Shown: positions 1 through 64,000 of the stretch, in pieces
How the letters are laid out: each line of letters starts with the position of its first letter
Position numbering within the stretch: the first letter of the stretch is position 1
Source: Chitinophagaceae bacterium
GTDB taxonomy: Bacteria; Bacteroidota; Bacteroidia; Chitinophagales; Chitinophagaceae
Assembly: GCA_017853575.1 (NCBI GenBank)
Contig: JAFMJI010000004.1
Coordinates: forward strand, 62,001 to 126,000
Length of the DNA: 64,000 nt
Reading direction: 5' to 3'
Translations under genes and position numbers: made by a program
Notes under the pieces: generated by a model
The model's input: only the letters and a program-made list of their open reading frames with translations
Database searches by the model: none
Told to the model about the DNA's origin: nothing

Positions 1-764
1 CTGTCGTCGTAACTCTCCATTACTGCAATTTCACTCTCTATTGCAGCACTGATAAATAGAATCTCAGCTTTTTCATTTTTGATGGCATCCATCACTTGTT
101 GTGTAAATTGATTGCCTTTTACAACACTTTTCTCATCTACATTGCATACATAAATAACAGGCTTGATAGTCAGGAGGAACAGGTCGTGTAAAAATTTCTC
201 TTTCTCTTCTTTGCTGATTTCGAAAGCACGTGCATTTTTACCTTGCTCCAAAAATATTTTTACCTCTTTAAGCACTTCGATACAACGCTGAATGTCCCTG
301 TCACCAGTCTTTGCCATTTTTTCAACCCTTGACAGCTTCTTCTCAACACTTTCCAAATCTTTTAATTGCAGTTCGGTGTCGATTACTTCTTTGTCGCGTA
401 TTGGATTGACATTTCCGTCAACATGGATTACATTTTCGTCTTCAAAGCATCTCAGAACGTGTATGATGGCATCTGTATTTCTAATATTTCCCAAAAATTG
501 ATTTCCGAGTCCTTCGCCTTTACTAGCCCCCTTAACCAATCCTGCAATATCTACGATTTCAACTGTGGTAGGAACTACTTTCTGAGGTTTCACCAATTTC
601 TCGAGCTCAATTAATCGTTGATCTGGAACAGTGATGACACCTACATTGGGTTCAATGGTACAAAAGGGAAAATTTGCTGCCTGGGCTTTTGCATTGCTCA
701 AGGCATTAAATAAAGTTGATTTTCCTACATTTGGTAAGCCGACAATCCCTGCTTGTAATGCCAT
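1..764 (-). CDS. ychF: Redox-regulated ATPase/GTPase YchF (Obg family), 3' end outside window
   Basis: The reverse-strand frame opens with ATG at 764 and stays open to base 1, so about 254 residues of a protein usually near 365 residues are present. The P-loop GLPNVGKST is at residues 9-17. The family binds ribosomes and hydrolyses ATP rather than GTP; it has a G domain, a coiled-coil insert and a C-terminal TGS domain, which lies beyond the window edge. The gene stands alone, divergent from the SpmA/B gene, with its own -7 element at 783-790. Identification is firm from the P-loop and the start context. Only the C-terminal part is unseen. Confidence 0.93.
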   Translation of the reverse strand, partial: MALQAGIVGLPNVGKSTLFNALSNAKAQAANFPFCTIEPNVGVITVPDQRLIELEKLVKPQKVVPTTVEIVDIAGLVKGASKGEGLGNQFLGNIRNTDAIIHVLRCFEDENVIHVDGNVNPIRDKEVIDTELQLKDLESVEKKLSRVEKMAKTGDRDIQRCIEVLKEVKIFLEQGKNARAFEISKEEKEKFLHDLFLLTIKPVIYVCNVDEKSVVKGNQFTQQVMDAIKNEKAEILFISAAIESEIAVMESYDD

Positions 765-782
765 AATTATTTTTTTGCGTTG

Positions 783-790
783 CAAAGGTA
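783..790 (-). promoter_or_regulatory. Bacteroidetes-type -7 element for ychF
   Basis: Read on the reverse strand this is TACCTTTG followed by CA, matching the TAnnTTTG consensus of Bacteroidetes primary-sigma promoters. It ends 18 bases before the ychF ATG. I see no clear -33 TTG. Confidence 0.6.
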
Positions 791-844
791 GTGAGAATGA
801 TGCAGAAGCATCCTGGTTGAAGGAAGTTTTCTAAATGTGTTTAT

Positions 845-2089
845 ATGACCCTGAATTTGATCTGGTTTGCATTTTTTATACTTGCTTTCACAGTGGCATT
901 CTTTAAATGGTTGGTCACAGGGGATGTGATGATTTTTAAAACCATCACAGAAGGAATCTTTAAATCTGCTGGAGACAGTGTTGATCTTTCTTTTAAATTG
1001 ATCGGGATCATGACGCTTTTTTTGGGCTTCATGAATATTGGAGAAAAAGCTGGAGCGATTCGATTTTTGTCTAGAATCGTCGGACCTTTTTTTAGTAAAC
1101 TATTTCCAGAAATTCCAGATAAGCATCCAGCATTTGGTCATATGATTATGAATTTTTCTGCAAATTTATTAGGACTCGATAATGCTGCGACTCCATTTGG
1201 TTTAAAAGCCATGCAGAGTTTACAAGAATTAAATTCAGATAAAGAGACTGCCTCCAATGCTCAAATTATGTTTTTGGTGTTGCATGCATCTGGGCTCACC
1301 CTAATTCCCATTAGTATAATCGCAATCAGGGCATCTGTTTCTCCTGCAGCAGCAAATCCAACTGACATTTTTCTTCCTTGCATGATCGCGACTTTTGTTG
1401 CGACAATCGCTGCCTTGCTCATCGTTTCGTTTAAACAAAAAATCAATTTACTTCAACCTGTAATTTTAGCTTGGGTATTGGGTATTTCATTAATCATCGG
1501 ATTACTTATCAGCTACATAAAATATTTTCTTGTACAAAGTCAGATTGAAGTTTTTTCCAATGTATTGAGCAATGGACTGATTCTATTAATTTTTCTTGTT
1601 TTTCTGATAGGAGGGATGTACAAGAAGGTTAATCTCTTTGAAACGTTTGTTGAAGGAGCAAAAGGTGGATTTGAAGTTGCAATCAAAATTATACCATACC
1701 TCGTTGCCATGCTTGTTGCAATAAGTGTATTGAGAAGTTCTGGTGCATTTGATTTTATGACCACTTCAGTAGGAAATCTTTTTGCTTCGTTGGGAATGGA
1801 TACTCAGTTTGTTCAAGCATTGCCAACAGCATTGATGAAACCGCTCAGCGGAAGTGGAGCAAGGGCAATGATGGTTGATACCATGAATACATACGGTGCA
1901 GATTCTTTTGCTGGAAGACTTTCTGCTATTTTTCAAGGTACCAGTGATACTACTTTTTATGTGGTAGCTGTTTATTTTGGTTCTGTAGCAGTCAAAAATA
2001 CCCGATATGCCATTGGCAGCATGTTGTTGGCAGATCTCGTTGGTATTATAACATCCATATGTTTAGCATATTTATTTTTTGGAAATTAA
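845..2089 (+). CDS. SpmA/SpmB-like fusion, nucleoside-recognition (Gate) domain membrane protein
   Basis: This 414-residue, very hydrophobic protein has repeated membrane segments and two homologous halves. The N-terminal half resembles spore maturation protein A (GLDNAATPFGLKAM around residues 114-127) and the C-terminal half SpmB (LPTALMKPLSGSGARAMM around 324-341). In Bacillus these are two proteins, while Bacteroidota commonly carry them fused. The Gate domain is shared with nucleoside and ion transporters, but the substrate is unknown, and no spore role is expected here. The ATG at 845 gives the full N-terminal membrane helix. The stop codon directly abuts the folB start, so the two genes are probably co-transcribed. 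Confidence 0.85.
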   Translation: MTLNLIWFAFFILAFTVAFFKWLVTGDVMIFKTITEGIFKSAGDSVDLSFKLIGIMTLFLGFMNIGEKAGAIRFLSRIVGPFFSKLFPEIPDKHPAFGHMIMNFSANLLGLDNAATPFGLKAMQSLQELNSDKETASNAQIMFLVLHASGLTLIPISIIAIRASVSPAAANPTDIFLPCMIATFVATIAALLIVSFKQKINLLQPVILAWVLGISLIIGLLISYIKYFLVQSQIEVFSNVLSNGLILLIFLVFLIGGMYKKVNLFETFVEGAKGGFEVAIKIIPYLVAMLVAISVLRSSGAFDFMTTSVGNLFASLGMDTQFVQALPTALMKPLSGSGARAMMVDTMNTYGADSFAGRLSAIFQGTSDTTFYVVAVYFGSVAVKNTRYAIGSMLLADLVGIITSICLAYLFFGN

Positions 2090-2437
2090 ATGCAGATCTT
2101 ACTCGACGATATCATTCTATTTGGTTACCATGGTGTTCATCCACTGGAAAATGAAGTAGGCACGAATTTTCAAATCGGAATTAAAATTGATATCGATGAT
2201 ATTCCAATCAGGGTACTGGAAGATACTGTTGATTATGAAAAAGTATATTTGTTGCTGAAAGAGGAGTTCAAAAAAACCGAACAACTGCTTGAAGTGTTGG
2301 CCGATAGAATCATACAAACAATCATTTCGAATTTTCATCAAATCATTCAAATTGAAATTTCGATCAAGAAACTGAATCCTCCGATTCCTTCTTTTCAAGG
2401 AACGGTTGGCATTAAAAAATTAAAAAAAATAAAATAA
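2090..2437 (+). CDS. folB: Dihydroneopterin aldolase
   Basis: At 115 residues this is the normal length for FolB, which cleaves 7,8-dihydroneopterin to 6-hydroxymethyl-dihydropterin and glycolaldehyde in folate synthesis. The N-terminal [14 protein letters not shown] segment carries the conserved Glu near residue 21. VDYEKVY contains the substrate-binding Tyr, and KKLNPPIP near the C-terminus holds the catalytic Lys. The ATG follows the SpmA/B stop with no spacer, which suggests translational coupling. folP lies elsewhere in the window (28141-28968), so folate genes are scattered. Confidence 0.88.
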
Positions 2438-2442
2438 CAATT

Positions 2443-4419
2443 ATGCAAGCAAGATTTTTTGTTCTCATCTATCTTTTTTTAAACGTTCAACTGTTCGCAC
2501 AAGAATCGGTTCAAACTAAATACGACCCGAATGAATTGTTTAATCCACTTTTTTATAAAGAATATGGAAACTCATTGCGCACAGGAAATGGAGAACCTGG
2601 AACTGCTTACTGGCAAAACCGAGCAGATTATTCAATCAAAGCAGAATTAAATGATGTAACCAATGAAGTAAAAGGTTCTGTAACGATTACTTATACCAAT
2701 AACAGTCCGCATCAACACAATTTTTTGTGGTTTCAGCTTGATCAGAATCTATTCAATCCCAATTCCCGTGGCTATTCGAAATTGCCTGTCAACGGCAGAA
2801 GCAGATATACCGGTGTGAGCAGTGAAATCAATGGTGGGTATAAAATCGAATCTGTTAAAGTAATAAATATGGTGGCAGGAAAAGCAAATGAAGTTTCAGT
2901 TCAGCCTGATATTACTGATACCAGAATGCGAATTGATTTGCCAAAAACATTGAAAACAGGTGGAGATAAGGTGAGTGTAAAAGTTGACTTTTCTTTTATT
3001 GTGCCTGAATATGGTGCTGACAGAACTGGTATTCTGAAAAATGATGATGGAAACATTTTTGCTATTGCACAATGGTATCCCCGTATTTGTGTTTTTGATG
3101 ATATACAAGGTTGGAATACACTACCATACCTGGGTGCAAGTGAATTTTATCTGGAATATGGAAATTTTGATGTTTCAATCACCGCTCCCGCAAATCATAT
3201 TGTGGTTGCATCTGGTGAGCTGATAAATCCATCAGATGTGATGACTGCAGAACAATTTAAATTATATCAGTATGCGCATATATCTGATTCAACCATTACC
3301 ATTCGTGGAAGTCAGGATATAGAAAACCCAGCCAGTCGTCCCAATAAAAAAACACTTACTTGGAAATACACGATTACAAATGCAAGAGACTTTGCTTGGG
3401 CAAGCTCAAAGTCTTTTATTTGGGATGCAGCAAAGATTAATTTACCGAGTGGTAAAACTGCACTCGCACAATCAGTGTATCCTCGCAGCTCTGATGGCAA
3501 AAATGCTTGGGCAAGGAGTACTGAATATGCGAAAGCCTCAATAGAGAATTATTCAAAACGATGGTTTGAATATCCCTATCCAATTGCAACAAATGTTGCA
3601 AGCAATGTTGGAGGCATGGAATATCCAGGAATTGTTTTTTGTGGGGCAAATGCCAAAACGGAAGGTCTCTGGGGCGTCACTGACCATGAATTAGGACATA
3701 CCTGGTTTCCAATGATTGTAGGTAGCAATGAGAGAAAATATGGATGGATGGATGAAGGTTTCAACACCTTCATTAATTCAATCGCTGATGATGATTTCAA
3801 CAATGGCGAATACAAATCACCTCCTTCAAACATGCATGAAATGGCTAAATACATGTTTAACGACCGGACAGAGTCCATCATGAAAACTCCAGATGCTTTG
3901 AAGGAATACAATATCGGACTCTCCTTATACATGAAGCCCGGATATGCTTTGAATCTTTTACGCGATCAGATTGTAGGCCAACAAAGATTTGATGCAGCAT
4001 TTAGAAAATATATAAGAGATTGGGCGTATAAGCATCCGTCACCATGGGATTTTTTTCGTTCAATTGAAAGTAGTGTAGGTGAGGACTTGGGTTGGTTTTG
4101 GAAGGGGATGATTTTGGAAAATTGGAAATTGGATCAATCTATCGGCAAAGTTGAGGTTCAACCCGGCGGTATTAAAAGTGGATACATTGTTACAGTAAAC
4201 AATCTTGAAAAAATGGCCATGCCTGTTGTGATTGAATATGAAACAGTATCTGGAATTAAAGGCAGGGTTAACCTTCCCGTTGAAGTATGGCAAAATGCTT
4301 GGAGTGTAAAAGCAAGGATTCCAGTTCAAGAAGAATTGAAAAGGGTAGACATTGATCCCGATAAAATCTACCCAGACATAAATGAGCAGAATAATAACTG
4401 GTTGAATACCAGCCGTTAA
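2443..4419 (+). CDS. Secreted M1-family zinc metallopeptidase
   Basis: The protein has 658 residues with an N-terminal signal peptide ending near LFAQ (residue 20). The zinc site HELGH is at residues 415-419, and the third ligand Glu438 sits in WMDEGFN, giving the M1 pattern HExxH-x18-E. The upstream exopeptidase motif reads GGMEY where classical M1 enzymes have GxMEN, a variant I associate with this bacterial subfamily. It probably trims peptides in the periplasm or outside the cell. It follows folB by five bases and ends the SpmA/B-folB run. There is no terminator-like hairpin before the rpmI promoter. Confidence 0.88.
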
Positions 4420-4463
4420 TGAAGAAAAAAATCAAAAAAACAAGATAATTTATCAAAATCTTG

Positions 4464-4471
4464 TAATTTTG
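4464..4471 (+). promoter_or_regulatory. -7 element of the rpmI-rplT-speA operon
   Basis: TAATTTTG followed by CAACCTCC matches the TAnnTTTG consensus. It sits about 100 bases upstream of rpmI and so leaves a leader of roughly 90 bases that holds two hairpins. Confidence 0.6.
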
Positions 4472-4476
4472 CAACC

Positions 4477-4537
4477 TCCAAGAGAAATCTTGGAATTATT
4501 CCCATACGGTTCCATAAGTTCTTCGTCTGTTCGAAGA
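4477..4537 (+). promoter_or_regulatory. Structured leader of the L35/L20 operon
   Basis: Two stem-loops lie between promoter and rpmI. Positions 4477-4494 form a 7-bp stem (TCCAAGA/TCTTGGA) closed by a GAAA tetraloop. Positions 4520-4537 form a 6-bp stem (TCTTCG/CGAAGA) with a six-base loop. Ribosomal protein L20 represses its own operon through leader RNA in other phyla. A similar role here is inference, because I cannot match the hairpins to a known L20 leader. Confidence 0.45.
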
Positions 4538-4568
4538 CACCAGAAGGGGTAACATTAAATATTCAGAC

Positions 4569-4766
4569 ATGCCAAAAGTTAAAACCCACTCAAGGGCTAA
4601 AAAAACTTTTAAAATTACCGGTAGCGGTAAGATCACTTTCAGAAAGCCCACCCGTGGCCACTTGCTAACGAAAAAATCTACAAAAAGAAAGAGAGCTCTT
4701 CGTGTTGAAGGACAGGTTCATCATTCAAACCTTGACTTCGTTAAGCGCTTGCTCCGTCTTAAATAG
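4569..4766 (+). CDS. rpmI: 50S ribosomal protein L35
   Basis: The 65-residue, strongly basic protein begins [20 protein letters not shown], the hallmark L35 N-terminus, and contains the family [12 protein letters not shown] core. It is a large-subunit ribosomal protein. rplT follows after 37 bases, as is usual. The translation factor gene infC, often found upstream of rpmI, is not here; the upstream neighbour is an M1 peptidase. Confidence 0.97.
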
Positions 4767-4803
4767 AATTTTTTCATTTTAAACAACTTTAAAGAATTAA
4801 CAT

Positions 4804-5148
4804 ATGCCACGTTCAAAAAATGCCGTTGCCTCTAGAGCACGCAGAAAAAGAATACTCAAACAAGCCAAAGGATTCTTTGGTAAAAGAAAAAATGTATATA
4901 CAGTTGCAAAGAACGTTCTTGAAAAAGGATTGACTTATAGCTATGTTGGTCGTAAATTGAAGAAAAGAGATTACCGCAGACTTTGGATTGTGCGTATCAA
5001 TGCTGCAGTAAGAGAAGAAGGACTAACCTATTCAGAATTCATCAACAAATTGAAGGTGAAAGGAATTGAATTGGATCGCAAAGTTCTTGCTGACATGGCA
5101 ATGAATAACGCAGAGTCTTTCAAAAAGCTTGTTCAGTCAGTTAAATAA
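4804..5148 (+). CDS. rplT: 50S ribosomal protein L20
   Basis: The 114-residue basic protein starts [20 protein letters not shown] and has the L20 core ([17 protein letters not shown]), full length for the family. L20 binds 23S rRNA early in large-subunit assembly and autoregulates the rpmI-rplT transcript in several bacteria. The gene sits between rpmI and speA, 24 bases from the latter, so arginine decarboxylase is probably transcribed with these two ribosomal genes. Confidence 0.97.
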
Positions 5149-5172
5149 ACCTGATCCCCATTTGCTTAAGAG

Positions 5173-6579
5173 ATGAGCAATACCTATACTGATCTTGTCA
5201 AACAGACCTTTTACTTTCCTCAGGAAGGGTTTGATACCAAAGATGGTAACTTATATTTCAATGACTTGGATCTCAAAGCTTTGATTGATAAATACGGCAC
5301 ACCTCTTAAGCTTACTTATTTACCTAAGATTGGCTCTCAGATCAACAAGGCCAAATCCTTGTTCGCCAAAGCCATCAAAAAGCATAAATACGAGGGTAAA
5401 TATCATTATTGCTATTGCACAAAAAGTTCTCATTTCTCCTTTGTTGTTGAAGAAGCGCTACAGCATGATGTACATTTAGAAACATCATATGCTTATGATA
5501 TCGAGATCATCAATCAGCTCTACAAAAAGAGAAAAATCACAAAAGACACTTTTATTATTTGTAATGGCTTTAAACAAAAACATTACACCTCACGCATTGC
5601 AAAATTGATCAATACTGGTTTCAAAAATGTTATACCAATTTTGGATAACAAAGAAGAGCTTGAACGTTATAAAAAAGCCGTCAAGGAACCATTTAAACTT
5701 GGTATTCGGGTTGCGGCTGAAGAAGAGCCTAATTTTCCTTTTTACACTTCCAGGCTAGGATTTCGCGCAAAAGATATTCTTGAATTTTATGTTGATCAAA
5801 TTGAAGGATATGAAGAAAAGTTTCAGCTCAAAATGCTGCATATCTTTTTAAACAAAGGAATCAAAGACGACATTTACTATTGGAGTGAATTGAATAAAGT
5901 AATCAATCTATACTGCCAACTGAAAAAGATTTGTCCTGAATTGGATTCGATAAACATTGGTGGTGGTTTTCCGATTAAACATTCACTGGGCTTTGAGTAC
6001 GATTATGAATTCATGATCAACGAGATCATCTCTAATATCAAAAAGGCATGTAAAAAAGCACGTGTTCCAATGCCGAATATCTTCACCGAGTTTGGCAGTT
6101 TCACTGTTGGTGAAAGCATGGCGCATATATATTCTGTATTGGCGGAGAAAACCCAGAATGATCGAGAGATTTGGTATATGATTGACTCATCTTTCATCAC
6201 CACACTTCCTGATACATGGGGTATAGGTGAGAAATTTCTCCTGCTACCTATCAACAAGTGGAACAATGAATACCAGCGTGTGGTACTGGGTGGAATTACA
6301 TGTGATAGTCATGATTATTACGATTCTGAGGAACACATCAATGAAGTATTTCTGCCTAAAACAAATGGAGAAAAGCCAAAAGAACCACTTTATCTTGGTT
6401 TCTTTCATACCGGAGCATATCAGGATCAAATCAGCGGATATGGCGGTATCAAACATTGTATGATCCCATCACCACAGCACATTATTATTGGCAGAGATAA
6501 GAATGGAAAGCTGGTGGATTGGGTGTATGCGAAAGAGCAAACTGCGCAAAGCATGCTGAAAATTCTAGGGTACATTTAA
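5173..6579 (+). CDS. speA: Biosynthetic arginine decarboxylase (PLP, alanine-racemase fold)
   Basis: The 468-residue fold-III PLP enzyme has the Schiff-base Lys at residue 84 (YCTKSSHF), a glycine-rich phosphate-binding segment (INIGGGFP) and the catalytic C-terminal motif CDSHDYY at 377-383. This is the compact Bacteroidetes type, shorter than the roughly 650-residue E. coli SpeA. It should convert arginine to agmatine for polyamine synthesis. Ornithine or diaminopimelate decarboxylase activity cannot be excluded from sequence alone. It is the last gene of the rpmI operon. Its final codons lie in an inverted repeat shared with the convergent gene. Confidence 0.85.
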   Translation: MSNTYTDLVKQTFYFPQEGFDTKDGNLYFNDLDLKALIDKYGTPLKLTYLPKIGSQINKAKSLFAKAIKKHKYEGKYHYCYCTKSSHFSFVVEEALQHDVHLETSYAYDIEIINQLYKKRKITKDTFIICNGFKQKHYTSRIAKLINTGFKNVIPILDNKEELERYKKAVKEPFKLGIRVAAEEEPNFPFYTSRLGFRAKDILEFYVDQIEGYEEKFQLKMLHIFLNKGIKDDIYYWSELNKVINLYCQLKKICPELDSINIGGGFPIKHSLGFEYDYEFMINEIISNIKKACKKARVPMPNIFTEFGSFTVGESMAHIYSVLAEKTQNDREIWYMIDSSFITTLPDTWGIGEKFLLLPINKWNNEYQRVVLGGITCDSHDYYDSEEHINEVFLPKTNGEKPKEPLYLGFFHTGAYQDQISGYGGIKHCMIPSPQHIIIGRDKNGKLVDWVYAKEQTAQSMLKILGYI

Positions 6580-6600
6580 CAGCTCTCCTAGAATATTTTC
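6562..6600. terminator. Bidirectional terminator-like inverted repeat across two gene ends
   Basis: ATTCTAGG at 6562-6569 pairs perfectly with CCTAGAAT at 6587-6594, enclosing 17 bases and the speA stop codon. It is followed by ATTTTC on the forward strand and by TTTTC on the reverse. The second arm lies in the last codons of the convergent gene. Confidence 0.45.
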
Positions 6601-7883
6601 ATTTTATATTTCTTGTTGACTTTTGGATTGTTGAAATATTTTTCTGCATCTTCTTGCGTATACCTTGGATCAAATTCAACCAATGGGAGGTCTATCAATT
6701 GAAGCTGAGATTGCTTCAATTCATCTTTCAGTTTTTTAGTTTTGGTTAAGATTTCTATGTCTTTTTCACCAACCAGTCCATATTCAGTAAGCATAAACTC
6801 CAATCGCTTAATTGTTCCTCGAATTTGCGTTGCCACATTCTGTTCCTGAACTTTATTCGGAGAAACAGCTTCTTTTACTGGAACCAATGTAAGTCCGAGT
6901 GAAGGCAGAACCTTTCCAAAATTCTTTGCTCCGGTACTTTGAGCAGAAGTTGAAAGTATTGTACCGAGCATAGCTGTGGATGAACTTCCGACATCAAAGT
7001 AGGTTCTGTTTTTCTTTGTTTGTTCAATTTCATTGCTCAGAATGAAGAACGCAAGCTTTAAGTCTTTGATATATTTATTCATCTCATCAGCTATCAGCTT
7101 GTATTCCAACATCTTTTGCGGATAGTTTACACCAGGCTTGATATAGAGTCTTACCGAGGCAGTATCATTATTTCGATGTGAATCTGTTCCTATAAACTGA
7201 AGTACTAAGACTTTCTGTTTAGCAGTATCACCTTCGCGAATAAAATCATAGGGAACAGTCCACTGAAACTCATCATTGCATGTCTTTACTGGTTTGAAAT
7301 TCGTAATAGGAAGGTTTGCATTGATGGTAATCTGTTCCATGGGGAAGCTTCCTTCCTCGCACTGAATTCTAAAACGGATGGTGTCGCCTTCTTCCAGTTG
7401 AACGAAATTGCCAACGGTCGGTTTTAGACGGGTGATGTTGATTTCAGTACTGAAAAACAATAGGTTAAAACTGGTATCAATTCTATCTGCAGCGTTCCTG
7501 AGGTTTTGAACACCAAATTCTACTTTATAAGGGATGTCAAATTTAAGTCGCCCGCTCTTGAACAGATTTTTGTCTGCCTTGAAATATAGGATCCCACTGT
7601 TTTTATCAATTTTAAGTCCAATCGGAGCTGATTTCAAATACCAGAAGTACTGGTCTATCGGTTTGTTGATCTTAAAATCATAGGTGAGAATAGAGTCGGC
7701 CTGCAGAGAGAAAAAGGGACTCAAATTCATGATTCTAAGTGGGCTGTCAACCTCTTGCCTTGGAATAGCTAGGTTAGAAACGGTATCCTTAGATGGGAGG
7801 GTGGTGTCTTTGGATATTTCCTGCGCAAAAGAGAACTTGAAAGCGACCAATGCGATGATTACTAACTTGATTCTCAACGTCAA
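6588..7883 (-). CDS. Secreted protein of unknown function
   Basis: I do not recognise a family. The 431-residue product has a signal peptide (hydrophobic core LVIIALVAFKFSFA, then AQ). The N-terminal half is rich in beta-strand patterns, including a segment with repeated charged/hydrophobic alternation around IRFRIQCEEGSFP. The C-terminal third is helical and Lys/Gln-rich, probably coiled coil. No ATG is available near the signal peptide, so the start is a TTG at 7883 or 7877, close behind a -7 element at 7895-7902. It converges on speA and diverges from the bacilliredoxin gene. A periplasmic or cell-surface location is inferred. Confidence 0.75.
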   Translation of the reverse strand: MTLRIKLVIIALVAFKFSFAQEISKDTTLPSKDTVSNLAIPRQEVDSPLRIMNLSPFFSLQADSILTYDFKINKPIDQYFWYLKSAPIGLKIDKNSGILYFKADKNLFKSGRLKFDIPYKVEFGVQNLRNAADRIDTSFNLLFFSTEINITRLKPTVGNFVQLEEGDTIRFRIQCEEGSFPMEQITINANLPITNFKPVKTCNDEFQWTVPYDFIREGDTAKQKVLVLQFIGTDSHRNNDTASVRLYIKPGVNYPQKMLEYKLIADEMNKYIKDLKLAFFILSNEIEQTKKNRTYFDVGSSSTAMLGTILSTSAQSTGAKNFGKVLPSLGLTLVPVKEAVSPNKVQEQNVATQIRGTIKRLEFMLTEYGLVGEKDIEILTKTKKLKDELKQSQLQLIDLPLVEFDPRYTQEDAEKYFNNPKVNKKYKMKIF

Positions 7884-7894
7884 TAATGTTTAGA

Positions 7895-7902
7895 CAAATG
7901 TA
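7895..7902 (-). promoter_or_regulatory. -7 element for the unknown secreted-protein gene
   Basis: TACATTTG on the reverse strand ends only 11 bases before the TTG start at 7883. The untranslated leader would be a few bases at most. It is back-to-back with the forward element at 7924-7931. Confidence 0.55.
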
Positions 7903-7923
7903 ATTGAAAACATGCTAAATGTG

Positions 7924-7931
7924 TAAATTTG
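7924..7931 (+). promoter_or_regulatory. -7 element for bacilliredoxin-lgt-yajQ
   Basis: TAAATTTG followed by CA matches the consensus, with a possible -33 TTG at 7904-7906. It overlaps a TTG that could extend the downstream frame, which supports ATG 7950 as the true start. Confidence 0.6.
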
Positions 7932-7949
7932 CAATCAAATCTTAACATT

Positions 7950-8366
7950 ATGTACCCAGCACAAATAGTAATTCCCATGAAAGAGGAATTAACAGAAAAT
8001 GGCTTTGATGAGTTGTTATCTCCTTCAGATGTAGATCAGGCTGTTTCTAATGAAGGCACCACACTTGTGGTCATCAATTCAGTATGCGGATGTTCTGCAG
8101 GAAGCGCAAGACCAGGTGTATTGATGTCTGTTCATAATTCTGAAAAAAAGCCAGATCATCTTACCACTACTTTCGCAGGATTTGATATCGATGCAGTAAA
8201 AAGATTGAGGGAACACCTCTTGCCTTATCCTCCATCGTCTCCTGCTGTTGCTTTGTTCAAAGATGGGAAATTGGTGCACATGATCGAACGTCATCAAATC
8301 GAGGGCCGTCCGGCACAAATGATTGCACAAAATCTAATGGCTGCATACGAAGAGTATTGTAACTAA
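7950..8366 (+). CDS. BrxA/BrxB family bacilliredoxin-like protein
   Basis: The 138-residue protein matches the YphP/YqiW (BrxA/B, DUF1094) family: start MYPAQIVIPMKEEL, thioredoxin-like fold and the CGC active-site motif in NSVCGCSAGSARPG. In Bacillus these proteins remove bacillithiol from S-thiolated proteins. Bacteroidota with bacillithiol could use it the same way, but I see no bacillithiol genes here. The ATG at 7950 is preferred over the upstream TTG, which lies within the promoter. It is separated from lgt by one base, so it is the first gene of a three-gene run. Confidence 0.88.
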   Translation: MYPAQIVIPMKEELTENGFDELLSPSDVDQAVSNEGTTLVVINSVCGCSAGSARPGVLMSVHNSEKKPDHLTTTFAGFDIDAVKRLREHLLPYPPSSPAVALFKDGKLVHMIERHQIEGRPAQMIAQNLMAAYEEYCN

Positions 8367-8367
8367 G

Positions 8368-9657
8368 ATGTATCCAAACCTATATTTTTTTATCAAGCAG
8401 GTATTTGGTGTTGAGCCTTTCGGCTTTACCAAATACCTGAATTCTTTTGGGATTCTTGTAGCAATCGCTTTTTTTGTTGCTGCTTATTTTCTAAGGAAAG
8501 AACTCATTAGAAAAGAAAAGTTGAATTTGTTGTCGCCATATGATGAAACCATCATAGTTGGTAAGCCAGCATCTTTTTCAGATTTATTGACCAATGCACT
8601 GTTTGGATTTTTGGTGGGCTATAAAATCCTTGGAATTTTCTTAAACAAGATTGAAGGAAATCCACAGGAGTATATCTTTTCATCACAAGGAAGCATTACA
8701 GGCGGTTTACTGCTTGCTGCCATTTTTTCTACACTTCGTTATGTAGAGAAGAGAAAACAAGTTCTTGCAACACCTGAAAAAAGAATCATTAAAATCTGGC
8801 CTCATGATCGCGTTGGCGATATTACAGTTTATGCAGCCATTGCTGGTTTCATTGGAGCGAAAATTTTTGATAACCTTGAAAATTGGGATAGATTTATTTT
8901 GGACCCAATAGGGAACCTTCTTTCTCCGAGTGGACTTACTTTTTATGGTGGACTGATTCTTGCAACGGTAGTGATATTAATATATGCTAAAAGCAAAAGA
9001 ATTAATATTCGTCATTTGATTGATGCTGCTGCGCCTGCCTTGATGATCGCATATGCAGTTGGAAGAATGGGTTGCCATATTGCAGGAGATGGAGATTGGG
9101 GGATTTTCAACAGCGCGTATAAAGTAAATGACCAAAATAAAATAGTTGAAGCAGCATCGTGGGAATATCACCAAGTATTGATGGACAATCAGGAGTTTAC
9201 CAAAGTGCTGGTTGCTGAGTACGGTGGATTGGATAAAATTCCACATAAATCATTCAAAGGGTTATCAATACTCCCCAATTGGTTTTGGGCATATAATTAT
9301 CCTCACAATGTCAACGAGCAGGGGATACCAATGAAAAATTGTGAAGGCCAATTCTGTTATCAAATGTCCCCGCCGGTTTTTCCAACGACCCTTTACGAAA
9401 TAATTGCAAGTTTGATCTTGTTTGTCATCTTGTGGATGGTTAGAAAAAAATTAAACGCACCTGGACAATTATTTGGACTTTACTTAATGATGAATGGGGT
9501 AGAAAGATTTCTGGTTGAAAAAATTCGCGTAAATACCACCTACAACATCCTCGGTTATCATCCCACACAGGCAGAACTCATATCAACATTGCTTTTCTTT
9601 GTAGGAGCATGGTTGTGGATAGATGCCTCAAGAAAATACAACATTAAAGCCGCTTAA
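8368..9657 (+). CDS. lgt: Divergent prolipoprotein diacylglyceryl transferase (Lgt family)
   Basis: The 429-residue polytopic membrane protein is longer than classical Lgt (about 290 residues). Lgt features are seen: FYGGL at 192-196, GRMGCHIAGD at 232-241, and late ERFLVEKIRV and PTQAELIS segments that match the conserved Arg/Glu and Gln motifs. Lgt moves diacylglycerol from phosphatidylglycerol to the lipobox Cys. Compared with E. coli, the essential His of HGGL is Tyr193 and the Asn of GRxGN is Cys236. It may be a lineage-specific active form, since lipobox proteins occur in this window, or a paralogue with another role. It sits between bacilliredoxin and yajQ. Confidence 0.75.
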   Translation: MYPNLYFFIKQVFGVEPFGFTKYLNSFGILVAIAFFVAAYFLRKELIRKEKLNLLSPYDETIIVGKPASFSDLLTNALFGFLVGYKILGIFLNKIEGNPQEYIFSSQGSITGGLLLAAIFSTLRYVEKRKQVLATPEKRIIKIWPHDRVGDITVYAAIAGFIGAKIFDNLENWDRFILDPIGNLLSPSGLTFYGGLILATVVILIYAKSKRINIRHLIDAAAPALMIAYAVGRMGCHIAGDGDWGIFNSAYKVNDQNKIVEAASWEYHQVLMDNQEFTKVLVAEYGGLDKIPHKSFKGLSILPNWFWAYNYPHNVNEQGIPMKNCEGQFCYQMSPPVFPTTLYEIIASLILFVILWMVRKKLNAPGQLFGLYLMMNGVERFLVEKIRVNTTYNILGYHPTQAELISTLLFFVGAWLWIDASRKYNIKAA

Positions 9658-9666
9658 ATCCAACAT

Positions 9667-10158
9667 ATGCCATCATTCGATATCGTAAGTAAGGTTGATG
9701 CTCAATTGCTCGACAACGCAGTGAATGTAACCAAGAAGGAAATCACCAATCGGTTTGACTTCAAGGACACAGTCGTAAATATTGATTTAAATAAAAAAGA
9801 TTTTAAAATTTCCCTGGAAGCTGCAGATGATATGAAAATGCGTCAGCTCATTGAGGTGCTGATCAATAGGGCAAATAAACAAGGAATTCCACCTATCGCA
9901 TTCGATCAATCCAAAGAATCTTATCAAAGCGGTAAAACCGTAAAACAGGAAATTCAGGTTAAAAACGGACTCAAACAAGAAGATGCCAAAAAGATAACTA
10001 AACTTGTTAAGGACTCCGGCTTGAAGGTTCAGACGCAAATAATGGACGACATCATAAGGGTCAGCGGAAAGAAGATCGATGACCTTCAGGCTGTCATATC
10101 AGCCTGTAAATCAGCTAATTTGGAGTTCCCGCTTCAGTTTGAGAACATGCGTAATTAG
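9667..10158 (+). CDS. yajQ: YajQ family cyclic-nucleotide/nucleic-acid-binding protein
   Basis: The 163-residue protein has the family start MPSFDIVSKVD and the typical NRFDFKDT segment. The C-terminus ends in SANLEFPLQFENMRN, close to the family consensus. YajQ has two tandem RRM-like folds. Some homologues bind cyclic di-GMP, and the E. coli protein binds RNA or nucleotides. It follows lgt by nine bases and is probably co-transcribed with it. No terminator is visible, and the next gene has its own promoter. Confidence 0.93.
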   Translation: MPSFDIVSKVDAQLLDNAVNVTKKEITNRFDFKDTVVNIDLNKKDFKISLEAADDMKMRQLIEVLINRANKQGIPPIAFDQSKESYQSGKTVKQEIQVKNGLKQEDAKKITKLVKDSGLKVQTQIMDDIIRVSGKKIDDLQAVISACKSANLEFPLQFENMRN

Positions 10159-10168
10159 GCTGATCTTC

Positions 10169-10199
10169 TTGGTATTTCACCCATAAAAGCTTACTTTTG
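10169..10199 (+). promoter_or_regulatory. rpmE2 promoter (TTG-N20-TACTTTTG)
   Basis: TTG at 10169-10171, a 20-base spacer, then TACTTTTG at 10192-10199 and a CACCC discriminator. This is one of the clearest full promoters in the window. Confidence 0.65.
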
Positions 10200-10251
10200 C
10201 ACCCTTATTAAAATGTCATGGCAAAAACCATGCAGCCTAAAAATCAATAAT

Positions 10252-10500
10252 ATGAAACAAGGTATCCATCCAGACGAATACAGATTCGTAGTTTTCAAAG
10301 ACATGAGTAATGGTACAACTTTCCTTACTCGTTCAACAGCTCCATCTAAAGAAACCATCAAATGGGAAGACGGCAATGAGTACCCATTGATTAAGCTTGA
10401 AATTTCCAACACTTCACATCCGTTTTTCACCGGACAAAATGTATTGGTTGATACAGCTGGTCGTATTGATAAATTCAAGAAAAAATACGCTAAGAAATAA
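10252..10500 (+). CDS. rpmE2: 50S ribosomal protein L31 type B
   Basis: The 82-residue protein begins [17 protein letters not shown] and keeps [21 protein letters not shown]. It lacks the zinc-binding Cys residues of type A L31, so it is the zinc-independent (C-minus) form. The ATG at 10252 is chosen because the family starts there; an upstream ATG at 10213 adds 13 non-homologous residues. It is monocistronic, with a promoter at 10169-10199 and a strong terminator at 10504-10527. Confidence 0.95.
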
Positions 10501-10503
10501 TGT

Positions 10504-10527
10504 AAACCCTCCTCATGGAGGGTTTTT
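10504..10527 (+). terminator. rpmE2 terminator
   Basis: AAACCCTCC and GGAGGGTTT form a 9-bp stem with a TCAT loop, followed by a T run. It starts four bases after the rpmE2 stop codon. Confidence 0.85.
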
Positions 10528-10554
10528 CTTTTACAATTCATTTTAACTTTACTC

Positions 10555-11607
10555 ATGCGGATTTTTTTGGATGATTCCGGTCTACATGATTCATTCTATC
10601 CACTCACAACTTTAAGGAGCTTTAAAGAACTGAGAACGGGTGTATTTTCTTTTCAAGATCGATGGTATAAAATTGCGGCAAAGCAACAGATAACCATCGA
10701 ATGGGTTAATAATAAAGAGAATGCAGATCTCATCATCCCCGCAAATAAAGTTCCAGTTACATCTTTAGATATAAATGCTCTTTTTGAAAGCAAATTTTCA
10801 GCGCAAAATGATTTGATTACAGTAAGTCATTTAACTGATCTCATAAAAACAAATGCATCCTTCATTGCCAGTGATTTGAACTTGATTGACAAAACTTATT
10901 TTCTTCATCATCATCAATATGCTCAACACATTGGCGATCATCCATTGATCATCCATGAAAAAGCAATCATTGAGCATTGTTTTATAAATACAAATGATGG
11001 CCCGGTTATCATTGATGCAAATGCACATATCATGTCGGGTGCAATGCTGCGCGGACCGATATATATTGGCGAACATTCAGTTGTTAAAATGGGTGCTCAA
11101 TTGTATGGAGGCAGTAACATTGGGCATCATTGTGTGGTAGGGGGAGAAATAAAAAATACAATATTCAATTCATATTCCAACAAAGCGCATCATGGATATA
11201 TAGGGGACAGCTATATTGGATCATGGTGTAATTTGGGAGCAGGAACCACAGGTTCAAATGTTAAAAATACCGCAGGTTCCATTCGCATATGGGACAATGC
11301 TCAACAACAATTCATTAAAGGCCCAATGAAAATGGGTGTTTATATGGGGGATCATGTTAAGACTGCCATCAATACACAATTTAGTAGCGGTACAGTTGTT
11401 TCATCATTTGTAAATCTGTACTCACAATTTTCAAAACTTGCACCTAAGTTTGTTCCAATGTTTTTATGGGGCATAGACGAGAATAAATTTTACACATTGG
11501 ATAACTTGCTTGATGAAATAAATCGTTGGATGATGATGAAGGGTCATCATCTTACTGATCTAGATAAAGAAACTATTACTTCAATCTATAAACTACATAT
11601 TCAATGA
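10555..11607 (+). CDS. Bacteroidetes-type GlmU-like sugar nucleotidyltransferase/acetyltransferase
   Basis: The 350-residue protein matches the alternative GlmU family of Bacteroidota. A short N-terminal nucleotidyltransferase-like part (MRIFLDDSGLHDSFYPLTTL) is followed by a left-handed beta-helix of hexapeptide repeats (about residues 140-290, e.g. GAMLRGPIYIGEHSVV and SWCNLGAGTTGSN). The likely role is production of UDP-GlcNAc from glucosamine-1-phosphate for peptidoglycan and lipid A, by analogy. It overlaps the tpiA start by four bases (ATGA), which suggests translational coupling. Confidence 0.82.
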   Translation: MRIFLDDSGLHDSFYPLTTLRSFKELRTGVFSFQDRWYKIAAKQQITIEWVNNKENADLIIPANKVPVTSLDINALFESKFSAQNDLITVSHLTDLIKTNASFIASDLNLIDKTYFLHHHQYAQHIGDHPLIIHEKAIIEHCFINTNDGPVIIDANAHIMSGAMLRGPIYIGEHSVVKMGAQLYGGSNIGHHCVVGGEIKNTIFNSYSNKAHHGYIGDSYIGSWCNLGAGTTGSNVKNTAGSIRIWDNAQQQFIKGPMKMGVYMGDHVKTAINTQFSSGTVVSSFVNLYSQFSKLAPKFVPMFLWGIDENKFYTLDNLLDEINRWMMMKGHHLTDLDKETITSIYKLHIQ

Positions 11608-12365
11608 GAAAACAAATTGCAGCAGCGAATTGGAAAATGAATAAAACTTTCCAAGATGGAAAAGAGTTGTTAGAAACAATTGTAAATGGAATTGGAAATC
11701 TTTCTTCCGACCAGCAAGTAATATTTGCTGTTCCCTTTCCATATTTAATGGAATCAAATAAATCGATCAATAACAAACCTAATGTTTTTATATCTGCACA
11801 AAATTGTCATCATAAAACCGCTGGTGCATTCACAGGAGAGGTTTCTGTAGACATGCTCGATTCTATTGGAATTAAATATTGTGTAGTGGGACACAGCGAA
11901 AGAAGGGAATATTTTCATGAGTCAAATGCGGAACTGGCTGAAAAAGTAAATCTCTGTCTTTCAAAATCGATCACTCCGATATTTTGTTGCGGAGAACCTT
12001 TGAATATTCGTGAAGAAGGTATCCAGAATTCATTTGTTGAAAAACAATTGAATGATTCCCTTTTTCATTTGGATGCGGAAGCTGTTCAAAAAGTTGTGAT
12101 AGCGTATGAGCCAATTTGGGCGATCGGAACAGGAAAAACAGCAACTTCAGACCAGGCTCAAGAAATGCATGCCCATTTGAGAACAGTGCTGGCTCAAAAG
12201 TTTGGGAAGCAGGTTGCTGATCATGTATCTATTCTATATGGGGGAAGTGTAAAAGGAGCTAATGCGAAAGAAATTTTTTCACAGCCTGATGTGGATGGCG
12301 GGTTGGTTGGAGGAGCTTCGTTGATTTCAGCAGAATTCCTGCAAATCATCAGTGCATTAAAGTGA
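11604..12365 (+). CDS. tpiA: Triosephosphate isomerase
   Basis: The 253-residue TIM barrel starts MRKQIAAANWKMN with the catalytic Lys of NWKMN. The catalytic His is in VVGHSERREYF and the catalytic Glu in AYEPIWAIGTGKTA. The C-terminal phosphate loops YGGSVKGANAKE and GGLVGGASL are present. It interconverts dihydroxyacetone phosphate and glyceraldehyde-3-phosphate in the cytoplasm. It overlaps the GlmU-like gene and converges on the acyl-CoA-binding protein gene with one base between their ends. Confidence 0.97.
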   Translation: MRKQIAAANWKMNKTFQDGKELLETIVNGIGNLSSDQQVIFAVPFPYLMESNKSINNKPNVFISAQNCHHKTAGAFTGEVSVDMLDSIGIKYCVVGHSERREYFHESNAELAEKVNLCLSKSITPIFCCGEPLNIREEGIQNSFVEKQLNDSLFHLDAEAVQKVVIAYEPIWAIGTGKTATSDQAQEMHAHLRTVLAQKFGKQVADHVSILYGGSVKGANAKEIFSQPDVDGGLVGGASLISAEFLQIISALK

Positions 12366-12366
12366 A

Positions 12367-12624
12367 TCAGCCTTTGAGCTTTTCAACGAGCTGAATATAC
12401 TCTTTCATGGATTCATCAGTTGACTTCCCTGTGAGGCTTAGCCATGCTTCGTGTTTTGCCTTTTTTACAAAATCAAAAGGATTTTCAGGTGCCTCTTTGA
12501 GATTGTCTCCTTCAGTTGCCTGCTTGTATAGGGCATATAATTGAAGAAGGGTATCATTGCTTGGTCTTACTGATAGTGATTCAGAATCTTTAACCGCTTT
12601 TTCGAATAATTCCTTGGTCTCCAT
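12367..12624 (-). CDS. Acyl-CoA-binding protein (ACBP)
   Basis: The 85-residue all-helical protein has the diagnostic ACBP motif LYALYKQATEGD at 29-40, KKAKHEAW at 54-61 and EYI near 75-77. It keeps the acyl-CoA-contacting Tyr and Lys residues. ACBP carries medium- to long-chain acyl-CoA in the cytosol. It is nearly universal in eukaryotes and patchy in bacteria. The ATG at 12624 matches the usual family length, so an upstream alternative start is not needed. It is convergent with tpiA and divergent from lepA. Confidence 0.9.
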   Translation of the reverse strand: METKELFEKAVKDSESLSVRPSNDTLLQLYALYKQATEGDNLKEAPENPFDFVKKAKHEAWLSLTGKSTDESMKEYIQLVEKLKG

Positions 12625-12650
12625 AGAGCTGCTAAAATACAATAATTGAT

Positions 12651-12658
12651 TAACTTTG
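12651..12658 (+). promoter_or_regulatory. -7 element of lepA
   Basis: TAACTTTG followed by CACCCTC. The leader to the ATG at 12705 is about 40 bases. It contains GGG(T)5CCC plus flanking ATTG/CAAT complementarity (12666-12690), so it may fold. Confidence 0.6.
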
Positions 12659-12704
12659 CACCCTCATTGATTCGGGTTTTTCCCCCCAATTGCTGATATT
12701 TTTC

Positions 12705-14495
12705 ATGAAACACATTAGAAACTTTTGCATCATCGCACATATAGACCATGGTAAATCTACCCTGGCAGATCGTTTATTGCAATCTACCAATACCATCAGT
12801 GAAAGAGAAATGATGGATCAAGTATTGGATGACATGGATCTGGAAAGAGAAAAAGGCATCACAATTAAAAGTCATGCCATTCAGATCAATTATAAACACA
12901 CTGATGGTCAAGCGTATACTTTAAACTTGATTGATACACCTGGACACGTAGATTTTAGTTATGAAGTCAGCAGGGCGTTGGCAGCATGTGAAGGAGCTTT
13001 GCTCCTGGTGGACGCCACACAGGGAATTCAGGCGCAAACGATATCAAATTTATACCTGGCTGTTGATAATAACCTGGAGATCATACCAGTGATCAACAAG
13101 ATAGATATGGATGGAGCAATGATTGAGGAAGTGAAAGATCAAATCATTGAACTTATTGGTTGTAAACCTGATGAAATCCTTTTAGCAAGTGGTAGAACCG
13201 GTATTGGAATTGAAGCCATACTTGAGGCCATTGTTCAAAGAATTCCTTCTCCAAAAGGCGATCCTAATGCACCGCTTCAGGCATTAATATTTGACAGTGT
13301 TTTTAACTCCTTCAGAGGAATTATTGTCTATTATCGCATTTTGAATGGATGCATTCGAAAAGGGGAAAAAATCAAGTTCATATCAACGGATATGGATTAT
13401 GAAGTGGATGAAGTAGGGATTCTTAAACTTAATATGCAGGAACAGAAAGAAGTGAGATGTGGAGACGTTGGTTATCTGATTACTGGAATTAAAAATGCTA
13501 AAGAAGTAAAAGTTGGTGATACCATCGTTGATGCAGTAAATCCTGCAGAAGCAATCAAAGGTTTTGAAGAAGTAAAACCGATGGTATTTGCTGGAATTTT
13601 TCCAGTTAATACAGATGATTTTGAGGAATTAAGGGATTGTATGGATAAGCTTCAATTAAATGACGCATCCCTTACTTATGAACTAGAAACATCCCAGGCA
13701 CTTGGATTTGGTTTCCGATGTGGATTCTTAGGACTCTTACATATGGAAATTATTCAGGAGAGACTTGAGAGAGAATTCAATCAAACAGTAATCACCACCG
13801 TACCCAACGTAAGTTTTATTGCTTACAGTACAAAAGGAGAGGTTATTCCTGTAAACAATCCTTCAGAAATGCCCGATCCAACTCAAATGGATCATATTGA
13901 AGAGCCCTTCATCAAAGCTCAAATCATTACAAAGCCAGAATATATTGGCAATATCATGACCCTCTGTCTTGGAAAACGTGGAATGCTGATCAATCAAAGC
14001 TACCTCACACAAACCAGGGTAGAGCTGATATTTGAAATGCCTCTTACTGAAATTGTATTTGACTTCTATGACAAACTTAAGAGTCAAACCAGAGGATACG
14101 CCTCATTCGATTATCATCCAATCGGTTATAGAGAAAGTGATATTGTAAAAATGGATATTTTATTGAATGGCGACAAAGTGGATGCATTATCAGCACTGAT
14201 CCACCGAAGCAGGGCACAGGATTTCGGCAGAAAACTTTGTGAAAAACTCAAAGAATTGCTTCCTCGTCAACAGTTTCAAATTGCCATTCAAGCAGCCATT
14301 GGTGCTAAAGTAGTAGCTAGAGAAAACATATCAGCTATGAGAAAAGATGTTACCGCTAAATGTTATGGGGGTGATATCAGCAGAAAGCGTAAACTCTTGG
14401 AAAAACAAAAAGAAGGTAAGAAAAGAATGCGTCAAATAGGAAATGTGGAAGTTCCACAAGAAGCGTTCTTGGCAGTATTAAAATTGGATGACTAA
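12705..14495 (+). CDS. lepA: Elongation factor 4 (back-translocating GTPase LepA)
   Basis: The 596-residue translational GTPase starts [20 protein letters not shown]. It carries G1 [10 protein letters not shown]2 region [17 protein letters not shown] (G3) and NKIDMDGA (G4), and the LepA-specific C-terminal domain ending [20 protein letters not shown]. LepA acts on stalled or assembling ribosomes. The track would allow a TTG five codons upstream, but ATG 12705 is the family start. It ends four bases inside the convergent hypothetical gene. Confidence 0.97.
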
Positions 14496-15409
14496 TTTCC
14501 TTTTTTCACTGGTTTCTTAACTGGGATTTTTGAATCGGTTACAGGCTTGATGATAGGTGCCTGCCCATCTTCCAGTTTAAAGTCAAATGGTTTTTCGATG
14601 TGTAACCATTTACCATTTATCCATTTAAATGCCTCATAGTCGCCATCTGGAACATATGTCTCAAATTTTTTCTCTTCGTTGCTCTCAGAAATAAGGTGAT
14701 CATAGATGATCATCGCTAATTCATCGTCATACTTGATGCTGGCATTTATGTTCTTTTTATATTCCAAGAAAAAACGTGCTTGAACAGGCTTCTTGATAGA
14801 GTCGTTAGAAAATACAAAAAGGGGAGAGCCGAAAATAGGTTGACCTTCTCGATTGAATGTCAGAATTTCAATCACTTTCCTTGTACTATTTCGATTGTGC
14901 TCGTCATAACCCAATAGGGTATAGATCTTATTTTGATTAACTTCTTGCATCAACACTTTATAATAAATTGCTCCCATCCACCAATAATTATTGGTGATGG
15001 TATCCTGTTGGTTTTGAATTAAAATGTTTCGATCAATCAAAGGGAAAAGTTTTAAACTTCCATCCTCGGTATTCATTTGAATAGCACCATGCCTACGATG
15101 TGTATTTTCATCTTTGCTTACCTGCCAAGTAAAAATCCTGAAACTGCTGTCTGGACTGTATAACCTGGAAATGGTTGTAAGAGAATCAAAAGGAAAGTGG
15201 AAGGAGTGTTGAATTTGCAGTGCACGGACTAAAATTCTGGTAAATTGACTGTCAGCACGAAATCTTTGCTCAGGAAATTCTGCATTTACGATTTGATTTC
15301 CATAGAATTTTAATGAGTCTTCTTTAAATATGACTTTTTTTTGTTGGCCATATCCAACCATCTGAATGAATACGAGTAATAAAGCAGTATGATAAAACTT
15401 TAATCTCAT
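14492..15409 (-). CDS. Secreted protein of unknown function
   Basis: The 305-residue protein has a signal peptide ([14 protein letters not shown]). The mature part has many aromatic and charged residues, WMGAIYYKV and a Pro/Lys-rich C-terminal tail ([18 protein letters not shown]) that may be a flexible linker. I do not recognise a conserved domain. It is the last gene of the long reverse-strand run that begins at pyrC, and its start overlaps the gmhB-like stop by four bases. Its location in an LPS/heptose operon suggests an envelope role, but that is only inference. Confidence 0.75.
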
Positions 15410-15960
15410 GAAAGCATTTTTGAAAATTCATACATGCTAGCAACTTTGATATCATATAAATTTTCGTCTATCACGTAATCATTTTCTCCATTTGTAACAA
15501 AAACAGTAAACATGCCTGCATTTCTGCCAAATTCCATGTCACTAGACCGATTGCCGATCATAATGGATTTTGAAAACTGTATTTCTGAAAAGTCATTTTT
15601 TGCATTAGATGCCATGCCAGTATTTGGTTTTCTATTGAAATCCTCATTTGAGATGGCTGTCGAAAAATATATCTTATCAATTCTGCCCTTTTTTATTTCA
15701 ACAGTTTTTATCATTTTTTCATGAATCTCATGCAAGGTTTCAATCGACATGATACCTTTTCCAACTCCCCGTTGGTTTGTAACAACCAATATTTTACCGA
15801 AAACATTGTTGAATATAGAGAGTGCAGCCAATGCTTGGTTTGAAAATTCAAATTCACTCCAACTTTTCACATAGTCATTTTTTCTTTCTTGATTGATCAC
15901 GCCATCTCTGTCTAGAAATAATGTCCAACTTTTATCTATATGCTCAATAGAAAATTTCAT
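15406..15960 (-). CDS. gmhB: HAD-IIIA phosphatase, GmhB-like
   Basis: The 184-residue HAD phosphatase has the nucleophile motif FLDRDGVIN (Asp17, Asp19), motif II VVTNQRGVGKG and RKPNTGM at 110-116. By position between hddC and the hypothetical gene it should remove the 7- or 1-phosphate of a heptose bisphosphate. The Cys/His zinc loop of E. coli GmhB (expected near residues 98-110) is missing. The usual GDxxxD motif reads GNRSSD, with Asn137. It may be a zinc-free form. It overlaps the neighbouring genes by four bases on each side. Confidence 0.78.
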   Translation of the reverse strand: MKFSIEHIDKSWTLFLDRDGVINQERKNDYVKSWSEFEFSNQALAALSIFNNVFGKILVVTNQRGVGKGIMSIETLHEIHEKMIKTVEIKKGRIDKIYFSTAISNEDFNRKPNTGMASNAKNDFSEIQFSKSIMIGNRSSDMEFGRNAGMFTVFVTNGENDYVIDENLYDIKVASMYEFSKMLS

Positions 15961-16649
15961 TTTTTAATCAATAATTCTTTTTGGGCACGTGAATAATCTT
16001 CCGGTATTCCAATATCAATGAAATAGCCATCTGAAATGAATCCTTTTAGTGTTTTATCTAATGCTTTGTTGGCTAAATATTCATTTTCAAATGAAAATAT
16101 GTTTGGAAATGAATGTCTTAAAAAAGCTTGTTTATTAAGTATATAAACACCCCCATTTATAAAACCTTTATCACAAAATTTCTTTTCATTGAATTCAGTG
16201 ATATTGTTGTTTACGTCCAATGCTACAGATCCATATCTGTCAAAATTAATCATTGGTTTTAGTGCAATGCTGCATTCTGCTTCGTTATGATGTTCAATCA
16301 TGTTTTTTAAATCCACATCAAAAAAGGTATCCCCATTGGTGATAATAAAATTATCTCCATCGGATTGTAGTATCCCTTGAAGAATAGCACCTCCAGTTCC
16401 CAATTGCTCTTTTTCAATTATGTAATGTTTTTTCAATTGTGGGAAGGATTTTTCAAGATATTCTATGATCATTTCGCTCTTATATCCTAAGAGAAATACC
16501 ATATCAACTACTCCTTGTTTCTGATAGGATTCAATAATATAGTGTAAAAAGGGGGTGCCATTTATAGGAGCCAATACTTTGGGTAAATCAGGAATTTCTG
16601 ATCTCAACCTTGTTCCAAGACCACCAGCCAGTAATAATAATTTCAGCAT
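15957..16649 (-). CDS. hddC: Heptose-1-phosphate nucleotidyltransferase, HddC-like
   Basis: The 230-residue nucleotidyltransferase has LLLAGGLGTRLRSE with PKVLAPINGTPF at the N-terminus, and a TNGDTFFDVD metal-binding segment. It resembles D-glycero-alpha-D-manno-heptose-1-phosphate guanylyltransferase. Other sugar-1-phosphate nucleotidyltransferases share the fold, so the heptose assignment rests on the gmhA-hddA-gmhB context. It overlaps gmhB by four bases and follows gmhA by six. Confidence 0.8.
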   Translation of the reverse strand: MLKLLLLAGGLGTRLRSEIPDLPKVLAPINGTPFLHYIIESYQKQGVVDMVFLLGYKSEMIIEYLEKSFPQLKKHYIIEKEQLGTGGAILQGILQSDGDNFIITNGDTFFDVDLKNMIEHHNEAECSIALKPMINFDRYGSVALDVNNNITEFNEKKFCDKGFINGGVYILNKQAFLRHSFPNIFSFENEYLANKALDKTLKGFISDGYFIDIGIPEDYSRAQKELLIKK

Positions 16650-16655
16650 CTAATT

Positions 16656-17231
16656 TTAATCTTTAAACAATTCTTTTTCTGTTAGTTCGCATATAATATG
16701 ACCAACCAGGATATGCATTTCTTGAATTCTAGGAGTAATATTTGACGGAACATTGATGATAAAGTTGGATAAGGGTGTCATTTTACTTTCATTCATCCCA
16801 GTCATGCCAACGGTTGTTATACCAATTTCCTTTGCTTTTTTAAACGCATTTATGATATTCATAGAATTTCCTGATGTTGAGATCCCAAAAAGAAGATCTC
16901 CTTTTTGCCCAACTCCTTCTATTAATCTTTCATATATAAGCTCATATCCATAGTCATTTGCAACAGCAGTCAGATAACTTGTGTTACAATGCAATGCTTC
17001 AGAAGGAAGTGCTTTCCTGTCTTTATAAAATCTACCACTGAATTCTGCTGCCAAGTGTTGGGCATCTGCTGCACTTCCGCCATTCCCGCAGAACCATACT
17101 CGGTTTCCTTTACTGAAACATTCAATCACACGATTCGTTACCTGTTGAATGGTATCTACCAGTACATTATTTTGCAATAATGATTGTTTCAATGTGATGG
17201 ATTCAGAAATAATATTTTTTATTTCATTCAT
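16656..17231 (-). CDS. gmhA: Sedoheptulose-7-phosphate isomerase
   Basis: The 191-residue SIS-domain protein has CGNGGSAADAQHLAAEF (sugar-phosphate loop) and FGISTSGNS. The C-terminal QEMHILVGHIICELTE supplies the conserved His/Glu positions of GmhA. It converts sedoheptulose-7-phosphate to D-glycero-D-manno-heptose-7-phosphate, the first heptose step. Its start overlaps the hddA stop by four bases. Confidence 0.9.
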   Translation of the reverse strand: MNEIKNIISESITLKQSLLQNNVLVDTIQQVTNRVIECFSKGNRVWFCGNGGSAADAQHLAAEFSGRFYKDRKALPSEALHCNTSYLTAVANDYGYELIYERLIEGVGQKGDLLFGISTSGNSMNIINAFKKAKEIGITTVGMTGMNESKMTPLSNFIINVPSNITPRIQEMHILVGHIICELTEKELFKD

Positions 17232-18262
17232 AAAGAATTATTTGATGTCCATGTCGTTAATCCATGTTCAGTAAAAGCATATTCCATTGCTCTGCCACCT
17301 ATAGCACTGAGTTGTTCAATTACTTTGAATCGGGTATTTCCAGGACAATAAAATATCATAAAACCACCACCACCTGCTCCTGATATTTTACCACCAGTTG
17401 CACCCGCTTTTAAGGCAGCAGTGTAAAAACACTCAATGGTTTCATTTGAAATATCATCTGCCATTTTTTTCTTTTCATTGAAACCGAAGTCTAATATATA
17501 TCCCAATTCATCTAAGTTGCCTTTTAGCAATGCGTCTTTCATTAATTTACTCTGCTCTTTCAGCTGATGCATGGCATCAATTGATTTCTCATTTTTTTTC
17601 TGAACATTCTCCTGTTGTTTTCTTATGATATCAGCTGAATTTCTACTTGTAGAAGTATAAAAAAGGAGCAAGTTGTTTTCGAGTTCGTATAAATATTCTT
17701 TTTTGATTCTTAGTGGATTCACAATTACATAATCATCTTTGTAAAATTCCATGAAATTGAAACCGCCAAATGTTGCAGCATATTGGTCTTGCTTGCCACC
17801 TTCCATCTTTAATCTTTCTCTCTCTATCTTAAACGCATACTTGGCAATATCGTACTCGCCAAATGGGATATTCATCATTTCTGAAAATGCACCAATCATA
17901 GAAACAACCAAGGTAGAGGAGGTGCCTAAACCTGAACCAGCTGGGACGTCAACAGAGGTTGTAATGCTTAATCCGCCTTTGATATCTCCATAATCTTCAA
18001 TAATTGAACGATATACACCTGTAAGCAGACTCAAAGGATTTTCAAGGGGGATTTCTTCATTTTTGTTGAAAGAAAAACTTTTTTGTTGATCTATCGAATG
18101 AAATGAGATTATCTCTTCATTTGTTTTTTCAATGTGTGTTCTGGCGCATAGATTGATGGTTGCATTTAATATTGAACCTCCAAATTGATCACTGTATGGA
18201 CTAACATCAGTTCCACCTCCTGCCAAACCTATTCTCAAGGGTGCTTTACTTCTGAATATCAT
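17228..18262 (-). CDS. hddA: D-glycero-alpha-D-manno-heptose-7-phosphate kinase-like GHMP kinase
   Basis: The 344-residue GHMP kinase has RSKAPLRIGLAGGGTDVSPY at the N-terminus, the ATP loop PAGSGLGTSSTL and the C-terminal GGKISGAGGGGFM motif. HddA phosphorylates heptose-7-phosphate at C1 on the way to GDP-heptose, as distinct from the HldE route to ADP-heptose. The ATG at 18262 is chosen over a TTG at 18274. The gene starts 17 bases inside the end of the GT4 gene. Confidence 0.85.
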   Translation of the reverse strand: MIFRSKAPLRIGLAGGGTDVSPYSDQFGGSILNATINLCARTHIEKTNEEIISFHSIDQQKSFSFNKNEEIPLENPLSLLTGVYRSIIEDYGDIKGGLSITTSVDVPAGSGLGTSSTLVVSMIGAFSEMMNIPFGEYDIAKYAFKIERERLKMEGGKQDQYAATFGGFNFMEFYKDDYVIVNPLRIKKEYLYELENNLLLFYTSTSRNSADIIRKQQENVQKKNEKSIDAMHQLKEQSKLMKDALLKGNLDELGYILDFGFNEKKKMADDISNETIECFYTAALKAGATGGKISGAGGGGFMIFYCPGNTRFKVIEQLSAIGGRAMEYAFTEHGLTTWTSNNSL

Positions 18263-19382
18263 TAGAGACTTCAATAATTGTTTTGGTAAAATTAAGCCAA
18301 CTAAATCTTTCTTTTTCTTTGATTAATTGGGGAATGAAAAAGGATTCACCTTTTTCAAAATATTTAACGATTTGATCAGCAATTGAAGTAGGGTTTGGCT
18401 CTGCAATGAGACCTGTTTCACCATTTTTAACCATACTGGGTAAACCACCGACATTGGTGACAATCATTGGTTTTTCAAAATGATATGCCAAAGGAGTAAC
18501 CCCACTTTGGGTTGCCCTTTTATATGGTTGCACGATTACATCTGCAGCGCAACAATAATATTTTACCATGGAGTCTGGTATGAAGTCCTCAATAATTTTA
18601 ATTTGGTTTTTCAAACCAGTTTGATGAATTAAATCCAAGTATGGTTCTTTTTTCTGATAGAATTCACCTGCAACAACCAGGAAATAATTTTTATTCTTTA
18701 TTCTGTCATCACTCATTGCTTGAATGAGCAAATCCAATCCTTTATATTCTCTGATAAATCCAAAAAATAATAAGATGTTTTTATCAATGTCTAATTGAAG
18801 TTTTTTTCTGGAAATATGTTTGTCAATTTTTTCTCCAAAATTGTCGTACAGTGGATGTATGGCTTGTTTTAATGGTTTTTTATTTGTGAACTGCAACAGG
18901 TCATTTGTCACTTTATCACTCATCGTTATAAAGCCATCTATATTTTTCACAAAAAAAGAAGTCAATTGATAATCGCCAATTCTTTTTTCATGTGGTAGAA
19001 TATTATCGGCTATACAAATGATTTTGGTGTGATTATTTTTCCTGATCATTTTGGAGATAATGCCAAAACAAGGAGCCATGAAAGGTATCCAATACCTGAA
19101 TATTACTAAATCTGGATTTTTCTTACAGATCTCTTTTCCAATTTTAATCCAATTGATTGGATTGATTGAATTGATTACAGCATGTATCAATAAATTTTTT
19201 GGTGCAGGTTCACTTGAAAATTGTGATTTGCCTGGAAATAGTAATGATGGGTATTGAAGCGAAAATGAATAAATTTCAACCGAATAATTAGCGTGTTGAA
19301 ATTCAACTGCCATTCGTTCATTGAAGCTGGCCAAACCACCTCTGAGAGGGTGTGCAGGGCCGATGATGATAATCTTTTGCAC
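18246..19382 (-). CDS. GT4-family glycosyltransferase
   Basis: The 378-residue GT-B protein has an N-terminal GPAHPLRGGLASFNERM segment and the C-terminal nucleotide-sugar half: FFGFIREYKGLDLL and EKPMIVTNVGGLPSMV. It probably adds a sugar to a surface glycan. Being directly upstream of the four heptose genes, it is a candidate heptosyltransferase, but its donor is not deducible. The start is a GTG at 19382, six bases after the GT2 stop; no ATG fits. Confidence 0.85.
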   Translation of the reverse strand: MQKIIIIGPAHPLRGGLASFNERMAVEFQHANYSVEIYSFSLQYPSLLFPGKSQFSSEPAPKNLLIHAVINSINPINWIKIGKEICKKNPDLVIFRYWIPFMAPCFGIISKMIRKNNHTKIICIADNILPHEKRIGDYQLTSFFVKNIDGFITMSDKVTNDLLQFTNKKPLKQAIHPLYDNFGEKIDKHISRKKLQLDIDKNILLFFGFIREYKGLDLLIQAMSDDRIKNKNYFLVVAGEFYQKKEPYLDLIHQTGLKNQIKIIEDFIPDSMVKYYCCAADVIVQPYKRATQSGVTPLAYHFEKPMIVTNVGGLPSMVKNGETGLIAEPNPTSIADQIVKYFEKGESFFIPQLIKEKERFSWLNFTKTIIEVSNDIQK

Positions 19383-19388
19383 AAATTA

Positions 19389-20333
19389 TTAGTTGAATCC
19401 AACTTCTGTTTCGATGTTGTAATTATTTCTATCTGGAGCACCCCTTGAGATCATTTCACTAATAAAACCAGCTAAAAATAGTTGGGTTCCTATCACCATG
19501 GAGGTCAATGAAATGTAAAATGCAGGTCTGGAAGTAATTGCATAATCAAAATTGATCATTTTGGAAACAATCAAATAACCGCTGGTAATAAATCCGATTA
19601 AAAAAGCAAATACACCCAATAAACCAAAAAATTGCATTGGCTTTTTTCTGAATTTACCAATGAACATGATGGTAGCAAGATCCAAGAAACCATTTACAAA
19701 TCTTTCCCATCCAAATTTGGTCGTTCCATATTTTCTTGCCCTGTGTTCAACTTCCTTTTCACCGATTCTTGTATAACCTTGCCATTTAGCCAACACCGGT
19801 ATGTAACGGTGCATTTCACCATATACTTCAATTCCCTTAATTACTTCATTCTTATAAGCTTTGAGTCCACAATTAAAGTCATGCAATTTGATGCCTGACA
19901 TTTTTCTTGTAACAGCATTAAAGAATTTTGAAGGGATATTTTTGGTAAGCAGATTGTCATATCTTTTCTTTTTCCATCCACTCACCAAATCATAATTTTC
20001 ATTTTTGACTTTTGAATACAACGAAGGAATTTCATCCGGACTGTCCTGCAGGTCAGCATCCATTGTTATGACAACATCACCCTTTGCTTCTCTAAAGGCC
20101 ACATTGAGTGCTGCAGATTTTCCATAATTACGTTTGAATTTGATTCCTTTAAACCTGCTGTCATGTTTAGAAATCTCTGTAATCACCGCCCACGACTGAT
20201 CTTTGCTGCCGTCGTCGACGAGAATTGTTTCAAAGCTGAATTGGTTTGATTCCATGACGCGCTTGATCCATTGAGTCAATTCTGGCAATGATTCCGCTTC
20301 GTCTTTCAGTGGTATGACTACTGTTATATCCAT
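19389..20333 (-). CDS. GT2-family glycosyltransferase (DPM1/ArnC type) with C-terminal membrane helices
   Basis: The 314-residue protein begins with a GT-A fold: VVIPLKDEAESL, VDDGSKDQSW and the DxD-like MDADLQDSPDEI. Two transmembrane helices follow (about residues 232-300). It resembles enzymes that charge polyprenyl phosphate with a sugar. Its position between DUF4199 and the GT4 gene next to a dihydroorotase-like gene is a recurring arrangement in Bacteroidota. The gene directly abuts the DUF4199 stop. Confidence 0.87.
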   Translation of the reverse strand: MDITVVIPLKDEAESLPELTQWIKRVMESNQFSFETILVDDGSKDQSWAVITEISKHDSRFKGIKFKRNYGKSAALNVAFREAKGDVVITMDADLQDSPDEIPSLYSKVKNENYDLVSGWKKKRYDNLLTKNIPSKFFNAVTRKMSGIKLHDFNCGLKAYKNEVIKGIEVYGEMHRYIPVLAKWQGYTRIGEKEVEHRARKYGTTKFGWERFVNGFLDLATIMFIGKFRKKPMQFFGLLGVFAFLIGFITSGYLIVSKMINFDYAITSRPAFYISLTSMVIGTQLFLAGFISEMISRGAPDRNNYNIETEVGFN

Positions 20334-20876
20334 TTAGAATTCTACTTCAGGTTTTTTCTTTTTGATGATCGCAGAAACAATCAACGCTTCAATAAAATAC
20401 ATGATACATGCATAAGCAAAAGACTTGGATAACGCGCTGAATGAAAACATATCTTGTTCAGTTAATTTATCAACTGCTTTTTCCATTTCACTTTCAGGGA
20501 CGTTGAATTTCTGCATCGTCTCTTGTGCTTTTTCAATGGTTAATTGTTTCATTCGTTCTGCAAAAGCTACGTCGAATACATTAAAAATAAAGTGCGATAC
20601 AATTGTACTGATCAGTCCTGTTATAACAAAGACGCCAAATGTTATCTTGAGCGCCTCTTTAAAATCTAAATACCCGTTGTTTTTCTTTTTTACTTGCAAT
20701 GCACCCAAAACGGCAAAAAGAACCGGGAACAAATATGAAGAAATCCAAGCAACCGGACTCATAAAATATTCAGCTCCAAGAATATATAGCACTACAAAAA
20801 TCAAAACGGCTGCTCCAGCTGAAAATAATCCATATTGCAACGTTTCTTTGTTATGCAAAGTTGAAATCTTTTCCAT
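20334..20876 (-). CDS. DUF4199 membrane protein
   Basis: The 180-residue protein has about four membrane segments: near residues 13-33, 38-58, 75-97 and 150-170. The loop between the last two is charged and helical. It fits DUF4199, a Bacteroidetes family with no known function. It lies between the dihydroorotase-like and GT2 genes, six bases from one and adjoining the other. A role with the polyprenyl-linked sugar enzyme is plausible but unproven. Confidence 0.8.
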   Translation of the reverse strand: MEKISTLHNKETLQYGLFSAGAAVLIFVVLYILGAEYFMSPVAWISSYLFPVLFAVLGALQVKKKNNGYLDFKEALKITFGVFVITGLISTIVSHFIFNVFDVAFAERMKQLTIEKAQETMQKFNVPESEMEKAVDKLTEQDMFSFSALSKSFAYACIMYFIEALIVSAIIKKKKPEVEF

Positions 20877-20882
20877 CGAGTA

Positions 20883-22136
20883 TTAGGATTTAAATATGTT
20901 GTTTTTGAAAATGGTCGTTACAGATTTTCCTTTGTACGAACGACCAAAGTAAGCTGAATTATTCGATTTGGATTTGTTTTTCTCTGCATCGAAAATTCCC
21001 TCAGATTCAATTTCAAAAAGGGTTAAGTCTGCTTGATTACCCACTTCAATTTGATTTTCAATTTTAAATATTCTTCTAGGTTGAAAGCAAATACACTCCA
21101 GAATAGCTTCTGTGCTTAAACCAGTTGTGCCAAGCATTCCAAAGGCTGCTTCTAGTCCCAAGGTTCCATATCCTGCATATTCAAATTCGCAAATCTTTGC
21201 ATCTTTATTTTGAGCGGTATGGTGTGTAGAAACGCAATCAATCGTTCCATCCTTGATTCCTTTTATCAATGCTTTTCGATCTTTATCAGACCGCAGTGGG
21301 GGATTGACCTTTAAATTGGTATTATATCCAATTAAGTCTTTATCTGTAAAAATGCAATGGTGAAGGGTAGTAGAACAGGTAACTTTTACGCCTTCTTTCT
21401 TTGCTTTTTTTATCATGTCGACAGAAGTCGATAAACTTATACCTGTTATGTGGATATTGGATTGTGTATACCTCGCAAGTTCAATATCTCTTGCAACCAT
21501 GATTTCTTCTGCTAGAGCAGGTTTTCCTGGTAGGCCAATTTGTGTTGATACAATTCCTTCATTCATCTGGCCATGTGGAGCAACTGATTGGTCATCTGGT
21601 ATTTGTATAATTACACCGTCAAATGCTGAAACATATTGTAAAGCCTTGATCAAAAGGCCTGCTGATTGAATTGATTTCGTTCCATCACCAAATGCAATAG
21701 CACCAGCAGTATGCATATCAAACATTTCTGTAAGTTCCTTTCCATCGGTATTTTTAGTTACTGCACCAATTGGATGAATGTTACAGAGTAATGCTCTGCT
21801 TGAATTAATTACATACTCAACACCCGTTTTTGACTGCATAACAGGATTTGTATTGGGGGAAACAAATACATGTGTGAATCCTCCTGTAGCAGCTGAATTG
21901 GATAGGCTTTTCAGGTCATCTTTGAATTCATACCCAGGGTCTGTTCCAACAGTAAAAATATCGACCCAGCCAGGCGTTACGGATTTACCATTCGCATCAA
22001 ATATCTCGTCAGCCTTGGTTTTAATTGACGTTGCGATCTCAGTGATGACACCATCGGAAATGAGGATGTCTTTAACAGTATTAAAGTGTGATGAGTGTTT
22101 GTCCTTTATAAGCGCTTGGCGGACAAGTATCGTCAT
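20883..22136 (-). CDS. Dihydroorotase-like amidohydrolase, predicted catalytically inactive
   Basis: The 417-residue protein aligns with class I dihydroorotase throughout, including [13 protein letters not shown] and GLEAAFGML. However, the metal motif DxHxHxREPG reads [10 protein letters not shown] (residues 59-68), so both His and the substrate Arg are lost. The late catalytic Asp of ATDHAPH is His305 (STHHTAQ). The family includes non-catalytic PyrC' proteins that support aspartate transcarbamoylase assembly in Pseudomonas. Such a role is inference. ATG 22136 is chosen because upstream codons overlap the promoter at 22152-22159. It heads the nine-gene envelope operon. Confidence 0.85.
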
Positions 22137-22151
22137 AATCGATGAATTAAG

Positions 22152-22159
22152 CAAAGATA
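22152..22159 (-). promoter_or_regulatory. -7 element of the dihydroorotase-like/heptose operon
   Basis: TATCTTTG on the reverse strand, 15 bases before the ATG at 22136. No other consensus element is obvious within the 14.5-22.1 kb run, so this may drive all nine genes. Confidence 0.55.
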
Positions 22160-22209
22160 ACGTATTGGCTTTAAATAGAGTATAACAGGAAAGTTAGGAC
22201 GGTTTTTTG

Positions 22210-22217
22210 TAATTTTG
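22210..22217 (+). promoter_or_regulatory. -7 element for tRNA-Pro
   Basis: TAATTTTG ends nine bases before the first base of the tRNA, which suits transcription starting at or just ahead of the mature 5' end. Confidence 0.6.
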
Positions 22218-22226
22218 TGCTCCATT

Positions 22227-22300
22227 CGGGAAGTGGCGCAGCCCGGTAGCGCACTTGTATGGGGTGCAAGGGGTCGCCAGTTCGAATCTGGTCTTCCCGA
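22227..22300 (+). tRNA. tRNA-Pro (anticodon GGG)
   Basis: The 74-base cloverleaf has acceptor stem CGGGAAG/CTTCCCG with discriminator A, D arm GCGCAGCCCGGTAGCGC, and T loop TTCGAAT. The anticodon stem-loop CTTGT-ATGGGGT-GCAAG puts GGG at 22261-22263, which reads the Pro codon CCC (and CCU by wobble). G37 is present. CCA is not encoded. A terminator follows at 22307-22333. Confidence 0.95.
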
Positions 22301-22306
22301 CTGAAT

Positions 22307-22333
22307 AAAAAGTCCTCAACTGGGGACTTTTTT
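22307..22333 (+). terminator. tRNA-Pro terminator
   Basis: AAAAAGTCC and GGACTTTTT form a 9-bp stem around a short TCAACTGG loop, followed by further T residues, seven bases after the tRNA end. Confidence 0.85.
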
Positions 22334-22407
22334 ATTTTTATGTTTCAGTTTAGAACGTAACTTCATAAGAATTATTAAAAACTACCTTTTTTCTCAAAAA
22401 TTGCCAC

Positions 22408-23808
22408 ATGAAAAAGAACAATCAATCTTCAAGGAGAAATTTTCTACATCAAATTGGTGCAACAAGTTTGGTTGCTGCCTTTGCCCCACTCAGCACACTC
22501 GAAGCTCAAGAAAAAGCTGAAGAGAGAATTCTGAGATATGACAGAAAGATATCTGTTGGAGATAAAATCAGATTAGGTGTAATTGGTTTTGGTGTACAAG
22601 GTCATGGTGATCTGAAAACTGCCCTACAGGTTCCGGGTGTTGAACTTGCAGGAATCTGTGATTTGTACACAGGTCGTTTGCAAAATGCAAAAGAAATGTA
22701 TGGAAATGATCTTTTCACTACCAGAGATTATAGAGAATTATTAAATAGAAAAGATATTGATGCAGTTATTATTGCAACGCATGATGTATGGCATTCAAAA
22801 ATGACCATTGATGCATTGTCGATGGGCAAACATGTGTATATCGAGAAACCAATGGTGTATAAAATTAAAGAAGGCTATGATGTTATTGCTGCCCAAAATA
22901 AATATGGAAAAGTATTACAAGTTGGTAGTCAACGTGTAAGTAGCATTGGACTTGCTAAGGCAAAAGAATTGTTGGCAGCTGGTGAGATTGGAAAACTTAA
23001 CATGGTGAATGCTGTATACGACAGACAAAGTTCAATTGGCGCATGGGAATATACCATTCCAAAGGATGCAGATGCAAGTACAACTGATTGGGATCGATTT
23101 ATTCAGGTAACTGATAAAATGCCCTATGATTCAAAAAAATTCTTCTGGTGGAGAGCTTTTAAAGAGGTTGGTACAGGTGTTGCCGGTGATCTTTTTATTC
23201 ATTTGTTGAGTGGAACACATCTTATCACCAATTCAAAAGGACCAGAAACAATCTATAGTACTGGTCAATTCAGCCATTGGTTGGATGGAAGAAATATGCC
23301 TGATGTAATGTCTGGTGTAATGCAATATCCTGATTGTCCTGAGCATCCCGCATTTCAATTAACGTTGCAAGTAAATTTCATCAGTGGTACAGGCGGACAG
23401 GAAATTACCCGATTTGTGGGTTCTGAAGGTGTGATGGAAGTAAAAGGAAACAACATAACAATTAAACACAGCATATTGCCAGAAGCTCCTGGATTTGGTG
23501 GTTATGATTCAGTATTTACTTTCTCAAAAAGTATGCAAGATGAAATGCAAAGAGAATATGACGCTAAATGGACTGAAGCACAGAAGAAGCGAAGAGTAAA
23601 AGAAGATGTTACCTTCAAGCCGCCAGTTGGATACAGCGAACATCTCGATCATTTCACAAATTTCTTTGATGCTATCAGAACTGGAAAGAAAGTGGTTGAA
23701 GATGCTGAATTTGGTTTCAGGGCCGCTGCTCCTGCATTGTCTTGTAACGACAGTTATTTCAGTAAGAAAATTGTGAAGTGGGATCCTGTGAATATGAAAT
23801 TAAAATAA
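22408..23808 (+). CDS. Tat-exported Gfo/Idh/MocA family oxidoreductase
   Basis: The 466-residue protein begins with a twin-arginine signal (SRRNFLHQIG, residues 8-17) and a hydrophobic stretch ending in LEAQ. The NAD(P)-binding Rossmann motif GFGVQGHG is near residue 60, and the family EKP motif is in YIEKPMV. Such Tat-type family members probably act on sugars or glycan parts with a tightly bound cofactor; the substrate is unknown. It stands alone after the tRNA and converges on the UbiD gene with a four-base gap. Confidence 0.85.
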   Translation: MKKNNQSSRRNFLHQIGATSLVAAFAPLSTLEAQEKAEERILRYDRKISVGDKIRLGVIGFGVQGHGDLKTALQVPGVELAGICDLYTGRLQNAKEMYGNDLFTTRDYRELLNRKDIDAVIIATHDVWHSKMTIDALSMGKHVYIEKPMVYKIKEGYDVIAAQNKYGKVLQVGSQRVSSIGLAKAKELLAAGEIGKLNMVNAVYDRQSSIGAWEYTIPKDADASTTDWDRFIQVTDKMPYDSKKFFWWRAFKEVGTGVAGDLFIHLLSGTHLITNSKGPETIYSTGQFSHWLDGRNMPDVMSGVMQYPDCPEHPAFQLTLQVNFISGTGGQEITRFVGSEGVMEVKGNNITIKHSILPEAPGFGGYDSVFTFSKSMQDEMQREYDAKWTEAQKKRRVKEDVTFKPPVGYSEHLDHFTNFFDAIRTGKKVVEDAEFGFRAAAPALSCNDSYFSKKIVKWDPVNMKLK

Positions 23809-23812
23809 TCAT

Positions 23813-25651
23813 TTATATCACTCCATGCAAACTACCACCTGAAGAAAACAGCCTGTCTGTTTTCTTCAGCATTGCTGGATCTAACTCAACAGCAGGTGCA
23901 TGATGAGGTTTCATTCTTGCATCAATTATAAGTGGACCATTGCATCCCCAATGTTTGTTTAAGGTAAAAGAATCAACTCCATGTATATCATGTGATGGAT
24001 TTGATCTAGTGAATGTTACCCAAAGAAAATTATTCAAATTCTCCGATACAAAAGATGCATTATCACAAAGTATAATCAATACAATTTCATTTAGTGTATC
24101 CAGGTTTTTTGAAAGTTGAATGTGGATTGAATCAATTTCTTTTTGTGCCTGATCTGAGGTAACGTATTTGTTTAATTGAAATGCTAAAATTCCAGGGTGA
24201 ACCAATTTTATATTTTCAACACCATTCAAATTTGACAAACTGGATGGAACAGAAGTTGCAAGGTTCCTTATTTTTTCTCCATAAGCTGCAAAAACAACTT
24301 TGCTTCCAGAATTTAGACCAGATCCAGAGTAATCAAGTGTATCAATGGTCGTATTGGTATAAAAATGTATATCTCTTTTTAGATCGATTCTCTCTAGTAC
24401 ATAATTAAAGTATACGCCAATATCTGATGTTGATAGTTGATTGGTTTCGTCTGCAGTTATAAATAAAAATTTTGCCAAACTCAATTGACCGGTACCCAAT
24501 ACATGATTAGCAATGGTCAAAATTTCTGCAGGTTGTTTGGTGGGTAAGTAAGGTGTGTATCTTTCACTTCCAATGGCGAGAAGCAGGGGATGTACACCTG
24601 CAGCATCAACTGCATGTACTTCTTTCAATCCTGGTATTTCATTTGGGATAGCTTCCCCAGTAATTTCATGAATCAACTGTCCAAAGCTCGTGTCCTCCTG
24701 AGGTGGTCTTCCAACAACTGTAAACGGCCAGATTGCATTATTCTTTGCATATACTTTATGTACACGCATCAAAGGAAAAAGATGTTTTAAGCTGTAGTAG
24801 CCTAAATGGTCTCCAAAAGGGCCTTCTGGTTTGTTCTCTCCAGGAAAAACTTCACCTGTGATTACAAAGTCAGCATCTGTGCTAATACAAAAACCATCTT
24901 TGTAAACATACCTGAATCTTCTTCCTCCTAAGATTCCTGCGAAATTTATTTCACTCATGCCTTCGGGCAATGGCATCACTGCTGAAACTGTATGAGCGGG
25001 CGGACCGCCAATGAAAATACTGACTTTTAAAGGCTGATTTTTTTTATTTGATTTTGTTTGATGAACACCAATACCACGGTGTAACTGATAGTGTAGTCCA
25101 ATTTCCTTGTTTAAATTATAATCATTCCCACTCAATTGAATCCGATACATGCCCAGGTTGGATTTGGAAATACTTGGTTGATCAATGTCTTCTGAGTAAA
25201 CTTGAGGCAATGTTACAAATGCACCTCCATCCATTGGCCAATGCTGTATCAGTGGGATGTCTTGTACATGAATCTCTTTGAAGAAAATTGGTTTTTGAAT
25301 GGGATTCTTCAAAGGCAATGCGTTGATTGCATGAATACCTGCACCTAGAAGCGAAAGAGGGTTTTTAAAAGCATTGATTGGATCTTGTTTTACACGAATC
25401 AGTTGTTGAACATATTCTAGGGAGTGTCTGAAGATGAATTTACTTCTCTCTAAACTTCCAAAAATGTTGGAAGCTGCCCTGTATGATGAACCTTTCACAT
25501 TTTCAAACAGCAATGCTGGTCCACCTGATTCATAAACACGGTGATGGACAGTGGCCATTTCAAGATAAGGGTCTACTTCTTCAGTGACTCTTTTTAAATG
25601 ACCATTTTTTTCAAGATCTAAAAGGCATTGTTCTAAAGATGAATATGCCAT
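23813..25651 (-). CDS. UbiD-family decarboxylase
   Basis: The 612-residue protein matches UbiD-type, prenylated-FMN-dependent decarboxylases: YSSLEQCLLDLEKNGHLKRV at the start and GPFGDHLGYYSL, FTVVGRPPQEDTSFG and VHAVDAAGVHPLL in the core. The C-terminus ends with KHWGCNGPLIIDARMKPHH. Close relatives in Bacteroidota are thought to act in menaquinone synthesis, but the substrate is not shown by sequence. No UbiX gene is in the window. It is followed in the same direction by no gene. Its promoter is probably shared with ndk, nine bases upstream. Confidence 0.85.
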   Translation of the reverse strand: MAYSSLEQCLLDLEKNGHLKRVTEEVDPYLEMATVHHRVYESGGPALLFENVKGSSYRAASNIFGSLERSKFIFRHSLEYVQQLIRVKQDPINAFKNPLSLLGAGIHAINALPLKNPIQKPIFFKEIHVQDIPLIQHWPMDGGAFVTLPQVYSEDIDQPSISKSNLGMYRIQLSGNDYNLNKEIGLHYQLHRGIGVHQTKSNKKNQPLKVSIFIGGPPAHTVSAVMPLPEGMSEINFAGILGGRRFRYVYKDGFCISTDADFVITGEVFPGENKPEGPFGDHLGYYSLKHLFPLMRVHKVYAKNNAIWPFTVVGRPPQEDTSFGQLIHEITGEAIPNEIPGLKEVHAVDAAGVHPLLLAIGSERYTPYLPTKQPAEILTIANHVLGTGQLSLAKFLFITADETNQLSTSDIGVYFNYVLERIDLKRDIHFYTNTTIDTLDYSGSGLNSGSKVVFAAYGEKIRNLATSVPSSLSNLNGVENIKLVHPGILAFQLNKYVTSDQAQKEIDSIHIQLSKNLDTLNEIVLIILCDNASFVSENLNNFLWVTFTRSNPSHDIHGVDSFTLNKHWGCNGPLIIDARMKPHHAPAVELDPAMLKKTDRLFSSGGSLHGVI

Positions 25652-25660
25652 TTATAGGTA

Positions 25661-26077
25661 TTAAATTCTTTCAAACGCAGAAAAGAAAAAATTGCCTTCT
25701 ATTGCAGCATTCTCATCACTGTCGCTTCCGTGAATAGCATTTTCTCCAACACTTTTAGCATAAAGTTTACGGATGGTGCCTTCTGCAGCTTGTGCCGGAT
25801 TGGTTGCTCCGATCAGTGTTCTAAAATCAGCTACTGCATTGTCTTTTTCCAATATGGCTGCAACAATTGGTCCGCTGCTCATAAAAGAAACCAACTCTCC
25901 ATAAAAGGGTCTTTCCTTATGTACTGCATAAAATTCACCAGCTTTATCTGAAGAGAGTCTGGTTAATTTCAGTGCAATAATTTTAAATCCTGCTGCTTCA
26001 ATGTGTTTTAAAATTGATCCTGAATGTCCGGCTGCAAAAGCATCTGGCTTGATCATTGTAAAGGTTCTGTTGCTCAT
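25661..26077 (-). CDS. ndk: Nucleoside diphosphate kinase
   Basis: The 138-residue protein starts [14 protein letters not shown]. The phosphohistidine is in [12 protein letters not shown] near the C-terminus, followed by FFFSAFERI. It equilibrates nucleoside di- and triphosphates. The ATG at 26077 is preferred over a TTG four codons upstream. The promoter element is at 26100-26107. It is divergent from the DHH gene, 78 bases away, and lies just ahead of the UbiD gene. Confidence 0.95.
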
Positions 26078-26099
26078 AATCTGTTTCAAATTTGGATTG

Positions 26100-26107
26100 C
26101 AAAGTTA
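26100..26107 (-). promoter_or_regulatory. -7 element of ndk
   Basis: TAACTTTG followed by CA on the reverse strand, 22 bases from the ndk ATG. Confidence 0.6.
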
Positions 26108-26139
26108 ATGCTACAGCCTCCACCCACCAAGAAAAGCTG

Positions 26140-26147
26140 TACATTTG
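26140..26147 (+). promoter_or_regulatory. -7 element of the DHH phosphoesterase gene
   Basis: TACATTTG followed by CG. Only eight bases separate it from the ATG at 26156, so the mRNA is probably leaderless or nearly so. Confidence 0.6.
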
Positions 26148-26155
26148 CGTGGCTC

Positions 26156-27163
26156 ATGAAGGACATACAATTAGTATTCTCATCTTTATCTCCTGCTGAC
26201 AGTATTGTCATAACGATGCACCAAAAACCTGATCCGGATGCAATGGGCTCCTCACTTGCTTTGTATCATTTTTTGAAAAATGCAGGTTTTAATGCTCAGG
26301 TTATTTCTCCCACCAATTGGGCTGATTTTTTAAAATGGATGCCTGGAATGGGAGATGTTATCGATTTTGAAAATTCAAAAGACCATGCCAGTGAAATTGT
26401 TCAACAGGCAACATGGATTTTCTGCCTCGATTTCAACAATCTCTCCAGGACAAGATTCATGGAAAATCTTTTATTAAAATCAGCAGCACAAAAAGTGCTC
26501 ATTGACCATCATCGAGAACCACAACTGGATGTTTTTTCATACGGCATAAGTGACATCAGCAAAAGCTCTACTGCTGAGATGATTTATGATTTTATCATGT
26601 CTTCTGGTAAATCGGATTTAATCAACAAAGAAATCGGCACATGTCTGTATGCTGGTGTAATGGCTGATACTGGCTCATTCAGATTTCCATCAACAACTGC
26701 AAGTGTGCACAAAATGGTTGCACACCTGAAAGGGTATGACATTCAACATTCAAAAATTCATGCTGCAGTTTATGATAATTTTCAGGAAAACAGATTGAGG
26801 TTCATCGGACATGTGCTCACATACAGAATGGAAATACTATATGAACACAATACTGCTCTGATCGCCATTCCTAAATCTGACACACAGAAGTTTCATATCA
26901 AAACTGGAGATACTGAAGGACTTGTCAATTATCCACTCTCAATTCAAGGAATTGAGATGGCTGCACTGTTGATTGACCGAGATGAAGAACGCAAATGGTC
27001 ATTCAGAAGCAAAGAATATTTCGATTGCAATACCTTCGCAAGGAAATATTTCAATGGAGGTGGCCATTACAATGCTTCCGGTGGAAGAAGCCTCGACTCA
27101 CTAGAAGAAAATGTTGCACAATTCAAGAAAGTATTGAAAGAATTCTCATCTTTACAACAATAA
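26156..27163 (+). CDS. nrnA: DHH/DHHA1 phosphoesterase, NrnA-like oligoribonuclease/pAp phosphatase
   Basis: The 335-residue protein has the DHH-family motifs: HQKPDPDAMGSS at residues 22-33, LIDHHRE with DHH at 117-119, VMADTGSFRF, and the DHHA1 loop GGGHYNASGG near the C-terminus. NrnA-type enzymes degrade nano-RNA and dephosphorylate 3'-phosphoadenosine-5'-phosphate. Recognition of other substrates (cyclic dinucleotide products) is possible. The longer frame from 26024 overlaps ndk and the promoter, so ATG 26156 is chosen. The FKBP gene follows by seven bases. Confidence 0.88.
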   Translation: MKDIQLVFSSLSPADSIVITMHQKPDPDAMGSSLALYHFLKNAGFNAQVISPTNWADFLKWMPGMGDVIDFENSKDHASEIVQQATWIFCLDFNNLSRTRFMENLLLKSAAQKVLIDHHREPQLDVFSYGISDISKSSTAEMIYDFIMSSGKSDLINKEIGTCLYAGVMADTGSFRFPSTTASVHKMVAHLKGYDIQHSKIHAAVYDNFQENRLRFIGHVLTYRMEILYEHNTALIAIPKSDTQKFHIKTGDTEGLVNYPLSIQGIEMAALLIDRDEERKWSFRSKEYFDCNTFARKYFNGGGHYNASGGRSLDSLEENVAQFKKVLKEFSSLQQ

Positions 27164-27170
27164 ACAAACA

Positions 27171-28106
27171 ATGAAAAAATCAAATCTTTTATTTGCTGCC
27201 GTTGCAGCTTTATTGATCAGCTCATGCGGACAGCTTGGGTTTGAAAAGACAAAATCAGGACTAGAGTATAAAATCATTAAATCAGGTGATGGCGAAAAAC
27301 TCGAACATGGTGATTTCGTGAAATTTCAATACAAGCTTACCTACAAGGATTCAGTTGTAATGAGTACATATGGTGTTTTGCCTGCTTTCGATCAAGTGGA
27401 TAGTGTTGGAAGGTTTCATGACTTCTCTGAATTGCTTACAAAACTAAAAGTAGGAGACAGTGTTGTTACTTATCAATATGCTGATTCAATGCAGAAAACT
27501 TCTCAATTTGGAATGCCTCCTTATTTGAAAAAAGGTGAAAAACAAATGGCAACCCTTAAAATCATCAAGGTATTCAAAAACAAAGGTGGCGTTATTGGAA
27601 GAGAGCTTGCGTTTGCCGATTATCAAACTGATCTCAACAATTTCAGAAATAAAGAATTGAATGATATCAAGAAATACCTCGACAGCAAAAACATCTCTGC
27701 ACAGAAAGTAAATAACAGCGTTTATATGGTGATGGAAAAAGAAGGAACTGGAAGGAGCGCAGATTCTGGATTGATGGTAGGTGTTAAATACTCAGGAAAG
27801 AATTTTGAAGGAAAATATTTTGACTCTAATGTTGATTCAACAAAGCAAACCATGGCACACCCTCTCGAAACTTTCTATTTTGTTTCAAAAAAAGAAGGTG
27901 CCATCCAAGGAATGCTTGAAGCAATCACTTCATTTAAAGTGGGGAGCAAAGGGACTTTGTATATTCCTTCTTCGCTCGCATATGGACCTCAAGGCAGTAT
28001 GCCTGTCATCAAGCCGTATGAGAACTTAATTTTTGAGATTGAAGTAGTAGAGGTAAAAGAAGCACCCAAAGAACAACCGGGCATGCCACCAGGTGGAGGT
28101 TACTAA
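27171..28106 (+). CDS. Lipoprotein with two FKBP-type peptidyl-prolyl isomerase domains
   Basis: The 311-residue protein begins with a lipoprotein signal (lipobox LISSC, Cys at residue 19). Two FKBP-like domains follow, at about 24-140 and 165-300. The second has the better conserved core (AIQGMLEAITSFKVGSKG, SLAYGPQGSMPVIKPYENL). It ends in a Pro/Gly-rich tail. It should sit in the membrane, facing the periplasm, as a folding helper. It is co-transcribed with the DHH gene and closed by a strong terminator at 28115-28140. Confidence 0.88.
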   Translation: MKKSNLLFAAVAALLISSCGQLGFEKTKSGLEYKIIKSGDGEKLEHGDFVKFQYKLTYKDSVVMSTYGVLPAFDQVDSVGRFHDFSELLTKLKVGDSVVTYQYADSMQKTSQFGMPPYLKKGEKQMATLKIIKVFKNKGGVIGRELAFADYQTDLNNFRNKELNDIKKYLDSKNISAQKVNNSVYMVMEKEGTGRSADSGLMVGVKYSGKNFEGKYFDSNVDSTKQTMAHPLETFYFVSKKEGAIQGMLEAITSFKVGSKGTLYIPSSLAYGPQGSMPVIKPYENLIFEIEVVEVKEAPKEQPGMPPGGGY

Positions 28107-28114
28107 ATACTTTG

Positions 28115-28140
28115 AAAAGAGCAGCCATGGCTGCTCTTTT
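28115..28140. terminator. Bidirectional terminator between FKBP and folP
   Basis: AAAAGAGCAGCC is directly followed by its perfect complement in a 26-base palindrome with T runs on both strands. It serves the converging FKBP and folP genes. Confidence 0.85.
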
Positions 28141-28968
28141 TTATTTTATTAATTGCGTAAACAAGTTAACGATCTCTTTTGCAGGTTTCACATCGTGAAC
28201 ACGTAAAATGTTTGCTCCTTTCATCAATGCCATCATATTCAAGGCACTTGTGCCATTGAGAGATTCTTCAGCTGTTATGTTCATTAATTTATAAATCATC
28301 GATTTGCGTGATAAACCGGCGAGTAATGGTTTTTTGAAACTTGTAAACTGATGAAACTCCTTTAATAAAGTATAATTGTGCTCAATTGTTTTGCCAAAAC
28401 CAAATCCTGGATCAAGAACAACTTGTTCAATTCCATATGATTTAAACGATTCAATTTTTTTCTCAAAAAAATTGTGCACATCATTTGTGACATCTGAATA
28501 GATAGGGTTCAACTGCATATTATCTGGAGTGCCTTGCATGTGCATGCAAACAAATGGGACATGTAAATTAGAAACTGTCTTTATCATATCCAGATCCATT
28601 TCGCCACTGCTGATGTCATTGATAATTCTGCATCCTTCATTTATTGCAACATTTGCAACGGATGCTTTGGTTGTATCAATCGACATCCAAACTTTTGGAT
28701 GACTTTTTGAAATATATTGAATCACATCCTTCACCCTTTCTATTTCTTCCATGTCAGATATTTCAATGCTCCCTGGTCTGGTGCTTCTTCCTCCAATATC
28801 CAATATGTCTGCACCATCCTCAATCATTTGATCAACCATTTTTTTGGCTTGATGCAAGTTTTGTGCCCTACTTCCACTGTAAAAAGAATCTGGTGTGCAA
28901 TTGATTATTGCCATGATCAGTGGTTGATCGAAGGTTAGTGTATGATTGTGGGCTGTTAGCTGGTACAT
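28141..28968 (-). CDS. folP: Dihydropteroate synthase
   Basis: The 275-residue TIM barrel has the pterin-binding motifs INCTPDSFYSG, DIGGRSTRPG and DPGFGFGKT, and ends with a VHDVKPAKEI segment. It condenses 6-hydroxymethyl-dihydropterin pyrophosphate with para-aminobenzoate, the sulfonamide target. It is divergent from the DUF1599 gene with 42 bases between starts. The folP/DUF1599/BT_3928 neighbourhood is typical of Bacteroidota. Confidence 0.95.
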   Translation of the reverse strand: MYQLTAHNHTLTFDQPLIMAIINCTPDSFYSGSRAQNLHQAKKMVDQMIEDGADILDIGGRSTRPGSIEISDMEEIERVKDVIQYISKSHPKVWMSIDTTKASVANVAINEGCRIINDISSGEMDLDMIKTVSNLHVPFVCMHMQGTPDNMQLNPIYSDVTNDVHNFFEKKIESFKSYGIEQVVLDPGFGFGKTIEHNYTLLKEFHQFTSFKKPLLAGLSRKSMIYKLMNITAEESLNGTSALNMMALMKGANILRVHDVKPAKEIVNLFTQLIK

Positions 28969-28982
28969 GTCATTTCCTTTAT

Positions 28983-28990
28983 TACATTTG
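28983..28990 (+). promoter_or_regulatory. -7 element of DUF1599-BT_3928
   Basis: TACATTTG followed by CA, 20 bases upstream of the ATG at 29011. Confidence 0.6.
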
Positions 28991-29010
28991 CATCTAGATT
29001 ACAAATCTCG

Positions 29011-29571
29011 ATGAATTCCACTACAAATCAACAATACGATAAGGCTGTTCTGTCCTGTAAAGATATTTTTATCAAAAAAACAATAGACTATGGTACTTCA
29101 TGGCGTTGTTTAAGAATAATTTCCATCACAGATCAGATTTTTATCAAAGCCATGCGCATCAGAACCATCCAAGAGAAAAAAGCACAAAAAGTAGGGGATG
29201 ATATCAATGCAGAATTCAAAGGAATTGTGAACTATGGCGTCATTGGATTAATTCAATTAAAATTGGATGATACCGAACCGCAGGAATTAAATGCTGAAAC
29301 AGTATCCGTATTATATGATGAAAATATTTCGTTCGCAAGAAATACCATGTTGGATAAAAACCATGATTATGGTGAAGCATGGAGGGATATGAGCCAGGAA
29401 AGCTATGTTGATTTAATTTTAATGAAGCTGAGCAGGATCCGTCAGATACTTACAAATGAAGGGAAAACAATCATCAGTGAAGGTATCGATGCCAATTTTG
29501 TTGATATCATCAATTATGCTCTATTTGGATTGATACTTATCGAAGAAGGTAAGCTGGGACATAAGGCATAA
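29011..29571 (+). CDS. DUF1599 protein with internal duplication
   Basis: The 186-residue protein fits DUF1599, tentatively linked to nucleotide modification. It consists of two similar halves: DYGTSWRCLR (residues 28-37) with INAEFKGIVNYGVIGLI, and DYGEAWRDM (about 119-127) with IDANFVDIINYALFGLI. Each has a conserved DYG..WR and a closing helix, so it appears to be a tandem duplication. No function is established. It precedes the BT_3928 gene by eight bases. Confidence 0.82.
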   Translation: MNSTTNQQYDKAVLSCKDIFIKKTIDYGTSWRCLRIISITDQIFIKAMRIRTIQEKKAQKVGDDINAEFKGIVNYGVIGLIQLKLDDTEPQELNAETVSVLYDENISFARNTMLDKNHDYGEAWRDMSQESYVDLILMKLSRIRQILTNEGKTIISEGIDANFVDIINYALFGLILIEEGKLGHKA

Positions 29572-29579
29572 ACTTATTT

Positions 29580-30683
29580 ATGAAATACATCCTACATATT
29601 TTCAGAATCATTGTTGGGGTACTCTTTATATTCAGTGGACTTATTAAAGCGAATGATCCATCTGGATTGAGCTATAAAATGCAGGAATTTTTTGAAGTAT
29701 GGAATTTGACCATGTTTAATGATGCAACATTGGTATTTTCCATTCTCATGATTGCTTTTGAAATCATTGCCGGAGTTGCGGTTTTGATAGGGTGGAGGTT
29801 CGAGCTTTTCAGCTGGTTGTTGTTTGTGTTGATTGTTTTTTTCACATTTCTGACAGGTTATGCGGTTTTTTCTGGGAAAATTCGAGAATGTGGTTGTTTC
29901 GGAGATTGTATTAAACTTACTGCCAATCAGTCTTTTTATAAAGATCTGGTCTTGTTTGGAATGATTGGATTTTTATTACTGAACAGAAAATCCATCAAAC
30001 CCATTTTCAGCAATATTTTTTCAGTTGTTGTTTTATTGCTAACAACAACAGCAAGTTTTGCAATGCAGATACATGTTTTGCAGCACTTACCATATATCGA
30101 TTGTCTTCCATACAAAGTTGGTATTGATATTCAGGAGGGCATGAAAGCGCCTGCTGGATCAGTTCCTGACAGCACTGTGATCAACTTTGTTTATTTGAAA
30201 AATGGAAAAGAAATTGAATTTGATACTGATCATTTCCCATCAGATTTCAATGATTCTGATTATACATTCGTAAAGCGATATGATAAATTGATTCGTGAAG
30301 GAAATGCCAAACCTCCTATAAAAGATTTTGTCATAAACACTCCTCAAGGAAATGACACCACACAAGCAATTTTATCTGACCCTAGAGAAATGATGGTGCT
30401 TTTCGTGAAGAAGATGGAAGATTATCATGAATGGGTAAATGATTTTAAGGCAGTTACAACCATCATGCAACAGAAAGGTAGACCGGTTATTGTGATCACA
30501 TCAGATTTTGAAAAAGTAGCAAAAATTCTTCATGATGAACAAATTGTATTACCTATCTATAAAGGTGATGCTGTTGCCATCAAGACAGCTGCCAGATCAA
30601 CTCCAACCTTATACAAAATACAACAGGGTGTAGTGCTTCAAAAATGGGGCAGGCAAGACTTAAAAGAATCAATCAGAAACTGA
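29580..30683 (+). CDS. BT_3928 family DoxX/MauE-like membrane protein
   Basis: The 367-residue protein has an N-terminal four-helix DoxX/MauE-like part (helices near 7-25, 50-70, 75-97, 115-135). The motif ECGCFGDC sits in the second helical loop. A further helix near 140-160 leads to a periplasmic thioredoxin-like C-terminal part without CxxC (VNDFKAVTTIMQQKGRPVIVI region). Members are thought to work in redox or thiol handling, but the function is not established. It is probably co-transcribed with DUF1599. Confidence 0.85.
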   Translation: MKYILHIFRIIVGVLFIFSGLIKANDPSGLSYKMQEFFEVWNLTMFNDATLVFSILMIAFEIIAGVAVLIGWRFELFSWLLFVLIVFFTFLTGYAVFSGKIRECGCFGDCIKLTANQSFYKDLVLFGMIGFLLLNRKSIKPIFSNIFSVVVLLLTTTASFAMQIHVLQHLPYIDCLPYKVGIDIQEGMKAPAGSVPDSTVINFVYLKNGKEIEFDTDHFPSDFNDSDYTFVKRYDKLIREGNAKPPIKDFVINTPQGNDTTQAILSDPREMMVLFVKKMEDYHEWVNDFKAVTTIMQQKGRPVIVITSDFEKVAKILHDEQIVLPIYKGDAVAIKTAARSTPTLYKIQQGVVLQKWGRQDLKESIRN

Positions 30684-30765
30684 TTTTCAGTAATTCTGTA
30701 TTTTGAAATTTTACCTTATTTTCTTAAATTAGGATAGTGCTCCCTCTCACTATAAATCTACTTTT

Positions 30766-31200
30766 ATGAAAAAAATTGCCGACATCTTCAAGAGGAAAGG
30801 AACGCTCAATATCATTATTTCCCCTGATGAGCCAGTTTTAAATGCTTTGAAAGTAATGGCAGAGAGAAATATAGGATCTGTTGTTGTCATGAAGAATGGA
30901 AAATATATAGGATTGATTACAGAGAGAGACTATGCCCGTAAAGTAATATTGCATGGTAAGAATTCAACAGAATTGACCGTTGGAGAAATCATGTCTGAAT
31001 ATCTTCCGAAAGCTTCATTGGAATCAACCATTGAAGACTGTATGGAGATTATGACAAATCATAATATTAGGTACTTACCTGTCTTCGAGAAAGATGAGTT
31101 CATTGGAGTGGTAAGTATCATTGATGTTGTGAAAGAAACCATTTTTCTGCAGAAGAACACTATTCAAGATCTTCAGAACTATATCAATTTCGCTGGATAG
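30766..31200 (+). CDS. Two-CBS-domain protein
   Basis: The 144-residue protein has a tandem CBS (Bateman) pair. The first domain spans about residues 8-65 (NIGSVVVMKNGKYIGLITERD) and the second 77-135 (NIRYLPVFEKDEFIGVVSIID). CBS pairs bind adenosine nucleotides and switch partner proteins; here no partner domain is present, so the partner must be separate. It is monocistronic and converges on the DUF721 gene with one base between. Confidence 0.87.
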   Translation: MKKIADIFKRKGTLNIIISPDEPVLNALKVMAERNIGSVVVMKNGKYIGLITERDYARKVILHGKNSTELTVGEIMSEYLPKASLESTIEDCMEIMTNHNIRYLPVFEKDEFIGVVSIIDVVKETIFLQKNTIQDLQNYINFAG

Positions 31201-31201
31201 A

Positions 31202-31486
31202 TCAAACAATTACTACTTCTCTAACTACTTCTTCGCCCATACTTTCATTGATTCTTTGAGCGATTAAATTTTTCTGGAAAACCAACTCGTTTTTAAGCGG
31301 TGCGACTGTAGTATAAATAAATAAAGTATTTTTTCTGATTTCAATTTTGTCTGTGTATTTGCTGATGGTTGGCCCCATGATTTTCTCCCAATGATCTTCG
31401 ATTTGAAGCGATTGAATATTCTGCTTAATTCTGCTTTGGTTCAGAAATTGTTTCAAGGCATCCCCCAGCGAAAGTGCGTCAGACAT
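31202..31486 (-). CDS. DUF721 (DciA-like) protein
   Basis: The 94-residue protein fits DUF721, which includes DciA, the loader of the replicative helicase DnaB. It has IEDHWEKIMGPTISKYTDKIEI and a C-terminal IAQRINESMGEEVVREVVI segment, as is typical. recF is directly upstream with two bases between, and this recF-DUF721 arrangement is widespread. A role in replication is plausible. Confidence 0.82.
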   Translation of the reverse strand: MSDALSLGDALKQFLNQSRIKQNIQSLQIEDHWEKIMGPTISKYTDKIEIRKNTLFIYTTVAPLKNELVFQKNLIAQRINESMGEEVVREVVIV

Positions 31487-31488
31487 GT

Positions 31489-32568
31489 TTACAAGTGAAT
31501 TGTTTGGAAAGGTAAGGAAATATCTTTCATCAATTTTTCAAGTCTGTCTGCATGCGTATCAGTCATAAAAACCTGCCCCTTGTGTAATGTACATACCCAC
31601 TCTAACAATCGGTTAAGCCTATACTGGTCGAGCTTTTCAAAAATATCATCCATCAACAAAATAGGTTCATAGCCTTTGTGTTTTTCTAGCATCTTAAAAG
31701 CAGCAAGTTTGCATGCAAAAAGCATACTTTTTTTCTGCCCTTGTGAAGCTGTTTGTTTGAAGGGTAGGCCATCCATTTGGATATCAAGATCGTCTTTATG
31801 AATTCCTATCGTTGTTCTCTGTAGTACAATGTCTTTTTGAAGTGATTGGATGATGTCTGATAAATAGGTAGTGGAAGTTGTTGATGCCTCGTATGTAATG
31901 ATTGGATTTTCATTTTTATCACTCAGATGATGAAAAATCTCTAAAATCATTGGATATAACTCTTCTGTAAAATGAAGCCTTTTATTTAAGATCTCTGTTC
32001 CATGTAAAACAAGTTGCTGATTGTAAACATCAAGTAAATCTGTATTCAGTTGTCCGTCTTGAAGCTGCTTCAAAAATTTGTTTCTTTCTAATAATGTCTT
32101 GTTGTAGCGGATTAGATGAGTCAAATATTCATGATCCCATTGTGAAAGCAATGTATCCAGGTAGTTTCTTCTTTCTTCACTTCCTCCGGTGAGTAGTTTG
32201 GTATCATCTGGTGCTATAAATACCAAAGGAAATTCTCCAATATGTTCAGAGAATTTGTTGATGTTGGATTGATCAACCTGTAGTTCTTTTTTCCCGTTTT
32301 CACGAAAGACAACGGCAACTTCTTTTGAAACCTCATTCAATAAAAAACTACCACTAATCCTAAAACCATGGTTCATGGAGGAAGAGGATATAGTATCGGG
32401 TTTGTTGAAATAACTTTTGGTGAAGCTCAAATAGTGGATGGCATCCAGCAAATTGGTTTTCCCAATGCCGTTGGAGCCACATATTGCCACAATTCTTTCA
32501 TGAAAATTGAAGGTAACATGGCTGTAATTTCTAAACTGAGTGAGTTCTATGTGTTGAATGCCAAACAA
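31489..32568 (-). CDS. recF: DNA replication/repair protein RecF
   Basis: The 359-residue SMC-like ATPase has Walker A CGSNGIGKTNLLDAI near residue 30, the ABC signature TASQGQKKS and Walker B PILLMDDIFEKLD. It loads RecA at gapped DNA with RecO and RecR. The frame begins with TTG (reverse complement of CAA at 32566-32568); no ATG lies nearby in frame, and the N-terminus FGIQHIELTQFRNY matches the family start. It is divergent from pdhA by about 130 bases and upstream of DUF721. Confidence 0.92.
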   Translation of the reverse strand: MFGIQHIELTQFRNYSHVTFNFHERIVAICGSNGIGKTNLLDAIHYLSFTKSYFNKPDTISSSSMNHGFRISGSFLLNEVSKEVAVVFRENGKKELQVDQSNINKFSEHIGEFPLVFIAPDDTKLLTGGSEERRNYLDTLLSQWDHEYLTHLIRYNKTLLERNKFLKQLQDGQLNTDLLDVYNQQLVLHGTEILNKRLHFTEELYPMILEIFHHLSDKNENPIITYEASTTSTTYLSDIIQSLQKDIVLQRTTIGIHKDDLDIQMDGLPFKQTASQGQKKSMLFACKLAAFKMLEKHKGYEPILLMDDIFEKLDQYRLNRLLEWVCTLHKGQVFMTDTHADRLEKLMKDISLPFQTIHL

Positions 32569-32661
32569 AGTGGAAAATATGGGTAAAATTACAGGTTCAC
32601 AACCTAAATTTGGGTGTGCAAATCGATTGATTTTCAGCGATCATTTTCAGCAATTTCACAC

Positions 32662-32669
32662 TATATTTG
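32662..32669 (+). promoter_or_regulatory. -7 element of pdhA
   Basis: TATATTTG followed by CA. It lies 29 bases upstream of the ATG at 32699 and inside the region that would encode an unsupported N-terminal extension of that frame. Confidence 0.55.
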
Positions 32670-32698
32670 CAGATCTTAAAAAAGACCGTCAACTGATT

Positions 32699-33694
32699 AT
32701 GGCAGCAACCAAGTTTACGAAGGAAACATACCTCTACTGGTATGAATTAATGCTTCTTCTTCGCAAGTTCGAAGAGAAGACTGGTCAACTGTATGGAATG
32801 CAAAAAATTCGCGGATTTTGCCATTTGTACATCGGCCAAGAAGCATTGGCTGCGGGGTGTATGACTGCAACACGTCAAGAGGATCCTTATATCACTGCAT
32901 ACCGTGACCACGGTTATGCACTGGCAAAGGGAATTTCAGCGAATGCTTGTATGGCAGAATTATATGGAAAAGCTACAGGATGTTCAAAAGGGAAGGGCGG
33001 AAGTATGCACTTCTTTGGAAAGAATGAATATTTCTTCGGTGGACACGGAATTGTGGGTGCACAGATCGGAACTGGAGCTGGATTGGCATTTGCTGAGCAA
33101 TACAAAGGAACCGACAATGTTTGTCTTACTTTCTTTGGTGATGGTGCAGCTCGTCAGGGTATGTTGCATGAAACCTTCAACCTTGCAATGCTTTGGAAAC
33201 TTCCGGTAATTTTCATTTGCGAAAACAATAACTATGCAATGGGAACTTCTGTTGAAAGAACTTCCAATGTAACAGATATATACAAACTTGCTGATGCTTA
33301 TGACATGCCAGGTGATAAAGTGGATGGGATGAGTCCGGAGGCAGTACACGAAGCAGTTGCAAGAGCTGTCAAGCGTGCGAGGGAAGGTGGTGGACCAACC
33401 CTGTTGGAAATGAAAACGTATCGTTACAAAGGTCACTCTATGAGTGATCCACAAAAATACCGCAGCAAAGACGAAGTAGAGGAATACAAGGAAAGAGATC
33501 CAATTGAAGTCACCAAAGCCAAGCTCTTGAAAGATTTCAAGGTTTCTCCAGAAGTTATAGAAGCCATTGATGAAAAAATTAGATCAGTGATAGAAGAATC
33601 CGTAAGATTTGCTGAAGAAAGTCCATGGCCTGACAACGATGAATTGCTGAAGGATGTTTATCAGCAGGCTGATTATCCTTTTATTGTTGATTAA
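32699..33694 (+). CDS. pdhA: Pyruvate dehydrogenase E1 component, alpha subunit
   Basis: The 331-residue protein starts MAATKFTKETYLYWY and carries IGQEALAAGC, the thiamine diphosphate motif GDGAARQG with NN (CENNNYAMG), and the phosphorylation-loop region YRYKGHSMSDP. It forms a heterotetramer with PdhB and decarboxylates pyruvate. The beta subunit gene is not adjacent. The track's upstream extension from 32558 is rejected because it crosses the promoter. The TPR gene follows 13 bases on. Confidence 0.93.
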   Translation: MAATKFTKETYLYWYELMLLLRKFEEKTGQLYGMQKIRGFCHLYIGQEALAAGCMTATRQEDPYITAYRDHGYALAKGISANACMAELYGKATGCSKGKGGSMHFFGKNEYFFGGHGIVGAQIGTGAGLAFAEQYKGTDNVCLTFFGDGAARQGMLHETFNLAMLWKLPVIFICENNNYAMGTSVERTSNVTDIYKLADAYDMPGDKVDGMSPEAVHEAVARAVKRAREGGGPTLLEMKTYRYKGHSMSDPQKYRSKDEVEEYKERDPIEVTKAKLLKDFKVSPEVIEAIDEKIRSVIEESVRFAEESPWPDNDELLKDVYQQADYPFIVD

Positions 33695-33707
33695 TAAATA
33701 GTTCCAC

Positions 33708-34385
33708 ATGTCTGATAAATCAAAAGTTGAGAAATCTGAAGAAGAAATCATAAATCAAGCAGTAGGTTTTTGGCAAAAAAATTCGAAAACCATCATTGCC
33801 GTTTCTACTGTTGTCATCATTGCAATTGGTGGTTATTTCGGTTATAAGAATTTTATTCAATTGCCCAACGAACAGAAGGCAAGCGAGGAATTGTTTACTG
33901 CTGAATCATATTTCAGAAAAGATTCTTTTGCCTTGGCGTTAAATGGTGCACAGGGAAAAGCTGGATTTTTGAAAGTCATCTCTAAATACGGTGGTACATC
34001 GTCCGGAAATCTTGCTCATCTTTATGCAGGTGAATGCTATATGCAATTGGGTGATTTTCAGAAAGCCATTTCACATTTGGAAGATTTCAATGCTGGAAAT
34101 GCAAAACAAATTGAAGCAAAAGTTGCTGGCCTACTGGGTGACGCATATGCTGAGTTGAAGAAAAACAATGAAGCATTGGATCATTATAAAAAAGCAGGGA
34201 CTACGTTTCCTGAAGATCAAGCCATTTCATCTGAATATCTTTTTAGAGGAGCTCTGCTTGCTGAAATGAATGGCAAAACCGAAGATGCGATTGAATTGTA
34301 TCAAACCATCAAGGATAAATATCCAAGAACCGATAAGGGATTTGTGGTTGATAAATTTTTGGCCCGTCTCGGTGTTGTGAAATAA
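33708..34385 (+). CDS. Membrane-anchored TPR protein (YfgM-like)
   Basis: The 225-residue protein has a short cytoplasmic N-terminus, one membrane helix (about 28-45, TIIAVSTVVIIAIGGYFGY) and a periplasmic part with several TPR repeats (e.g. AHLYAGECYMQLGDFQKAI and DAYAELKKNNEALDHYKKA). This matches the layout of YfgM, an accessory of the Sec translocon and chaperone network. The similarity is architectural. It lies between pdhA and the LutA-like gene, directly adjoining the latter. Confidence 0.85.
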   Translation: MSDKSKVEKSEEEIINQAVGFWQKNSKTIIAVSTVVIIAIGGYFGYKNFIQLPNEQKASEELFTAESYFRKDSFALALNGAQGKAGFLKVISKYGGTSSGNLAHLYAGECYMQLGDFQKAISHLEDFNAGNAKQIEAKVAGLLGDAYAELKKNNEALDHYKKAGTTFPEDQAISSEYLFRGALLAEMNGKTEDAIELYQTIKDKYPRTDKGFVVDKFLARLGVVK

Positions 34386-35105
34386 ATGGATGTTCACGTT
34401 TTCATACCTTGTTTCATCGATCAATTGTATCCTGATGCAGGATTCAATACCATCAAGGTTTTAGAGAAAGTTGGTTGTAAAGTCCATTACAATCCCAAAC
34501 AAACATGTTGCGGTCAGCCTGCTTTCAATGCTGGCTATTGGGGAGAAGCCAAGGAAGTATGCAATAAATTTATTGATGATTTTCAGCATGCTGAAACCAT
34601 AGTGATTCCAAGTGCTTCCTGTGCTGGTTTTGTCAAAAATTATTATAGTAAGATTTATGACAATGCCCCGAATCAAAAAGATATCAAACAATTTCAGGGA
34701 AAAGTTTTTGAGTTAAGTGACTTTCTGATCAATCAATTAAAGATCGAAGATGTCGGAGCTAGTTTTCATGGAAAAGTTGCATACCATGATTCCTGTGCTG
34801 CATTGAGAGAATGTAATCTTCGTATTGAGCCTAAGTTACTCTTGTCTAAAGTAAGGGGGCTCGAATTATTGGAAATAAAAGAGAATGAAACCTGTTGTGG
34901 ATTTGGCGGTACTTTTTCAGTAAAATTTGAAGGTATTTCAACTGCCATGGGTGAACAAAAAGTCAAGAATATTGTAGATACAAACGCCGACTACCTTGTA
35001 TCAACCGACCTGAGTTGTCTTATGCATTTAAATGGGATCATTCAGAAAAAAGGTCATTCTATCAAAAGCATGCATTTGGCTGATATATTGGCAAGCGGTT
35101 ATTAA
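34386..35105 (+). CDS. LutA-like (Fe-S)-binding CCG-domain protein
   Basis: The 239-residue protein has two CCG domains: TCCGQPAFNAG near 38-48 and ETCCGFGGTF near 170-179, with companion Cys residues in VHVFIPCF and HDSCAALREC. This matches LutA/YkgE, the Fe-S subunit of L-lactate oxidation complexes. LutB and LutC are not adjacent, so either they are elsewhere or this copy has another redox role. The ATG is one codon past the TPR gene's stop. Confidence 0.88.
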   Translation: MDVHVFIPCFIDQLYPDAGFNTIKVLEKVGCKVHYNPKQTCCGQPAFNAGYWGEAKEVCNKFIDDFQHAETIVIPSASCAGFVKNYYSKIYDNAPNQKDIKQFQGKVFELSDFLINQLKIEDVGASFHGKVAYHDSCAALRECNLRIEPKLLLSKVRGLELLEIKENETCCGFGGTFSVKFEGISTAMGEQKVKNIVDTNADYLVSTDLSCLMHLNGIIQKKGHSIKSMHLADILASGY

Positions 35106-35113
35106 CATTTCAT

Positions 35114-35524
35114 ATGGCCTACTGGTTGATTAAATCTGAACCTTTCAAATATTCTTGGGATCAGTTCGTAAAAGATGGATCTACTTTTTGGTATGGGGTG
35201 AGAAATTACGCCGCCAGAAACAATCTTCGTTCAATGAAAAAAGGAGATTTAGCCTTTTTTTATCACAGCAATGAAGGTTTGGAGATTATTGGCATAGCAA
35301 AAGTCATCAAAGAATCTTATCAGGACCCTACTACAGATGAAACGGCATGGTTGGCGGTGGATTTCAAGCCCCATAAAAAATTAAAAAAACCAGTTACACT
35401 TGCACAAATTAAAGCCAATAAAACACTTTCAAACATGGCTCTTTTGAGGTTGGGAAGGCTCTCAGTACAACCGGTTTTAGAAAGTGAATGGAATATCGTT
35501 CTGCAAATGGCAGGTGAAAAATAA
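35114..35524 (+). CDS. EVE-domain protein
   Basis: The 136-residue single-domain protein has MAYWLIKSEPFKYSWDQ at the N-terminus, RNYAARNNLRSMKKGDLAFFYHS and LAVDFKPHKKLKKPV. These match the EVE/PUA-like fold (DUF55, YoaE-like) that reads modified bases in nucleic acids. Housekeeping copies like this may bind modified RNA; defence roles are known for EVE domains fused to other parts, but there is none here. It follows the LutA-like gene by eight bases. Confidence 0.88.
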   Translation: MAYWLIKSEPFKYSWDQFVKDGSTFWYGVRNYAARNNLRSMKKGDLAFFYHSNEGLEIIGIAKVIKESYQDPTTDETAWLAVDFKPHKKLKKPVTLAQIKANKTLSNMALLRLGRLSVQPVLESEWNIVLQMAGEK

Positions 35525-35619
35525 GTTATTGGATTTTCCCTTCTCTTTTTTCGTTGGAAATACCTGATTTTATTGAGTTTTACACAATTCTACGTGGATA
35601 AATCTTCATCCATTTTTTA

Positions 35620-35650
35620 TTGATTTTGGGCCTAAAAAAGAGTAAATTTG
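35620..35650 (+). promoter_or_regulatory. gyrA promoter (TTG-N20-TAAATTTG)
   Basis: TTG at 35620-35622, 20-base spacer, then TAAATTTG at 35643-35650. The leader to the ATG at 35691 is about 35 bases. Confidence 0.6.
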
Positions 35651-35690
35651 TTAGCATATCTTAATACTTTAAACACCCATTTTAATCGTG

Positions 35691-38234
35691 ATGGAAGATC
35701 AACGTTTACCAGAACAAACAAACGACAATAACCGCATCATTCCTATCAATATAGAAGAGCAAATGAAAGCTGCTTATATTGATTATTCCATGAGCGTTAT
35801 CGTTGGACGTGCATTGCCAGATGCAAGAGATGGATTGAAGCCCGTTCACAGAAGAATTCTCTTTGCAATGAATGAGCTTGGTATGGATTATAACAAGCCA
35901 ACCAGAAAGTGCGCCAGAATTGTGGGTGAAGTGCTCGGTAAATACCATCCACACGGTGACACTGCTGTATATGATGCTTTGGTGAGAATGGGGCAGGAAT
36001 GGAATACACGTTATCCAACTATAGACAAACAAGGAAACTTTGGATCGCCCGACGGTGAAGGTCCGGCTGCCATGCGTTATACAGAGGCAAGATTGCAGAG
36101 AATGGCTGGATTTATGATGGATGACATCGATAAAGAAACAGTTGACTTTCAATTCAATTTTGATGATTCATTGGAAGAACCAACCGTATTACCAACCAGA
36201 ATACCTCATCTTCTTATCAATGGTAGCAGTGGTATTGCAGTAGGTATGGCAACGAATATGCTTCCACACAACCTCGCAGAGGCGATTGATGGTTGTATTG
36301 CTTATATCGATAACAGAGACATTACCATTGATGAATTGATGCAGCATGTAAAAGCTCCTGATTTTCCTGGGGGTGGTGTCATCTATGGAATGGAAGGAGT
36401 CAAGGCAGCAATGCATACAGGTAGAGGAAGGGTAGTGTTGAGAGGAAAGGTTTCCATCGATACAAAAGCAAATGGCAGAGAACAAATCATCATTACTGAA
36501 GTTCCTTATCAAGTAAGCAGGGATGCATTGACCGCTCGAATCGGACAATTGGTTATTGAAAAACAAATTGACGGAATTACACATGTCAACAATGAATCCA
36601 ATGAAAACGAAGGAACCAGGATTGTTATTGATATCAGAAAAGATGCAGTAGCTGGTGTAATTGTAAATCAATTGTACAAATTCACTGATCTTCAAACTTC
36701 TTATGGTATCAACAATGTAGCTCTTGTAAAAGGAAGACCACGTATTTTAAGTTTGAAAGATTTGATTTCGACATTCATTGAATTCAGACATGATGTTGTT
36801 GTAAGAAGAGCACAATACCAATTAAAAGAAGCTGAGAAAAAAGCCCATATCCTGCAAGGTTATTTAATTGCATTGGATAACCTTGATGCTGTTATTGAAT
36901 TGATCAGAAAAGCAGCCAATCCTGAAATTGCAAAAGAAGGACTTATCTCAACCTTCGGCATGAGTGAGATTCAAGCGAAAGCAGTATTGGAGTTGAGGTT
37001 GCAGAGATTGACCGGCATGGAAATTGAGAAGATCCGTGAAGAGTATGAAGAGATCATGAAATTTATTGCAGGATTAAAAGAGCTGTTGTCCAATGAAGGC
37101 ATGAGATACGATCTCATTAAATCAGAACTTTTAGAAGTCAAGGATAAATTTGGTGACGCTCGCAGAACTGAAATTACTTACTTAGACAATGAAGTAAGGA
37201 TGGAAGATCTAATCAAGGAAGAAGATGTTGTTATTACTGTATCTCACCTTGGATACGTAAAGAGAACTTCGGCTGATGAATACCGTGCACAAAAAAGAGG
37301 AGGTCGAGGATCCATTGGAGGGCGAACAAGAGAAGAAGATTACATTGAACATCTTTTTGTGGCATCTACACACCACACATTGCTTTTCTTTACGGAAAAG
37401 GGCAGATGTTATTGGTTGAAAGTATATGAGATTCCGGAAGGAGAGAAGCAAAGCAAAGGAAGGGCCATTCAAAATTTGATGCAACTTCCAACAGATGATA
37501 AAATCAGGGCAATCATTGATGTCAAAAATTTACAAGACGAAGAATTTGTAAACAATCACTTCATTGTTTTGTGTACCAAACAAGGAATCATCAAAAAAAC
37601 TGAGCTGGCAGATTTCAGCAGACCACGTGCAACAGGAGTAAATGCCATTACCATTGTAGAGGGCGATCAACTCTTGGATGCAAAAATGACGGACGGTAAA
37701 TCTGAAATCATGTTGGCTGTTAAATCCGGAAGAGCCATCCGATTCCCTGAGGAAAAAGTAAGACCGACAGGAAGAGGTGCCATTGGAGTTGCCGGAATTG
37801 AAGTAGATGATGCAAATGACGAAGTAGTTGGAATGATCTGTGTGAATGTTGAAGATAAATCCAGAACCGTATTGGTGGTCTCAGAAAAAGGATCTGGAAA
37901 ACGGACACAGATTGATGAGTATCGAATTACCAACAGGGGAGGCAAAGGTGTTAAAACGATTAGTGTTACTGAAAAAACCGGTAAATTGGTTGGAATTCTG
38001 GATGTGATTGAAAGCGAAGACCTAATGATCACCTGTGAGTCGGGCATTACCATCCGAATGAAAATCGCAGAAATAAGTGAACAGGGAAGAGCAACCCAGG
38101 GGGTAAAATTGATTAAGTTAGACGACGACGACGCAATAGCAGCCATTACCACCATTGCAGTTGTGAGTGAAGAGGACGAAGAAAGCGAAGAGCAAAACAA
38201 CAACGATACACCAACATCCACTGAAACCAATTAA
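35691..38234 (+). CDS. gyrA: DNA gyrase subunit A
   Basis: The 847-residue protein has the catalytic Tyr130 in AAMRYTEAR and the quinolone-resistance region GDTAVYDALVRM. Thr91 occupies the E. coli Ser83 position and Asp95 that of Asp87. The GyrA-box equivalent QKRGGRG precedes the C-terminal DNA-wrapping blades. It ends in an acidic tail (EEDEESEEQ). With GyrB it introduces negative supercoils. ATG 35691 is chosen over a GTG one codon earlier. The TPR gene follows 23 bases on. Confidence 0.97.
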   Translation: MEDQRLPEQTNDNNRIIPINIEEQMKAAYIDYSMSVIVGRALPDARDGLKPVHRRILFAMNELGMDYNKPTRKCARIVGEVLGKYHPHGDTAVYDALVRMGQEWNTRYPTIDKQGNFGSPDGEGPAAMRYTEARLQRMAGFMMDDIDKETVDFQFNFDDSLEEPTVLPTRIPHLLINGSSGIAVGMATNMLPHNLAEAIDGCIAYIDNRDITIDELMQHVKAPDFPGGGVIYGMEGVKAAMHTGRGRVVLRGKVSIDTKANGREQIIITEVPYQVSRDALTARIGQLVIEKQIDGITHVNNESNENEGTRIVIDIRKDAVAGVIVNQLYKFTDLQTSYGINNVALVKGRPRILSLKDLISTFIEFRHDVVVRRAQYQLKEAEKKAHILQGYLIALDNLDAVIELIRKAANPEIAKEGLISTFGMSEIQAKAVLELRLQRLTGMEIEKIREEYEEIMKFIAGLKELLSNEGMRYDLIKSELLEVKDKFGDARRTEITYLDNEVRMEDLIKEEDVVITVSHLGYVKRTSADEYRAQKRGGRGSIGGRTREEDYIEHLFVASTHHTLLFFTEKGRCYWLKVYEIPEGEKQSKGRAIQNLMQLPTDDKIRAIIDVKNLQDEEFVNNHFIVLCTKQGIIKKTELADFSRPRATGVNAITIVEGDQLLDAKMTDGKSEIMLAVKSGRAIRFPEEKVRPTGRGAIGVAGIEVDDANDEVVGMICVNVEDKSRTVLVVSEKGSGKRTQIDEYRITNRGGKGVKTISVTEKTGKLVGILDVIESEDLMITCESGITIRMKIAEISEQGRATQGVKLIKLDDDDAIAAITTIAVVSEEDEESEEQNNNDTPTSTETN

Positions 38235-38257
38235 ATATTCCATTCAAACAAACGAAA

Positions 38258-39616
38258 ATGAAAAAAATTCTCTTTTCAGTTTTTTCCATGGTTACATTGA
38301 TGATTGTAAATGGACAAAACCTAACAAAAGTTAAGGAAGCACTGGTTGCAAAAAAATACTCAGATGCCAATACACAATTGGATGAGTTCATTAACAATCC
38401 AAAATATCAGAAGAACGCAGAGTTGTATTATCTGAAAGCAAAAATGTATGCTGAAATTGCTGCAGATAGCAATTTGTCTAAATCTTATCCAAATGTTATT
38501 GAAAACTCATTGGATAACTTTAAAAAGGCATTTACAACTGATAAAGACAAGTTTACCATGTTTGTTACACTGGAAGGAGCACAAGCATTGTATAATATAT
38601 ATGCAGTTCCTTATAACCGTGGAGTAAAAGAGCTGGATGCAAAAGAATATCAGAAATCATTGAAATCTTTACAGCAGGCAGATGCTTCAGGCAGATTTAT
38701 ATTTGAAAGGGGACTCGGATTGGCAGCCATCGACACCAACCTTACCTTTTATACAGGATATGCTGCATTGTTGGCTGGACAAGAAGATTTGGCAGCTGGA
38801 TATTTCACAAAACTGGCAGATTTGAATATTGCTGATAAAGGATTTGAGGATGTATACAAAAACCTCATGATTTATCATTTCAATAAAAGCAACATCGCCG
38901 AATTTGAAAAAGCAAGAGCAAAAGGTGCTAAGTCATATCCAAAAGAAGAATATTTCACCTATGATGAAGTGATGTTCATCAACGATATGAAAGACAAGGC
39001 TGAAAGATTAAAAAGAATTGAAGCCAAAGTTGCCAGTGATCCCAAGAATTTAGAGGCCATGTCAATCCTTGCAGAAGTATTGTTTGATCGATTGTTTAAT
39101 CAGGATAATCCTTACTACAATACAGATGCAGAATATGATGCAGCTGAAAATCGCTTGATAGAACTCTATACAAGAATGGCAGAAGTAAGTCCTGCTGATG
39201 GCTTAATGTTTTTAAATGCAGGTGTTGTATACGTAAACAGAGGTTTCGAGCTCAACAACAAGATTTCTGATATCAATGATAAAATCAAAAAATTCAATGA
39301 AACTCAGAAGCCTGATAAAACAGGAAAAATTCCACCGCCACCCAAAGAGCTAACAACCCAAAGAGACGATTACAGAGCAAAGCAATTGATATCTTATGAT
39401 AAAGGGTTGCCTTTTCTTTTGAAAGCACAACCAATTATGGAAAAGAAGCTCTCTGAAAAGAACATCGCTCAGGCATATAAGAAATTGGTTAGCTTATTAA
39501 TTGATGTATATTCTTCAAAACGTCAATTATCAAAAGTTCCTGCTGATAAGGCAAAATATGAAGCTGAGGAGACCAAGTGGAACAAAGAATATGATCGTGT
39601 AAGTAACATCCATTAG
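38258..39616 (+). CDS. Secreted TPR-repeat protein of unknown function
   Basis: The 452-residue protein has a signal peptide (LFSVFSMVTLMIVNGQ) and several TPR-like helix pairs (e.g. ALVAKKYSDANTQLDEFI, KNLEAMSILAEVLFDR). A charged low-complexity linker (KKFNETQKPDKTGKIPPPPKELT) lies in the last third. Such proteins act as periplasmic scaffolds. I do not recognise a named family. It follows gyrA and ends in a terminator-like hairpin at 39623-39655. Confidence 0.8.
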   Translation: MKKILFSVFSMVTLMIVNGQNLTKVKEALVAKKYSDANTQLDEFINNPKYQKNAELYYLKAKMYAEIAADSNLSKSYPNVIENSLDNFKKAFTTDKDKFTMFVTLEGAQALYNIYAVPYNRGVKELDAKEYQKSLKSLQQADASGRFIFERGLGLAAIDTNLTFYTGYAALLAGQEDLAAGYFTKLADLNIADKGFEDVYKNLMIYHFNKSNIAEFEKARAKGAKSYPKEEYFTYDEVMFINDMKDKAERLKRIEAKVASDPKNLEAMSILAEVLFDRLFNQDNPYYNTDAEYDAAENRLIELYTRMAEVSPADGLMFLNAGVVYVNRGFELNNKISDINDKIKKFNETQKPDKTGKIPPPPKELTTQRDDYRAKQLISYDKGLPFLLKAQPIMEKKLSEKNIAQAYKKLVSLLIDVYSSKRQLSKVPADKAKYEAEETKWNKEYDRVSNIH

Positions 39617-39622
39617 AATATT

Positions 39623-39655
39623 AATAAACCTCATTTAAGCGATGGGGTTTATTTT
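39623..39655 (+). terminator. Terminator after the TPR gene
   Basis: AATAAACCTCAT and ATGGGGTTTATT form a 12-bp stem with one G-T wobble and a seven-base loop, followed by a short T run. Confidence 0.65.
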
Positions 39656-39749
39656 GAATATTTATACTTAACATAATATAAATTATAAGTAATAGTTGTG
39701 ATTTCAGGAATCGCATATTATATAGTATATTGAATATCAATTCATTTTC
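39656..39749 (+). promoter_or_regulatory. AT-rich leader of the glycan/cytochrome operon with a small stem-loop
   Basis: Positions 39697-39715 form a 7-bp stem (TGTGATT/AATCGCA, one G-T pair) with loop TCAGG, about 35 bases upstream of the ATG. No TAnnTTTG element is visible, so the operon promoter is undefined. A dedicated regulator site is possible. Confidence 0.3.
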
Positions 39750-40763
39750 ATGGAACGTAGATCATTTATAAGAAACGGAATTATTGCAGGAACATCAATA
39801 TCCAGCTATGATTACAAGCCTTTAGAGAATATTTCTGCTACAAAACCCATCATGGTTTCTACCTGGGATTTTGGGAAATACGCCAATACTGAAGGATGGA
39901 AAATCTTGTCAGCTAACGGACATGCTCTGGATGCAATTGAACAGGCTGCCAGGGTTACTGAAGCTGATGAATCAAACAAGACGGTAGGATATGGCGGTTA
40001 TCCAGATAGAGACGGACGTGTAACCCTAGACGCCTGTATTATGGATGAATCCGGCAATTGTGGCTCTGTCATGGCAATGGAGCATATAAAACACCCCATT
40101 TCTGTTGCCAGAAAAGTCATGGAAAAGACCCCACATATTATATTGGTTGGTGATGGCGCCTTACAATTTGCCCTTGATAATGGTTTTCAAAAGGAAAATC
40201 TCTTGACTCCAGATAGTAAAAAAGCATGGGAAGATTGGTTGAAAAATTCAAAATACGAACCAGTAATTAATATTGAAAATCAGTTATTTAAAAAGCAAGA
40301 CAATAGTTTTGCTTTAGGTGGAATCAACAATCATGATACCATTGGATTACTTGCTTTGGATGCTGCCGGTAAATTAAGTGGCGGTTGCACAACCAGCGGG
40401 ATGGCTTTTAAAATGCATGGAAGGGTTGGCGACTCCCCTGTCATAGGTGCTGGACTGTTTGTGGATGGTGAAGTAGGTGCAGCTACCGCTACGGGTGTTG
40501 GCGAAGAGGTAATTCGCTGTGTTGGTTCACACAGTGTGGTTGAATACATGAGAAATGGACTTTCACCTAAAGAAGCCTGTAAAAAAGTAGTTGACCGGAT
40601 TGCAAAACGTGACTTGGAAAAAGCGAAAAAAATGCAAATTGGATTTTTGGCATTGGACAAATCCGGAAATGTTGGTGCGTATGCTTTACAAAAAGGATTT
40701 TCATATGCGCTTAAATCTGCTTCAGAAGAAATAGTCATTGCTGTAGAAAGTTATTTTGATTGA
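39750..40763 (+). CDS. Glycosylasparaginase (N4-(beta-GlcNAc)-L-asparaginase), Tat-signal-like
   Basis: The 337-residue Ntn hydrolase starts MERRSFIRNG, a twin-arginine-type signal. The autoproteolysis site is NNHDTIG, where Thr becomes the catalytic residue, and the substrate loop is GCTTSGMAFKMHGRVGDSP. The family cleaves the GlcNAc-Asn bond of N-glycoproteins, or acts as isoaspartyl peptidase in relatives. The presence of CGSVMAMEHIKHP and GGYPDRDGRVTLDAC supports the glycosylasparaginase branch. It opens the five-gene operon. Confidence 0.87.
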   Translation: MERRSFIRNGIIAGTSISSYDYKPLENISATKPIMVSTWDFGKYANTEGWKILSANGHALDAIEQAARVTEADESNKTVGYGGYPDRDGRVTLDACIMDESGNCGSVMAMEHIKHPISVARKVMEKTPHIILVGDGALQFALDNGFQKENLLTPDSKKAWEDWLKNSKYEPVINIENQLFKKQDNSFALGGINNHDTIGLLALDAAGKLSGGCTTSGMAFKMHGRVGDSPVIGAGLFVDGEVGAATATGVGEEVIRCVGSHSVVEYMRNGLSPKEACKKVVDRIAKRDLEKAKKMQIGFLALDKSGNVGAYALQKGFSYALKSASEEIVIAVESYFD

Positions 40764-40764
40764 T

Positions 40765-41496
40765 ATGTCATTTGAACTAGAAGTCATAGCATTTGATTTG
40801 GCATCTTGCTTTATTGCAGAACAAGGTGGTGCACATCGGATTGAACTCTGTGCAAATCCACAGGAAGGGGGCACTACCCCATCAGCTGGCATGATTAAAC
40901 TTGCCAGAAAAGCAACTAAACTTCAACTCTTCCCTATCATTCGCCCTCGAGGTGGTGATTTTCTTTACGACAATACTGAATTGATGTGCATGATTGAGGA
41001 CATCAAAATATGCAAAGAAGAAGGTTGTGATGGAGTAGTTATTGGTATGTTGAAAGCGGATGGTTCAATCGATACCGATGCCTGCCATGAGATGATTCAT
41101 CATGCAAATGGTATGGATATCACATTTCATCGTGCATTTGACCGTGTTAAAGACCAAGAATCTGCTTTGAGCGATGTTATTCAATTGGGTTGCAAAAGAA
41201 TACTTACTTCAGGAGGATTCCCAACTGCATTAGAGGGTAAAGAACAACTTAAAAAATTGGTTGAAATGGCCCAAAATGAAATCACGATTATGCTTGGATC
41301 AGGAGTTAAATCTTCCAACATTAAATTATTGAGAGACTACACAGGGGCCAAGGCATTTCATGCATCTGCAAGAACAAAATTCAGTTCAAACATGAAGTAC
41401 CATGCTGAAACCATGCATGAAAACCTTGAAAAAATCTCACTAGATCAATCAGAGCTTCGGCTGTTAAGGAAAACATTGGATGGGATTTTCTCTTAA
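40765..41496 (+). CDS. cutC: CutC family TIM-barrel protein
   Basis: The 243-residue protein has the family signature ELEVIAFDLASCFIAEQGGAHRIELCANPQEGGTTPS and PIIRPRGGDFLY. HRAFDRVKDQESAL and LTSGGFPTALEG also match CutC. CutC is called a copper homeostasis protein, but its biochemical function is unsettled. ATG 40765 is chosen over a TTG at 40756; one base then separates it from the glycosylasparaginase stop. It is 12 bases before the DUF1549/1553 gene. Confidence 0.88.
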   Translation: MSFELEVIAFDLASCFIAEQGGAHRIELCANPQEGGTTPSAGMIKLARKATKLQLFPIIRPRGGDFLYDNTELMCMIEDIKICKEEGCDGVVIGMLKADGSIDTDACHEMIHHANGMDITFHRAFDRVKDQESALSDVIQLGCKRILTSGGFPTALEGKEQLKKLVEMAQNEITIMLGSGVKSSNIKLLRDYTGAKAFHASARTKFSSNMKYHAETMHENLEKISLDQSELRLLRKTLDGIFS

Positions 41497-41508
41497 TTTT
41501 AAGCAACG

Positions 41509-44259
41509 ATGCCTGCTTTTCTCAAATCAACCGGTTTTATCTCAATCTCCATTTGCGTTTTTCTTTTACTCGGATACTTCGTATTTATCAGGGAAGAAAA
41601 AGTTGACTACAACGCAGATGTAAAGCCTATTATCAATCAAAAATGTATTTCCTGTCATGGTGGTGTGAAGAAAAAAGCAGGATTTAGTCTACTTTTTGAA
41701 GAGGAGGCACTGGCAGCGACAGAATCTGGCAAACCTGCAATTATACCAGGAGACGCCAAAAACAGTGAAATGATTAGGCGTCTATATTCAAAAGATCCAG
41801 ATGAAAGAATGCCTTATCATGAAGCTGAATTATCTGATCATAAAAAACGTATTCTTGAAAAATGGATTGATCAAGGAGCTCATTTTTCTACACATTGGGC
41901 ATATCAGCCGGTAAACCTCACTACGCTACCATCAAAATCAATATTTGATCTTTTTAAAAAAGAAAGTGGAACTGAAATTGATCGCTTTATTGATCAGAAA
42001 TTGAAATCAATCGGGTTAGAAAGATCTCTTGAAGCTGACAAGCGTACTTTATTGAGACGGGTATCTCTTGATTTAATCGGAATACCAGCTCCGCAACATG
42101 TACAACTTGCATTTTTAAAGGATTCATCCAAAGAATCATATGAAAGATTAGTAGATACACTTTTGTCTTTGCCTGCATACGGTGAACGATGGACAGCCAT
42201 GTGGATGGATTTGGCAAGATATGCAGATAGCAAGGGATACGAGAGAGATTATATCAGATCAATATGGAGATACCGTGATTGGTTGATCAATGCTTTCAAT
42301 CAAGATAAACCATATAATCAATTTATTACAGAACAATTGGCTGGTGACTTGTTGCCAGATCCAACTGATGATCAATTTCTGGCAACCGCCTTTCATCGAA
42401 ATACCATGAACAATGATGAAGGAGGTACCGACAATGAAGAATTTAGAACAGCTGCCATTCTTGACAGAGTCAATACCACATGGGAGGCACTTCTAGGAAC
42501 AAGTTTTGCATGTGTTCAATGTCACAGCCATCCTTATGATCCTTTTAAACATGATGAGTATTACAAATTCATGGCTTTTTTTAATAATACAAGAGACGAG
42601 GATACTTACGACGAATATCCTTTACTGAGAGAATTCAGAAACAATAGCATTCATCAATATGATTCGGTCTTGAATTGGTTGCAAACTTCATCAGATGCTA
42701 ATGCTAAACAATTTTACAAAACGCTTATCAAAACTGGTCAACAATGCATCAATAGCTTAATTGCTGATTCTTTAAACAATGCAGCACTGGAAGACACCAA
42801 GTTTTTGCGGATGAGAAAAAATGCATGGGCAAGAATCAAACAAATTGGACTTTCCAATAAACAGACCCTGTTGATCAGATACAGATCTCCTGTTGATCGT
42901 GGAGTACTTACCTTTTTTGCAGATTCATCCAAAACAAAAGCATTTGCGGTTGCTAATATCAATAAAACAAAGGATGGATGGAATATTATTTCAATTCCAA
43001 TTTCTCAAAAATTGGATGGCAGACACGATATTGTTTTTCATTTTGATAGTCCACAGCTCAAAAACGAAAATGAAAACGGTATTGTATTCGACTGGCTTTG
43101 TTTCGCACCATCCTTTCCTGGTTCAGCAAATAAAGACTTTAAAGCCTATCAAACTACTTTTTTACAATTACTGAATAAACCAGATGCAGAGCTCACTCCC
43201 ATTATGATGGACAATCCATCTGAACTAAAAAGAAATACCTATGTATTTGAGCGTGGAAATTGGTTGTTGAAAACAAAACAAGTTGAACCTGATATACCCT
43301 CCATTTTTAATCCACAAAAAAATAAATATGCTAACAGATTGGATCTTGCCAAATGGATGACAGATAAAAGCAATCCACTCACTTCCAGAACCATGGTGAA
43401 TCGATTATGGGAACAATTATTCGGACAGGGATTGGTGGAAACCCTGGAAGATTTTGGATCACAAGGTGCTGCACCCACGCATCAATCCCTGCTTGATTAT
43501 CTATCCTACCAGTTTATGAACCAAGATCAATGGAGCATCAAAAAATTATTGAAAAGAATGGTAATGTCGGCAACTTATCGCCAATCATCTGTGAGTGATA
43601 AGAAATCGCAAGAATTAGATCCATTAAACAAATATTATTCCCATGCACCACGCGTAAGACTAACAGCAGAACAAATCAGAGACCAAGCACTTGTCATTTG
43701 TGGTGCCATAAACAATAAAATGTTTGGTCCGAGTGTAATGCCTTTTCAACCGGATGGAATATGGGCATCCCCGTATGATGGCAGAAAATGGGAACAAAGC
43801 AAGGGAGATGAAATATACCGGAGAGCTATTTATACTTATTGGAAGAGAACAGGTCCCTATCCTACACAGATTAATTTTGATGGAACCGCCAGAGAAGTTT
43901 GTACAAGTCGGCGTATTAGAACCAATACACCGCTTCAGGCACTTAATTTATTAAATGATTCAACATATTGGGATCTATCCGTAAAGCTTGCAAAGAAAAT
44001 TATGGATGAGAAGCCAGCTTCGATTGAATTAAGTATATCGAAGGCATATGAAGCTGCAACAGGCAAAATCCCCAATGCAGCGAAAATACAAACGTTGAAA
44101 ATATTGTACATAGCATCTTATAAAAACATATCTAGCCAACCTGAAAAAACTTCACAACTGATTGCCGATTCCACCATCAAAAAAAATAAACAGTTGGCTG
44201 CTATGGCAATCACCACAAGTGCCATATTAAATCTTGATGAAGTGATTACAAAAAACTAA
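41509..44259 (+). CDS. Planctomycete-type cytochrome (PSCyt1)-DUF1549-DUF1553 protein with CBM6-like insert
   Basis: The 916-residue protein has an N-terminal membrane anchor (about 11-27), a heme-binding CISCH at 46-50 with possible axial Met101, and then DUF1549. A second CxxCH (CVQCH, 335-339) lies within DUF1549. Residues about 425-535 resemble CBM6, with an aromatic patch and [13 protein letters not shown]1553 follows to the end ([42 protein letters not shown]). Its role is unknown; electron transfer coupled to a glycan substrate is inferred. DUF1501 follows by five bases. Confidence 0.85.
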
Positions 44260-44264
44260 TCTCC

Positions 44265-45752
44265 ATGAAATCGAATAATATTCATCAGGAAGCATATCGC
44301 CACAACCTCTCCTATAATACAAGAAGACATTTTCTTCGAGAGTGCAGAACAGGAATGGGAATGTTGGCATTGGGATCTTTGTTAGATGGATGTAATTTTT
44401 TCAGCAACGCTGAAAATGAACTTCTTGCTAAAAATCCATTGGCAGCAAAGCCTTCTCCCCTTTTAGGAAAAGCAAAATCAGTCATATTCTTGCACATGGC
44501 TGGTGCGCCCTCACAGCTTGAGATGTTTGACTATAAACCTGAATTGCAAAAAATGGATGGCATGGATTGCCCAGATTCATTTATTCAGGGTAAAAAATTT
44601 GCATTTATACGTGGGGTACCAAAACTTCTTGGACCTCAGGCAAGTTTTAAACAATATGGAGAAAGTGGTATATGGCTTTCAAACCACATGCAACATTTTC
44701 AATCTGTGGTAGATGAAGTTTCACTGTTAAAGGCTGTTTCAACTGATCAATTTAATCATGCTCCTGCACAATTGTTGATGCATTGCGGAACGCCTAGACT
44801 AGGTCGTCCTAGCATGGGTTCATGGGTTACATATGGATTGGGTTCTGAAAATTCAAATTTGCCTGGATTTGTTGTACTTACTTCTGGAGGAAGAAATCCA
44901 GATGCTGGAAAAAGTGTTTGGGGAAGTGGGTTCCTTCCATCTGTTTACCAAGGTGTTCAATGTCGATCTGAAGGCGATCCGGTGTTGTTTTTGAAAGATC
45001 CAAATGGCTATGACAGAGACTTGCGAAAATCTTCCATTGAAACCATCAACAAAGTAAATGAACTGTCATACGAAGAGTACAAGGATCCAGAGATTTTATC
45101 GCGTATTTCTCAATATGAGATGGCATTCAAAATGCAGATTGCTGTTCCTGATGTAATGAACATCAGTGATGAGCCAGCATACATCCATGAATTGTATGGA
45201 ACAAAACCTGGGAAAGAATCATTTGCAAACAATGTATTGCTCGCGAGAAAATTGGTTGAAAAGGGAGTTCGATTTGTACAACTCTTTGATTGGGGATGGG
45301 ACAGTCATGGTACTGATCCAGGTACAGCGTTGGATCAGGGTTTTGTGGAAAAATGTAGAGAGAATGATCAGGCAGTCAGTGCTCTTTTGATCGATTTAAA
45401 ACAACGTGGACTTCTCGATGAAACATTGGTGGTATGGGGTGGAGAATTTGGCAGAACTCCTATGCAGGAAAATAGAGATGGAAAACAAAACTCTTTCAAA
45501 GGTAGAGATCACCATTCAGACGCATTCTGTATGTGGATGGCAGGTGCTGGCATTAAAAAAGGGTTTACTTATGGAGAAACGGATCCCATTGGATATAATC
45601 CAATAGAAGGAAAAGTAACCGTGCATGATATTCAAGCAACCATTCTGCAACAACTTGGTTTTGATCATACTGCATTTACTTATCCATTTCAGGGTAGAAA
45701 TTTCAGACTAACAGATGTATTCGGAAAAGTAATCGACCCAATCATATCATAG
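44265..45752 (+). CDS. DUF1501 (sulfatase-like fold) protein with Tat-type signal
   Basis: The 495-residue protein begins with TRRHFLREC (residues 24-32), twin-arginine-like, and a lipobox-like LLDGC. The alkaline-phosphatase-type core has GEFGRTP and GRDHHSDAF near the C-terminus, as in DUF1501. DUF1501 genes typically pair with DUF1549/DUF1553 genes in Planctomycetes; no substrate is established. One base separates it from the next gene. Whether it is Tat-exported or a lipoprotein is uncertain. Confidence 0.85.
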   Translation: MKSNNIHQEAYRHNLSYNTRRHFLRECRTGMGMLALGSLLDGCNFFSNAENELLAKNPLAAKPSPLLGKAKSVIFLHMAGAPSQLEMFDYKPELQKMDGMDCPDSFIQGKKFAFIRGVPKLLGPQASFKQYGESGIWLSNHMQHFQSVVDEVSLLKAVSTDQFNHAPAQLLMHCGTPRLGRPSMGSWVTYGLGSENSNLPGFVVLTSGGRNPDAGKSVWGSGFLPSVYQGVQCRSEGDPVLFLKDPNGYDRDLRKSSIETINKVNELSYEEYKDPEILSRISQYEMAFKMQIAVPDVMNISDEPAYIHELYGTKPGKESFANNVLLARKLVEKGVRFVQLFDWGWDSHGTDPGTALDQGFVEKCRENDQAVSALLIDLKQRGLLDETLVVWGGEFGRTPMQENRDGKQNSFKGRDHHSDAFCMWMAGAGIKKGFTYGETDPIGYNPIEGKVTVHDIQATILQQLGFDHTAFTYPFQGRNFRLTDVFGKVIDPIIS

Positions 45753-45753
45753 A

Positions 45754-47079
45754 ATGAAAATATTCATTGGACATCTGCATCCCCTACTCGTTCACCTGCC
45801 CATTGGAATATGGATTATCTATTTATTGATTGAGTTTTTAAAAACAAGGAATCAATACAAACAGATTGATTTTATCATCAAGATTGTCTTTTATACTGGA
45901 GCTATATCTGCAGTTGCATCAATCATAACTGGACTTATCAATGCCAATCAGCAAGGATATCCAACAAATGATGTATTCAATCATCAATGGATGGCAATAG
46001 GTACAAGCGTTTTGTTTTTGATATTTTTTTATATACGGAACCATTTTACTCTAAGAACAGTTTTAGTGAATTCTTTTTTAATCCTATTATTCATGTTGAT
46101 TTCGATAACAGGACATTTAGGTGGTATTCTAACCCATGGTGAAGATTATTTCAGCATTCAAAATGATGAAAAAAAAGTGATCAAACCATTGGCAATTCAA
46201 CATATTAATGAGGCCCTCATTTATAAAGACCTGGTTCAATATATTTTCGATAAAAATTGCTTATCCTGCCATGGTCAAAACAAACAAAAAGGAAATTTAA
46301 GGCTCGACACCTATGATCACATCATGTCTGGTGGAAAATCTGGGAAAGTTATCCAACTCAGCAACCTAGAAAAAAGTGAGTTGATTAAACGAATATTACT
46401 AGATCAATCTGATGAAAAACACATGCCTCCCAAAGACAACATGCAATTAGAAACATTTGAAATTCAAATGTTGAAATGGTGGGTTTCAAATGGAGCTGAA
46501 ACTTCTTCCAAAGTAAAAGATATATCAGCTGACACGCTCATGATCCGCTCAATCAAACAATTTCATGATGCATTTTCACAAATCAATGACGTAGCATCCA
46601 TCAAACGACCCATGTTGGACGAAATTGAAGCAAATACATTGAAAAAAATTCAATCTCTTGGCTGGTCTTTAATTCCATTGAGCAAAGATGATCATTATTA
46701 TAGGGCTGTTGCCTTTAATGTAGAGGATTCCATTGGAAATGCATTAAAAACGTTGAGTGAAATTTCAAAGAATATCATTGAACTCAAGTTGTCTTTCTCA
46801 AATCTAAATGATAAAGACGCAATACAATTATCAGCATTCAGATCTTTGGAAAAACTTTGGCTTGATCATACTTTGATTACTTCAAAAGGATTGGAAAACT
46901 TAAAACAGATAAACAACCTCAATTATTTAAATCTTTTTGCTTGTTCAATCAATGAAAGGGATTTGTCAAATTATTCTGATCGCCGAGATTTAAAATTGGT
47001 TTATCCCAACATGAAGGATACAGCTTGGAAAATAGCAGACACCACTGAATTGACTGCAATTAAGAAACAATTGCCCTGA
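45754..47079 (+). CDS. Membrane cytochrome: DUF2231-like helices, PSCyt1 heme domain and leucine-rich repeats
   Basis: The 441-residue protein begins with four transmembrane helices (about 10-29, 42-62, 78-97, 104-122). These resemble DUF2231. A heme domain follows with CLSCH at 169-173 and KHMPP (Met223) as probable axial ligand. The C-terminal part has leucine-rich repeats (LKLSFSNLNDKD, LEKLWLDHTLI, NLNYLNLFACSI). The layout suggests a membrane electron-acceptor partner of the upstream genes. It overlaps the convergent kinase gene by 20 bases. Confidence 0.83.
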   Translation: MKIFIGHLHPLLVHLPIGIWIIYLLIEFLKTRNQYKQIDFIIKIVFYTGAISAVASIITGLINANQQGYPTNDVFNHQWMAIGTSVLFLIFFYIRNHFTLRTVLVNSFLILLFMLISITGHLGGILTHGEDYFSIQNDEKKVIKPLAIQHINEALIYKDLVQYIFDKNCLSCHGQNKQKGNLRLDTYDHIMSGGKSGKVIQLSNLEKSELIKRILLDQSDEKHMPPKDNMQLETFEIQMLKWWVSNGAETSSKVKDISADTLMIRSIKQFHDAFSQINDVASIKRPMLDEIEANTLKKIQSLGWSLIPLSKDDHYYRAVAFNVEDSIGNALKTLSEISKNIIELKLSFSNLNDKDAIQLSAFRSLEKLWLDHTLITSKGLENLKQINNLNYLNLFACSINERDLSNYSDRRDLKLVYPNMKDTAWKIADTTELTAIKKQLP

Positions 47080-48091
47080 AACTCTTCAACAATTGAAGTT
47101 GATTGATGGTACGATGTAAATTGTTTTCTGGATTATTGATATGATAATAGATGTCATCATTCAAGTAATCTGTAAAAAATCTTAGTGCTTGCATGTAGAT
47201 CATAAAATCACCGGCATATTGGATATGCTTCAATTCGTCTTCAGTCATTTGATCAGACATTTTTTCTTTGTACCCTTCCACAATTGCCAAATAAAAATCC
47301 CTTCTGGCTTCCACAAGATTTATATTCGGTTCTTCTTCATTGGCTGGAGACAAATAGGTTCTGAACATATCACCCAAATCGCTTATAAAGTATCCAGGCA
47401 TGACAGTATCTAAGTCTATTACACAAATTCCTTTATTGGCATGATTAAAAAGCACATTGCTAATTTTGGTATCATGATGTGTGACACGTAATTTGAATGA
47501 GCCGGATGCAAGAATTTTTTCATAAAAGGCAACAATATCATATTCATTTTCCATTTGGGAAATGATTGATTGTGTTTGGTGAATTCTCTCTTGATTGCCA
47601 TTTATCAATGCATCTCTGAATTGTTTCCATCTAAATGTGAGGTTATGAAAATCAACAATGGAAGGTTTTAATTGAGTCACATCAAAATCCTTGAAAGATG
47701 CTGTAAAATTTCCAAATTGCTTTGCCGCTTCATAAGCTTGATCTGGTTCATCACAAACATTGATTGAATGTGAACCTTCTACAAAAGGAATGAGACGATA
47801 GTAAATGCCGTTTTTTAAATGAAAATCTTTATTTGTCTTTGTTTTTAATGGGGTGGGTAAAATAGTGGTAGAATATGTATTGTTTAGCCAGCTTGATAGT
47901 AAATTGATATTGTCGGCAATATGTTCAGGCCATTTGAAAACAGCATTGTTTAATTCTTGCAGTATGAAAGCGTTGTTATTATCTTTTGTGACAACAAAAG
48001 TTTTGTGGATAAGTCCAGATCCAAATGGTTCTACTTTGTATTCACCTGCGTTGTTTATGAAAGCATCTAAAAGATCCTGAAAATTTTCCAT
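47060..48091 (-). CDS. APH-fold phosphotransferase, N-acetylhexosamine 1-kinase (NahK)-like
   Basis: The 343-residue protein has the aminoglycoside-phosphotransferase fold: FGSGLIHKTFVV with a P-loop-like start, the catalytic HHDTKISNVLF (HxDxxxxN) and VIDLDTVMPG (DxD). It is closer to NahK-type sugar kinases than to resistance enzymes. The substrate is inferred from the neighbouring glycosylasparaginase, and could be GlcNAc. serA lies one base upstream, so the two are probably co-transcribed. Confidence 0.8.
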   Translation of the reverse strand: MENFQDLLDAFINNAGEYKVEPFGSGLIHKTFVVTKDNNNAFILQELNNAVFKWPEHIADNINLLSSWLNNTYSTTILPTPLKTKTNKDFHLKNGIYYRLIPFVEGSHSINVCDEPDQAYEAAKQFGNFTASFKDFDVTQLKPSIVDFHNLTFRWKQFRDALINGNQERIHQTQSIISQMENEYDIVAFYEKILASGSFKLRVTHHDTKISNVLFNHANKGICVIDLDTVMPGYFISDLGDMFRTYLSPANEEEPNINLVEARRDFYLAIVEGYKEKMSDQMTEDELKHIQYAGDFMIYMQALRFFTDYLNDDIYYHINNPENNLHRTINQLQLLKSFRAIVS

Positions 48092-48092
48092 T

Positions 48093-49331
48093 TTAATAGA
48101 GCAGTCTTACTTTAAGAGCGCCTTTCACTTTTTTCAACAACTCAACTGCGCTTTTAGAAAGTTTGGTGTCAATATCAAGTACAACATACCCTATATCATC
48201 ATTTGTTTTCAAATTTTGCCCCAATACATTGATTTTGTTATCGGATAGACTGCTGTTGATCTCTGAAAGAACTCCCGGTATATTATTGTGTATATGTAGA
48301 ATGCGATGGGTTTTTTCCTGTTGAGGCAGACTCAATTCAGGAACAGTATGAGATCCAGTGGTGGCACCGGTTTCAAGGTAATTCAACATTTTGGTGCTTA
48401 CATCTTCACCAATATTCAACTGAGCTTCTTCAGTTGAACCACCAATATGAGGTGTTAATAATACATTGGGTAACCCTTGCAGAGGACTTTCAAAGCGATC
48501 GCCATTCTTTTCAGGTTCCCAAGGAAATACATCAACACCAGCGCCGGATAAATGTCCAGATACCAAGGCTTGTTTCAATGCATTCAGGTCGACCACTTCT
48601 CCCCTAGCATAATTCAAAAGAATGGACCCTTTTTTAAAATACTTCAACAATGATTTATTGATCAAATTTTTGGTTTGACTGGTTTCAGGTATATGAAGTG
48701 TAATAATATCTGATTTAGAGACCAATTCTTTTAATGATTTTTTAGAAATGGCATTCCCAAGAGGAAGTTTTGTTATCGCATCATAGAAAAGAATTTTCAT
48801 CCCCATCGCCTCAGCAAGGATACTTACTTGAGATCCAATATTTCCATATCCAATAATGCCGAGTGTTTTTCCTCTCAATTCAAAACTGCCTTTTGCATCT
48901 TTATTCCAAATGCCCTCATGAGCAGCTTTGTTTTTATCCAATATTTTCCTAATCAACATTACAGAAGCGCCTATTATCAATTCTGCTACTGATCTGGTAT
49001 TGCTATATGGTGCATTGAAAACAACAACTCCTTTTTTTCTGGCAGCATGTAGGTTAACTTGGTTGGTACCGATGCAAAAACAGCCAATCGCTTGAAGTTT
49101 CTTTGCATGTTGAAGAACTCTTTCAGTAACCATGGTTTTTGATCTGATGCCTATAAGGTGGGCATCTTTGACTTCCTGAATGAGTTGATCTTCAGGCAAA
49201 GCACCTGAAAACTTTTTTATATCAACATAGCCTGCATCTTTGAAAATCTTAATGGCAGTATCACTGATATTTTCAAAAAATACAATTTTGATTTTGTCTT
49301 TCGGATAACTTGTGTTTGTTGAATTACTCAT
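48093..49331 (-). CDS. serA: D-3-phosphoglycerate dehydrogenase with ACT domain
   Basis: The 412-residue protein has the NAD motif GYGNIGSQ, catalytic Arg in NYARGEVVD, and Glu/His in VFPWEPE and TPHIGGST. A C-terminal ACT domain (about 338-412, HNNIPGVLSEINSSL) can bind serine as feedback inhibitor. It makes the first step of serine synthesis. The ATG at 49331 has an ordinary context. It faces the serine hydrolase gene across a 66-base gap. Confidence 0.93.
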   Translation of the reverse strand: MSNSTNTSYPKDKIKIVFFENISDTAIKIFKDAGYVDIKKFSGALPEDQLIQEVKDAHLIGIRSKTMVTERVLQHAKKLQAIGCFCIGTNQVNLHAARKKGVVVFNAPYSNTRSVAELIIGASVMLIRKILDKNKAAHEGIWNKDAKGSFELRGKTLGIIGYGNIGSQVSILAEAMGMKILFYDAITKLPLGNAISKKSLKELVSKSDIITLHIPETSQTKNLINKSLLKYFKKGSILLNYARGEVVDLNALKQALVSGHLSGAGVDVFPWEPEKNGDRFESPLQGLPNVLLTPHIGGSTEEAQLNIGEDVSTKMLNYLETGATTGSHTVPELSLPQQEKTHRILHIHNNIPGVLSEINSSLSDNKINVLGQNLKTNDDIGYVVLDIDTKLSKSAVELLKKVKGALKVRLLY

Positions 49332-49397
49332 TAGAAAAATCTGTAATTTTATGCGAATTTAACAACTTCTAACCCCTATTCCAATTAAAGACCTGTG

Positions 49398-50570
49398 ATG
49401 TTGAAAATCAAAGTATTCGTTGGATTGTTTTTCCTTTTTTCAAGCCTCTTCTATTTTGTTGAAAATTATTTACTTGGTAATCCCGCGTCAGAAAAATCAG
49501 CTATTTCCCGCATTGAGATACCGATCACCACTTCTCTTAGCAGCAACGAGGAGCTCTTGAGAAAATCTTCTTCAAAATTCTTTGAAGAGAGTCTTGTTAG
49601 AACCAGGTTCAACGGTGCCATGCTTGTGGCACACAATGGAAAGATTGTATTTGAAGAATATGAGGGACTCAAGGAGGTGTTAAAAGGAGATCCTATTGAT
49701 TCATCCACATCATTTCACCTGGCTTCTGTTTCAAAGACATTTACAGCCATGGCCGTATTGAAATTATGGGAGGATGGTAAACTACAGATTGATGATAAAG
49801 TTGAAAAATATATTTCAGGATTTCCTTTTAATCAGATTACAGTTCGAAACTTATTGAGCCACCGATCTGGACTTCCTAACTATGTATATTTTGCAGAGCA
49901 AGTTGGATGGAACACCAGAAATTATTTACATAACGATGATATGCTAAAGTTGTTGTTAAAAAATAGGTCAAGATTAAGAATTGGAAGACCGAATGCATAT
50001 TTCGACTACTGCAATACCAATTATGCTTTGTTAGCCATCATCATCGAAAAGGTCTCAGGAAAAAGCTTTGCTTCATACATGGACCAGACTTTCTTTACTC
50101 CCATAGGGATGACCAATACTTTTGTATTTGATATCAATAAAACAGAAAAAGTTCTTCCATCATTCAAATACAACAACAGGAAAGAACCGATGATGTTTCT
50201 TGATGCGGTATACGGTGACAAGAACATCTACAGTACAGCCCGCGATATGCTTAAATGGGACATTGCTTTGAACAGTGGAAAACTATTTAAACAGGAGACC
50301 CTCAATGAGGCATTCAGGGGTTACAGCTATGAAAGAAAAGGTGTAAAAAATTATGGGCTGGGATGGAGACTCTATGAACTGCCTACTGGAAAGAAAATTG
50401 TTTACCACAACGGATGGTGGCATGGGAATAATACTGTGTTCAGTAAGTTGATGCAAGATTCTACCACGATCATAGTATTGGGAAATAAATTCAACAGAAA
50501 CATTTATCAGGCCAAAAGGATTGCAGGAATTTTCCCAGGATATGGAATTCAATCTGATGATGATGAATGA
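49398..50570 (+). CDS. Serine hydrolase of the beta-lactamase/class C penicillin-binding family
   Basis: The 390-residue protein has an N-terminal membrane/signal segment (IKVFVGLFFLFSSLFYF). The catalytic SxxK is SVSK, YxN is YCN in DYCNTNY, and the late HxG motif is HNGWWHG instead of KTG. These are features of esterases and D-amino acid peptidases of this family rather than of resistance beta-lactamases. ATG 49398 is chosen over GTG 49395. Its end overlaps the start of nnrD. Confidence 0.85.
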   Translation: MLKIKVFVGLFFLFSSLFYFVENYLLGNPASEKSAISRIEIPITTSLSSNEELLRKSSSKFFEESLVRTRFNGAMLVAHNGKIVFEEYEGLKEVLKGDPIDSSTSFHLASVSKTFTAMAVLKLWEDGKLQIDDKVEKYISGFPFNQITVRNLLSHRSGLPNYVYFAEQVGWNTRNYLHNDDMLKLLLKNRSRLRIGRPNAYFDYCNTNYALLAIIIEKVSGKSFASYMDQTFFTPIGMTNTFVFDINKTEKVLPSFKYNNRKEPMMFLDAVYGDKNIYSTARDMLKWDIALNSGKLFKQETLNEAFRGYSYERKGVKNYGLGWRLYELPTGKKIVYHNGWWHGNNTVFSKLMQDSTTIIVLGNKFNRNIYQAKRIAGIFPGYGIQSDDDE

Positions 50571-51429
50571 TATCCCTCAACATCTAAGAGACTTAAACAG
50601 GGTTCATGTTTTTACTGAATCAACGATTGAAGTTAAAAGAAGGATCAAATCATTTGATGAATTTGCACACAAAGGAACAAGAGGACATGCTGCAATCATA
50701 GCAGGATCAGAGGGTATGATGGGTGCAGCTATCCTTGCAACTTCTGCCTGTATGAGATCTGGAACAGGCAAAACAACTTCCTTCGTGCCTGGCTCTTGCT
50801 TCAATTTAATACATCAATCAATACCTGAAGCATTGGTAAAATCATCAGATTCAGTACCCGAAGCCTTTCAAGAATTTCAATCAATTGCCATTGGTCCGGG
50901 TTTAGGAATATCCCAGCATTCAAAAACCTTGCTTGAATCTGCGCTTAACTCCAATAAACCTTTGATAATTGATGCTGATGGAATTAACATCCTCTCTAAA
51001 AATCCAGCACTTAAAAATAACCTACCCAAAGATGTATTACTTACGCCACATCATGGCGAATGGGAAAGAATGTTCTTTGCATGTGACAATGATACTTTAA
51101 AAATTAAAACTTCAATAGAATATTGTAATAATTTGAATATCAATATGATACTCAAAGGACATTATTCTATTTTGATTACACCCAATCGTTTTTTTATAAA
51201 TGGAACTGGCAACATGGGCATGGCAAAAGCAGGCAGTGGGGATGTGTTAACGGGAATATTGGTGTCTTTAATGGCTCAGGGGTATTCTGTAGAAGATGCT
51301 GGAATAATTGGCATGTACGTTCATGGTTTAGCTGGCGATTTTGCCAGAGTTAACCTTGGACATGATTATATGACTGCAACTGACATAATTCATTATCTAT
51401 CAGCCGCTTTTAGATCTATTCGCAACTAG
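50563..51429 (+). CDS. nnrD: ADP-dependent NAD(P)H-hydrate dehydratase
   Basis: The 288-residue YjeF C-terminal (carbohydrate-kinase-like) domain has HKGTRGHAAIIAGSEGMMGAA at the N-terminus and KAGSGDVLTGILVSLMAQG with the catalytic Asp near the end. It repairs hydrated NAD(P)H. The epimerase domain NnrE, usually fused or adjacent, is absent here. The start is one of three consecutive ATGs (50557, 50560, 50563) overlapping the hydrolase stop; 50563 is taken. Confidence 0.88.
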   Translation: MNDIPQHLRDLNRVHVFTESTIEVKRRIKSFDEFAHKGTRGHAAIIAGSEGMMGAAILATSACMRSGTGKTTSFVPGSCFNLIHQSIPEALVKSSDSVPEAFQEFQSIAIGPGLGISQHSKTLLESALNSNKPLIIDADGINILSKNPALKNNLPKDVLLTPHHGEWERMFFACDNDTLKIKTSIEYCNNLNINMILKGHYSILITPNRFFINGTGNMGMAKAGSGDVLTGILVSLMAQGYSVEDAGIIGMYVHGLAGDFARVNLGHDYMTATDIIHYLSAAFRSIRN

Positions 51430-51450
51430 AGAAAAATGGCTTTTTTTACT

Positions 51451-51458
51451 TATTTTTG
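51451..51458 (+). promoter_or_regulatory. -7 element of hppA
   Basis: TATTTTTG followed by CAGCCCC; immediately downstream is a short hairpin at 51463-51476. Confidence 0.6.
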
Positions 51459-51462
51459 CAGC

Positions 51463-51476
51463 CCCTCAAATGAGGG
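51463..51476 (+). promoter_or_regulatory. Hairpin at the 5' end of the hppA mRNA
   Basis: CCCTC-AAAT-GAGGG forms a 5-bp stem with a four-base loop, starting about five bases after the -7 element. It would cap the transcript's 5' end. A role in mRNA stability is inferred. Confidence 0.4.
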
Positions 51477-51515
51477 TTTATCGTATCAAAACATCAAAAC
51501 CGAGAAATACTGTTT

Positions 51516-53930
51516 ATGGAAAATTTGATCTATCTCGTTCCGTTAATGGGTCTGATTGGACTTCTTTACACTTTAGTAAAATTTAATTGGGTTTCTAAGC
51601 AAGATGCCGGCACAGACCGGATGAAAGAAATCAGTAATTACATTGCCGAGGGCGCCATGGCTTTCTTGAAAGCGGAATGGAAAATCCTTGGATATTTTGT
51701 TGTAATTGTTGCCTTATTGCTTGGATTCATGTCAAACAGCAATCCTAATTCTCACTGGAGTATTGCAGTAGCATTCATATTTGGAGCTTTCAGCAGTGCT
51801 TTGGCAGGATATATTGGGATGAAAGTGGCAACCAAAGCGAACGTAAGAACAGCGAATGCTGCGAGAACAAGTTTATCCAAAGCGTTGAATGTATCCTTCA
51901 CGGGAGGCGCAGTTATGGGATTGGGTGTTGCAGGTTTAGCAGTTTTAGGTTTAGGGGGGTTGTATATCATTTTACAACAGGTTTTTGCTCCAGGTGCAGC
52001 CGCTACTTCAGAAGAGATGGTTAAAACCATTGAAGTTTTGACTGGTTTTTCTTTGGGTGCTGAATCGATTGCCTTGTTTGCACGTGTTGGTGGTGGAATT
52101 TATACAAAGGCAGCAGACGTAGGCGCTGATCTTGTTGGTAAAGTTGAAGCAGGAATTCCAGAAGATGATCCAAGAAACCCAGCAACCATTGCAGACAATG
52201 TTGGAGACAACGTTGGTGATGTTGCAGGAATGGGTGCTGATCTATTCGGTTCTTATGTTGCTACAGTGTTGGCTACCATGGTTCTTGGTCAGGAAACCAT
52301 TTCACAGGATCAATTCAATGGATTTGCTCCTATCCTACTTCCGATGCTGATCGCCGGTATTGGAATTATTTTTTCAATCATTGGAACATTTTTCGTTCGA
52401 GTAAGTGATGCAGCAGGCATTAATACCGACAATGTTCAAAAAGCTTTGAACATGGGTAACTGGGGATCTATTATCCTTACAGCAATCGCATGTGCTGGAT
52501 TGGTTTATACAATTCTTCCAGCAGAAATGAGTCTCAGGGGAATGACCTTCACACAAAACGGAGTAATGGGTGCCATTGCAGTTGGTTTGATCGTGGGTAC
52601 GTTGATGAGCATCATCACTGAATATTATACAGCCATGGGTAAGCGCCCTGTGCTTTCCATCATTAAACAATCTTCAACGGGTCATGCTACCAACGTTATT
52701 GGTGGATTGGCTGTTGGTATGGAATCTACCCTCCTGCCTATTTTAGTGTTGGCTGGTGGAATTTGGGGCTCCTATGCTTGCGCAGGTCTTTATGGCGTTG
52801 CTATAGCAGCTGCAGGTATGATGGCAACAACTGCAATGCAATTGGCCATTGATGCTTTCGGCCCAATCGCAGATAATGCAGGTGGAATAGCAGAAATGAG
52901 TGAATTGCCTAAAGAAGTGAGAGAAAAAACAGACGTATTGGATGCAGTAGGTAATACTACAGCAGCCACTGGAAAAGGTTTCGCTATTGCTTCTGCAGCA
53001 TTGACTGCTCTTGCTTTGTTTGCAGCTTATGTGGGTGTTATCAACCACAATGGCTATGAAATGGCTGGAATTGATATTTACAAAGCAAAAGTTCTTGCAT
53101 CTCTCTTCGTAGGCGCAATGATTCCATTTATCTTTTCATCTCTCGCTATCAGAGCAGTAGGTCAAGCAGCAATGTCGATGGTAGAAGAAGTGAGAAGACA
53201 GTTCAAAACAATTGCAGGCATCATGGAAGGAACTGGTAAGCCAGAATACGACAAGTGTGTCGCAATTTCAACCGAAGCTTCTATCAAGAAAATGATGGCT
53301 CCAGGTGCAATCGCTATCGTCTCTCCCCTGTTGATTGGATTCATCCTTGGTCCTGAGGCATTGGGTGGATTTTTGGCTGGTGCTACCGTGAGTGGTGTAT
53401 TGATGGGTATGTTCCAGAACAATGCAGGTGGTGCATGGGACAATGCCAAGAAAAGTTTTGAGAAAGGTGTTGAGATCAACGGTGAAACATATTTCAAGAA
53501 ATCTGAACCACACAAAGCATCAGTAACGGGTGATACGGTGGGAGATCCATTTAAAGATACTTCTGGTCCATCAATGAACATCCTTATTAAATTGATGTCA
53601 ATTGTTTCTCTTGTAGTTGCACCTACACTTGCACAGATTCATCATTCAGATGCAAGCACAACTGAAATCAAGAAAGAAAAAACAATTGAAGTATCTGTGA
53701 TTAGTCATGATTCAACTCAATCACAAATTCAAGTGGTAGAAGGTCCTGATCAAGGATTGATTGGTGCATTAAAGGCAGATGGTTTAATCAAATCTGGTGA
53801 CAATACCATTGAGTTTAAAAACGGAACGCTCACTGTTAACGGAACCAAAATAGATGCAGAGAAATACAAATCTTTCATCAAGGGTTCTGAAATGTCCATA
53901 AAAATAAGTGAGAACGAATCTAAAAAGTAA
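51516..53930 (+). CDS. hppA: Membrane-bound ion-pumping pyrophosphatase, K+-dependent type
   Basis: The 804-residue polytopic protein has the pyrophosphatase motif [20 protein letters not shown] from residue 227 and [10 protein letters not shown] at 479-488. Ala483 and Gly486 are the K+-dependent signature; K+-independent enzymes have Lys at the first position. It hydrolyses pyrophosphate and pumps H+ or Na+; the ion cannot be assigned by eye. Beyond the last helix is an unusual soluble tail of about 100 residues (after APTLAQIHH). It is monocistronic with a terminator at 53950-53982. Confidence 0.95.
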
Positions 53931-53949
53931 TATACAAGTTGACATAACT

Positions 53950-53982
53950 AAAAAGTCCCGCTCGTTTGAGTGGGACTTTTTT
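53950..53982. terminator. Bidirectional terminator after hppA
   Basis: AAAAAGTCCCGCTC and GAGTGGGACTTTTT form a 14-bp stem (one G-T wobble) with a GTTT loop and T runs on both strands. It also serves the convergent lipoprotein gene. Confidence 0.88.
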
Positions 53983-54000
53983 ATTTACAGTATGTTTTAT

Positions 54001-54426
54001 TTATTTTCTGGCAACCTTGAATGATGCGCTTGCATTGTTGCTTGATTTGCTCTTGCTTGTAACTGTTATAGAAACATCGTACAACGTACCGGCGCTAAGA
54101 CCTCCAATCGAAACTGCAGTACCTGAAGTATAGGGATCAACAGATTTTGTTCCTTCAGAGACAGAAGTTCCATCTGCATTCTTTTTGGTAGTGATATCCA
54201 ACTTAACACCAGCAGAAGGTGCTTTTGTTACGTTTACTTTAAAGTCATATGTTGCCCCTGTTGCAGCAGCAGTAGATGAACCCGGATCAGGATCCAATGC
54301 GATGCTCAACTGCTCCTCTGTTGGTGTAGGTGTAGGAGTTGGCGTCGGGGTTGGAGTTTCTTTTTGACATCCTGCAGAAAGTAAAAAAGTACTTAAAATG
54401 AATGCTGCTAAATACCTCATTAACAT
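54001..54426 (-). CDS. Small lipoprotein with Thr-Pro linker
   Basis: The 141-residue protein has a lipoprotein signal (FILSTFLLSAGC, lipobox LSAGC). A linker of six Thr-Pro units follows, and then a beta-rich domain of about 100 residues rich in Ser/Thr/Val, like a fibronectin/Ig-type fold (FKVNVTKAPSAGVKLDI). No family is recognised. Surface exposure is plausible. It lies downstream of the PorP/SprF gene by 37 bases and may belong to that group or stand alone. Confidence 0.78.
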   Translation of the reverse strand: MLMRYLAAFILSTFLLSAGCQKETPTPTPTPTPTPTEEQLSIALDPDPGSSTAAATGATYDFKVNVTKAPSAGVKLDITTKKNADGTSVSEGTKSVDPYTSGTAVSIGGLSAGTLYDVSITVTSKSKSSNNASASFKVARK

Positions 54427-54463
54427 ATGTCTGTTTTTATAAAAATATCATTTTTTAAAATCT

Positions 54464-55477
54464 TTACCAAACTTTTCTGGGGCTCATGTCATTGTATTTG
54501 TTATTAAGAACAAAGCCTAATACCAGCTCATGTGTGCCTCTATTCAATGGTCCCAACAGGGTTTTGCTGGCTGTCATGTCATATGCATAACTCACATTAA
54601 ATGTACGATTGAAATTGATGCCTATTAGGGCAGAAATGCCATCCCCTCTCCTAATATTGCTGCCAATCCAAAGAAAGTTCATGTATTGTAATTTCAGATT
54701 ATAATCTACCGTTAGGGGAAGATTTTTTACATATCTGAACATTACAGAAGGTAGAAAGGAGACATATTCATTTAAGTTGATTCTCATCCCAGCAGTTGCA
54801 AAAATATGTGGGATGATACTGGTTTGATAGCTGGTATCCGTGATATCTAATTTTGCCGGTATCAGCTGCTGCCCAGATATCCCTATAAAATATTTTTTTG
54901 AATACAAGTATAAACCAGCACTCATATCGGGTTTGTATTTTCGTTTTATACCAGTCAAGGCACCAATCAATGGATCACTTGGATTTTCAAGTAGTATTTG
55001 AGACCGGTCAATTGCAATATGAGAAAAACCAGCGCCGAATCCACTTGCTAAACTCCATTTCTCGTTCAACCCCATGTGATATGCATAGGTAGCCATCGCA
55101 TTGATTCGATTGATATATCCGGTTGAATAATTATACGCGGATATTCCAACACCATGATGAGGTTCTGCAGCCGTGTATGTTTCGGTGAAATCATAACCGA
55201 TAGGATTATTCTTCATTCCAAGGGAGGTAATGTTTTCTCTATAATCCTTTTTATTAAGCGGCGTGTGTGCAGTGAAATAAACCGTTTTGGGCATGCCAGG
55301 TATACCAATCCATTGATTACGCATACTCATCTTGATATCTGCGTAATTCTCGATCCCGGTGACTGCAGGATTTACAATATAGTTATTGAGAATGTATTGA
55401 GAGTAATGAGGTCGCTGTTGTGCGAAGAGAAACACAGAGTAAAACAAACCTAAAAAGAATATTGGATATTTTTTCAT
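54464..55477 (-). CDS. PorP/SprF family type IX secretion outer-membrane protein
   Basis: The 337-residue protein has a signal peptide (IFFLGLFYSVFLFAQQ), then the family N-terminus RPHYSQYILNNYIVNPAVTG and repeated beta-strands of an outer-membrane barrel, ending near GLVLNNKYN. PorP/SprF proteins are needed for secretion or surface anchoring of specific type IX partners. Its start overlaps the stop of the upstream CHU_C-protein gene by four bases, so the two form a secretion pair. Confidence 0.9.
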   Translation of the reverse strand: MKKYPIFFLGLFYSVFLFAQQRPHYSQYILNNYIVNPAVTGIENYADIKMSMRNQWIGIPGMPKTVYFTAHTPLNKKDYRENITSLGMKNNPIGYDFTETYTAAEPHHGVGISAYNYSTGYINRINAMATYAYHMGLNEKWSLASGFGAGFSHIAIDRSQILLENPSDPLIGALTGIKRKYKPDMSAGLYLYSKKYFIGISGQQLIPAKLDITDTSYQTSIIPHIFATAGMRINLNEYVSFLPSVMFRYVKNLPLTVDYNLKLQYMNFLWIGSNIRRGDGISALIGINFNRTFNVSYAYDMTASKTLLGPLNRGTHELVLGFVLNNKYNDMSPRKVW

Positions 55478-58400
55478 CGCAACAATGTTACGTAACCTGT
55501 GAGTTTTTTTCGATTATTTTTAGGATTGATAATGTAATAATACGTTCCAGCCGGCATCATTCTTCCATTGATTGTTCCATCCCAAGCCTTTTGCTTCCCA
55601 TTGTTAATTTTATACAGGAGATTTCCCTGTGGACTGTATAACTCCACATTGCAATCAGGATATTTCTCAATGTACTTTATTTTCCATACATCGTTGATTC
55701 CATCTCCATTGGGTGTGAAAGTATTTGTTGGTTGCACCATATTGAGTGCCGTCATTTTGAATACATCGGTCTCTACACAATTTCCCAATCCCGTTACTGT
55801 CAGGGTATATAACACATCTGTTTGAGGGTTTACGACTAGAGGTTGCAGTGTTGTATCACTGCTCAAATATGTAGAGGGTGTCCATTTATATTTCATGTTC
55901 ACACCAACCGCCTTGGCGATGATTTGCTTACTTGTATCGTCCAATACAGTCATATCCGGACCTGCATCAATTACTGGTGTGTAATTAACTCTGATTGAAG
56001 TACTGTCTTCAGCAAAGCATCCTATGCTGGTTGAATATCGATGTTTGATGGTATACGTTCCAGAATCGAGTTTGGGATCAAAATAATATTGATCGCCATT
56101 TTTTAATACCCCTTTCCCGCTGTATACTTCTGTACCCGTTACATCTTTGACGTAAGTTATATCGGCATAATTTAACAAGCGCCGATCCTTGTTGGTACAA
56201 ATAGATTCAATTGGTCTTAATTTATCTAAAGGACTCCCGTTTAAGGATACAGTGGCTTCTACAGAATCAGCACAAACACCACCGGTATAGACAACCATTT
56301 TAATAGGAATGTCGATTTTTGAATTGTTTTGAAAGTTGCTGAATTGTTTGGAGTAATTACTTTTAGGTGTGGGAGTTTCATCCGTAGTATCAGGAATTTG
56401 ACGTTTCCCATCAAAATTCCAATACAATTTTATCTTGCCTATAAAACCAAATTCTACCGTCGACTTATTCTCAAGTACAATCGGCAAATTGCTACAAAGT
56501 CCTGACTGATTTAATACATTGAAAGCTGCTTTTGGAAAGGATCCGTTTACAAAAAAAGTAGTATCTCTTTTTGAGTTGCATCCGAAATTGGATGTTACAG
56601 ATAAAGAAAGTTTATATTCACCAGGAGCACTGTAAATATGTGAAGGAGTTTTTCCAATGCCAATGTTGCCAAGGGAGTCGGTGTTTTTATCACCAAAATT
56701 CCAGACGAAATCTGTTAACTGATTATCTCCAGCTATAGTGCTGAGGCTTTTGAAATCTGCTTTTGCGTCTCTCAAACAAATTTCAGGAAGAAACATGTCT
56801 ACAACTGGATTGGGCTTCACATACAACGTATCTGAAAATGAATTCATACAACCTGAGTTGGATTTTAATTCGAGTTTTACCACCAACAGGGAATCATTGA
56901 ATTGTTTTGTAGGACTTTTTATGGTAGAAGAAGACACAAATGTGTCTGCAGGTTGCTGATCGGAGTAACTCCATATCCACTGCTCTATGGTAGAATTTCC
57001 TTTAAGTGTTGATTTATCTTGTATGAGCAACGATTTACCAAGACATACACTGCCGGCGGGTGCAAATTGTGGATTAGGCTTGAAAGAAAGCAAAACAGTT
57101 GTATCAAAATTATTACTGATACAACCAATATTTGTCACAATGGATAGATTTAGTTTCTTCAATCCATCATTATCAAATTTTACTCTAAGCGTAGCTGAAT
57201 CCGATTCTTGAACAACTCCTTCCACATTCCATAGATATCTTAACACAGGGATATTATCCGTGAAAGTTGTTGCACGAATCAATACACTGTCTTCCACGCA
57301 CCCTAAAGTAATTGGATTGATGGTATTTGTAGGAGGATCGTAGACGGTAATATCATAAGGAATGACCTGTTCCCCACTGCATCCATCAGCTGTAGGGTTG
57401 TTTACGATGACGTCAACCGGAAATATACCTTTTTGAGTGATCTTAAACTCCCGCAAACTATTGTCACTGTTTTTTAATTTGTATACGTACAACTCTTTTG
57501 TGTCATTCGTTGGACTTTTTATAATTGTATCAGGTTCAACCGGATTACCACCCGATCCATAAATAGGATCTGGATTGTTCCCCAAGTCTTTGTTTGCATA
57601 GAAATTCCATGCGAGCTTCAGGGGCTTAAAAGGCAACGTAATCGATAAATTAAAAGGAGCTTCTCTGCATGTCGAAGGATAGTTTACAGTAGCATATTTA
57701 TTTTTGATAGCAACATATTGGTTCAAGTCTCTTACATTGGTACCAGCATTGTATCCATATGATTCAGCACTGCCATACCCATAAGCAGTAGCATTAAATC
57801 CAGAATCAGATTGAATGGTATGTGAACCAGCTTGAAGGGGGATTTGAAGATATACGTAATTATTATCTCCAGGATGACTGGATGAAATTGCAGACGGAGA
57901 GGAACCATCTACCTTTAAAGATTTCATTCCATTTTTATGAATAACCAAATTCAAAAAGTGCATTGATATTCTGGCATTGGGAGTAGAGTTGATGGTAACT
58001 TTCTGAATCGTCTGTTCTATAGGACTCAAATAAATCATTTCAGGATCACCATCACTTCCAATCACATTTGGATTGCATTGGCTTTGTACTGTTTGATTGT
58101 TACCATTCACTGCCATGGTTGCCGAAGAAATGTATTGAGAAACCATTATAGGTTCATCCGATTCAATAATACTCGGCAAAGAAGTCTGTATTTGATAATA
58201 AAAATTATTGATCAAAGAGGTTTGTTTCACTCCATTAACCCTCACGTTTGCTTTTGGACTGCTTACTGCAATTCGGAAATAGTTATTGGGTAATTTATCT
58301 GTTGGCACAGTGAGGTATTTTTTACCCCATGCATTTGCAGGAAAAGCTTGCTGCATGTAATTGTCTGAACTTGCACTTGTATTCAAACAAGTGATAGCAA

Positions 58401-59151
58401 TTTTACCAGAACCAGAAAACACGGCAATTCTTTTACAGGAACTCGTCTGAGTAGCAATGGATCGAATTTTTGTTCCGGTCAAATCCTCCCCTCGAAAAGG
58501 AGATCTTGTTGAAGTAAGTCTTCCAAATATGTTATAGATTTCCCCTTTGTTTAATTTCACTTTGATCGTGTCTCCAGCTTTATTGTTTATCGTATTTACA
58601 GTTGGGATAATTTCTATGTTGGTACTATCCTCCGTTGCGATCACATATGAATAACAATAAGAATAATTGGCATTGGATATTTGTTCAAAATTTATTGAGT
58701 AATATTCTCTGGCCAAGGTTGCAACTGGAAATAAAAGCGTTGCACCTGAAATAGATGAATTATAAATATGCGCATATGCAATGATTGGCACATCTGAAGT
58801 GATATGTATGCCATTCTTATTGATGCCTTCTGCTCCGATTCTCGCATCCTGTGTCCCTGATTTTGGAATTGTACTTGAAGTTGAAACTGAATTAGCTGTC
58901 ACCAATACTGAGTCTTTCCATCCTGTGGCTGGAATTTCTATCATCACTTTGGCGTTTCTGTCTGACGTGAAATACAAGACCATGTCCTGTTGACCTCCTG
59001 TAGCAACAAGAGAACCGCTGTTATCATACATGGACACATGGCTACCATATCCAACCCAAAATTCCTTGCCTTTATTAGACAAGTCTTGGGCATACCCTTT
59101 GCTAAAGGATAAGAAAACAAGAAGCTGAAAAATAAAAACCCGGATCTTCAA
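55474..59151 (-). CDS. Giant surface protein: IgGFc-binding-like domain, PKD repeats and type IX CHU_C C-terminal domain
   Basis: The 1225-residue protein has a signal peptide (FQLLVFLSFSKGYAQ). About residues 25-330 resemble the IgGFc-binding N-terminal domain (GKEFWVGYG, and SDVPIIAYAH). Several PKD/Ig-like domains follow (e.g. FVWNFGD near 820). The last about 85 residues match the gliding-motility-associated C-terminal domain (NTFTPNGDGINDVWKI, MMPAGTYYY). It is predicted to be secreted by type IX and retained at the surface as an adhesin. The start is a TTG at 59151. PorP/SprF follows. Confidence 0.87.
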   Translation of the reverse strand: MKIRVFIFQLLVFLSFSKGYAQDLSNKGKEFWVGYGSHVSMYDNSGSLVATGGQQDMVLYFTSDRNAKVMIEIPATGWKDSVLVTANSVSTSSTIPKSGTQDARIGAEGINKNGIHITSDVPIIAYAHIYNSSISGATLLFPVATLAREYYSINFEQISNANYSYCYSYVIATEDSTNIEIIPTVNTINNKAGDTIKVKLNKGEIYNIFGRLTSTRSPFRGEDLTGTKIRSIATQTSSCKRIAVFSGSGKIAITCLNTSASSDNYMQQAFPANAWGKKYLTVPTDKLPNNYFRIAVSSPKANVRVNGVKQTSLINNFYYQIQTSLPSIIESDEPIMVSQYISSATMAVNGNNQTVQSQCNPNVIGSDGDPEMIYLSPIEQTIQKVTINSTPNARISMHFLNLVIHKNGMKSLKVDGSSPSAISSSHPGDNNYVYLQIPLQAGSHTIQSDSGFNATAYGYGSAESYGYNAGTNVRDLNQYVAIKNKYATVNYPSTCREAPFNLSITLPFKPLKLAWNFYANKDLGNNPDPIYGSGGNPVEPDTIIKSPTNDTKELYVYKLKNSDNSLREFKITQKGIFPVDVIVNNPTADGCSGEQVIPYDITVYDPPTNTINPITLGCVEDSVLIRATTFTDNIPVLRYLWNVEGVVQESDSATLRVKFDNDGLKKLNLSIVTNIGCISNNFDTTVLLSFKPNPQFAPAGSVCLGKSLLIQDKSTLKGNSTIEQWIWSYSDQQPADTFVSSSTIKSPTKQFNDSLLVVKLELKSNSGCMNSFSDTLYVKPNPVVDMFLPEICLRDAKADFKSLSTIAGDNQLTDFVWNFGDKNTDSLGNIGIGKTPSHIYSAPGEYKLSLSVTSNFGCNSKRDTTFFVNGSFPKAAFNVLNQSGLCSNLPIVLENKSTVEFGFIGKIKLYWNFDGKRQIPDTTDETPTPKSNYSKQFSNFQNNSKIDIPIKMVVYTGGVCADSVEATVSLNGSPLDKLRPIESICTNKDRRLLNYADITYVKDVTGTEVYSGKGVLKNGDQYYFDPKLDSGTYTIKHRYSTSIGCFAEDSTSIRVNYTPVIDAGPDMTVLDDTSKQIIAKAVGVNMKYKWTPSTYLSSDTTLQPLVVNPQTDVLYTLTVTGLGNCVETDVFKMTALNMVQPTNTFTPNGDGINDVWKIKYIEKYPDCNVELYSPQGNLLYKINNGKQKAWDGTINGRMMPAGTYYYIINPKNNRKKLTGYVTLLR

Positions 59152-59209
59152 TTCAGAGTGAAATTTTATAAGGCACTAAAATAAGATTTCAAGTTTAGAC
59201 CATTGATTC

Positions 59210-59827
59210 TCAGTGAAGTTTATTTGTTAAATCCTGAATATATCCAGCAGCATCTGGTCCGAGGTTCATGAGTAAATCCAAACAACTCATGTTTGGCAGA
59301 AAGCCAATTTTTTCTTGAAATACCTGTTCATATTCGGGGAATTCGAAAGGCTGGCTTTCCAGATCATGGCTAAGATTGTCTGGAAGTAGACTTTCATATG
59401 GTACATCTGAAACAGTTTTGATTTGTACCATATTTGACATTTTTGAAAATTTGAGAAATAATTCAAGGCATTTAAAATTCCATGAAAATAATTTCTCAAT
59501 TCTTGTATGATAGAGTGTTGAGAGTTCCAATTCATAGAACTGGAAATAAGGGGAACTCCCATAAATCGTAGAAATTGTACGAAAGTGGTTTTCTTGCCAA
59601 TTTGTTTTGTAGTCAATTTCCACCTCTCCATACGGAAGATGGACACCTCTTCCTCCCTTAATGGGAATTGACAAAACAACCACTCCATTTGAAGAAGGCA
59701 ACTGGATTCGGTTTCTGAAAGTTGATTTTTTGAAGAGTGTGTTTGACAGGAAATGAGCAGATGAACCTCTATATAAAGTATTTATATAGTTTATGTTTGG
59801 AAAATATTGTAAATCAGTATAATACAA
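59210..59827 (-). CDS. WbqC-like protein
   Basis: The 205-residue protein matches the WbqC family: DLQYFPNINYINTLYRG at the N-terminus, FRNRIQLPSSNGVVVLSIPI and EVEIDYKTNWQENHFRTI. Members occur in surface-polysaccharide and other loci, with an unclear enzymatic role. The start is a TTG at 59827; no ATG fits the aligned N-terminus. Upstream lies a very AT-rich spacer. It is 58 bases ahead of the giant surface protein gene. Confidence 0.82.
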   Translation of the reverse strand: MYYTDLQYFPNINYINTLYRGSSAHFLSNTLFKKSTFRNRIQLPSSNGVVVLSIPIKGGRGVHLPYGEVEIDYKTNWQENHFRTISTIYGSSPYFQFYELELSTLYHTRIEKLFSWNFKCLELFLKFSKMSNMVQIKTVSDVPYESLLPDNLSHDLESQPFEFPEYEQVFQEKIGFLPNMSCLDLLMNLGPDAAGYIQDLTNKLH

Positions 59828-60019
59828 GAAATATATTATTAAAATAAAAAGGTGTATAAATTAACAAATTTTAAATTAAATAAATTGATAATTATACTTT
59901 AGATAAAACTTATAATTTATTAATAAAGAATTATTTAGAATTATATTTAATATCTAATAATATTAGTTATTCAATGACAGTCCTGTTTGAATCAAAAACT
60001 AAATATAATAGCGTCCTTT
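59828..60019. other. Very AT-rich intergenic spacer
   Basis: Positions 59821-59940 contain 12 G or C in 120 bases (10%), much lower than flanking coding DNA. No ORF, tRNA or clear TAnnTTTG element is visible. It probably holds the WbqC gene promoter. Confidence 0.6.
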
Positions 60020-60358
60020 TTATTGATCAGATGGCTTTTTACAGCATGTTGGCAGTTTGGAATATATGTCGGGATCAGCTTTTACATCTTCCGCATCATA
60101 CCCACAATTGGCAATGGCAGTCTTGATATTTTCCAGGTTGGTTCTATCCAATAAGTAGGTAACGGTCGTTCTCTTCTGTTTGAAGTCGACTACTGTTTTT
60201 AAAACACCCTCCTCCACTTTCATATAATCCTCTATCCTCTTTTTACACTTCTCACACTGTACAGTTGGGGTATTGATTTTTACAGTTAGCGGCTTCTGTT
60301 GCTGACCGAAAGAAAATAGTCCAAAACTGAGCAACAATAAAACGAAAAGTATCCTCAT
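60020..60358 (-). CDS. Secreted heavy-metal-associated (HMA) domain protein
   Basis: The 112-residue protein has a signal peptide (MRILFVLLLLSFGLFSFGQQ) followed by one HMA domain. The metal-binding CxxC is in QCEKCKKRIEDYM. The domain ends with NCGYDAEDVKADP, and a CC pair follows near the C-terminus. HMA proteins bind Cu+ or similar soft metals; the exported form is less usual than the cytosolic chaperone. The ATG at 60358 replaces the track's GTG start at 60373. It follows pyrE by 18 bases. Confidence 0.85.
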   Translation of the reverse strand: MRILFVLLLLSFGLFSFGQQQKPLTVKINTPTVQCEKCKKRIEDYMKVEEGVLKTVVDFKQKRTTVTYLLDRTNLENIKTAIANCGYDAEDVKADPDIYSKLPTCCKKPSDQ

Positions 60359-60376
60359 ATTATAATTTTTCACAAT

Positions 60377-61012
60377 TTAAAGTCCTGGAGTCCAATTTGA
60401 AGGATCTAGTCGCCAGTTTAACAAGGTTTTCTGCTCCTCTTGACCAACCAGCCCTTTTTCAACGGCCAGCTCAATCATGCTGGAATAATTCGTGAGCGAT
60501 ACGGAAGGAATATTTGCAGCCTTACATGCAATCTCAGCAGCTTCAAATCCATAGGTAAAAATCGATACCATACCCATCACTTCCAATCCTGCATTTCTGA
60601 CAACTTCTACAACCTGTAAACTACTTTTCCCTGTAGAAATCAAATCCTCAATTATTACAGTCTTCATCCCTTTCTCAAAATACCCTTCAATTTGGTTGCC
60701 CAATCCATGTTCTTTGGGTTTTGGTCTGACATATATGTATGGAAGTTTCAGTTGATCCGCCGACATCGCACCCCATGCTATACCTGCTGTAGCAACACCA
60801 GCCAACAACTCAGCATCTGGAAATTTTTCAAAAATGACATTGCACATTTCACTTTTGATAAAATCTCTCACGTATGGAAAACCCAAGACCTTTCTGTTGT
60901 CGCAATAAATAGGACTTTTCCAGCCTGAAGCCCAGGTAAAAGGTTCTTTAGGATTCAACTTTACTGCATTAACTTGTAGCAGTTTTTCAGCTACGGTTCT
61001 TTCATTTGTCAT
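60377..61012 (-). CDS. pyrE: Orotate phosphoribosyltransferase
   Basis: The 211-residue type I phosphoribosyltransferase has SGWKSPIYCDNR at the N-terminus, YVRPKPKEHGLGNQIEG and the PRPP motif VIIEDLISTGKSS. It makes orotidine monophosphate from orotate and PRPP. ATG 61012 is chosen because MTNERTVAEKLLQ fits the family start; 61030 is also possible. It is divergent from the Nudix gene and followed by the HMA gene. Confidence 0.94.
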   Translation of the reverse strand: MTNERTVAEKLLQVNAVKLNPKEPFTWASGWKSPIYCDNRKVLGFPYVRDFIKSEMCNVIFEKFPDAELLAGVATAGIAWGAMSADQLKLPYIYVRPKPKEHGLGNQIEGYFEKGMKTVIIEDLISTGKSSLQVVEVVRNAGLEVMGMVSIFTYGFEAAEIACKAANIPSVSLTNYSSMIELAVEKGLVGQEEQKTLLNWRLDPSNWTPGL

Positions 61013-61055
61013 GCAGCAAATTTGGATCATGCTGGGGATATACAGAAATTAAGTT

Positions 61056-61538
61056 ATGTACATCATTGTTCATGAACCAGACGGTAAACAGATTCTCAGA
61101 TCAAAAAAAGCTTTAAAGGCTTATGCTGCTAATAAACTGTTGATTGAAGCAGCAGGTGGTATGGTGCTTAATCAAAAGGGTGAGCTACTGATGATATTCA
61201 GAAAAGGTCTATGGGATATGCCAAAGGGAAAGTTGGATGATGGTGAAAGTATAGAGCAATGTGCTTTACGAGAAGTTTCTGAAGAAACCGGACTTACCAA
61301 ACTTAAAATGATAAGGGAATTAAAGACCACGTATCATACCTATTCATATAAAGGAAAAATAGCCTTAAAACCATCACACTGGTACCTAATGCATTATCAC
61401 GGAAATGAAAAACTGGTTCCTCAACTCGAGGAAGATATTACAGAAATTAAATGGGTAAATAAGCGGGAAGCAAAACAGCTCATTCAAAATGCATATGCAT
61501 CCATCCAGGAGATGATCAAAAAATATTACCTCGCTTAG
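61056..61538 (+). CDS. Nudix hydrolase
   Basis: The 160-residue protein has the Nudix box GKLDDGESIEQCALREVSEETGL, starting near residue 64. The N-terminal part includes LIEAAGGMVLNQKGELLMI and a WDMPKGKLDD strand. Substrates range over nucleoside diphosphate derivatives and cannot be assigned. It ends four bases inside the convergent coaD. It faces away from pyrE. Confidence 0.9.
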   Translation: MYIIVHEPDGKQILRSKKALKAYAANKLLIEAAGGMVLNQKGELLMIFRKGLWDMPKGKLDDGESIEQCALREVSEETGLTKLKMIRELKTTYHTYSYKGKIALKPSHWYLMHYHGNEKLVPQLEEDITEIKWVNKREAKQLIQNAYASIQEMIKKYYLA

Positions 61539-62011
61539 ATTTTAGCTCTTATTGAGCTTGCCACCTGATCTGGCAAGAATTGAGATGCATCTCCCCCATT
61601 TCGAATGATGTCTCTTACAATAGTAGAAGCCACAGATGTGTATTTTGGCTCACAGGTGAGAAAAAAAGTTTCAATGGTTGGATCAAGATTTCGGTTGGCA
61701 TCAGCAATAGCTTTTTCATATTCAAAGTCACTCACATATCTTATTCCCCTCAAAATATAATTGGCATGCATTTGTTTGCAAAAATTCACTGTGAGGCCTT
61801 CATATACACCTGAAGATATTTTTTCTTCTCCTGAAAAGATTTCCTCAATCCATAGCTGCCTTTGTTCAGCACTAAACATGGGTTCTTTACCGGCATTGAT
61901 ACCAACAGCCACGATAATTTTATCAAACAATGGAAGTGCACGTTTAATAATATCAACATGTCCCAATGTCAATGGATCAAATGTTCCTGGAAAAACACAG
62001 ATTTTTTGCAT
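61535..62011 (-). CDS. coaD: Phosphopantetheine adenylyltransferase
   Basis: The 158-residue nucleotidyltransferase starts MQKICVFPGTFDPLTLGH, with the HxGH motif TLGH and ILRGIRYVSDFEYE and STIVRDI near the end. It makes dephospho-CoA from 4'-phosphopantetheine and ATP. ATG 62011 is chosen over 62029, as the family starts there; it leaves a ten-base gap after pyrB rather than an overlap. It ends the pyrR-pyrB-coaD run. Confidence 0.95.
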   Translation of the reverse strand: MQKICVFPGTFDPLTLGHVDIIKRALPLFDKIIVAVGINAGKEPMFSAEQRQLWIEEIFSGEEKISSGVYEGLTVNFCKQMHANYILRGIRYVSDFEYEKAIADANRNLDPTIETFFLTCEPKYTSVASTIVRDIIRNGGDASQFLPDQVASSIRAKI

Positions 62012-62021
62012 GTTTGAAGGT

Positions 62022-62957
62022 TTAAGCATTTGCGTCTCTTCTGCCTGAGAGCAAATATAGTACTGCCATTCTTACTGCAACGCCATTTTCTACCTGATCT
62101 AAGATGATTGATTGTCCGCTGTCCGCAACATCAGAATCCAATTCCACTCCACGGTTAATTGGACCAGGATGCATGATGATGATTTCTTTTTTAAGTGCAG
62201 CAAGCAGGGATTTGGTAATACCGTAGGCCCTGTTGTATTCTCTGAGGGAAGAGAATAAAACCTGGTTTTGTCTTTCAAGTTGTATACGAAGTACATTGGC
62301 GGCATCACACCAATCCAATGCTTCTTTTACACTATAGGTAACATTGATTCCGAATGAATCCTTTAAATATTTTGGGATCAGTGTTGGTGGACCAGCAACG
62401 GTAACATCAGCACCCATTTTTGTTAACAAATAAATATTGCTCAACGCTACTCTTGAGTGCATGATATCGCCAATAATAGCAACTTTCTTTCCTTTGAGTG
62501 CACCCAACTTTTCCTGAATTGATAAAGCGTCTAGCAAGGCCTGAGTTGGATGTTCATTGATTCCGTCGCCTGCATTGATTATAGCTGCTGGGATATGTTG
62601 AGCAAGAAAATGGGGTGCGCCGGTAGCACTGTGTCGCATCACAACCATATCCACTTTCATTGATAAGATATTATTGACGGTATCCAACAAGGTTTCTCCC
62701 TTTGAGACTGATGAACCACTTGCAGAAAAATTAATGGTATCGGCACTTAATCTTTTCTCTGCTAATTCAAAAGAGATACGTGTACGAGTAGAATTTTCAT
62801 AAAAAAGGTTTACTATGGTAACATCACGCAAGGATGGGACCTTTTTAATTGGACGTTGTAAAACTTCTTTGAATTGCTTTGCCGTATCTAAAATAAGTTG
62901 GATATCCTTCTGATGAAGGTCTCTAATGCCAAGCAGATGTTTTGTACTAAGCTGCAT
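62022..62957 (-). CDS. pyrB: Aspartate carbamoyltransferase catalytic subunit
   Basis: The 311-residue protein has the carbamoyl-phosphate motif FYENSTRTRISFELA, VVMRHSATGAPH, and GDGINEHPTQALLD. It condenses aspartate and carbamoyl phosphate in pyrimidine synthesis. No pyrI regulatory subunit gene lies next to it, as is common in Bacteroidota. pyrR is 49 bases upstream. A non-catalytic dihydroorotase-like protein (20883-22136) could be its assembly partner; that is only inference. Confidence 0.96.
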   Translation of the reverse strand: MQLSTKHLLGIRDLHQKDIQLILDTAKQFKEVLQRPIKKVPSLRDVTIVNLFYENSTRTRISFELAEKRLSADTINFSASGSSVSKGETLLDTVNNILSMKVDMVVMRHSATGAPHFLAQHIPAAIINAGDGINEHPTQALLDALSIQEKLGALKGKKVAIIGDIMHSRVALSNIYLLTKMGADVTVAGPPTLIPKYLKDSFGINVTYSVKEALDWCDAANVLRIQLERQNQVLFSSLREYNRAYGITKSLLAALKKEIIIMHPGPINRGVELDSDVADSGQSIILDQVENGVAVRMAVLYLLSGRRDANA

Positions 62958-63006
62958 TAGGATGCGAAGTTATTGTAAATTGTTATTAATCGAATTTTTA
63001 TTTTTT

Positions 63007-63516
63007 TTACACACTTTCATACAAAATCACTTTCTTCTCTTCTCCCCAGTAAACCTTCACTTTTTGCGTTACGATAGAGTCAATAGATTTTCCCACATAA
63101 TCAGGATGGATCGGCAATTCCCTACTAAATTTTCTATCTACCAGTATGCACAACTCTACTTTTTTTGCTCTACCATGATCAAGCAATGCATCCATTGCAG
63201 CTCGAATGGTTCTTCCTGTATACAATACGTCATCTATCAGAATGACATTTTTGTTTTCGATGGAAAAGGGCAAATCTGTAATGCTTGGAATATGGATTTG
63301 TCCGCGAAAATCATCCCTGTAAAATGTAATATCTAATTTTCCGTAATTGAGCTTTACGTTAGGGTGAATTTCTTTGATGTATTCAGTGATAAAATCACTG
63401 ATAACAATTCCTCTTGGCTGAATACCAATCAGACAAGTGTCTTCAAATGGAAAATGATTTTCAATCAACTCATGTGCCAGCCTTTGTAAGGTTAGTCTGA
63501 GTTGCTTCTCTTCCAT
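63007..63516 (-). CDS. pyrR: PyrR-like pyrimidine operon regulator/uracil phosphoribosyltransferase
   Basis: The 169-residue type I phosphoribosyltransferase fold has CLIGIQPRGIVISDF, the PRPP motif VILIDDVLYTGRTIRAAMD and LVDRKFSRELPIHPDYVG. PyrR binds pyr mRNA in Bacillus and also makes UMP. The ATG at 63516 has an unusually good AGGAG ten bases upstream and fits the family length; ATG 63537 would add seven residues and sit almost on the transcription start. pyrB and coaD follow. Confidence 0.9.
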   Translation of the reverse strand: MEEKQLRLTLQRLAHELIENHFPFEDTCLIGIQPRGIVISDFITEYIKEIHPNVKLNYGKLDITFYRDDFRGQIHIPSITDLPFSIENKNVILIDDVLYTGRTIRAAMDALLDHGRAKKVELCILVDRKFSRELPIHPDYVGKSIDSIVTQKVKVYWGEEKKVILYESV

Positions 63517-63545
63517 AATGGTATTCACTCCTTTCATAATGTAGT

Positions 63546-63553
63546 CAAAGGTA
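63546..63553 (-). promoter_or_regulatory. -7 element of pyrR-pyrB-coaD
   Basis: TACCTTTG on the reverse strand, eight bases before the first possible ATG at 63537 and about 29 before 63516. The leader is too short for a PyrR-type attenuator. Confidence 0.55.
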
Positions 63554-63570
63554 TTGATTCGTGTAGAATT

Positions 63571-64000
63571 CTATTCAGCTGATAAAAACGGATATCTGTA
63601 ATCTTTAGGTGGCTCAAATGTCTCTTTCACAGTTCTAACACTCAACCAACGATACAAATTGATGGCAGACCCAGCCTTGTCATTAGTACCTGATGCCCTT
63701 GCACCACCAAATGGTTGTTGCCCAACAACTGCACCTGTAGGTTTATCATTGATATAAAAATTACCAGCTGCATGCTTAAGTGCTTGTGTGGCTTGAATTA
63801 CAGCAGATCTATCTTGCGATATTATTGATCCAGTAAGTGCATAAGGAGAAGTTTTATCGACCAGCTTAAGTGTATCGGTAAACTTCTTCTCATTGTAAAC
63901 ATGTATTGTCAATACAGGTCCAAATATTTCCTCACACATCGTTGCGTATGTTGGATCAGTTGTTTCAATGATGGTTGGCTCAACAAAATACCCTTTTGAT
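63571..64000 (-). CDS. pruA: L-glutamate gamma-semialdehyde dehydrogenase, C-terminal part
   Basis: The open frame runs from the window edge (64000) to a stop at 63571, so only the last 143 residues are seen. MCEEIFGPVLTIHVY, the FGGARASGTNDKAG motif and the closing QPFGG segment match proline-degrading 1-pyrroline-5-carboxylate dehydrogenase rather than other aldehyde dehydrogenases. It oxidises glutamate semialdehyde to glutamate. The N-terminal part with the catalytic Cys is outside the window. Confidence 0.9.
   Translation of the reverse strand, partial: SKGYFVEPTIIETTDPTYATMCEEIFGPVLTIHVYNEKKFTDTLKLVDKTSPYALTGSIISQDRSAVIQATQALKHAAGNFYINDKPTGAVVGQQPFGGARASGTNDKAGSAINLYRWLSVRTVKETFEPPKDYRYPFLSAE

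Follow-up and report, generated by a model that had tools for sequence, protein, structure and literature searches.

In Pseudomonas, the gene pyrC' adjoins pyrB, the gene for the aspartate transcarbamoylase (ATCase) PyrB. According to the part of PMC7053772 at hand, class A1 ATCases contain a live dihydroorotase (DHO), whereas the class A2 enzyme of Pseudomonas contains a dead one, which is needed for the trimerisation of PyrB. The ligand and catalytic residues of the Aquifex DHO are H61, H63, D153, H180, H232 and D305, as given in the available portion of PMC3880350. A literature search, which covered few subscription journals, yielded no report of such a catalytically dead DHO in Bacteroidota and thus speaks only weakly for novelty.

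The window analysed here, a stretch of 64,000 nucleotides from a Chitinophagaceae bacterium with a genome of 2.32 Mb (99.6% complete), contains a gene for a DHO-like protein, PyrC', and a pyrB gene, which lie on one contig at a distance of about 40 kb (Table 1). The start of PyrC' is the ATG at 22136; the mechanical open reading frame begins at the TTG at 22154, which falls within the promoter-like TATCTTTG. The Bacteroidota -7 promoter consensus is TAnnTTTG, and the promoter assignment is weak because the motif turns up in the window no more often than chance would give (56 found versus 80 expected). The earlier note had put PyrC' at the head of an envelope operon, which agrees with the window, where the DUF4199, both glycosyltransferase and the HddA-like kinase genes lie downstream on the same strand, but not with most other Bacteroidia, where a BatA-like gene comes before PyrC'; the remark is a description of local gene order.

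Table 1 Features of the window and their coordinates
Feature	Position	Strand	Remarks
GHMP kinase, HddA-like	17228..18274	-	below HddA model cut-off: 370.7 of 600 bits
GT4-type glycosyltransferase	18246..19382	-	PF00534, E 3.3e-22
Family-2 glycosyltransferase (GT2)	19389..20333	-	PF00535, E 3.4e-31
DUF4199 membrane protein	20334..20876	-	6 nt behind PyrC'; PF13858, E 5.8e-25
PyrC'	20883..22136	-	417 aa; type-I DHO fold in which metal ligands and catalytic Asp are lost
TATCTTTG	22152..22159	-	promoter-like, weak; matches the Bacteroidota -7 consensus
tRNA-Pro (ggg)	22227-22301	+	divergent from PyrC', just upstream
PyrE-like orotate phosphoribosyltransferase	60377..61030	-	near pyrB; named by reading the sequence alone
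PyrB, proposed partner	62022..62957	-	TIGR00670, 319.8 bits
PyrR-like protein	63007..63537	-	upstream of pyrB; named by reading the sequence alone

In the alignment with intact relatives, the window PyrC' carries F61 and V63 at the HxH positions, T65 at the position of the substrate-binding Arg and H305 at that of the catalytic Asp, and it keeps the NPPLR motif (residues 278-282), exactly as the earlier note had described. The loss of metal ligands claimed there turned out to go further, with G152, I179 and G232 standing at the positions of Aquifex D153, H180 and H232, so the protein keeps 0/6 of the metal and catalytic residues by which a catalytic type-I DHO is recognized. At the motif level, DIFTVGT stands where intact relatives have DxHxHxR, and HHTAQ is found in place of TDHAPH. 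HxH and TDH are also absent in 13/13 close homologues encoded by other genomes (L019-L031, identity 60-76%), and the fragment homologue L032 has no HxH either, so the loss of the active site is no sequencing fluke. The AlphaFold2 model of the protein is a confident DHO fold (pLDDT 92.5, pTM 0.92), for which the top PDB matches are 4bjh_A and 3d6n_A (Z 56, 1.8 Å over 413 residues), both of them structures of ATCase-bound Aquifex DHO. Entries for the free Aquifex enzyme match less well (Z 46-48), at least partly because they model fewer residues.

The whole-genome profile search for a second pyrC, proposed in the earlier note with HxH and ATDHAPH as its marks, produced one other full-length TIGR00857 match, on contig C15 (C15:326328-327662), so the case of a genome with no second pyrC, which would have spoken against a non-catalytic PyrC', did not occur. 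The C15 protein scores 668 bits to NF006688, the PRK09236-type dihydroorotase model, and its motifs DDQVHFREPG and ATDHAPH are intact; of the two marks only ATDHAPH is present, HxH being replaced by QxH. Since DDQVHFR is found in 31/31 such proteins checked, a literal HxH filter would miss a live-looking pyrC. Judging by its motifs, the C15 gene is likely to be the real, competent pyrC of the genome. It would thus perform the reaction meant by the name PyrC; it differs from PyrC' in possessing DDQVHFR and ATDHAPH and in belonging to another subfamily, much less similar to the type-I DHOs. The annotation problem foreseen in the earlier note is a real one: PyrC' scores 311.4-311.7 bits to TIGR00857 against a curated cut-off of 279.05, so this model alone cannot separate dead from live DHOs, and the C15 protein reaches only 295.3 bits, so that best-hit annotation would pick the wrong gene as pyrC. 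Of the 25 profile matches listed, 24 are to equivalog models, and PyrC' stays below the cut-off of every one of these. PRK09236-type DHOases exceed their model cut-off in 132/149 Bacteroidia genomes.

When the same 149 genomes were searched for PyrC', 128 gave a strong match (E 1e-54 or better), 16 a weak match only and five none. In three of the weak-match genomes (G163, G171 and G233), a BatA-like gene is followed by a diverged PyrC'. The six ligand and catalytic residues were read in 138 proteins, from 127 of the 128 strong-match genomes and 11 same-class genomes from a phylum search, leaving out those three diverged proteins and G166, in which the strong match lies on a contig-edge fragment. 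From zero to three residues are kept in 136 of the 138 (none in 23, one in 48, two in 32 and three in 33), one protein keeps four, and only that of G072 keeps all six. In a FastTree phylogeny, the 137 PyrC' rows cluster in a single clade that contains no intact protein (support 0.896), and 29/30 type-I DHO rows labelled active, G072 of Bacteroidia among them, keep all six residues; the thirtieth, L281 (G016) from outside Bacteroidia, is dead.

PyrI, the regulatory chain of class B ATCases, was found in 5/149 Bacteroidia genomes of the draw and in 93/99 Bacteroidales and had no match in the source genome, and none of the 99 Bacteroidales genomes gave a strong PyrC' match (best E 2e-31, 26% identity). 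Among 245 distinct genomes (the 149 of the class draw and the 99 Bacteroidales, three in common), 95 have PyrI, 128 have a strong PyrC' and none has both, an exclusion that largely mirrors one clade. PyrB itself was found in 144/149 Bacteroidia genomes, only weakly in the 0.5-Mb genome G168. In the PyrB tree, 27/27 rows from PyrC'-containing genomes fall into one clade (support 99/99), and in a larger tree 87 such rows again form one clade without other rows inside (support 0.913), with about 40 other PyrC'-containing class genomes left out of the trees; the PyrB proteins of PyrC'-less Bacteroidia lie outside this clade. Identity to the window PyrB is 58-79% for PyrC'-containing genomes, 41-50% for seven PyrC'-less genomes of families f4, f69 and f76, and 32-35% for six genomes with PyrI. 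For PyrB encoded beside type-I DHOs it is 47-65%, with a median of 59 in 15 rows that come almost entirely from other classes and phyla, so that most of them resemble the window PyrB more than the PyrB of PyrC'-less classmates does; both in this comparison and in the PyrB trees G016 (L281) carries an active label although its DHO is dead. The PyrB branches of G012, f69, f76 and G072 are either long or insecurely placed, and Treekit gave a long-branch warning for G012, G226, G072, G016 and others, so a 'replacement' of PyrB in PyrC'-less Bacteroidia is what we infer from the tree; fast divergence of PyrB after the loss of a partner would look like replacement and would also fit. The genome G274 possesses two PyrB genes (L122, L367), of which one belongs to the native clade and the other groups in the tree with the PyrI-type PyrB; this assembly of 220 contigs may be contaminated.

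Several genomes can be regarded as natural experiments. In G262, which has PyrI, the BatA-like gene is directly followed by the DUF4199 and GT2 genes with no PyrC' gene between them. In G072, an intact type-I DHO is encoded behind pyrB, and BatA, DUF4199 and GT2 genes are present without PyrC' among them. The f66 genomes (G180, G213 and G239) have neither a PyrB match nor PyrC' and keep BatA. These three also lack a PRK09236-type DHOase over the cut-off, yet possess a class-1 PyrD over the cut-off, and either their pyrimidine pathway is unusual or its genes are very diverged; the pyrD search (TIGR01037) says little on whether G163 and f66 have lost the pathway, since the source genome itself matches this model only weakly.

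Family f10, which belongs to a class other than Bacteroidia, encodes a dead DHO keeping zero or one of the six residues directly behind pyrB in 4/4 genomes (L406 in G016, L408 in G001, L410 in G011 and L412 in G006), and each genome has a second DHO elsewhere with the His ligands and the Asp intact. Intact type-I DHO genes adjoin pyrB in 27/28 intact-type loci (L033-L062 without L035 and L061) and in 7/20 other-class loci, where an eighth, L281, is dead. A partly degenerate type-I DHO, L419 from G096, reads YRGEDFHRDHY at eleven checked positions and is possibly a third loss of the DHO active site; G096 also has a PRK09236-like DHOase. A DHO homologue of a Helicobacteraceae MAG (L063, 3951-5057; 28% identical) possesses neither HxH nor TDH, and no pyrB was found within the fetched locus.

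On this evidence PyrC' is best explained, by analogy with Pseudomonas, as a pseudo-dihydroorotase that is probably a non-catalytic subunit of a class-A2-like ATCase. Since it is retained across Bacteroidia where the native PyrB is retained, it is probably the structural partner of PyrB, and its 'dihydroorotase' label is misleading. The association of the two proteins, at which the earlier note had merely hinted by proposing a pull-down with PyrB, is supported by comparative genomics, not by experiment. It is favoured by the class-wide retention of a protein that has lost its active site, by the separate DHOase with intact motifs, by the exclusion of PyrC' from PyrI genomes and its restriction to one PyrB clade, by G262, G072 and f66, by the f10 arrangement together with the common position of intact type-I DHO genes behind pyrB, and by the best fit of the predicted structure to the ATCase-bound Aquifex DHO. 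Dimers of the dead DHO would hold two PyrB trimers in a dodecamer, as in the Pseudomonas class A2 enzyme, and PyrC' may be needed for the trimerisation or stability of PyrB; binding, stoichiometry and any effect on PyrB activity are drawn purely from that analogy. In an ancestor of Bacteroidia, the DHO associated with PyrB would still have been an active type-I enzyme, which presumably lost its catalysis after the reaction had passed to a PRK09236-type DHOase.

Gene order and evolutionary rates point in another direction. Within the fetched flanks, pyrB was found near PyrC' in only 2/138 genomes, namely G072, with its intact DHO, and G235, at about 3 kb, whereas a BatA-like membrane-protein gene lies directly upstream in 108/138, usually overlapping PyrC' or a few nt apart. 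This gene encodes about 680 aa (L165, L166 and most loci), and PF07584 was detected in the one member scanned; in G226 the contig ends behind it. In the 46 genomes with all three proteins (G072, G196 and G188 left out), the partial correlation of evolutionary distances is 0.59 between PyrC' and BatA and 0.28 between PyrC' and PyrB, the latter reached in 39/2000 permutations, so that the mirror-tree result, if anything, leans to BatA. Moreover, G163 and G271, assemblies of 230 and 360 contigs, possess PyrC' with no PyrB found, that of G163 being one of the diverged proteins behind BatA. The linkage, the rate covariation and these two genomes count against a subunit of PyrB, and an envelope role is therefore kept as the main rival, in which PyrC' is a subunit of a complex with the BatA-like protein, DUF4199 and the glycosyltransferase and its link to pyrimidines is mere ancestry. 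We consider this unlikely: it fails to predict the exclusion of PyrI or the single PyrB clade, no BatA-like match was found in three genomes with PyrC' (the source genome, G115 and G126), those of G007, G033 and G091 are weak and partial, and G180, G213, G239, G262, G349, G290 and G072 have a full-length BatA without an adjacent PyrC'. As each protein occurs without the other, an obligate dependence of PyrC' on BatA is unsupported. It is also conceivable, though quite improbable, that in much of Bacteroidia PyrC' couples ATCase physically to the BatA-DUF4199-glycosyltransferase cluster, scaffolding the first committed pyrimidine/UDP-sugar step while sensing the envelope.

A new catalytic or ligand-binding activity in the pocket would be compatible with the intact fold of the AlphaFold2 model and with the near-invariance of K276, R282, H306, K314 and E317, as well as P279, in 135 sequences (L253 of G196 with its split frame, L252 of G188 with its stops and the intact L163 of G072 left out). 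We regard it as very unlikely, as the old ligand positions differ between lineages: the conservation ranks of the six positions and N278 run from 146 to 388 of 417, five of the seven are worse than rank 250, and columns 61, 63, 232 and 278 rank 348-388. Because the lost ligand positions are so poorly conserved, no substitute active site is visible, and one shared at the old pocket is unlikely where positions vary so freely among lineages. Decay without function might be suspected from G196, where PyrC' is split across two frames, and from G188 with its internal stops, and is highly improbable given the long open frames in nearly all class genomes and the near-invariant residues outside the pocket. 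That PyrC' is an active dihydroorotase of unusual mechanism is hardly credible in spite of its TIGR00857 score, with all six residues missing and a motif-intact DHOase present in the genome.

If PyrC' is indeed a subunit of ATCase, then in most Bacteroidia outside Bacteroidales the enzyme is partnered by a dead rather than a live DHO, Bacteroidales having adopted the PyrB-PyrI enzyme instead, and PyrC' is misnamed as 'dihydroorotase' class-wide. Metabolic models using its gene as pyrC would assign the reaction to the wrong gene. The f10 proteins represent at least one further inactivation beside pyrB, which makes the repeated evolution of pseudo-DHO subunits testable.

Among the known systems, the best structural match is the class A1 DHO-ATC complex of Aquifex aeolicus (3d6n, 4bjh), the six residues of which map to window positions 61, 63, 152, 179, 232 and 305; it differs in that its DHO is a working catalyst while bound to ATCase. 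The fungal pseudo-DHO domain of the Ura2 type, likened here by description, is also a dead DHO fold joined to ATCase, as stated in the available part of PMC7053772, although it is fused to CPSase and ATCase. With the class A2 pseudo-DHO of Pseudomonas, PyrC' of Bacteroidia shares homology to DHO and the lack of zinc ligands, and the source genome shares a separate DHOase with apparently intact motifs and the lack of PyrI. The difference is in the location of the gene, which lies in an envelope-type cluster and not beside pyrB; the latter layout is absent in the source genome and seen with the f10 dead DHOs. Gene order is no part of the definition of the class A2 pseudo-DHO protein, and PyrC', a candidate for it by its sequence features, most likely works like the class A2 subunit.

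Follow-up and report, generated by a model that had tools for sequence, protein, structure and literature searches.

Genes encoding PSCyt, DUF1549, DUF1553 and DUF1501 proteins are numerous in Planctomycetes and Verrucomicrobia, with no assigned function (He et al., 2017; PMC5615132). These sets share with the locus described here the PSCyt1-PSCyt2-PSD1 architecture, conserved neighbour families (DUF1501 and DUF1552 are mentioned), optional carbohydrate-binding domains and a proposed carbohydrate role. Unlike them, our set lies in Bacteroidota, is joined in one genus to genes for a glycosylasparaginase (GA) and a CutC-family protein, carries a CBM6-like domain that is missed by Pfam and has a variable slot before its DUF2231-PSCyt1 gene. 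The proteobacterial DUF1501-DUF1800-chitin synthase operons (PMC5122149) also place a Tat-exported DUF1501 protein beside a sugar epimerase and a partner of its own, with a link to a GlcNAc polymer; there, however, the partner is DUF1800 and the context is biosynthetic, whereas here the partner is a predicted di-heme protein. The LacABC periplasmic sugar 3-dehydrogenase, found with a DUF1080 hydrolase (PMC9007349), would have periplasmic sugar chemistry in common with our locus, and exported Gfo/Idh and TIM-barrel proteins likewise accompany loci of the wider family. As for GA, the known systems, namely the Elizabethkingia enzyme and AsnA2 of Lactobacillus casei (PMC6960285), come without cytochromes, whereas the GA gene studied here is joined to cytochrome genes. 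AsnA2 follows the same GlcNAc-Asn salvage logic, with GlcNAc-using enzymes, but is intracellular, whereas our GA has a Tat export motif.

The DNA analysed (the window) is a stretch of 64,000 nt from Chitinophagaceae bacterium GCA_017853575.1 (contig JAFMJI010000004.1, positions 62,001-126,000). Five intact, co-directional and tightly spaced open reading frames occupy positions 39750-47079 of its plus strand, with intergenic gaps of 1, 12, 5 and 1 bases. A first-pass annotation had described five same-strand genes with gaps of 1-12 bases, two Tat-type signals and three CxxCH motifs, and the reading frames and Pfam domains agree with it on each count: the Tat signals belong to GA (RRSFIRNG) and DUF1501 (TRRHFLREC), and the CxxCH motifs lie at residues 46 and 335 of the DUF1549/DUF1553 protein and 169 of the DUF2231 protein. 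Every Pfam assignment named for the five genes exceeds its curated cut-off. The five genes are probably co-transcribed as a single operon. We searched for promoters and terminators and found no signal above shuffled sequences; a Bacteroidota-type -33/-7 pattern has no match near the run, and an Rfam search returned nothing above the gathering score. Pfam scanning of ten genes (38258-51429) revealed no SusC or SusD homologue among them, so that the locus is not a SusC/SusD-type PUL. A NahK-like (N-acetylhexosamine 1-kinase) gene (47060-48091, minus strand; phmmer 7e-48 to 4wh1 NahK) is convergent with the run and is kept as its neighbour across the genus, but lies outside the operon. This kinase, the CBM6-like domain and a sixth gene present in many relatives were missing from the first-pass annotation.

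We tentatively read the run, at a little short of an even chance, as a lineage-specific operon in which a GA-CutC salvage pair and an envelope cytochrome-linked carbohydrate redox module have been joined and are co-regulated. That the module contacts sugars, the direction of its electrons, its catalytic protein and an N-glycan-derived substrate are all points that we infer.

The glycosylasparaginase-CutC pair

The first gene (39750-40763; PF01112, E = 3.6e-71) encodes a glycosylasparaginase, N4-(beta-N-acetylglucosaminyl)-L-asparaginase, with an RRSF motif (39756-39767) that predicts export by the Tat pathway. Homology spans the full Ntn-hydrolase domain, and the protein is closer to glycosylasparaginases, the nearest solved relative being the Elizabethkingia meningoseptica enzyme (PDB entries 3ljq and 1p4k; phmmer, 7e-118), than to the best L-asparaginase/isoaspartyl peptidase (1e-33). 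Residues W11, T152, R180, D183, T203 and G204 of the Elizabethkingia enzyme, which we take to be the autocatalytic threonine and the substrate residues, are matched by W39, T197, R225, D228, T248 and G249 of GA, and these are invariant in nine orthologues from the genus. The codon of the autocatalytic Thr197, as placed by the alignment, is at 40338-40340. The full-length match, the retained catalytic residues and the Tat motif support the exported glycosylasparaginase that the first-pass annotation had put forward. Such an enzyme would act in the envelope, cleaving GlcNAc-Asn from N-glycoproteins to yield GlcNAc and Asp.

The second gene (40765-41496) encodes a CutC-family TIM-barrel protein (PF03932, E = 3.7e-69; human CutC, PDB entry 3iwp, E = 3.9e-53); its mechanically called start is a TTG at 40756, and the likely start is the ATG at 40765. 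The protein has no transmembrane segment, no Tat motif and no signal peptide, and is predicted to be located in the cytoplasm, where it would act within GlcNAc-Asn salvage. CutC lies within 10 kb of GA in 68 of 80 named Bacteroidota GA loci and is directly adjacent in 57. In the examined loci of other genera, the pair is accompanied by GH92, GH20, MFS with ROK kinase, and NagB-like or NahK-like genes; the window genome itself encodes two GH20. The GA-CutC pair, widespread in Bacteroidota, very likely serves GlcNAc-Asn salvage.

The predicted di-heme protein and its CBM6-like domain

The third gene (41509-44259) encodes a protein of 916 residues (PSD) with the order PSCyt1, PSCyt2/DUF1549, CBM6-like domain and PSD1/DUF1553; its Pfam domain order and the adjacent DUF1501 gene place it in the PSCyt1-DUF1549-DUF1553/DUF1501 set. 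A transmembrane segment at residue 9 predicts that it is anchored by its N-terminus. The first predicted heme-attachment site, CISCH (residues 46-50; 41644-41658), has C46, C49 and H50 invariant in 91 of 91 sequences, as is Met101 (41809-41811), its candidate axial ligand; the second, CVQCH (residues 335-339; 42511-42525), is invariant to the same extent (91/91) and is followed by His341 and Asp344, also invariant (91/91). Exactly two CxxCH motifs are found in each of 98 full-length DUF1549/DUF1553 homologues, and this two-motif rule is new, as are the previously unannotated CBM6-like domain and, described below, the modelled fold of DUF1501 and the variable gene slot. The window genome encodes a cytochrome c assembly protein (CcsA/CcmF-type) and TatC.

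In the structure model, which is of high confidence (pLDDT 91.2, pTM 0.91), a beta-sandwich of residues about 412-535 (42742-43113) sits between DUF1549 and DUF1553. Foldseek and VIA matches of the model are limited to residues 368-535, and the sandwich superposes on 8hcj_C (VIA Z 17.1, r.m.s.d. 1.9 Å over 122 residues) and on the CBM6 2v4v (Z 16.6), which points to a CBM6 fold. The PF03422 (CBM_6) profile has no match to the window fragment at E <= 1 and reaches 1.5e-4 and 0.003 in two relatives (L061 and L179, respectively), both under the curated cut-off; we therefore call the domain CBM6-like and not CBM6. In other DUF1549/DUF1553 subtypes, a laminin-G lectin or else a short linker occupies this position. 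In a profile search for solved relatives of the whole protein, only the cytochrome domain found matches (FoxE and hydrazine synthase alpha). The CBM6-like domain is a putative sugar binder, and its presence strengthens the case for a carbohydrate role of the cytochrome protein. In the operon reading that we favour, this domain would hold the sugar, the anchored di-heme protein would work with the Tat-exported DUF1501 protein and electrons would exit through the N-terminal heme, of His/Met type.

Unlike LacABC, the five-gene run contains no FAD (GMC) subunit and no Gluconate_2-dh3, and Pfam detects no flavin or quinone sugar dehydrogenase within it, which counts against the operon reading; one set of GMC, Gluconate_2-dh3 and exported Gfo/Idh genes lies elsewhere in the window genome. 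It is conceivable, although unlikely, that PSCyt1-DUF1549-lectin-DUF1553 with DUF1501 constitutes an undescribed flavin-independent heme-c carbohydrate oxidase of the bacterial envelope with an exchangeable lectin domain and downstream enzyme, dedicated here to the sugars released by GA. Electrons could also run outwards, the cytochromes reducing an oxidative polysaccharide enzyme. The model for this is Cbp2D, a DUF1587-containing protein of Cellvibrio japonicus whose c-type cytochrome domain, CjX183, supplies LPMOs with electrons (PMC8981238). Both systems would tie a c-type cytochrome to polysaccharide oxidation, but the window genome has no LPMO_10 (PF03067), which speaks against LPMO reduction here; outward flow is very improbable.

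The DUF1501 partner, the variable slot and the DUF2231 cytochrome

The fourth gene (44265-45752; PF07394, E = 1.5e-144) encodes the DUF1501 protein, with a motif predicting Tat export at 44322-44333; a Tat-like motif is present in 107 of 109 homologues. A sequence search for solved relatives gave nothing significant. All Foldseek and VIA matches of its model belong to the alkaline phosphatase (AP) superfamily (best Z 13.3, for a model with a pLDDT of only 55), and the modelled fold is of this superfamily with an altered active site. Given this fold, the strongly conserved D346, H348, E394 and D415-H416-H417 and a locus (L181) in which three sulfatase genes immediately precede the module, DUF1501 might be the catalyst, acting on phospho- or sulfo-sugars as an AP-superfamily hydrolase or transferase, while the cytochromes would have a part in assembly, in sensing or in a redox side reaction. 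We consider this improbable. The C/S-x-P-S-R formylglycine motif of type I sulfatases is absent, sulfatases align with a C-terminal piece alone, and in the profile alignment Glu394 falls on the metal Asp, with Phe395 at the neighbouring position, and the DD pair is not evident; the model is moreover of low confidence, and both heme motifs are kept in all of the DUF1549/DUF1553 partners counted above.

The fifth gene (45754-47079) encodes a DUF2231 membrane domain (PF09990), with three transmembrane-like segments in the protein, a PSCyt1 domain (PF07635) and a leucine-rich C-terminus. DUF2231 and PSCyt1 stand above the Pfam cut-offs, but the leucine-rich repeat part proposed in the first-pass annotation amounts to a leucine-rich periodicity with no Pfam match at E <= 1e-3. 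The predicted heme site CLSCH at residue 169 (46258-46272) is absent in three loci (L042, L051 and L070), and this link is therefore dispensable, which counts against the operon reading. In the operon reading, this membrane cytochrome would pass electrons towards the respiratory chain.

Between DUF1501 and DUF2231 lies a variable slot, empty in the window (position 45753) and often occupied in relatives by a Tat TIM-barrel gene (PF01261). This gene is absent from the locus and from the whole window genome, where it has been lost, and well-supported branches force at least nine gains or losses. A candidate role for it as an essential part, through 3-keto-glycoside chemistry, was rejected here on account of its repeated loss and its absence from the window genome. 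Together with the CBM6-like domain, this exchangeable slot restricts what is worth assaying.

Distribution of the two modules and of their junction

The PSCyt1-DUF1549-DUF1553 and DUF1501 genes are a near-obligate pair: the first is followed by the second in 58 of 60 sampled loci. The module occurs in 12% of Bacteroidota genomes, often with DUF2231-PSCyt1 next after DUF1501. GA-CutC, however, lay beside the module neither in other genera, where 20 close DUF1501 homologues were checked, nor at any of the 60 sampled module loci; conversely, a DUF1549/DUF1553 gene was near GA in three of the 80 named GA loci, all three in the window's genus. The modules are thus separate in every other genus examined, and conservation of the five genes as one system across Bacteroidota is rejected. 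The comparison of gene order in related genomes that had been proposed beforehand did find it conserved within the genus, mostly with tight spacing: the order GA-CutC-PSD-DUF1501-(TIM barrel)-DUF2231 has median gaps of 1, 12, 10, 8 and 24 bases (14-25 genus loci). The CutC-DUF1549/DUF1553 junction is limited to one subclade, where it is kept in 15 of 16 loci with readable upstream DNA.

Such a distribution would also be expected if GA-CutC and DUF1549/DUF1501 were unrelated, had been joined once in the genus and were held together by descent or a shared promoter, the cytochrome module acting apart from N-glycans; this is a real possibility, though well under an even chance. It accords with the confinement of the junction to one subclade and the separation of the modules everywhere else sampled, with the predicted cytoplasmic and periplasmic locations of CutC and the module, respectively, and with members that retain the module while GA is broken by a stop (G019) or was not found (G005). 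On the other hand, the order and tight spacing recur while the DUF1549/DUF1553 protein diverges to 51-76% identity, which argues that the arrangement is more than chance. The presence of GA and DUF1501 orthologues agrees in 20 of 23 genus genomes (Fisher p 0.008, a value confounded by kinship and completeness), and the CBM6-like domain also speaks against unrelated modules. So do two separate co-locations: a Sphingobacteriales 46-32 locus (L101) has a single-direction run of DUF1501, propeller, DUF2231, heparinase II/III, GH88, sugar transporter and GA genes that extends to GH2, and in the second locus (L198) a DUF1501 set of 39% identity is convergent with CutC-GA. The window genome is small and has only two DUF1501 sets, and because one of these is joined to an enzyme of known substrate, it provides a concrete substrate hypothesis that can be tested for the PSCyt/DUF1549/DUF1553/DUF1501 proteins at large.

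A common substrate was also sought in the neighbours of 68 module loci and was rejected, a result that counts against the operon reading: these neighbours comprise 166 Pfam families with no dominant carbohydrate family, NHL accounting for 7 and sulfatase for 4 of 149.

Two modules in one run

In the window, five forward-strand genes follow one another with gaps of 1, 12, 5 and 1 bases: glycosylasparaginase (GA; 39750-40763), the TIM-barrel family protein CutC (40765-41496), the PSCyt1-DUF1549-DUF1553 di-heme protein (PSD; 41509-44259), DUF1501 (44265-45752) and DUF2231-PSCyt1 (45754-47079). This is the run that the first-pass annotation had described, and its counts of Tat-type motifs (two) and CxxCH sites (three) were recovered; for its LRR in the DUF2231-PSCyt1 protein, Leu periodicity is the sole basis. 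The genome (2.3 Mb, 99.6% complete) contains exactly two DUF1501 genes.

The 80 named GA loci come from Chitinophaga, Pedobacter, Niastella, Sphingobacterium and others. CutC is no more than 10 kb from GA in 68 of them and directly adjoins it in 57; a PSD gene is present in just three, all from the window's genus. At the loci examined, the GA–CutC neighbours include GH92, GH20, an MFS transporter with a ROK kinase and a NagB-like protein, and an APH/NahK-like kinase. PSCyt2 was found in 47 of 390 Bacteroidota genomes. DUF1501 immediately follows PSD on the same strand at 58 of 60 sampled loci (of the other two, L220 stops at a contig edge), DUF2231 is nearby in 29, and neither GA nor CutC occurs at any of the 60. 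Judged by gene order, GA–CutC and PSD–DUF1501 are two modules, not one. The earlier reading of all five genes as one system is partly supported: their order is conserved within the genus, but the two modules are separate in the other genera examined.

Origin and retention of the junction

When 46 close DUF1501 homologues were placed in a tree, all GA-adjacent members fell within one 24-member subclade of the window's genus (15 adjacent, one non-adjacent, eight unreadable), and GA adjacency was seen in 0 of 20 homologues from other genera. The joining of the two modules is thus lineage-specific and was retained afterwards. The median gaps have been kept at 1 base (GA–CutC) and 12 bases (CutC–PSD). 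The gene-order comparison proposed in the first-pass annotation, made here across Bacteroidota, showed conservation inside the genus, but no such junction in the other genera sampled; the finding as a whole is real, conserved at genus level and explained in part.

In favour of a functional junction, it is kept despite strong divergence (PSD identity 51-76%), and GA and DUF1501 co-locate twice more, with different DUF1501 subtypes. At L198 (same genus, different contig) a 39% identical DUF1501 set is convergent with CutC-GA. In Sphingobacteriales bacterium 46-32 (L101:1138-16376), DUF1501, an NHL propeller, DUF2231-PSCyt1, heparinase II/III, GH88, a sugar transporter, GA, one further gene and GH2 run in a single direction, the stretch upstream being masked. 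Of 23 genomes, 20 have both GA and the DUF1501 orthologue or neither (Fisher p 0.008), a test confounded by kinship and incomplete genomes. On the other hand, the module persists in genome G005, where GA was not found, and in G019, where GA is interrupted. In the latter (L059; G019:C183:30255-31248), a TAG stop lies inside GA, by mutation or assembly error, and the downstream module is intact.

The PSD–DUF1501 module and its variable slot

The CxxCH count is exactly two in each of the 98 full-length PSD sequences gathered. Among 91 of them, C46, C49, H50 and M101, and C335, C338, H339, H341 and D344, show no variation, suggesting an N-terminal His/Met heme of electron-transfer type and, around the second heme, a strongly conserved pocket. 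In the AlphaFold model (pLDDT 91.2, pTM 0.91), residues 412-535 fold into a sandwich resembling CBM6 (Z 17.1, rmsd 1.9 Å, 122 residues; Z 16.6 against CBM6 2v4v), which Pfam leaves unmatched in the window PSD and matches only below threshold in relatives. Other PSD subtypes have a laminin-G-type lectin or a 14-residue linker at this position. The domain is a putative sugar binder, CBM6-like by modelled fold; the sugar-contacting Asn of canonical CBM6 is seemingly not retained.

A Tat-like motif is present on 107 of 109 DUF1501 homologues. With a poor structure model (pLDDT 55), every Foldseek match below 1e-3 and every VIA match shown is an alkaline-phosphatase-superfamily enzyme (best Z 13.3). 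The sulfatase C-x-P-S-R motif is absent from DUF1501, and Glu394 aligns on the sulfatase metal Asp in a weak profile alignment; DUF1501 is thus an alkaline-phosphatase-like protein with an altered active site, and a candidate enzyme. Another DUF1501 set (L069; G020:C33:327000-346000) has neighbours that by eye are GH38-, GH92- and DUF1080-like, possibly a mannose-glycan context.

The DUF2231 heme site is gone in three loci, where shortened proteins lack CxxCH (L042:8680-9600, L051:10417-11262 and L070:7884-8867), so PSD–DUF1501 is the core of the module. The slot between DUF1501 and DUF2231 (occupied at L039:8117-9028, L179:8981-9913 and others; empty at 45753 in the window) holds a TIM-barrel gene (PF01261) in 20 close homologues of the tree set and nothing in 20, including the window, whose genome lacks this TIM barrel altogether. 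The TIM-barrel proteins carry a Tat export signal, rarely a Sec-type one. In more distant sets the slot is filled by Tat NHL propellers (L101, L205, L209, L210, L213, L234 and L237) or another propeller (L198 and L254). Slot content mostly tracks DUF1501 subtype, L251 being an exception, and the slot appears to be a place for interchangeable accessory enzymes.

Probable GlcNAc salvage and a proposed envelope redox chemistry

GA best matches Elizabethkingia glycosylasparaginase (E 7e-118, versus 1e-33 for the best L-asparaginase/isoaspartyl peptidase) and by sequence is a glycosylasparaginase. It keeps equivalents of W11, T152, R180, D183, T203 and G204, the autocatalytic Thr and substrate residues of that enzyme, and these are invariant across nine orthologues. 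GA, a convergent gene (47060-48091, reverse strand) with N-acetylhexosamine 1-kinase as its nearest match, and two GH20 genes in the genome fit GlcNAc salvage from GlcNAc-Asn, as demonstrated for AsnA2 of Lactobacillus casei (PMC6960285).

From the observed gene content, conservation, motifs and fold, we infer substrate, chemistry, electron direction and co-transcription as follows. The GA–CutC pair would most likely serve GlcNAc-Asn salvage; PSD–DUF1501–DUF2231 would most likely handle a carbohydrate in the envelope via heme redox chemistry, its electrons most likely passing to the membrane. A carbohydrate role was already proposed for PSCyt genes, their function being unassigned (He et al., 2017; PMC5615132); to this we add the junction with GA–CutC, a two-heme pattern shared by every full-length PSD sampled, the CBM6-like domain that Pfam missed, and the slot.

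The genome encodes TatC and a CcsA/CcmF-type assembly protein; LPMO_10 is absent from it. On its contig C8 (L260:1928-5867), a GMC oxidoreductase, a Tat Gluconate_2-dh3 subunit and an exported Gfo/Idh/MocA protein likely form a periplasmic sugar dehydrogenase, so flavin-dependent envelope sugar oxidation would be present in the same cell, apart from the five-gene run. In the window, a Tat-exported protein (22408-23808), by eye of the Gfo/Idh/MocA family, adjoins a tRNA-Pro gene (22227-22301).
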